This document shows positions 1 through 20,826 of a stretch of 20,826 nucleotides of DNA, one piece after another. This DNA is from a virus. Made by a program: the position numbers and the translations under genes. The first letter of the stretch is position 1. Every line of letters begins with the position of its first letter. The notes beneath the pieces were generated by a model. The model had not been told where the DNA came from and searched no databases. It saw only the letters and a list, made by a program, of their open reading frames with translations. The stretch spans positions 1-20,826 of IMG/VR virus record IMGVR_UViG_3300025671_000673; one strand, 5' to 3'.

Positions 1-325
1 TAGCTACTAAACCGCCACCAGCAGTTGAAGGAGCGAGAAAAGTGTCGCCTAGTGTGTTAATTAGCTCTTTGGGTATGCGCTGGTTTGGCATCTCTTCTTG
101 TGGATTACTCATGTTCATGCCAAGAACGCTTGCCCTAGGTATAAAAACGTCTTCTTTTACAAACTCCTCTGGGCTGGCTCCTATAGCAGAGCGTACAGGA
201 CGCAGTTCAGCTTCAGATAGTTCCTCGTAAGATTTTGCAAGTGCGCTAAATCCAGATTGATACGCTTCTGACTCTGCTTCAAATGATTTGGCGTAGTTGT
301 TTAAAAACCTCTCCATCCACTTCAT
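1..325 (-). CDS. Hypothetical protein, 5' part only (runs off the window)
   Basis: This open frame begins with ATG at position 325 and stays open to the window edge, giving 108 residues. The start overlaps the stop of the 575-aa gene upstream in an ATGA junction, so it is translationally coupled to the row of internal-virion-like genes. The visible part begins MKWMERFLNNYAKSFEAES and is rich in Glu, Ala and Ser, mostly helical-looking, with no signal peptide or membrane segment. I do not recognise a domain. Its place at the end of the ejection-protein series suggests another virion protein, but that is an inference from position only. Confidence 0.8.
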   Translation of the reverse strand, partial: MKWMERFLNNYAKSFEAESEAYQSGFSALAKSYEELSEAELRPVRSAIGASPEEFVKEDVFIPRASVLGMNMSNPQEEMPNQRIPKELINTLGDTFLAPSTAGGGLVA

Positions 326-2049
326 TCGTTTTCTTCCTGCTCTAGCTCCGATTCAACTTGCTTAAACACAGCATTTAGATAAGTGTAAATTTCTTTGCTG
401 TCCCGCTGTAGCATACTACGCTTCACTGGGTCTTGAGTAGCCTTGATTGCTTTTTTAATTTCATCAAACATATCACGCTTTACGTAAGCAACTTTAGCTC
501 TTACATTTGCAGGTCCGGGACTCCTGAGTTTATTCTTAATATAAGCATACGGGCCAACAACAGCAGTCCCGCCTAAAACCCAGATAGCGTTGTGTACTTT
601 GGATAACGCACTGTTACCTGCGTATTCATTTAAACCAAGCTCTGCAATGAATCTACCAAATCTGGTTTTTGCTTCTGTTGCTGCTTTAGCGTTTAGATCA
701 CCCAGCGTAGGTATAATCTTAGACATTTTATTAAATATGGTTTCTGTCTCAGGAACTACATCAAATACAGTTTGGTTTACTGCTTTACGCACAGCCATAG
801 CAGCTAAGTTTTTAGTCGTTAGTGAGTCTCCAGATACATCGTAGCCCATCCTTTCTGCCATTTTGTCGTACATACTTCTGGACACTCTAAACCCTTGCAG
901 CGTTCCTCCTTGTTCATCTATTATAGACAAAGCCATTCGATACAATTGAGCTACTTCTTTCCTAGCCGTGTCATTAGACATTAGTTTGCTGTTTGGTCCT
1001 TGCTGCATTTCGTCAAACTGCGCTTTTAAGTTAGCACGTAAATTATCGTCAAGTTGCGCCCAATTAATTTTCTTTTCGTTTTTAGCCAGCATTTTCATCA
1101 GGCTGTCTTCTAGCTTATCGTAGTACCCTTGAAAAGCGTTGTGGTTTTGCTGTAGAGTTTTGTTGCCAGATACACCCGCAGATTTAGCCATGTCTATAAG
1201 CTCTAGTTGATCTGCAGATGCAAGCTGTTCCTGAATCCCTAGTATTCCTTTAGGATCTTCTGTCAGTCTCACTTGTTCAGGTGTTTTCTTTTTGCCCTCA
1301 AACAAAACCTTGTATACGTCTGCGTCACCGCCAGCCAGAGGTTTAACTTCGTTACGCATACCTACACGTTCTAGCTTCATAAACTTCGTAGGTTGTTTTA
1401 CCAGCGGTCCAGTACCTCTAGTAAAACCTAAGTCCATTACAGCAACGAGATTAGCAGCTTCGTTGGGGTAGGCTTCTTTAAACTGCTCCCACGCTTCCAT
1501 ACCTTCTCCAGCAGCAGCCCACGCCAACTGACCGCCTTTGGTTTGCATCAGTGCCTGAAACTGCTCTGCAGCGCCTTCCTTTAGTCCCTCAGGCAGCATC
1601 CCTACACCTTTCTCAGCGCCAAACATTACCATCTCTGATCCAGAGTCAAAGATCATCCTGAGAGGCGTAGTTATTGTCTGGAGTAGAACAGAAGGTAGAT
1701 TAGTAGACTGCCTGTACTGCTGTTCAAGTACCGCAGGGTCACTCATAGCCGCAGTAATACCTGCCATAGTCCCTGCTTGTTGACTTTGGCCTAATCTCTG
1801 AAAAGTTTGTGCTTGACGCTCAATACCTCTCTTGTAAGGCTCAGAGAAAAACCTGTTCCACAGAGAGAGTTCTTCTGTTTCAACACCAGAGTTATGTACG
1901 TCTACTGCGTCAGATTCAAACGCTCTTTCAAACGCTGACTCATCGTCTATAAGCATTTCTTTCTTTTTTTCGTCAGACACCAAAGGTTCGCCTTGTGCGG
2001 GTTCACCAAAGGCTCTGTCAAAGGCTTCCATATCTTCTGCAAGAGACAT
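322..2049 (-). CDS. Putative internal virion / ejection protein, 575 aa
   Basis: A 575-residue protein with no family I can name. The N-terminus is acidic and carries a repeated short motif, EAFDRAF at residues 8-14 and SAFERAF at 38-44. The middle is helical and charged; residues about 485-505 (VHNAIWVLGGTAVVGPYAYI) form a hydrophobic stretch followed by a basic Lys/Arg-rich tail that ends in an acidic cluster (ESELEQEENE). The ATG at 2049 is preceded by AGGAG at good spacing and lies 4 bases after the stop of the previous gene. Its place after the tail tube genes matches the internal core proteins (gp14-gp16 type) of T7-like phages. The membrane-like segment would fit an ejected protein that contacts the cell envelope. 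Role inferred from position and composition. Confidence 0.75.
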   Translation of the reverse strand: MSLAEDMEAFDRAFGEPAQGEPLVSDEKKKEMLIDDESAFERAFESDAVDVHNSGVETEELSLWNRFFSEPYKRGIERQAQTFQRLGQSQQAGTMAGITAAMSDPAVLEQQYRQSTNLPSVLLQTITTPLRMIFDSGSEMVMFGAEKGVGMLPEGLKEGAAEQFQALMQTKGGQLAWAAAGEGMEAWEQFKEAYPNEAANLVAVMDLGFTRGTGPLVKQPTKFMKLERVGMRNEVKPLAGGDADVYKVLFEGKKKTPEQVRLTEDPKGILGIQEQLASADQLELIDMAKSAGVSGNKTLQQNHNAFQGYYDKLEDSLMKMLAKNEKKINWAQLDDNLRANLKAQFDEMQQGPNSKLMSNDTARKEVAQLYRMALSIIDEQGGTLQGFRVSRSMYDKMAERMGYDVSGDSLTTKNLAAMAVRKAVNQTVFDVVPETETIFNKMSKIIPTLGDLNAKAATEAKTRFGRFIAELGLNEYAGNSALSKVHNAIWVLGGTAVVGPYAYIKNKLRSPGPANVRAKVAYVKRDMFDEIKKAIKATQDPVKRSMLQRDSKEIYTYLNAVFKQVESELEQEENE

Positions 2050-2053
2050 TACG

Positions 2054-3262
2054 TTAAGCTCCTAGTTTAACAAACTTACCGTTGACCAGCTTGTATCTTG
2101 TGCCGTTTCTTCCGTTAGGCGCAAAGAATACTGTACCAGTTTCAGGGTCCTGATGGTATCCTATTTCTTTGTACTCAGGCGCTGACCAATCAATAGCATC
2201 AGCAGGAGCAACACCAGAAGCTAACTGCTGTACGTTCAACAAGTGTTTTTTGATGTTCTGAAGGGCCTCAATTTGTTTCTCTCTTGACATACCTGTATAG
2301 ATAGCATCAATAGTAGACTGTAGTGACATAAATTCGATGTTAGAGATTTGGCCCAATCCAGTTCCTGACGCTCCTGATTCTTTAGCCAGCTTTTTCATCT
2401 CGTTGATCTGGTCAAAGCCAAGTCTAGCTCTTATAGACAGCAGTTCTTTCTCTCTATCATACGCAGGAGTTCCGGGAACTGCCGCAGTCACGCCACCGAT
2501 AAACCCTGTCTCCGTAAAGCCGGGATCCATCAACTTATCAACGTCTTTAATAAAACTGGTAGTTTGAGCAATCAAATTAAGGGATGCTTCTTGATCTCCT
2601 TCACCTTTTCCGGGAGGAGGCAACGTGCTAATCAAAGATCCATCGTCAGCGTCTAGGATAGATACTGATCCGTCCTTACGTTCTACTGTTTTTATTCCTT
2701 GCGAAGCAGCAGGAGCTTCAGGCTTAAACGGACGTTCGTACAGAACCTCTCCTGTGGGGCTTACTAATGCACCACCAGCAGGAACATTTACTGGCTTTCC
2801 TTGCGTTCCTGCTTTCATATCAACGCCAGCTTTGTACGCCTGCATAATTTGTTCCTGAGTACCGCCTTGCGCTAAAACAGACCTAACGCCTTCTTGCAAA
2901 TCTGCCAGAGGAACACCACGGGCTGCTGCTTGAGTAATCGCCATCAGACCGCCTTGTGCGCCTCTCTGTTGCCCTGCAGTTTCTTTAGCAGTAGCCTGTT
3001 GTGCAGCGTTAAAAAACACCTTAGACAAAGCATCGTTACCTTCCATAGCGTACTTTTGACCCAGAGCGTTTAACTGAGCAGGGTCGTTGGCGTACTGCTG
3101 TAAAAGCTGTTGTGCTTCTCTGGAAGACCTACGCTCAGAAAAACCTTTGCCAACGTCAGTCAACATTCCACCAAGGGTTTGACCAAAGCCTTCCGTAGCT
3201 TTTCCTATTTGTTGTCCTATGTTGGCTCCTGCCGTAGCTAAGACGTTTGCGTTTATAGCCAT
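2054..3262 (-). CDS. Putative internal virion protein, 402 aa
   Basis: A 402-residue protein starting MAINANVLATAGANIGQQIG, with an amphipathic Gly/Ala-rich N-terminus, a Gln/Ala-rich helical region to about residue 150, a Pro/Gly-rich linker, and a C-terminal part ending in a short beta-like segment (GTRYKLVNGKFVKLGA). No catalytic motif is visible. The start is an ATG 15 bases after the previous stop, with AGAGGG upstream. It sits between two other Ala/Gln-rich long proteins in the position of podovirus core/ejection proteins. Not recognised as a defined family; the function is inferred from neighbourhood. Confidence 0.75.
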   Translation of the reverse strand: MAINANVLATAGANIGQQIGKATEGFGQTLGGMLTDVGKGFSERRSSREAQQLLQQYANDPAQLNALGQKYAMEGNDALSKVFFNAAQQATAKETAGQQRGAQGGLMAITQAAARGVPLADLQEGVRSVLAQGGTQEQIMQAYKAGVDMKAGTQGKPVNVPAGGALVSPTGEVLYERPFKPEAPAASQGIKTVERKDGSVSILDADDGSLISTLPPPGKGEGDQEASLNLIAQTTSFIKDVDKLMDPGFTETGFIGGVTAAVPGTPAYDREKELLSIRARLGFDQINEMKKLAKESGASGTGLGQISNIEFMSLQSTIDAIYTGMSREKQIEALQNIKKHLLNVQQLASGVAPADAIDWSAPEYKEIGYHQDPETGTVFFAPNGRNGTRYKLVNGKFVKLGA

Positions 3263-3277
3263 TGTTGTTACCCTCTG

Positions 3278-4804
3278 TTAAGGTATTAAATCAGTAATTA
3301 TGTCAGTAACTCCACCCAGAAGCTGACCACCTAGACCCATAGAACCGGCAAACATACTGCCGTACAAGCTGGCGAGTCCTGCGCGTCTAGCGAGTTCTGC
3401 GTTGATGTTAGCCATCTGAGTTTCTAAGCCAAACTCACCTTGCTGTCTACGCGCTACGTCTGTCATGGACGCTACGTTCAACGCTGGTGACAACGCTGAC
3501 AGAAGCGCTGCCTGAGGTGCGTACCCTGCTTGCAACGCTTGTATTCCTAACTGTTGTTCAGCAGCTTGCAGCCCTTGTCCACCAGAAATAAGCCCTTGTC
3601 CTGTGGTCAGTGCCTGTAGCATTTGCTGTTGTCTAGCAGCGTCGAGTGCTTGTCTCTGGGCCGCTAAACCTGAACCAAGAGTAGCGTACTGCTGACCCAA
3701 GCCAGCCTGTTGTGCCTGCAGTCCACCAGCAACCTGAGCCAACTGAGCAGCCTGTTGTGCTGATGTAGCTGCCCTGCCAAGACCTTCAGACTGCAACTGA
3801 GATTCAATCTGCTGTGCGCTGAGTCCAAGTTGTGACAACTGTGCAGCCCTCTGTTGTGCTGCTGACTGAAGCTGGCTAGAGAGTCCTGCTTGCTGACCAA
3901 ACATACCACCTAAAGTCTGTGCTGTGCCTAAGGCTTGCTGACGTTCTGCTTGCGCTTGCTGCATTGCCATCAGTGATGCTCTGTCTTGTGCCTCTTCTTG
4001 TGCCTTAGACATTGCAAGCTGTTCTGGTGTACCTCCAAACATCGCTGTACGCACACCTAAGCGTCCCTGTTGAGCCAAACGCTCTTCCAAGGCTAACCGC
4101 TGTCGCTCTTCTTCAGGACGCTGTGTAGCCCTGATACGCTCAAATACTGAAGCCTCACGAGCAGCCGTAGGCGAAAGAACGTCCATAGCCGCTTGACTAG
4201 CTAGAGCACCGTATTGCCCTCTAAGGGCTTCTATATCAGCAGGAGCCTGTGCTCCTAACCCAGCAGCGCCCATGCCCAACGCTTGTTGTCCAAACTGACC
4301 TATGCCGGGACTAGGTTGTTGCCCTAGCATACCACCAACTTGTCCTGCAAACTGCCCACGCAACAAGTTAATGTCTGCTGGCTGCATCCCTGCAGCACCC
4401 ATGAACTGACCACCTAGTCCAAACGCTTGTTGTGCTGCTTGTTGCTGTTGAGCTAGCCCAAAAGGTGCTTGACCCATCATTTGCTGGCCTAAGTCCATTA
4501 CATCTGTACCAATAAACATTGATTCAAAAGCGCCCGGAGGTGCGCCACCAATGCGGTACTGTGCTTCACGCATCAAGGCATCTTGTATAGCACGTTGTTG
4601 TGGACTGAGTTGATACTGTGTTCCTGACGGTCCTGCGGTTGTCGTACCAAGCCCAGATGTAACCGTAAAAGGTTGGAACGTAACATCAGGTGCTGTTGCT
4701 GTTGGAACAGGACCAAAAGCCTGAGTTACTTCTGTTGGTAACTCTTCGTACAAACCACTAGCAATATCGCTAATGAAGCCGCCAAAAAGATTTCCAATAG
4801 CCAT
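3278..4804 (-). CDS. Gln/Ala-rich putative internal virion protein, 508 aa
   Basis: A 508-residue protein of strongly biased composition: long runs of Gln, Ala, Gly and Leu from about residue 105 to 440, which read as amphipathic helices. The N-terminus (MAIGNLFGGFISDIASGL) and the C-terminus (GSMGLGGQLLGGVTDIITDL) are both hydrophobic and amphipathic. The ATG overlaps the preceding gene in a TGATG junction, with the GGAGGG ribosome site inside the last codons of that gene. The position directly after tail tube B and a fibre-like module fits a T7 gp14-like internal core protein that can interact with membranes on ejection, but no sequence motif proves this. A tail-associated structural role is the alternative. 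Confidence 0.75.
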   Translation of the reverse strand: MAIGNLFGGFISDIASGLYEELPTEVTQAFGPVPTATAPDVTFQPFTVTSGLGTTTAGPSGTQYQLSPQQRAIQDALMREAQYRIGGAPPGAFESMFIGTDVMDLGQQMMGQAPFGLAQQQQAAQQAFGLGGQFMGAAGMQPADINLLRGQFAGQVGGMLGQQPSPGIGQFGQQALGMGAAGLGAQAPADIEALRGQYGALASQAAMDVLSPTAAREASVFERIRATQRPEEERQRLALEERLAQQGRLGVRTAMFGGTPEQLAMSKAQEEAQDRASLMAMQQAQAERQQALGTAQTLGGMFGQQAGLSSQLQSAAQQRAAQLSQLGLSAQQIESQLQSEGLGRAATSAQQAAQLAQVAGGLQAQQAGLGQQYATLGSGLAAQRQALDAARQQQMLQALTTGQGLISGGQGLQAAEQQLGIQALQAGYAPQAALLSALSPALNVASMTDVARRQQGEFGLETQMANINAELARRAGLASLYGSMFAGSMGLGGQLLGGVTDIITDLIP

Positions 4805-4824
4805 CAGTAAGTCCCTCCGTCAAT
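4798..4824 (-). repeat. Copy B of the IDGGTY / next-start junction repeat
   Basis: A 27-base stretch that codes IDGGTY, stop, and the first residues of the next gene. It is identical at 24 of 27 positions to 13450-13476; the three differences are all transitions. Both copies contain GGAGG inside the Gly-Gly codons, 8 to 9 bases ahead of the overlapping ATG, so the repeat is also the ribosome binding site of the downstream gene. Confidence 0.8.
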
Positions 4825-5037
4825 CGTGCCTGTAGACAGAGTACCCGTAAACGTCAACGCGGGGATCGTTACAGTGCCTGTGAACGTAGGAGAAGCTGTG
4901 TTTGCCTTGGTTGCAATCGCTGTAGATATAGCGTTGAACTCAGTGTCAAACTCGCTACCACGAATAACTTTACCGCTATCCCCAGAAGGTAAACTGTCCT
5001 TAGCAGTAAAGTTTGTTGTCTTTGTATAGTTACTCAT
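4804..5037 (-). CDS. Short tail fibre-like module, 77 aa
   Basis: A 77-residue protein, MSNYTKTTNFTAKDSLPSGD at the N-terminus, which resembles the virion-attachment start of phage tail fibres (TKTTNFTAKDSLPSGD...EFDTEFNAISTAIATKAN), followed by the Thr-rich fibre repeat SPTFTGTVTIPALTFTG and a C-terminal TIDGGTY. It overlaps the tail tube B-like gene by an ATGA junction and the next gene by TGATG. Either it is a complete small fibre or baseplate-type protein, or a detached N-terminal attachment module whose receptor-binding part is encoded elsewhere. It shares the same last residues with the 412-aa fibre at 13456-14694. Confidence 0.75.
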   Translation of the reverse strand: MSNYTKTTNFTAKDSLPSGDSGKVIRGSEFDTEFNAISTAIATKANTASPTFTGTVTIPALTFTGTLSTGTIDGGTY

Positions 5038-6551
5038 ACTGTTTTACCCATTAGTGCTAATACGTTAATTTCTTGGAGGGATAAAGCAGACCCATCAATG
5101 TCAGCTTCTAGTCCTATCGTAATAATACTTCCGTTACCTGTTGCTTGAACAGAGTTTCTAGTCGTAAGTTCACCACCAGTAAACTCACCGATAGCAAACT
5201 CGTCAACACCGTAGTACGCAGGTACTTGGTTGCCTACAGTAAACTCGTAGGTTTTAAAGTCCGTAGCCAGATCGTAAGCCCACTTCATAAACACTGTTGC
5301 GCCTGTAGCACCAACCAGAGTCGGCCTGAGTTTCTTGAGCAACTTTGTTTTAGCAGGATCACCAAACGTCAGACCCGGACTGTAGTACCTAAAGCGGTAC
5401 GCTGTTGTGTTGTCTACGTAACCTGAGTACGTCCCTATTCCGTCAGTTGTTCCTATGTACAACGTACCGTCAGTTTTAACTTCAAACGACTTGTGTGGAA
5501 TAGAAGTCCACCTAGTAACCCTGTACGCACCGTTCTCTAGCCTACCCTTTAGATCAAAGCAGTACGCCGTAAGTTGATCTGGGAACGTGATAACGTAAAA
5601 AGAGTTCTCAGGGCTGTACACAGATGCCGTAGGTAACGTCCTGTTGTTAATCAAACTAATAATCTCAGTCTTTACGTTTAGACTCAGGTCAGATATAGGC
5701 AGTGACTTCTCTTGGATAGTACGTCCTAAACTCCTGAGTCCTGTGTTAGACATAAACAAAACATCTGTGCCGATGTGCTGGACAGAGTTTCTACAGATGC
5801 ACCCAACGCCAGCTACCGTGTCAACCAGAGCCATATTAGCTGGACTAGAGGCTCCTCCGTACACAAGTATGCTGTGCTTACCAAAGATAATCAGAGTGTT
5901 GTTGTGTGCTGCCAACGCTCTAACTTCGTCGTACCCATCAGGCCAAGCCTTAGATACATCTATAGAACCACTGGAACCACCAGTGAAGTCTGAACCTATC
6001 AAAAGATCAGACCAGTAAATCGTTTGTGTGTCTGTTGCGTTGTCTACTACCCACAGTCGTCCGTAAGCTGCCAGAGCCTCGTGACACTTGAGGGTTGCTG
6101 CAGTAGCCCCACCGTTAGCAACAGTAAACGTGCGTAGTCCTGTAGCGTTGTCGTACACCAGAGGATCGTACCCACGTTGGAAGAAGTACGCCTTGTCGTT
6201 AAAGTTTACAATCTTCCAGTTGTTAGTTGTAATAGTGTAAGCTGCAGGAGTAACATCAGTCAGGGTAGTTGTCCCTGTCATTATCTTGTTGTTACCTGCG
6301 CTGAACACTACCTCGTTACCTGCGTCATCGTAGAAGTAGTGGATCTTGTGTACGTAGTCTGAACCTAACTCTGTCTTGTCAGTAGTGATTACGTCGATAC
6401 CCTTACGTGCAGCAATACGTCCACGCTTGTCAATCACTGCGTTGTCAGCAACGTCAGCGTAAGAAGGATCCTGCGCGATAGGCGAGTCTTCTGTGTTGAC
6501 ACCTTTGAACGCTGGAGCAACTAGGTTAATACTTTGTAGCGGCTGTGCCAT
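5034..6551 (-). CDS. Tail tubular protein B-like (tail nozzle), 505 aa
   Basis: A 505-residue protein starting MAQPLQSINLVAPAFKGVNT, with the features of podovirus tail tube B / nozzle proteins: an N-terminal 'GVNTEDSPIAQDPSYADVADNAVIDKRGRIAARKG' type region that declares non-default values, followed by many beta-strand repeats rich in Tyr, Thr, Gly and Asp suggestive of a propeller. It is shorter than T7 gp12 (794 aa). It directly follows the gp11-like gene, which is the standard order. The RBS AGGAG overlaps the stop region of the preceding gene, and the ATG at 6551 is 11 bases after that stop. The protein would form the distal tail tube through which DNA leaves. Recognition is by sequence style and order, not by a search. 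Confidence 0.82.
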   Translation of the reverse strand: MAQPLQSINLVAPAFKGVNTEDSPIAQDPSYADVADNAVIDKRGRIAARKGIDVITTDKTELGSDYVHKIHYFYDDAGNEVVFSAGNNKIMTGTTTLTDVTPAAYTITTNNWKIVNFNDKAYFFQRGYDPLVYDNATGLRTFTVANGGATAATLKCHEALAAYGRLWVVDNATDTQTIYWSDLLIGSDFTGGSSGSIDVSKAWPDGYDEVRALAAHNNTLIIFGKHSILVYGGASSPANMALVDTVAGVGCICRNSVQHIGTDVLFMSNTGLRSLGRTIQEKSLPISDLSLNVKTEIISLINNRTLPTASVYSPENSFYVITFPDQLTAYCFDLKGRLENGAYRVTRWTSIPHKSFEVKTDGTLYIGTTDGIGTYSGYVDNTTAYRFRYYSPGLTFGDPAKTKLLKKLRPTLVGATGATVFMKWAYDLATDFKTYEFTVGNQVPAYYGVDEFAIGEFTGGELTTRNSVQATGNGSIITIGLEADIDGSALSLQEINVLALMGKTV

Positions 6552-6562
6552 ACGTCAGGCTC

Positions 6563-7210
6563 CTACGGAGTGTACCAGATGGTTTCTTCAGGGTGCTTCT
6601 GAGCGTCCATAGCAATCGCATCAGACAAAAACTTATCAGCAATACCAAAGTACTCAGGTGCTGATGTACCGCCTGTCTCGCCACGCTCACGCGCTAGTAA
6701 TGCTACTGCTAAGTGAATCACAGGTTGACTAGGAATCAACAACACATCTGTGTCAGAGCTTAACTCAGGGTTCCTGAGCGTACAGTTGAATCTCAGGCTG
6801 TACACACCGTCAGGCTTAGGATAGATGTCTACCTGAGTGTCACCACTGGAGTCAACACCGTTGTACGTGTAGTACTCAGGTGAGCCTGACACGGGGTCTT
6901 GATTCAAGTACTTATTGTTAAACCAGTGCTGAGTCTGGTACTGCATAAAGATGTTTGAGGTATCGTTGATTACGTCGAGCACCTTGATCTTGTTCTGTGA
7001 TCCAGTTAGCACGTAGTTAAAAATACCAGCAGACGTAGTAACCGTCAGGGTAGTCCTGAGTGCTGACCAATCCCAAGCATCCTCTACCATCTTCTTAGCG
7101 TCGTTTACAAAGTCACCTACCATCTTGCTGTACGTGTTGGCAGTAACGCTGGACACTTCTTCTTCACGTAAACGTCTGAGGACGTTGTTTACTAAGTTTA
7201 AATATGTCAT
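6563..7210 (-). CDS. Tail tubular protein A-like (adaptor/gatekeeper), 215 aa
   Basis: A 215-residue protein close in length to T7 gp11 (196 aa). It has the family's pattern: a helical N-terminus (LVNNVLRRLREEEVSS...VGDFVNDAKKMVEDAWDWSALRTT), a central beta domain ending in a DIYPKPDGVYSLRF segment, and a C-terminal helix containing PVIHLAVALLARERGE. It forms the ring below the portal in podoviruses. The ATG overlaps the stop of the Cys-rich 846-aa gene (ATGA, 4 bases). It precedes the gp12-like gene as in T7-like genomes. Confidence 0.85.
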   Translation of the reverse strand: MTYLNLVNNVLRRLREEEVSSVTANTYSKMVGDFVNDAKKMVEDAWDWSALRTTLTVTTSAGIFNYVLTGSQNKIKVLDVINDTSNIFMQYQTQHWFNNKYLNQDPVSGSPEYYTYNGVDSSGDTQVDIYPKPDGVYSLRFNCTLRNPELSSDTDVLLIPSQPVIHLAVALLARERGETGGTSAPEYFGIADKFLSDAIAMDAQKHPEETIWYTP

Positions 7211-9747
7211 GCTCTACCGCCTCCAGTGCCAGTAAAGAGTCCTGCTAAGTAATCTGTAATTGGAAAAGAGCGACCAGCTAAAAGCGTAGGATCGCTTTGT
7301 ATACCCATAGAAATTTTTGGCGCTTCTGCGGTAAAGCCCTTGACTGCTGTTTTTTTACTAGATACGGGAGGCAAGTCTATGTCAGTACTTGGGCTGTCAA
7401 TATCTTCTGTCTTGACACATTCACCGTTTTCATCACGCTCGTAGCCAGACGGACAATCGGGCTTTACACATTGACCAAAAACATTACGCTCTGTGCCTTC
7501 AGGACAAGGCTCCTGATCTGGGAGACACTTTCGTAAATCTGGATCCCAAGAGTACCCTTCGCCACAAACTGTGGGAGGTTCTATGCAAACCCCGTCTTCG
7601 TCTATATCCCAACCTTCGGGACACTGAATTTCAATTTCAACACATTCACCAGATAGATCGTCACGTTGAAATCCCTCAGGGCAGGTGATGTCTACCTCAA
7701 TCGTGACGCATTCTCCTAAATCTTGATCCCATTCGTAGCCCTCGCCACAGACTACGGGAGGTTCTATGCAAACCCCGTCTTCATCAACGTCCCAACCTTC
7801 GGGACACTTAACTTCAGGAATATCAGGTACGCATTTCTCTAGTGCAGGATTCCAAGAATAGCCATCATCACAAACTTGAGGAGGCTCTATGCAAACGCCG
7901 TCTTCATCAACGTCCCAACCTTCGGGACACTGAACATCGGGGATCTTAACACACCCTTTGCCGTCTCCGTTGTCTATGAATCCTTCGGGACAGACTTCAG
8001 GTATTTCAGGTACGCACTCCCCTAGATCGGCGTCCCATATTAGACCTTCTCCACACGGGTTTGGTATAGGAATACACTGTTTTAGCGCCTCGTCCCACTC
8101 TAAACCTTCGGCGCACTCAGGTAGTGAAATGTCTGCACTAGGGCACTCACCATCTTCATTTTGTAACCACTCAGGACAGCCATCAGGTAAATCTAAGTTA
8201 CACAAAAAGCTGATTGGGCTGTCTTCTGAACAGGGATCACCTAAAACTCCACCTATTGCGGTTAGTGATGCCCAATCTAAGCCCTCAAGAGCAGGCCACA
8301 AGAAGTCTAAAGAGCCACCGTCGTTGAAGTAGTCGTAAAGTGCTTTAACAGCATCAGTAGTACTCATTCCACCGTCTATCAACGCCTGTATACCGACCCC
8401 AACAAGACCGTTGATGGAATCGGTGGATATGTTAGTTTCTCCTTCTCTGAAAAAGTTACTAACGTCAATACCAGACTCACCTAGTAGGTCAGTGATGTAG
8501 GATTGTATCTTTTCTGTTCCCCAAGATCCTACAGCGTTGAGCACAATACCCTCTAGATCTTCTCCTTTTATTACTCCGGTTAGTATTCCTTCTATAATAG
8601 AAAGGGCGCTGTCCTGAGATATCCCAAGAATATCTGCGAGCATCTGGCCCTTTTCAATAGCCCAAGTACCCGCAGTGCCTACCACTTCTCCGTTTACTAT
8701 CCACCCGCCGTAAGTGCCGGGATCAGCCGCTATTAGGTCGTCAAAAAAACCACCAACGCCTCCTAAAAGTGCTGACTGAAGAACTTTAGATGGGTCTATT
8801 TCACCAGTGAGGATTGCCTGACCCAACATAGAGGATATAGCCCCTGCAGCCGCACCAGCACCAGCACCGCCACCTAAAGCACCAGCAATACCGGGACCCA
8901 CTGCACCACCAGTAAAACCGCCAACCATTACACCCGCGACAATAGCTCCCCAATCTACGCCGGGGGCTTCGTAAGTACGGACGTACGTTGAGCCGTTCCA
9001 GAGGTACTTGTCTCCGTCGCCGTTAGTGTACGATCCAACAATGCCGTACTTTTCCATAAGCTGTGCATTAATATCGCTAGCCAGCCACTTTTCCATACTC
9101 GCCAGAGAATCTTGCTGTATTGCTACGTCCGTACGTGCCCTACAAATTTCTTCATCGCGTCCAGTTAGCCCTGTACACGGATTCCTGTTGCTGTTTATTG
9201 CAGCGGTCATAAAGTTCGTAGGATCTACTAACTCTCCAGACTCAATGTAACTCTGCCGTTCGCTAATGTATTCCCAATAGGTATCCCAATCTAGATCATT
9301 CTGACTCTGGAACGTGGACATAGAGCCACTGTCCCAGTACTTTTTAATCTCCTCTTCAGTGTAGTAACCTCCGGGGTTTTCCCCGATTCCTGCAGTAGTA
9401 GACCCTTGGTAGTTTTCACCGCCTTCTTCGCCTGTCTCGAACGGAGGTGCCCAGTAGTAAACACGAACGCCAGCCTCATTGTAAAAGTGACCGTCCTCTC
9501 CAATTGTCTTTTGCTTACGAGGGTCGCCCATTGGTCCGTCGTACGCAATGCACTCACCTTTTTCATTATAAATGTAACCTTCAGGACAGCCCTTATCTCC
9601 GCTTTCTGTGTCCGTTAGGTTAATGTTAGGATCGTCAGCGCCTAGCGTAGAATTATCGGCTGACGGCGTTTCCGCGATAATGGAGTCATTAAGAACCTCC
9701 TTATCTGTTAAACCGCTAAAAAGTCCTCTATTTGAACTAATAGCCAT
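7207..9747 (-). CDS. Cys-rich repeat protein with glycine-rich hydrophobic core, 846 aa
   Basis: An 846-residue protein that I cannot assign to a known family. Residues 1-50 are polar. Residues 54-66 hold one Cys loop (CPEGYIYNEKGEC). Residues 265-310 are a Gly/Ala-rich hydrophobic stretch with a glycine-zipper look (GVMVGGFTGGAVGPGIAGAL), and about 320-500 are mostly helical with more Gly. Residues 524-777 hold 13 further loops of the type C-x-E-G-(W/Y/L/F)-x(6-8)-C, 13 or 14 residues from Cys to Cys, joined by short Pro-rich linkers. Three copies of W-D-x-D-E-D-G-x-C (DxDxDG at 612-617, 653-658, 714-719) look like calcium-loop cores. There is no clear signal peptide. The C-terminus is GLFTGTGGGRA. 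It lies between the holin-like genes and the gp11-like adaptor, so a virion, tail or lysis role is possible; none is shown. Confidence 0.85.
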   Translation of the reverse strand: MAISSNRGLFSGLTDKEVLNDSIIAETPSADNSTLGADDPNINLTDTESGDKGCPEGYIYNEKGECIAYDGPMGDPRKQKTIGEDGHFYNEAGVRVYYWAPPFETGEEGGENYQGSTTAGIGENPGGYYTEEEIKKYWDSGSMSTFQSQNDLDWDTYWEYISERQSYIESGELVDPTNFMTAAINSNRNPCTGLTGRDEEICRARTDVAIQQDSLASMEKWLASDINAQLMEKYGIVGSYTNGDGDKYLWNGSTYVRTYEAPGVDWGAIVAGVMVGGFTGGAVGPGIAGALGGGAGAGAAAGAISSMLGQAILTGEIDPSKVLQSALLGGVGGFFDDLIAADPGTYGGWIVNGEVVGTAGTWAIEKGQMLADILGISQDSALSIIEGILTGVIKGEDLEGIVLNAVGSWGTEKIQSYITDLLGESGIDVSNFFREGETNISTDSINGLVGVGIQALIDGGMSTTDAVKALYDYFNDGGSLDFLWPALEGLDWASLTAIGGVLGDPCSEDSPISFLCNLDLPDGCPEWLQNEDGECPSADISLPECAEGLEWDEALKQCIPIPNPCGEGLIWDADLGECVPEIPEVCPEGFIDNGDGKGCVKIPDVQCPEGWDVDEDGVCIEPPQVCDDGYSWNPALEKCVPDIPEVKCPEGWDVDEDGVCIEPPVVCGEGYEWDQDLGECVTIEVDITCPEGFQRDDLSGECVEIEIQCPEGWDIDEDGVCIEPPTVCGEGYSWDPDLRKCLPDQEPCPEGTERNVFGQCVKPDCPSGYERDENGECVKTEDIDSPSTDIDLPPVSSKKTAVKGFTAEAPKISMGIQSDPTLLAGRSFPITDYLAGLFTGTGGGRA
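7414..8178 (-). repeat. Cys-loop repeat array inside the 846-aa gene
   Basis: This part codes 13 Cys-bounded loops (residues 524-777). At DNA level, three 52-base units at 7573-7624, 7756-7807 and 7879-7930 are nearly identical and code CPEGWD(V/I)DEDGVCIEPP. Their start-to-start distances are 183 and 123 bases, i.e. 61 and 41 codons, so the array grew by in-frame duplication of a two-loop unit. Differences among units are mainly synonymous or conservative. Confidence 0.85.
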
Positions 9748-9750
9748 AGC

Positions 9751-10125
9751 TTACTTACCCTTTAGCTGCATCAGCTTGTCAGCACCACGTATGCCAAAGC
9801 TGGCTGTGACTGCAACGTACAAAAGATATTGATACCACTCAGGTAGTCTATCTAGCTCTGCAAAGGCAACGCCTACGCGACCAATAATATCAAGATCGTT
9901 CATACCTACGCCCCACATAATTGCTATTACAGGCGCACTTAGGACTACTGTGAACCACTCGTCTTTCCACGAGGATGCACTAGCCTGTGCCATGTGTTGT
10001 TCCCACGTAGCAGTGTTCTGTATAACCTGCATTGTGGCTGCATGTTTTGCTTGTGACTGCTCGTGACGGTTAGTCAACCAAGTCTTAGCGAGTCCAGCAA
10101 GAGGACTAATTAACGCTTGCCACAC
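9751..10125 (-). CDS. Putative holin, GTA-type 3TM family, 124 aa
   Basis: A 124-residue protein that looks like the 'holin of 3TMs, for gene-transfer release' family. The N-terminal half is a polar amphipathic helix (KTWLTNRHEQSQAKHAATMQ). Hydrophobic segments lie at about residues 57-75 (WFTVVLSAPVIAIMWGVGM) and 97-114 (WYQYLLYVAVTASFGIRG), with a basic tail. The start is GTG at 10125, directly after the TAG of the 57-aa gene, with AGGAG 10 bases upstream. It would form pores in the inner membrane at lysis. It lies in a run of three membrane proteins, which supports a lysis or envelope role. Confidence in the family is moderate. Confidence 0.75.
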   Translation of the reverse strand: MWQALISPLAGLAKTWLTNRHEQSQAKHAATMQVIQNTATWEQHMAQASASSWKDEWFTVVLSAPVIAIMWGVGMNDLDIIGRVGVAFAELDRLPEWYQYLLYVAVTASFGIRGADKLMQLKGK

Positions 10126-10299
10126 CTACGACTTACTCCTGTTACGCCAGCTTTGCACCGTGTCTGTTTCCCAGATACGTATACCTGTCCACACGAGTGT
10201 AAACAACGCAGCCAAGGAAGGCAGTACGCCAGCCAAAGCACCAACACCTGTTGCTACAGAAACCGTATCCATTACCTCTTTCATCCCTTGATCTGCCAT
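10126..10299 (-). CDS. Small membrane protein, 57 aa (possible holin or antiholin)
   Basis: A short gene read directly from the minus strand: ATG at 10299, TAG ending at 10126, 57 residues. It begins MADQGMKEVMDTVSVATGVG, has a hydrophobic stretch at about residues 15-40 (VATGVGALAGVLPSLAALFT), then WTGIRIWETDTVQSW and a basic end (RNRSKS). The start is 2 bases after the TGA of the 155-aa gene with AAGGG upstream, and the next gene's GTG follows immediately after the stop. The tight spacing and protein-like composition make it real. A holin or antiholin partner of the 124-aa protein is a reasonable guess from location, not a demonstrated role. Confidence 0.8.
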   Translation of the reverse strand: MADQGMKEVMDTVSVATGVGALAGVLPSLAALFTLVWTGIRIWETDTVQSWRNRSKS

Positions 10300-10301
10300 C
10301 C

Positions 10302-10769
10302 TCATGCACCCTTGATAATTACCATCGTACCGTATATGATGCCTGACGTTACGATAGCGGCTATGGATACTAAGAAAGTGTCTAGTAGCATCCGTTGTCT
10401 CTTTCTCTGTTTATAGATAACTTCTTCTCGTTGTGCCTTGATCTTACGTCTGAGCATTATCATCTCTTGGTAAGTCTCAACGCCGTATGACCACACAATG
10501 AGTTCCCTTATCTGTTTCTCTTGTTCCTCTAGTTTCTTCTTAGCTATAACACTGTTGAGTGCTTGTTGCTCTACGGTTTCTCCGTCGAATAACTTCTTGA
10601 AGACGCCGGGACTCTCAGCTTCTTTTTCTGCTTGTCTGATGTCAGACGCAAAGCTGTACCACTGCCCCAGCTTCTGAGCAACGTGTTCAATCTCAGCACC
10701 TCTGTTTACTAGCGTCTGTATGCCTTTGAAGGTTGTAGACGCCATAGCAATAAGTGATAGAGGATCCAT
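10302..10769 (-). CDS. Coiled-coil protein with C-terminal membrane anchor, 155 aa
   Basis: A 155-residue protein: MDPLSLIAMASTTFKGIQTL at the N-terminus, a long charged helical region at about residues 45-127 rich in Lys, Glu and Gln (QQALNSVIAKKKLEEQEKQI, then many Arg/Lys), and a single hydrophobic segment at 129-152 (LDTFLVSIAAIVTSGIIYGT). It is a tail-anchored topology with the coiled coil probably on the cytoplasmic side. I recall similar proteins as uncharacterised neighbours of holins in marine phages. A spanin-like role is possible but the usual spanin topology (N-terminal anchor) is not seen. Unknown function. Confidence 0.75.
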   Translation of the reverse strand: MDPLSLIAMASTTFKGIQTLVNRGAEIEHVAQKLGQWYSFASDIRQAEKEAESPGVFKKLFDGETVEQQALNSVIAKKKLEEQEKQIRELIVWSYGVETYQEMIMLRRKIKAQREEVIYKQRKRQRMLLDTFLVSIAAIVTSGIIYGTMVIIKGA

Positions 10770-10777
10770 CCATTATC

Positions 10778-11086
10778 TTACCAAGACACGCCAGTGCCGG
10801 ACGTAGGATTAGCTTGCTCTGCAATCTGTGCGTCGATGCTAGCCTCAACAGCGGCAACCTGCTCGTCACCCATTGCGGCCTTAGCCCAGCCCACAGCCAT
10901 ATCTTCGGTGATGTCAGCCCACTCGACAAACGTACCACTAGGAGCCTCAAGCCCTGCTGTGCCGTAGGATGATCCAGAGTTGTCTCCGTCTTCCTTTGAA
11001 CAGCGCCAGTGTACGGTGTTGACTACGTTGGTGTGTCCGTCTTGTGACACGGTGTAGTCCATTGCTGATACAGTCCAGTTAAACAT
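10778..11086 (-). CDS. Conserved phage protein of unknown function, 102 aa
   Basis: A 102-residue acidic protein beginning MFNWTVSAMDYTVSQDGHTN. The N-terminal half looks like a small beta domain (VVNTVHWRCSKED), the C-terminal half is helical (FVEWADITEDMAVGWAKAAM). I recall this type from cyanophage and marine phage annotations under a domain of unknown function (possibly DUF7936; memory only). The ATG lies 3 bases after the TAA of the S74 fibre, with the GGAGC of the fibre's last codons serving as RBS, so it is coupled to the fibre gene. A small fibre- or tail-associated protein is plausible; the function is not known to me. Confidence 0.75.
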   Translation of the reverse strand: MFNWTVSAMDYTVSQDGHTNVVNTVHWRCSKEDGDNSGSSYGTAGLEAPSGTFVEWADITEDMAVGWAKAAMGDEQVAAVEASIDAQIAEQANPTSGTGVSW

Positions 11087-11089
11087 AGG

Positions 11090-13456
11090 TTATGCTCCTT
11101 TAAGCGCCGCTACTTCGGCTTTTAAGTCTTGAATTTCTTTAATCATCATTGGTACTAGCTTGCTATAGTCTACTTGCCACATATCATCGTCAGTTTCACC
11201 TTGCGTTACTGCTTCAGGCGCAACGTCAACAAGTTCTTGTGCAACCATCCCGTACTTTTGATGCGAGCCATCAGTTTTCCAATCAAACGAACGTACACGG
11301 ATAGCATCAATGTTACCCGCTGGTGCGTCTACGATGTTTTCTTTGAGACGTTGGTCTGAAGATGTATTAAATTGTGTTGAATTGCTATAGGTTGTTACAG
11401 AACCTACATTGCCGTTAGAGTTGTAAAGTAACCAATGCCCCGCACTACCCGCAGTATATCGTGCTGTTTTATAGTAACCAGCATCACCGCGTAGCTCTAT
11501 CCCCTCAGAGCCCCCACCAACAGAAGTAGTAACACCAATCAGCAAGTTACCAGAGCTATCAATACGCATACGCTCTGTGCCATCACAAGTAAATACTACG
11601 TTGGAACTAGAAACGGCATTGGTAAAATCTGAAGCAATGACTAGATCCGTCGCGTTATTATAAATTGCCCCAATGACGGTTCCAGATGAATTTTCAAAAT
11701 CAATTTCAGAGCCATTGGTTCCTTGTAAGGTCAAAACCCTATAATTTGCATAGGAATTTGGAGTAGTACCAATACCAACTTGACCAGAGCTATCAATACG
11801 CATGGCTTCATTTAAATTAGAGCCGTTGTGCGTAGAGAAAGTAATAGCGCCTGTTCTGCTTGTATGGCTTACATTGATAAAGTTCATCTGAGATACAACT
11901 AAGCCATTACTGTTGTACCCACCTATGTTTGAAAAATTACCGTCTGTAGCTGATGTATTGCACAGGTTTATTACTGCCCCACTGTTAGTAGCAAGGTTTG
12001 TTGAAGTGCTAGACGCAGATTGCAGTATTGATGCGCTTGTTACTTCACTGCCAGCAGTTGTAATGCTTGATGATGTTTTACCAACTAGCAATCTACCAGA
12101 GCTATCAATACGCATACGCTCTGTTAGCTCATCAGCAGTCGTAATAGCTGTGCCGTGAGTGTAGAACCTAAGCTGTGTTCCCCAGTCGATACTGTTTTCT
12201 CGCGCAAAACCGATACCAGCAGAAAGGCCGTCATTAGAACCGCCAAGAATGGCTACTTCTGAGTTTGTGCTTCCCAAGCCACCATCAAGACGCACCGCAC
12301 CACCGTCAAAAGCACTTCCAGAAGTCTTGCTTGCTGTGTTTGAGGTAACGCCAACTTGCAAAGGATTTACCAGCGAGCTTATGCCAATACCAACATTACC
12401 GCTACTGTCGAGTGTCATGCCAACAGTCGGTGTTGAGCCATAAGCAAACAACAAATTCTGCCCACCGCTGGCAAAGTTTGTACCAATTCTGTACTGAAGC
12501 GTATTGCTTTCGTCCGTAAAGTCTATGTTGTGGCCCTGCCCCGCACCACCTTTTTGCAAAACAATTGAAGTGTAGCCAGTAGAGTCAATGTGCAAACCAG
12601 TTCCAAGAATAAATGAAGGGTTACTAGTACCAATACCAACGTTGCCGTTAGAGTCGATACGCATCGTTTCAGACCATGTTAATGTTCCTCCAGCAGTTCC
12701 AGAGACCGCTGTGTCCCATACATGAAATCCCTGTTGTTGCCTATAACGCCCTGCTAAATTTGAATTTTTGTAGATCCAATTTGTTCCGTTGTAATAAGCG
12801 TTGTTAGTTACAAACGTAGTATCGTTATCAGCAGAAAAAGACGCGTAAGGGCCAAGATCAATAGCGTCAAATGCTGCGCTCCAGCTACTTGGAGTAGTGC
12901 CAATACCAACGTTGCCGCTGGAGTCGATACGCATACGCTCTGAAGTATTAGTCCAAAACAACATATTATTGCTATTATGATCGTATTGAATCAGCCCACG
13001 ATACTGATCACTAGCTGATGTACCGTCAGCAAATGCCAGCCCACCTTGGCTAGTAGTTCCTGAATAAACGGTGATTCCTTCTGCGCCCGATCCTGTTCCA
13101 ACCACTAAGTTGTTACATTGTGCCGCATTAAACGTAGCAGGACTCGTAGTACCAATACCAACATTCTGACTAGCATCAATCGTAATAGCAGTGCTTGTGG
13201 CGTTATCGTCGATGCCTGTGGAGGTGAACGTGGTGAAGGTTCCTGCGGCGGCAGATGATCCGCCAATAACAGTGCCGTCGATAGTTCCTGCGTTAATGTC
13301 AATGGTGCTAGGGTTAGTACCAACCTCGATCACCGTACCGCCTGAGTCTTCTGTGTAGAGGCGCTTATTAGTAAGATCCAGCGCAGGTTCACCTTGGACA
13401 AGATCCCCTGCTAACGGTGCGCCTGAGCCGTTCTTCAGCTTAATCGTAGTAGCCAT
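11090..13456 (-). CDS. Tail fibre/spike with C-terminal Peptidase_S74 chaperone, 788 aa
   Basis: A 788-residue fibre. The N-terminal part is a short generic fibre start (KLKNGSGAPLAGDLVQGEPA) followed by TIDGTVIGGSSAAAGTFTTF. The shaft contains seven variants of M-R-I-D-S-S-G-N-V-G-I-G-T-T, typical of beta-rich trimeric fibre shafts. The last about 90 residues form the intramolecular chaperone of endosialidase-type fibres: S-D-Q-R-L-K-E-N starts at Ser700 with Lys705, then FDWKTDG...KYGMVAQEL and DYSKLVPMMIKEIQDLKAEV as the final coiled coil. In this family the chaperone folds the trimer and then cuts itself off just before that Ser using the Ser/Lys pair; here the cut would fall near position 11359. 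The start overlaps the previous fibre gene (TAATG). It probably binds the host surface. Confidence 0.9.
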   Translation of the reverse strand: MATTIKLKNGSGAPLAGDLVQGEPALDLTNKRLYTEDSGGTVIEVGTNPSTIDINAGTIDGTVIGGSSAAAGTFTTFTSTGIDDNATSTAITIDASQNVGIGTTSPATFNAAQCNNLVVGTGSGAEGITVYSGTTSQGGLAFADGTSASDQYRGLIQYDHNSNNMLFWTNTSERMRIDSSGNVGIGTTPSSWSAAFDAIDLGPYASFSADNDTTFVTNNAYYNGTNWIYKNSNLAGRYRQQQGFHVWDTAVSGTAGGTLTWSETMRIDSNGNVGIGTSNPSFILGTGLHIDSTGYTSIVLQKGGAGQGHNIDFTDESNTLQYRIGTNFASGGQNLLFAYGSTPTVGMTLDSSGNVGIGISSLVNPLQVGVTSNTASKTSGSAFDGGAVRLDGGLGSTNSEVAILGGSNDGLSAGIGFARENSIDWGTQLRFYTHGTAITTADELTERMRIDSSGRLLVGKTSSSITTAGSEVTSASILQSASSTSTNLATNSGAVINLCNTSATDGNFSNIGGYNSNGLVVSQMNFINVSHTSRTGAITFSTHNGSNLNEAMRIDSSGQVGIGTTPNSYANYRVLTLQGTNGSEIDFENSSGTVIGAIYNNATDLVIASDFTNAVSSSNVVFTCDGTERMRIDSSGNLLIGVTTSVGGGSEGIELRGDAGYYKTARYTAGSAGHWLLYNSNGNVGSVTTYSNSTQFNTSSDQRLKENIVDAPAGNIDAIRVRSFDWKTDGSHQKYGMVAQELVDVAPEAVTQGETDDDMWQVDYSKLVPMMIKEIQDLKAEVAALKGA
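11549..13185 (-). repeat. Dispersed 'RIDSSGNVGIGT' shaft repeats within the S74 fibre
   Basis: Seven divergent copies of a motif of about 17 residues are spread through the fibre. Three share a long DNA core that reads ccagagctatcaatacgcat on the plus strand, near 11550, 11784 and 12096; further copies near 12651, 12917, 12401 and 13165 are more diverged. The units are separated by unrelated sequence of 150 to 350 bases, so this looks like a mosaic shaft rather than a simple tandem array. Confidence 0.75.
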
Positions 13457-13476
13457 TAATAAGTTCCTCCGTCAAT
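13450..13476 (-). repeat. Copy A of the IDGGTY / next-start junction repeat
   Basis: This stretch codes IDGGTY at the end of the 412-aa fibre, its TAA, and the overlapping start (TAATG) of the S74 fibre. It matches 4798-4824 at 24 of 27 bases. GGAGGA in the Gly-Gly codons is the Shine-Dalgarno of the downstream ATG, so peptide and ribosome site are coded by the same bases. Confidence 0.8.
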
Positions 13477-14694
13477 AGTTGACAGTGTTGTTGTAATAGA
13501 TGTTGTTCCTGATCCAGTGACTGCACCGGACAACGTAATCGTTTGGTTGCCTGTGAGATACGAAGCAGCACTGTGGTCTCCCCATCCGTAAGCAGTATCC
13601 CACTGGCCTACCTTGGTATCAGTGATGACGTTAACACCCATGTCAATCGTGTTACCGTTGGCGTCCAGTGTACCGCCTAGCTGTGGCGTAGTGTCACCGA
13701 TGAGATCCGGGTTAATCGTGTTCCACGCAGATCCATCGTAGATACGTGTTGTGTTGTCACCTGTGTTAAAGTACCAATCACCAGCAGTAACTGCGTTACC
13801 GTTCAGGTCAACCGTAGGGTTACTCGCCTGTGCTCCCAAGAAGAAACCGTCAATAGCTTCCTGAGCAGCCTCAGCAGCCGTCTGAGCAGCCTGTGCAGCC
13901 GTTGCAGACGTAGACGCACTAGAGGCTGAGGTAGCTGCGTTCGTCGCTGAGGTGGACGCTGAGGACGCGCTAGAGGCTGCGTTAGTCTCAGATGTACCTG
14001 CGTTAGTCTCTGACGTTGCTGCGTTGGTTGCACTCGTGCTCGCTGCAGACGCTGATGACGATGCACTGGACGCACTAGACGCCGCATTAGTTGCGCTAGT
14101 AGACGCTTCAGACGCCTTAGTGGTAGCTGTAGTAGCACTGGCTAAGGCATTGGTCTCGCTTGTGCTCGCGTTGGATGCGCTGGTAGCAGCGTTGGTTTCA
14201 CTTGTCGCTGCGTTGGTAGCACTAGAGCCAGCAGCAGAAGCACTCGTTGCTGCATTAGTTGCACTGGTTGACGCATTAGACGCAGACGTTGCTGCGTTGG
14301 TAGCGCTAGTTGATGCTTCAGACGCTTTGGTTGTTGCTGTTGTAGCGCTAGAGGCTGCACTGGTCGCGCTAGACGCTGCATTAGTCTCGCTAGTTCCAGC
14401 GTTAGTTTCACTGGTTGCTGCTGCTGATGCACTGGATGCAGCCGCTGTTGCGCTAGACGCTGCGTTGGTTTCGCTAGTGCTGGCATTAGATGCACTGGTT
14501 GCAGCGTTTGTTGCGTTAGTCGCAACACTGGACTCACTAGCCGCAGCGTTGGTTGCACTGGTTGCCGCAGCAGATGCGCTGGCAGCAGCTTCGTTTGCTT
14601 TTGTAGTAGCAGTCTGTGCGTTGGTAGCTACCTGTGACGCATACGCATCCGTGGAAGCATCTCCTGAACCACCATCACCTCTGTAAATCGGCAT
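13456..14694 (-). CDS. Heptad-repeat tail fibre protein, 412 aa
   Basis: A 412-residue protein. The N-terminus MPIYRGDGGSGDASTDAYAS is a form I associate with fibre attachment ends in T7-like marine phages. Residues about 30-280 are an almost perfect seven-residue repeat, consensus (A/S)-T-S-(A/E)-T-N-A, which should form a long trimeric helical shaft. A globular part follows (DLNGNAVTAGDWYFNTGDNT...RIYDGSAWNTINPDLIGD), then Thr/Gly-rich repeats and a final TIDGGTY. AGGA lies upstream of the ATG. It is the first of two adjacent fibre genes; this one may be the stalk that carries the S74 fibre. Codon composition is extremely Ala/Ser/Thr-driven, which opens long antisense frames that are not genes. 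Confidence 0.85.
   Translation of the reverse strand: MPIYRGDGGSGDASTDAYASQVATNAQTATTKANEAAASASAAATSATNAAASESSVATNATNAATSASNASTSETNAASSATAAASSASAAATSETNAGTSETNAASSATSAASSATTATTKASEASTSATNAATSASNASTSATNAATSASAAGSSATNAATSETNAATSASNASTSETNALASATTATTKASEASTSATNAASSASSASSSASAASTSATNAATSETNAGTSETNAASSASSASTSATNAATSASSASTSATAAQAAQTAAEAAQEAIDGFFLGAQASNPTVDLNGNAVTAGDWYFNTGDNTTRIYDGSAWNTINPDLIGDTTPQLGGTLDANGNTIDMGVNVITDTKVGQWDTAYGWGDHSAASYLTGNQTITLSGAVTGSGTTSITTTLSTIDGGTY
13855..14607 (-). repeat. Heptad repeat array coding the fibre shaft
   Basis: About 36 consecutive seven-codon units (21 bases each). On top of this there is a longer period: the segment containing TTKASEASTSATNA occurs at residues 121 and 191, exactly 70 residues (210 bases) apart, and a related TTKANEA occurs at residue 30. 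The two long copies differ mostly at third codon positions (compare 14102-14138 with 14312-14348), so the duplication is old and kept for its protein sequence. Confidence 0.85.
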
Positions 14695-14697
14695 AGA

Positions 14698-15129
14698 CTA
14701 TATCCTGTTTGATTTGCTCAGGTTGTCCTGTGCAGGAATTACCTGTAAATTCCAAGGAACGTGTAAGCCACAACAGTTTTGTCCACGGAGGGGAACTATA
14801 TGGTCAACGTGATGAACTACTCCGGTTAGCTCTGAACGCAAGTCGCGTAGTTCGTAAATCTCTTCGATCATCCATTTGTGATCGTCAGTAAGCCACTTAG
14901 GTTTTGCTTGTCGAACACCTTTGGCTCTTAGATGTCCTTTAGTAATATAATATTGCTTTCTTTTTGTTCTATAATAATGTCTGTTTTGAGCGTTAATAGT
15001 TTCTCTGCGTTCTTTACGTTTTTCATTAACACAAAACTTACATTGTCCAAAGTAGCCATCTTTGTTTCTTGGCTGCTTAAAAAATTCTGAATAATCTTTT
15101 GTTTCTTTGCAAGTACTGCACTGTTTCAT
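14698..15129 (-). CDS. Free-standing HNH endonuclease with zinc ribbon, 143 aa
   Basis: A 143-residue HNH nuclease. An N-terminal zinc ribbon has Cys4, Cys7, Cys30 and Cys33 (CSTC ... CKFC). A very basic helical middle (KRKERRETINAQNRHYYRTK) follows. The HNH fold is at residues 104-140: H106-H107-V-D109-H110-I-V-P-L, then N127 in PWNLQVIP and N136/K139 in QDNLSKSN. Such genes cut DNA and spread as homing endonucleases, often next to capsid or fibre genes. It sits between the capsid gene and the fibre genes with its own GCAGGAG ribosome site. Its 5' half (about 14920-15130) is clearly more AT-rich than its neighbours, which suggests recent arrival. All catalytic residues are present, so it may be active. 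Confidence 0.92.
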   Translation of the reverse strand: MKQCSTCKETKDYSEFFKQPRNKDGYFGQCKFCVNEKRKERRETINAQNRHYYRTKRKQYYITKGHLRAKGVRQAKPKWLTDDHKWMIEEIYELRDLRSELTGVVHHVDHIVPLRGQNCCGLHVPWNLQVIPAQDNLSKSNRI

Positions 15130-15155
15130 AATAACTCCTGCATGAGTTAAGAAAC

Positions 15156-15188
15156 GAGGGTACTAGGTGATGCAGCACCGTTCCCCTC
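15156..15188 (-). terminator. Hairpin after the major capsid gene (possible terminator or attenuator)
   Basis: Just after the capsid stop, the transcript can fold GAGGG / CCCTC as an outer stem and GGTG / CACC as an inner stem around a six-base loop, separated by small internal bulges. The downstream bases are GTTTCTTAA, only modestly U-rich. It could lower read-through from the highly expressed capsid gene into HNH and fibres, or protect the 3' end of the capsid mRNA. It is weaker than a classic intrinsic terminator. Confidence 0.45.
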
Positions 15189-15201
15189 TAAACTTTAAAC
15201 T

Positions 15202-16194
15202 TTACTCATCACAAACAGCGAGAATAAAGCCAGCTTCAGGGCGGTACGTCTCGACACCATAGAGGGTATCTGCGGTGTACAGAGTGCTCAAATATTCTTG
15301 TTTGTATTGAGTCTGAGAACGTACAGCCATTTGCTCTGCCATTACAAGGGCGTCCTTGTGGAAGAACAAGCAGCCACGGGTGTCAGCGGTAGACGCAGTG
15401 TTCTGAGCAGCGACTTCCAGTACAGGAGCGTTGCTAGAAACGTAGATGTCTACACCGTAGAGGTTACCGATGAGGCCAGACTCAACACCACGACCACCAA
15501 CAAAGTCGGAAGATACGTAGCGGTCAATGCCCATGATAGACTTACGTGACGCAGGAGGAATAACGAGAACTCGTCCGTCCATAGGTACGTCAGCATCGTC
15601 CATCAGCTTGATAGCTTCGCGGAAGCCCAAGTCGGTGAAGTTGTCACCAGTGGTAACAGTGTCAACAGCGTAAGCAGCAAGGCCAGAAGCGGCGTTGAAG
15701 TAGTAGCTGTTGCTGTTAACCCAGTTAGCACCTGTGTTAGCAGGAGTCTGAGTACGAGTACCATCACCAAAACCAGTAGCCGCGTTGATGAGGTCAGTGT
15801 CTACCTTGAGAGCAAGCTGGTAGCCAGCGTCTTCAGTGTAGAACTGTCGCAGAGAGGACAGAGCCTGTACTTCTACGATGTCTTCAATCAAACGTGAGTA
15901 CTCAAAGTGACGGTCAACAGTGACAGTCAGTTCTGACTCGAGGTTAGCCTGAATCGTAACTGCTACAGCTTCTGCCTTAGCAGATGCAGCACCACGGATG
16001 GGCTTAGGGATGTGAATAACGTCACCCTTCTTGCCAGACATAGCGAGTCGCTTGACAAGGGGAGCCATCTTCAGGTTCTTTTGGTAAGCAGCGATTACTT
16101 CATCGCTCCAGATTTCTGGGATAAAAGTCCCAGCAGCAGTTTTGTCTACTACAGCATTAGCTGTAAAATAGGCACCAGAGGTTTCACCAGCCAT
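15202..16194 (-). CDS. Major capsid protein, 330 aa
   Basis: A 330-residue protein beginning MAGETSGAYFTANAVVDKTA, close in length to the T7 gp10A capsid protein (345 aa). It has the capsid-like pattern: TFIPEIWSDEVIAAYQKNLKMAPLVKR near the N-terminus, a long helix segment RLIEDIVEVQALSSLRQFY with AGYQLALKVDTDL after it, a central DVPMDGRVLVIPPASR strand, and a C-terminal domain with NLYGVDIYVSSNAP and FFHKDALVMAEQ. This is the HK97-type fold arrangement of podovirus capsid proteins. The ribosome site AAAGGAGAA seven bases ahead of the ATG is the strongest in the window, matching the need for many copies. The scaffold gene lies directly upstream. Confidence 0.92.
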   Translation of the reverse strand: MAGETSGAYFTANAVVDKTAAGTFIPEIWSDEVIAAYQKNLKMAPLVKRLAMSGKKGDVIHIPKPIRGAASAKAEAVAVTIQANLESELTVTVDRHFEYSRLIEDIVEVQALSSLRQFYTEDAGYQLALKVDTDLINAATGFGDGTRTQTPANTGANWVNSNSYYFNAASGLAAYAVDTVTTGDNFTDLGFREAIKLMDDADVPMDGRVLVIPPASRKSIMGIDRYVSSDFVGGRGVESGLIGNLYGVDIYVSSNAPVLEVAAQNTASTADTRGCLFFHKDALVMAEQMAVRSQTQYKQEYLSTLYTADTLYGVETYRPEAGFILAVCDE

Positions 16195-16211
16195 TGTAAT
16201 TCTCCTTTAGG

Positions 16212-17015
16212 CTATCTAACCCGACCCTCTGCGTAAGCCTTCAGTAGTTCGTCTGATAGACTCTGATAACGCTCTGGGTCGGTACGCATAAGTTTAATAA
16301 TGTCAGCACGACGATAAACTTTCTTGCGTGATCCTTCCGATGTTCCTCGAGCGTTGCCTGTGTTAGCTGACTTTACTGCACTCTTACGGGCTTCTCTTTC
16401 AGCCTGTGCTGTCTGTTGAACTACTTGGTTCCTCTCTTTCCAGAGGCTAAACAGTTCGTGAGCAGCGTCGTAATCGTACGCTTGGTCAGCCTGAACAAAC
16501 AACTGTGTTCGGACTTTTGACCCCTTGATCCACTCAGCAAACTTAGGGTCTTGCAGTATCTGTTCCATCTCAGGATGAGAGGACTTGAGTTGTGCAAGAG
16601 TAGCCTGTTGTTTGTACTGTTGTGTGTAAGCCTGTGCTTCTCTGATCTTAGGGTGGTTGTCTATAGCTCGACTAACAGCGGTCTTGGGATCAACAAAGAA
16701 ATCTACATCATCATCTTCATCGCCGTTGTATTGCTGTTGTTGAGGTGCTTGTTGGACTGAGAGTTGTGTCTGGATGTAATTATCAACAACTTTACGTAAC
16801 TCTCCAACTTCCGTACTCTGCTTACCTGAGAACTTCTCTAGTTCTTGGTGCATCTGTACAAGTTCTTCTACAGATTTACCTTGGTACTTTTCTGGAACAT
16901 TAGACTGTTGAGGTTGTTCCTCTTGAGGATTCTCTACGGTGTCCTGTGTGTCGAGTTGGTCTGTTGTTTCTAATTCTTCTTCCTTACGCTCATCAATAAG
17001 TGTCGCTCGTGACAT
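16212..17015 (-). CDS. Capsid scaffold (assembly) protein, 267 aa
   Basis: A 267-residue, highly charged, helical protein directly upstream of the capsid gene, the standard place of the scaffold. The N-terminus is acidic and Gln-rich (DERKEEELETTDQLDTQDTV), followed by a VPEKYQGKSVEELVQMHQEL segment typical of podovirus scaffolds, a Gln-rich linker near residue 90, an acidic patch (NGDEDDDVDFF), and a basic C-terminal part (ARKSAVKSANTGNARG...SRKKVYRRADIIKLM) that in scaffolds binds the capsid protein. It should guide prohead assembly and then leave. The Shine-Dalgarno is weak (GGCGGGG, 10 bases from the ATG). Confidence 0.85.
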   Translation of the reverse strand: MSRATLIDERKEEELETTDQLDTQDTVENPQEEQPQQSNVPEKYQGKSVEELVQMHQELEKFSGKQSTEVGELRKVVDNYIQTQLSVQQAPQQQQYNGDEDDDVDFFVDPKTAVSRAIDNHPKIREAQAYTQQYKQQATLAQLKSSHPEMEQILQDPKFAEWIKGSKVRTQLFVQADQAYDYDAAHELFSLWKERNQVVQQTAQAEREARKSAVKSANTGNARGTSEGSRKKVYRRADIIKLMRTDPERYQSLSDELLKAYAEGRVR

Positions 17016-17032
17016 TCTAAACTTACCCCGCC

Positions 17033-17049
17033 TATTATTATTATTATTA
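17033..17049. repeat. (ATT) trinucleotide microsatellite ahead of scaffold gene
   Basis: Between the FmdB-like gene and the scaffold gene the plus strand reads t then (ATT)5 then a; on the transcript this is a TAA repeat. It lies in the 63-base gap that holds the scaffold leader. It may vary in copy number and shift leader structure; no further function is visible. Confidence 0.7.
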
Positions 17050-17078
17050 GGTTATGGAGGATTAAATGGGAGTTGCCT

Positions 17079-17306
17079 CTAGTGTTGAGATTCCCTCGTA
17101 TGTTTCCCAGCGTTCTCGTGTTCACGTACCCACTTCATGTGTCTGCCGGGGAAATCGCCAGACGCACCATCGAGTACGTGTTGAGTTGCTGAGATAATCT
17201 TTGTAGCGTTGGCACCACACCCGCACCTACTGGATGTAGTACCTGCTTCTACAAATTCTTCAAAGGTATGTCCGTTAGTACAACGAAAGTCAAATACTTT
17301 AATCAT
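17079..17306 (-). CDS. FmdB-like zinc ribbon protein, 75 aa
   Basis: A 75-residue protein, MIKVFDFRCTNGHTFEEFVE, with the layout of FmdB-family small zinc ribbons: Cys9 and His13 in the first knuckle and Cys28/Cys30 in the second (SRCGCGA), followed by KIISATQHVLDGASGDFPGR, a segment common in phage members. The first knuckle is C-x3-H instead of C-x2-C. The ATG overlaps the preceding stop by 8 bases (GATGATTAA). FmdB proteins are described as putative regulators; the phage function is unknown. Its place just before the scaffold gene may mean that it regulates late expression or has a virion role. Confidence 0.85.
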   Translation of the reverse strand: MIKVFDFRCTNGHTFEEFVEAGTTSSRCGCGANATKIISATQHVLDGASGDFPGRHMKWVREHENAGKHTRESQH

Positions 17307-17547
17307 CTTCTTCTGGAGGCTTTGACGCTTCCTCGTAGTTAGTGTTTACGATAGTTTCCATGTTTATTAAGTGGGCTAATACGTTTAGTTGTCCTTTACG
17401 GAAAAACATATCGTCAGCATCTTTAGCTGCTTCAATACTGTTAATTTGAACAGCGTTGTTACCAAAGTCTTGCACGAGTTGTTTCCAACCGTCTGTCATA
17501 AAAAGACTAAAGTAATTGTCGTAGTACTGCTGTGTTTCTTGATCCAT
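17299..17547 (-). CDS. Small conserved acidic protein, 82 aa
   Basis: An 82-residue acidic protein beginning MDQETQQYYDNYFSLFMTDG, mostly helical, with an aromatic-rich start and an acidic tail (EEASKPPEEDD). It is the first gene after the strong promoter at 17604-17632, with AGAGG eight bases ahead of the ATG, and is coupled to the FmdB-like gene. I recall the pair 82-aa protein plus FmdB-like ribbon as a recurring neighbour set in marine podoviruses, but have no function for it. Confidence 0.8.
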   Translation of the reverse strand: MDQETQQYYDNYFSLFMTDGWKQLVQDFGNNAVQINSIEAAKDADDMFFRKGQLNVLAHLINMETIVNTNYEEASKPPEEDD

Positions 17548-17583
17548 CAGTGAGGCCTCTTGGGTTGTCTCTGGTTAATAGGA

Positions 17584-17597
17584 TGTACCTAAGTACA
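17584..17597. promoter_or_regulatory. Palindrome at the predicted transcription start
   Basis: On the minus strand the bases TGTACTTAGGTACA begin at or next to the predicted start (about 7 bases after the -10 box). The arms TGTAC and GTACA pair perfectly around a TTAG loop. It could be an operator half-site pair for a repressor or a 5' hairpin that protects the mRNA. Confidence 0.45.
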
Positions 17598-17603
17598 CTG
17601 TAT

Positions 17604-17632
17604 ATTATACCATACTTTTACGCAAAAGTCAA
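17604..17632 (-). promoter_or_regulatory. Sigma70-type promoter with extended -10
   Basis: On the minus strand: -35 TTGACT (five of six consensus bases, 17632-17627), a 17-base spacer, and -10 TATAAT (six of six, 17609-17604), preceded by TGG, which fits the TGn extended -10 element. It lies in the largest intergenic gap (17548-17635) and points at the 82-aa / FmdB / scaffold / capsid genes, with a leader of about 50 bases. It should be read by the host RNA polymerase with its main sigma factor. Confidence 0.85.
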
Positions 17633-17635
17633 GCA

Positions 17636-17788
17636 CTATTTACGTTTTTTGGTAGTTTTTCGTGCTTTTTTGAAGGCTTCTGCTGTAGGAGCACCTTTTG
17701 CTCCCGGCTTACGCATCTTCTCACCTGATCCAGCCTTGATGCGCTTACGTTTGGCGTGGATGTTGGCGTATAGTCCTTTACTTGGCAC
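17636..17788 (-). CDS. Lys/Arg-rich mini-protein, 50 aa
   Basis: A 50-residue very basic protein read from a GTG start at 17788: it begins (M)PSKGLYANIHAKRKRIKAG, then SGEKMRKPGAKGAPTAEAF and a Lys/Arg tail. I recognise the LYANIHAKRKRIKAGSGEKM type from many cyanophages and marine phages, where homologues start at the matching residue; this supports the GTG start. AAGG lies nine bases upstream. The start overlaps the 36-aa gene by 11 bases in another reading frame. It could bind nucleic acid or be a small virion protein; the function is not known. Confidence 0.85.
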   Translation of the reverse strand: MPSKGLYANIHAKRKRIKAGSGEKMRKPGAKGAPTAEAFKKARKTTKKRK

Positions 17789-17888
17789 GTTTCTTAGCCT
17801 TCTTTTTCTTCATCTTAGCCTTAGCTTTAGCCGCTGCCTTATAACCAGCTTCTGTATACGCATAGTGTTTTCCACCTACTTTTGGCAT
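17778..17888 (-). CDS. Lys/Ala-rich mini-protein, 36 aa
   Basis: A 36-residue protein: MPKVGGKHYAYTEAGYKAAA followed by a tail of almost only Lys, Ala and Arg. This MPKVGGK-HYAYTEAGY type recurs in marine phages next to the 50-aa basic protein. GAGGAG stands six bases ahead of the ATG, one of the best ribosome sites here, which argues for high expression. The Lys/Ala tail resembles the C-terminal tails of histone H1-like proteins. It may compact or package DNA or bind the capsid interior; no evidence beyond composition. Confidence 0.85.
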   Translation of the reverse strand: MPKVGGKHYAYTEAGYKAAAKAKAKMKKKKAKKRAK

Positions 17889-17898
17889 AACTGTCTCC

Positions 17899-18189
17899 TC
17901 ACCATTTCACCTTATCAGCCCAGTAAGCCGCAGACATCTTGCCTTTGGCTATGTTCTTTGCGTGACGAGCTTTGAATGACGCTCGCTTCTTTTTCATCTT
18001 GTCACCTTCACCCACTTTAGGTTTACCAGCAGTCTTAGCACCCTGTTCACCAAAGCGAATAGTTTTAACTTTGTCACCTTCTTTAGCAACAACAATGTGG
18101 CTCTTCTTAGGGTGACTAGGTGTTCGCTTAGGCTTGTTGTATCCGCTAACTCCTGCTCGCGCTAGCCTTGGGTCTTTTTCCTTTGGCAT
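17899..18189 (-). CDS. Conserved basic phage protein (DUF6321-like), 96 aa
   Basis: A 96-residue basic protein, MPKEKDPRLARAGVSGYNKP at the start, then KRTPSHPKKSHIVVAKEGDK, a short beta-like KVKTIRFGEQG segment, and a C-terminal RASFKARHAKNIAKGKMSAA ending in YWADKVKW. I recall this protein type as DUF6321 (from memory). The SFKARHAKNI...KMSAAYWA part is its most recognisable stretch. The ATG at 18189 lies 2 bases after the portal stop and is itself overlapped by the end of the 64-aa coiled-coil ORF. It is the first of three basic proteins between portal and scaffold. Function unknown. Confidence 0.85.
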   Translation of the reverse strand: MPKEKDPRLARAGVSGYNKPKRTPSHPKKSHIVVAKEGDKVKTIRFGEQGAKTAGKPKVGEGDKMKKKRASFKARHAKNIAKGKMSAAYWADKVKW

Positions 18190-18340
18190 TATCAGAGTCC
18201 TCCTTGTGGCGCAGGTCCGACATTTGGCCCTCTAGGGCCTCTACCTTGGCCTCCAACGCTTCCAATTTGTTGAACTGGTCTTGGAACGCTTGGTTGATCT
18301 GGGCTAGGAACTGGTTCATTTCTGTTTGTGTCATTAACAC
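18146..18340 (-). CDS. Coiled-coil ORF nested in the portal 3' end, 64 aa
   Basis: A 64-residue frame starting at GTG 18340 (or ATG 18334) inside the portal gene, in a different frame. It begins (M)LMTQTEMNQFLAQINQAFQD and continues as a clear heptad coiled coil (FNKLEALEAKVEALEGQMSD), then a basic Ser/Lys tail. AGGAG lies 9 bases ahead of the GTG. It overlaps the portal by 149 bases, passes the portal stop, and overlaps the first 44 bases of the 96-aa gene. The coiled coil is far more protein-like than a chance frame, while the portal end in this stretch is low-complexity Pro/Gly/Gln, as expected where a second frame constrains it. Likely real. Confidence 0.62.
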   Translation of the reverse strand: MLMTQTEMNQFLAQINQAFQDQFNKLEALEAKVEALEGQMSDLRHKEDSDNAKGKRPKASASRS

Positions 18341-20249
18341 CGGGAATTGCTCCTCTGTTGTTTAGTGCTTTTTCTTTGAGTGCCACTTCAGCAATCTTGA
18401 GTCTACGCTCAAACTCTCTGTCATCTGCGTCTCCGTCCTTGAGATTACGTGTGATTGCGTTGATCTTCTCAATCTGTAACTCTTCAGGAGCCAGTTGTGT
18501 CTCAATGGCGTACTTAGCTGCTCTGGCTTGCGACTCAGCGGCCTGACCTTGCAACGCTGCGGTCTGACTCTGCTGGAACTCAAGCTGTGCTTGTTGTGCC
18601 ATCTGAGCCATCTGTTGAGCCTGAGGATCTGGCTGAGACGCCTGTTGCATAGACGCAATCAACTCGTCACGGTTGCTCAGGTTCATGTTGTCGATAATGC
18701 TCTGGATCAGCACAGGGTAGATTGGGCTGTCTTGCTTCATGGTTTGCAAGAGTTGCACCAGTTGTCCTACCTCGTACTCTCTAGCAATAATGCCCAGAGT
18801 AGACGTAGCGTTGAACTTATAGTCAGCCACAGGGTAGTTCTCAGGATCAAACTGCATGTACCTGTGTGCAGCCTTGGTTACAAACGGCAACAGGAATGAC
18901 TGCTGGAAATTAATCAGGGTACGCTTGTGACGCTTGATGATAGCGCCTAGAGACATACTTATGCCAGCGGCGGTTGCTTCTCCGTTAACCTGACCAGCAA
19001 TACCTGCGGAGTCTACAGCGCCCGTGGCTTGTTGTACCATCTGCTGAAGCGCCTGAGCTTGTGCAAAAGTAATCTGACCAACTTGCCCAAAGTTGAACGG
19101 TTGAAGTACCTCACGCGGATCTCCATTAGTTAGAATCATTTTGCCCGGACGTACCTCAGGTTTAGCGCCACGAGGTAAACGCGTTGCGTCAATAGCAAGC
19201 ATGGGGTGAATGGTAAGACTCAGTGCGTCAATCCTAGCTCGTAGCTCAGTGTCCAGAGCCTTCTGAGAGTTGTAGCCCTTCTCGCAAACTCCTCTGCCCC
19301 AGAATCGACCCGGAACAACGTCCCACGGAAACGCAACCACAGGACGGTCTTGCATCATGTAAGGGTTAGCTTCAGCCTTCAGGAGTGTACCGCCGTTAGC
19401 GATAACTACGATAGCCTCAACGTACATAGACTCAGACTCTACTTCTACGTCTTCAGCCTCGAGCAACTCACGGGGCACGAGTCCGTAGTACTTCGTCAGG
19501 CGTACCTTGTCGTCGTTGTAGATCGTGAGGTCTTGATCTGGCTCTAGGTCTGTATCAGGAGCAGCAGACTCAATGTAAGCCTCCCTGTACACGCCCTGTT
19601 CCTGCATGAGTTCTACGGAGTGCTTAGACACAAACTCGTCAATAGCGACACCCATAGCGTCTTCTACGGACGTAGCAACAGGGTCTATCAGGAAGTTCTG
19701 AGGCAACACAGGCTTCAGCTTAACTACCACTCTGTCAGTAATGTTGACACCTACAGCCGTAAGATCACCACCCATGATAGGCTGAGTAGCAGGAGCCATC
19801 TCCTTGATTTCCTCTAGGATAACTTCTCCTATGCCTGTTCCAAACACAGCAGAGTTAATCAGGCACTCTGCAACAGCCTTACGTATCTTACACTTCTCAA
19901 AGTCTTCTGTGAGTTTGTTACGGAGGTACTGGATGTCCTGACGGTCTTTGTCGTTAGTGTCGTCAGCAATGTCAAACCACTTACCTCTGCCAAACGTGGC
20001 TTCTTCTAGTTCTGCTACGTTGGACTCTACGGCCTGTTGTAGCGCAGGAGATATGATTCTGGAACGCTCTGATCCTCTCTGGGAATCTGCAGGATCCCAT
20101 TGACCTCTCCAGAGTCTGTAGTATTCTTCAAACTTTGCTTCGTAGTTTGACTCGTAGTAATCACGCCAGTTCTCACATTTAGTCATCACCCACTCTTCAA
20201 GAGACTCTTCAATCATCAGAGGGTCTGGGCTGTAGATTTCTTCTGCCAT
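18192..20249 (-). CDS. Portal (head-tail connector) protein, 685 aa
   Basis: A 685-residue portal protein located between TerL and scaffold/capsid. The N-terminus has the typical RDYYESNYEAKFEEYYRLWR and SRIISPALQQAVESNVAELE stretches, the middle carries EVREVLQPFNFGQ-type sequence (seen as GDPREVLQPFNFGQVGQITF) and a SAGIAGQVNGEATAAGISMS region, and the long helical LINFQQSFLLPFVTKAAHRYM segment follows. Residues from about 545 to 600 are Gln-rich helices that should form the barrel or tail contact. The last 45 residues are low-complexity Pro/Gly/Gln and share DNA with the nested coiled-coil ORF. It forms the dodecameric ring through which DNA is pumped. AAGGAA lies seven bases ahead of the ATG. 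Confidence 0.9.
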   Translation of the reverse strand: MAEEIYSPDPLMIEESLEEWVMTKCENWRDYYESNYEAKFEEYYRLWRGQWDPADSQRGSERSRIISPALQQAVESNVAELEEATFGRGKWFDIADDTNDKDRQDIQYLRNKLTEDFEKCKIRKAVAECLINSAVFGTGIGEVILEEIKEMAPATQPIMGGDLTAVGVNITDRVVVKLKPVLPQNFLIDPVATSVEDAMGVAIDEFVSKHSVELMQEQGVYREAYIESAAPDTDLEPDQDLTIYNDDKVRLTKYYGLVPRELLEAEDVEVESESMYVEAIVVIANGGTLLKAEANPYMMQDRPVVAFPWDVVPGRFWGRGVCEKGYNSQKALDTELRARIDALSLTIHPMLAIDATRLPRGAKPEVRPGKMILTNGDPREVLQPFNFGQVGQITFAQAQALQQMVQQATGAVDSAGIAGQVNGEATAAGISMSLGAIIKRHKRTLINFQQSFLLPFVTKAAHRYMQFDPENYPVADYKFNATSTLGIIAREYEVGQLVQLLQTMKQDSPIYPVLIQSIIDNMNLSNRDELIASMQQASQPDPQAQQMAQMAQQAQLEFQQSQTAALQGQAAESQARAAKYAIETQLAPEELQIEKINAITRNLKDGDADDREFERRLKIAEVALKEKALNNRGAIPGVNDTNRNEPVPSPDQPSVPRPVQQIGSVGGQGRGPRGPNVGPAPQGGL

Positions 20250-20259
20250 AGTAGTTTCC

Positions 20260-20358
20260 TTAGAGTATTGCTACGCTGTAACCCAGTGTAAAAAACACTA
20301 CGGCAGAGATTGCGTAGATTCCGTACGTATTAAAAGGTCTAAAAACTTTGTTTGTCAC
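20260..20358 (-). CDS. Single-pass membrane mini-protein, 32 aa
   Basis: A 32-residue frame from GTG at 20358 to TAA ending at 20260, filling the space between TerL and portal. It reads (M)TNKVFRPFNTYGIYAISAVV then FFTLGYSVAIL: a short basic head and one hydrophobic helix of about 21 residues. AGGA lies 7 bases before the GTG, which follows the TerL stop after one base, and the portal RBS follows its stop. The perfect fit between the two genes and the clear membrane helix support a real gene. The role is unknown; a holin-like or membrane-targeting function is possible. Confidence 0.65.
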   Translation of the reverse strand: MTNKVFRPFNTYGIYAISAVVFFTLGYSVAIL

Positions 20359-20359
20359 T

Positions 20360-20824
20360 TTAGTATCCTGCTACAACGTCTAGTATTTCGTGATCGTCAA
20401 TTTCGTAATCGTAGTGGTACGCAACTTGTGCTAACTGATCTATGTACGCCAGAGCGTCAACCAAATCATCGTGAGTTAATGGATCTGGAAACTGAAACAG
20501 TTGGTCCAAGAATCTGGAGTTCCACTCGCCTTTGTTTAGTGTTACGTAGCCGTTCTCAAAGCGTCCCTGTAAAGCCCACATCACCCTGTCAGTCTTCTTC
20601 TTATTACCGTGGGTTAACTCCTCGACTCTAAAGAACGTGCCGTAGCGCTTCTGTAGATCCATCAGGGGACTCATTACAGCTTGCTTTGCGATACCTCGCT
20701 CAATACCAACGCTAATGGGTCTGTAGTCTCTAACGGCCTGAAATATCTTGGTGGCAGTCTCGTCAAGGCTCCACCGCCCATATATAATGTTATCAACGTA
20801 CCAACCATCAGGACTAACTTTAAC
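20360..20824 (-). CDS. Terminase large subunit, C-terminal nuclease part (5' end outside window)
   Basis: The frame is open to the right edge, giving 154 residues of the C-terminal part; the internal ATG at 20674 is not the true start, because the sequence before it (SPDGWYVDNIIYGRWSLDET, then YRPISVGIERGIAKQAV) is plainly part of the same protein. The nuclease domain of large terminases is recognised by the Glu in VGIERG and the Asp-rich PLTHDDLVDALAYI motif near the end, which hold the metal ions that cut the DNA concatemer. The ATPase domain is beyond the window. Its product, with the portal, fills the prohead. The stop is followed after one base by the GTG of the 32-aa gene. Confidence 0.93.
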   Translation of the reverse strand, partial: VKVSPDGWYVDNIIYGRWSLDETATKIFQAVRDYRPISVGIERGIAKQAVMSPLMDLQKRYGTFFRVEELTHGNKKKTDRVMWALQGRFENGYVTLNKGEWNSRFLDQLFQFPDPLTHDDLVDALAYIDQLAQVAYHYDYEIDDHEILDVVAGY

Positions 20825-20826
20825 AA

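Follow-up and report, generated by a model that had tools for sequence, protein, structure and literature searches.

A hypervariable gene slot in marine podovirus-like phages encodes proteins with paired cysteines and a putative stalk or adhesin role

The locus analysed here raises the question of what an 846-aa protein with a long array of cysteine pairs does directly upstream of a phage tail adaptor. The window, i.e., the whole stretch of DNA analysed (20,826 nucleotides; 20.8 kb), is an IMG/VR virus record in which every gene discussed lies on the minus strand. In that direction, the end of the terminase is followed by the portal, small genes, a scaffold-like gene, the major capsid gene, an endonuclease VII-like HNH gene, two fibre genes, a DUF7936 gene, a coil/membrane gene, a holin-like gene, the 846-aa gene, an SU10-type adaptor, a nozzle-like gene, a 77-aa gene and three large genes. 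The window portal is just 22-27% identical to the portals of HMO-2011-type marine phages, and the podovirus-like clade represented by the window has no cultured phage as a close relative. Rfam and tRNA searches returned no hits.

The ORF that a first-pass annotation had placed at 7207-9747 was confirmed, on the minus strand; it starts with ATG and overlaps the adaptor gene by 4 bases. That annotation counted 28 Cys in 14 loops of 13 or 14 residues. The 14 loops are present, whereas the protein, P0001, contains 32 Cys forming 16 consecutive pairs, since the pairs 191-202 and 506-516 had been missed; 14 of the pairs are C-x(10-12)-C loops with an inclusive length of 12-14 residues. Their arrangement is as described before, with one loop near the N-terminus (54-66) and 13 in tandem (524-535 through 765-777), and so are the three loops with W-D-x-D-E-D-G-x-C, found as W-D-[VI]-D-E-D-G-V-C, and the hydrophobic stretch, which is Gly/Ala-rich with a Kyte-Doolittle mean peaking at 1.53. 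Between residues 500 and 790, we observed 13 C-x(10-14)-C loops; 5000 shuffles of this segment averaged 3.5 such loops and never exceeded 9. Over the other 19 proteins of the window, Cys amounts to 0.4% in total. Self matches of the array DNA correspond to diverged duplications of approximately 86-103 bp with 83-85% identity.

Using the adaptor protein as a query on IMG/VR viral contigs, we obtained at least 596 confirmed relatives. In each fetched locus, the product of the gene next to the adaptor on its upstream side was taken as the slot protein, which yielded 102 distinct complete slot proteins. The slot context is largely constant across loci (fibre, DUF7936, g155, holin-like, slot, adaptor and nozzle genes); the features of the window locus are listed in Table 1. 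In one relative (L247, 3660-5258), a gene of holin-like size and a slot-like gene are found side by side past the nozzle gene, not ahead of the adaptor.

Table 1. Positions of the slot gene, the segments of its product and the neighbouring genes in the window
Feature	Position	Strand	Basis or remark
846-aa slot protein P0001	7207..9747	-	ORF and translation; complete gene, position upstream of adaptor kept in relatives
First Cys loop, residues 54-66, CPEGYIYNEKGEC	9550..9588	-	Cys-pair listing
Cys pair 191-202	9142..9177	-	Missed by the first-pass annotation
Conserved N-terminal helical domain, residues 130-260, with DGDKYLWNGSTYVRT hairpin at its end	8968..9360	-	Alignment, AlphaFold2 model
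Gly/Ala-rich hydrophobic stretch, residues 261-330	8758..8967	-	Hydropathy; low model confidence
Cys-loop array, residues 506-777, 14 consecutive Cys pairs	7417..8232	-	Cys listing; model: beta hairpin in most loops
Loop 607-619, CPEGWDVDEDGVC	7891..7929	-	Cys-loop listing
Loop 648-660, CPEGWDVDEDGVC	7768..7806	-	Cys-loop listing
Loop 709-721, CPEGWDIDEDGVC	7585..7623	-	Cys-loop listing
Cys-free C-terminal tail, residues 804-846, proposed docking segment	7210..7338	-	DNA alignment to L034, L031
SU10-type tail adaptor, constant downstream neighbour of slot	6563..7210	-	PF24175, 1e-13; at least 596 confirmed IMG/VR relatives
Probable nozzle / head-closure-type tail protein	5034..6551	-	PHROG matches, position; the name nozzle is inferred
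Holin-like gene, constant upstream neighbour of slot	9751..10125	-	phrog_2524, 2.5e-31; weak holin match phrog_3427; synteny

Among the 102 complete slot proteins, the number of Cys ranges from 0 to 84: 42 lack Cys, 56 have an even number and the remaining 4 just one. In at least one of these 4 (L203), the single Cys belongs to an upstream part of the ORF that is probably a spurious extension. All 46 slot proteins with six or more Cys have an even number, in 43 distinct spacing patterns, a count taken over related sequences that are not independent trials; the control on flank genes gave 204 odd and 108 even numbers. Because the counts spread from 6 to 84, the even rule is not due to the inheritance of one count. 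In alignments of locally diverged homologues, Cys was identical at 323 of 324 positions (99.7%), with Trp as the next most conserved residue (0.949). Totals such as 26, 46, 54, 58 and 62 are not divisible by four and so speak against four-Cys metal sites; the even count, the paired conservation and this freedom from multiples of four all point to disulfide bonding rather than metal binding. Based on the even counts and the near-absolute conservation of Cys, which strongly support the disulfides suggested in the first pass, the pairs are almost certainly disulfides, very probably formed in the working state of the protein. The first-pass annotation had named homologues that keep the gene and lose the paired Cys as grounds for refutation. 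Such homologues exist, namely the 42 of 102 complete slot genes without Cys; the loss is modular, whole arrays being swapped for another stalk, so that it counts against disulfides as a conserved function of the gene, but not against disulfides in P0001. A profile of the N-terminal domain also detected longer members at the same position, up to 1,700 aa and mostly without Cys, and in more distant relatives from metagenome bins the slot gene encodes 391-602 aa with 0-2 Cys. Given these distant relatives, the Cys arrays look like a stalk type acquired within an older, Cys-free slot protein.

The slot gene is also hypervariable. When its DNA was compared with 24 relatives, the covered fraction had a median of 0.00 and a maximum of 0.05, whereas the adaptor, nozzle, holin and MCP genes were fully covered; the only comparably variable neighbours were the tail fibre (0.18) and the HNH gene. 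Contigs L009 and L010 share 98.4% identity over 2,685 bp upstream and 98.8% over 3,622 bp downstream of slot genes that are wholly different, with breakpoints at most 8 bp from the slot start and stop. In L028/L029 and L031/L033, as in this pair, the slot gene is replaced at or near the start and stop codons between flanks that are 97-99% identical. Replacement can also be confined to the stalk: L054 has about seven tandem 69-bp Cys-loop repeats where L061 has Asp/Pro repeats, and their flanking DNA is 98% and 93% identical. L034 and L031 share the last 43 codons with the window slot gene, the rest being different except for the start codon region. Slot proteins had no or merely partial similarity in 142 of 200 contig pairs with adaptors at least 95% identical. 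No pair of slot proteins carried exact blocks in changed order; the variation therefore consists of whole-gene or whole-stalk exchange and repeat expansion, not of visible permutation. Assembly chimerism is an unlikely source of the swaps because many contigs show them, several with kilobases of matching flank.

Two further genes of the window vary among relatives. Mosaicism is also seen in one more large gene, the S74-type tail fibre (11090-13456), of which a median of 18% aligns at DNA level to nine close relatives. The endonuclease VII/HNH-like gene between the capsid and fibre genes (14698-15129) is either absent or cannot be aligned in the six relatives that cover this region, and is probably a mobile gene.

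Type I slot proteins have a common N-terminal helical domain with a DGDKxxWNGSxxVKT hairpin, plus the Gly/Ala-rich stretch; in a 61-sequence alignment of this domain, L230, Y234, G235, G245 and W250-G252 are invariant. The middle part differs among relatives, being coiled coil (L155, L203; assigned by eye from heptad-like sequence), collagen-like GxY (L181, L203), Thr/Gly (L114) or Pro-rich (L112) in homologues that lack Cys, and Asp/Pro in L061. As judged from these sequences, the loop array of P0001 sits at the stalk position that relatives fill with coiled-coil, collagen-like or Asp/Pro repeats. The last 45 aa lack Cys in all 102 slot proteins, and the tail occurs in a few recurring forms. 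Three loci have an additional small gene, of 204-282 aa, separating the slot gene from the adaptor (L054, 2596-3207; L061, 2401-3042; L063, 242-1087), and its product ends in the same tail type as the slot protein, which fits the tail as a docking signal. None of 93 slot proteins has a signal-peptide-like N-terminus; oxidation would therefore be late or take place in the host periplasm. Thioredoxin genes were absent from eight related records of uncertain completeness. A DUF4214 match was found in three Cys-rich slot proteins (best 4e-10), and in L229 (5608-8784) it covers residues 7-51 as an added N-terminal module. In L027 (2082-3772), the slot ORF shifts frame just before a Gly-rich linker, leaving the C-terminal tail in another frame, which may reflect either a sequencing error or slippage within the G-rich run.

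The N-terminal domain is the most confident part of the AlphaFold2 model, in which the Gly/Ala stretch has low confidence; no match to the N-terminal model was found by Foldseek in the viral and PDB libraries. The array model, of low-to-moderate confidence (mean pLDDT 60, pTM 0.17), has beta hairpins in most loops, and Foldseek matched it to LRP2/megalin (6e-6) and NELL2, with viral fibre shafts at weaker E-values. By tblastn against 50,697 phage records, neither whole P0001, L112, L034 and L173 nor the L047 array had a match, and the window's own array matched inoviruses alone (E 0.01-0.3). Searches of the PDB by sequence returned nothing for P0001 or for the N-terminal profile; the array profile had a single match, to Fn14, at chance level (E 0.056). 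NCBIfam contained no relevant match. A scan of genome contigs returned just six matches, all metagenome-assembled and in bins of conflicting phyla, so the host cannot be named.

Known bead families were also considered for the loops. The calcium loops suggested in the first pass, similar to thrombospondin type 3 or dockerin modules, are not a family trait: the DxDxDG core is present in 3 of the 14 loops of P0001, and of 672 distinct loops across the family only 2 have it, both from the window gene. An EGF-like domain was rejected, as each bead has two Cys instead of six in EGF order and cEGF scored under its curated cut-off.

We propose, with a probability of about 0.5, that the slot protein is a C-terminally docked, recombination-diversified stalk or adhesin of the virion. 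In a marine podovirus-like clade, the gene would occupy a cassette slot and encode a virion-associated stalk protein whose conserved Cys-free tail docks on the phage tail, probably on the adaptor or nozzle encoded by the next genes. The middle would be an interchangeable stalk, here of approximately 14 disulfide-clamped beta-hairpin beads, and the N-terminal domain would face outward as the host-contact or adsorption part. The local loops of 12-14 residues may close without an isomerase after lysis, in oxygenated water, giving a stiff, protease-resistant stalk, and the whole gene would be swapped by recombination in conserved flanks, as in the host-recognition genes of marine phages. The first-pass proposal of a surface adhesin gains indirect support, short of proof, from a slot at least as hypervariable as the tail fibre, the swaps with coiled-coil and collagen stalks and the conserved C-terminal tail. 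Against it, the N-terminal fold is unmatched and the Gly/Ala stretch equally fits an ejected protein. Docking by the N-terminus is usual in tailed-phage fibres, and a C-terminal dock would be unusual.

The conserved tail might instead package the protein in the head or tail lumen, as an internal virion protein that is ejected to the periplasm, where the Gly/Ala stretch would meet the membrane and host DsbA-type enzymes would close the loops. We consider this version of the membrane-inserting ejection protein raised in the first pass rather unlikely. The hydrophobic stretch belongs to the type I N-terminal domain, three slot proteins match tape-measure PHROGs weakly (E 0.004-0.08), the C-terminal tail is conserved, and ejected proteins also can vary between relatives; however, a clearly hydrophobic segment (Kyte-Doolittle mean of at least 1.6) is reached by just 32 of 93 slot proteins, many Cys-rich ones falling below, outer fibres typically have coiled-coil or collagen-like stalks, and g508, g402 and g575, past the nozzle, appear better placed as an ejection set. 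The strongly acidic composition of the slot proteins (median net charge -125), without an N-terminal signal, and the adjoining holin-like gene, with the L247 gene pair after the nozzle, would also suit a non-structural protein that is secreted or released by lysis, coats host cells or debris and, e.g., excludes rival phages, the disulfides being needed because it works outside the cell. That role is improbable in view of the 4-bp overlap with the tail adaptor, the conserved C-terminal tail and the interchange of the stalk with fibre-type repeats.

It is quite improbable, too, that the loops are carbohydrate-binding modules and the array a polyvalent glycan binder, not a passive stalk. As in the hevein-fold hairpin of CBM14 (peritrophin-A), the loops have a C-P-x-G start, a 13-residue Cys spacing and a beta hairpin, matching Cys450-Cys463 of the chitotriosidase CBM14, in which Trp465 is important in chitin binding (PMC5459812). 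CBM_14 scored above its curated cut-off in P0001 (23.8 bits), and L054 matched it strongly in four stretches (6e-16); the matches span positions 27-53 and 21-46, respectively, of the ~53 in the complete, three-disulfide model. However, just 2 of the 46 Cys-rich slot proteins match CBM_14, the remaining disulfides and Cys of CBM14 are missing, and a Trp two residues past the second loop Cys, equivalent to Trp465 (PMC5459812), was found in 0 of 314 loops; chitin binding was set aside because this binding Trp is absent from all 314.

If the slot protein is an adhesin, the question becomes how phages assembling in a reducing cytoplasm use disulfide-built host-contact proteins, and the slot would hold a natural library of compact disulfide hairpins. 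Tentatively, gene-precise recombination may supply the cassette slot from a large pool of combinatorial disulfide mini-domains, of several bead types and with up to 84 Cys, that act as virion adhesins, reduced during cytoplasmic assembly and activated by oxidation after lysis, as a phage counterpart of the EGF/LDLR-type extracellular mosaics of animals. In this marine phage group, which is abundant and uncultured, the second highly variable gene besides the tail fibre encodes an unnamed disulfide-rich family. P0001 had no whole-length match among cultured phages, and the family, its strict Cys pairing (up to 84) and the fixed slot, in which C-terminal tail forms recur, are new with respect to the libraries and papers searched.

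With the tail of Kuravirus SU10, the window shares the PF24175 adaptor homologue and presumably the portal-adaptor-nozzle plan, whereas no equivalent of the slot protein was recognised among the SU10 proteins (PMC9509320). PHROG matches of the array led to ORF3 of the Stenotrophomonas inovirus PSH1, a phrog_4454 member (9e-169). Proteins of phrog_4454 and phrog_18418, this ORF3 included, have tandem C-P-x-G-x(7)-G-x-C beads like those of P0001 (direct BLASTP 5e-10). ORF3 (L248, 2227-3612) begins like a signal peptide, contains consecutive CPxG...GxC beads and lies upstream of Zot, the usual site of filamentous-phage minor coat or adsorption genes. Unlike P0001, it has a signal peptide and a membrane anchor and belongs to an ssDNA phage assembled through the envelope; the likeness is that of the array alone, residues 618-721 of P0001 aligning with 162-261 of 477 in phrog_4454 and leaving out its signal peptide and C-terminal anchor. 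Proteins of the EGF/LDLR type (LRP2/megalin, NELL2, Pfs25) are, like P0001, chains of small Cys-clamped hairpins with local fold matches, but P0001 has two Cys per bead, not six, and the TM-scores are low. Swappable host-recognition genes are already known in marine phages as metaviromic islands, which are enriched in host-recognition genes, including those for tail fibres and binding domains, in a text that does not mention cysteine (PMC3909814). As in these islands, gene-sized regions at the slot are unrelated between otherwise near-identical marine phages (PMC3909814), the slot gene being replaced as a unit between near-identical flanks. In contrast to the islands, the exchange takes place at one fixed slot, the C-terminal tail is often kept and the Cys are strictly paired.
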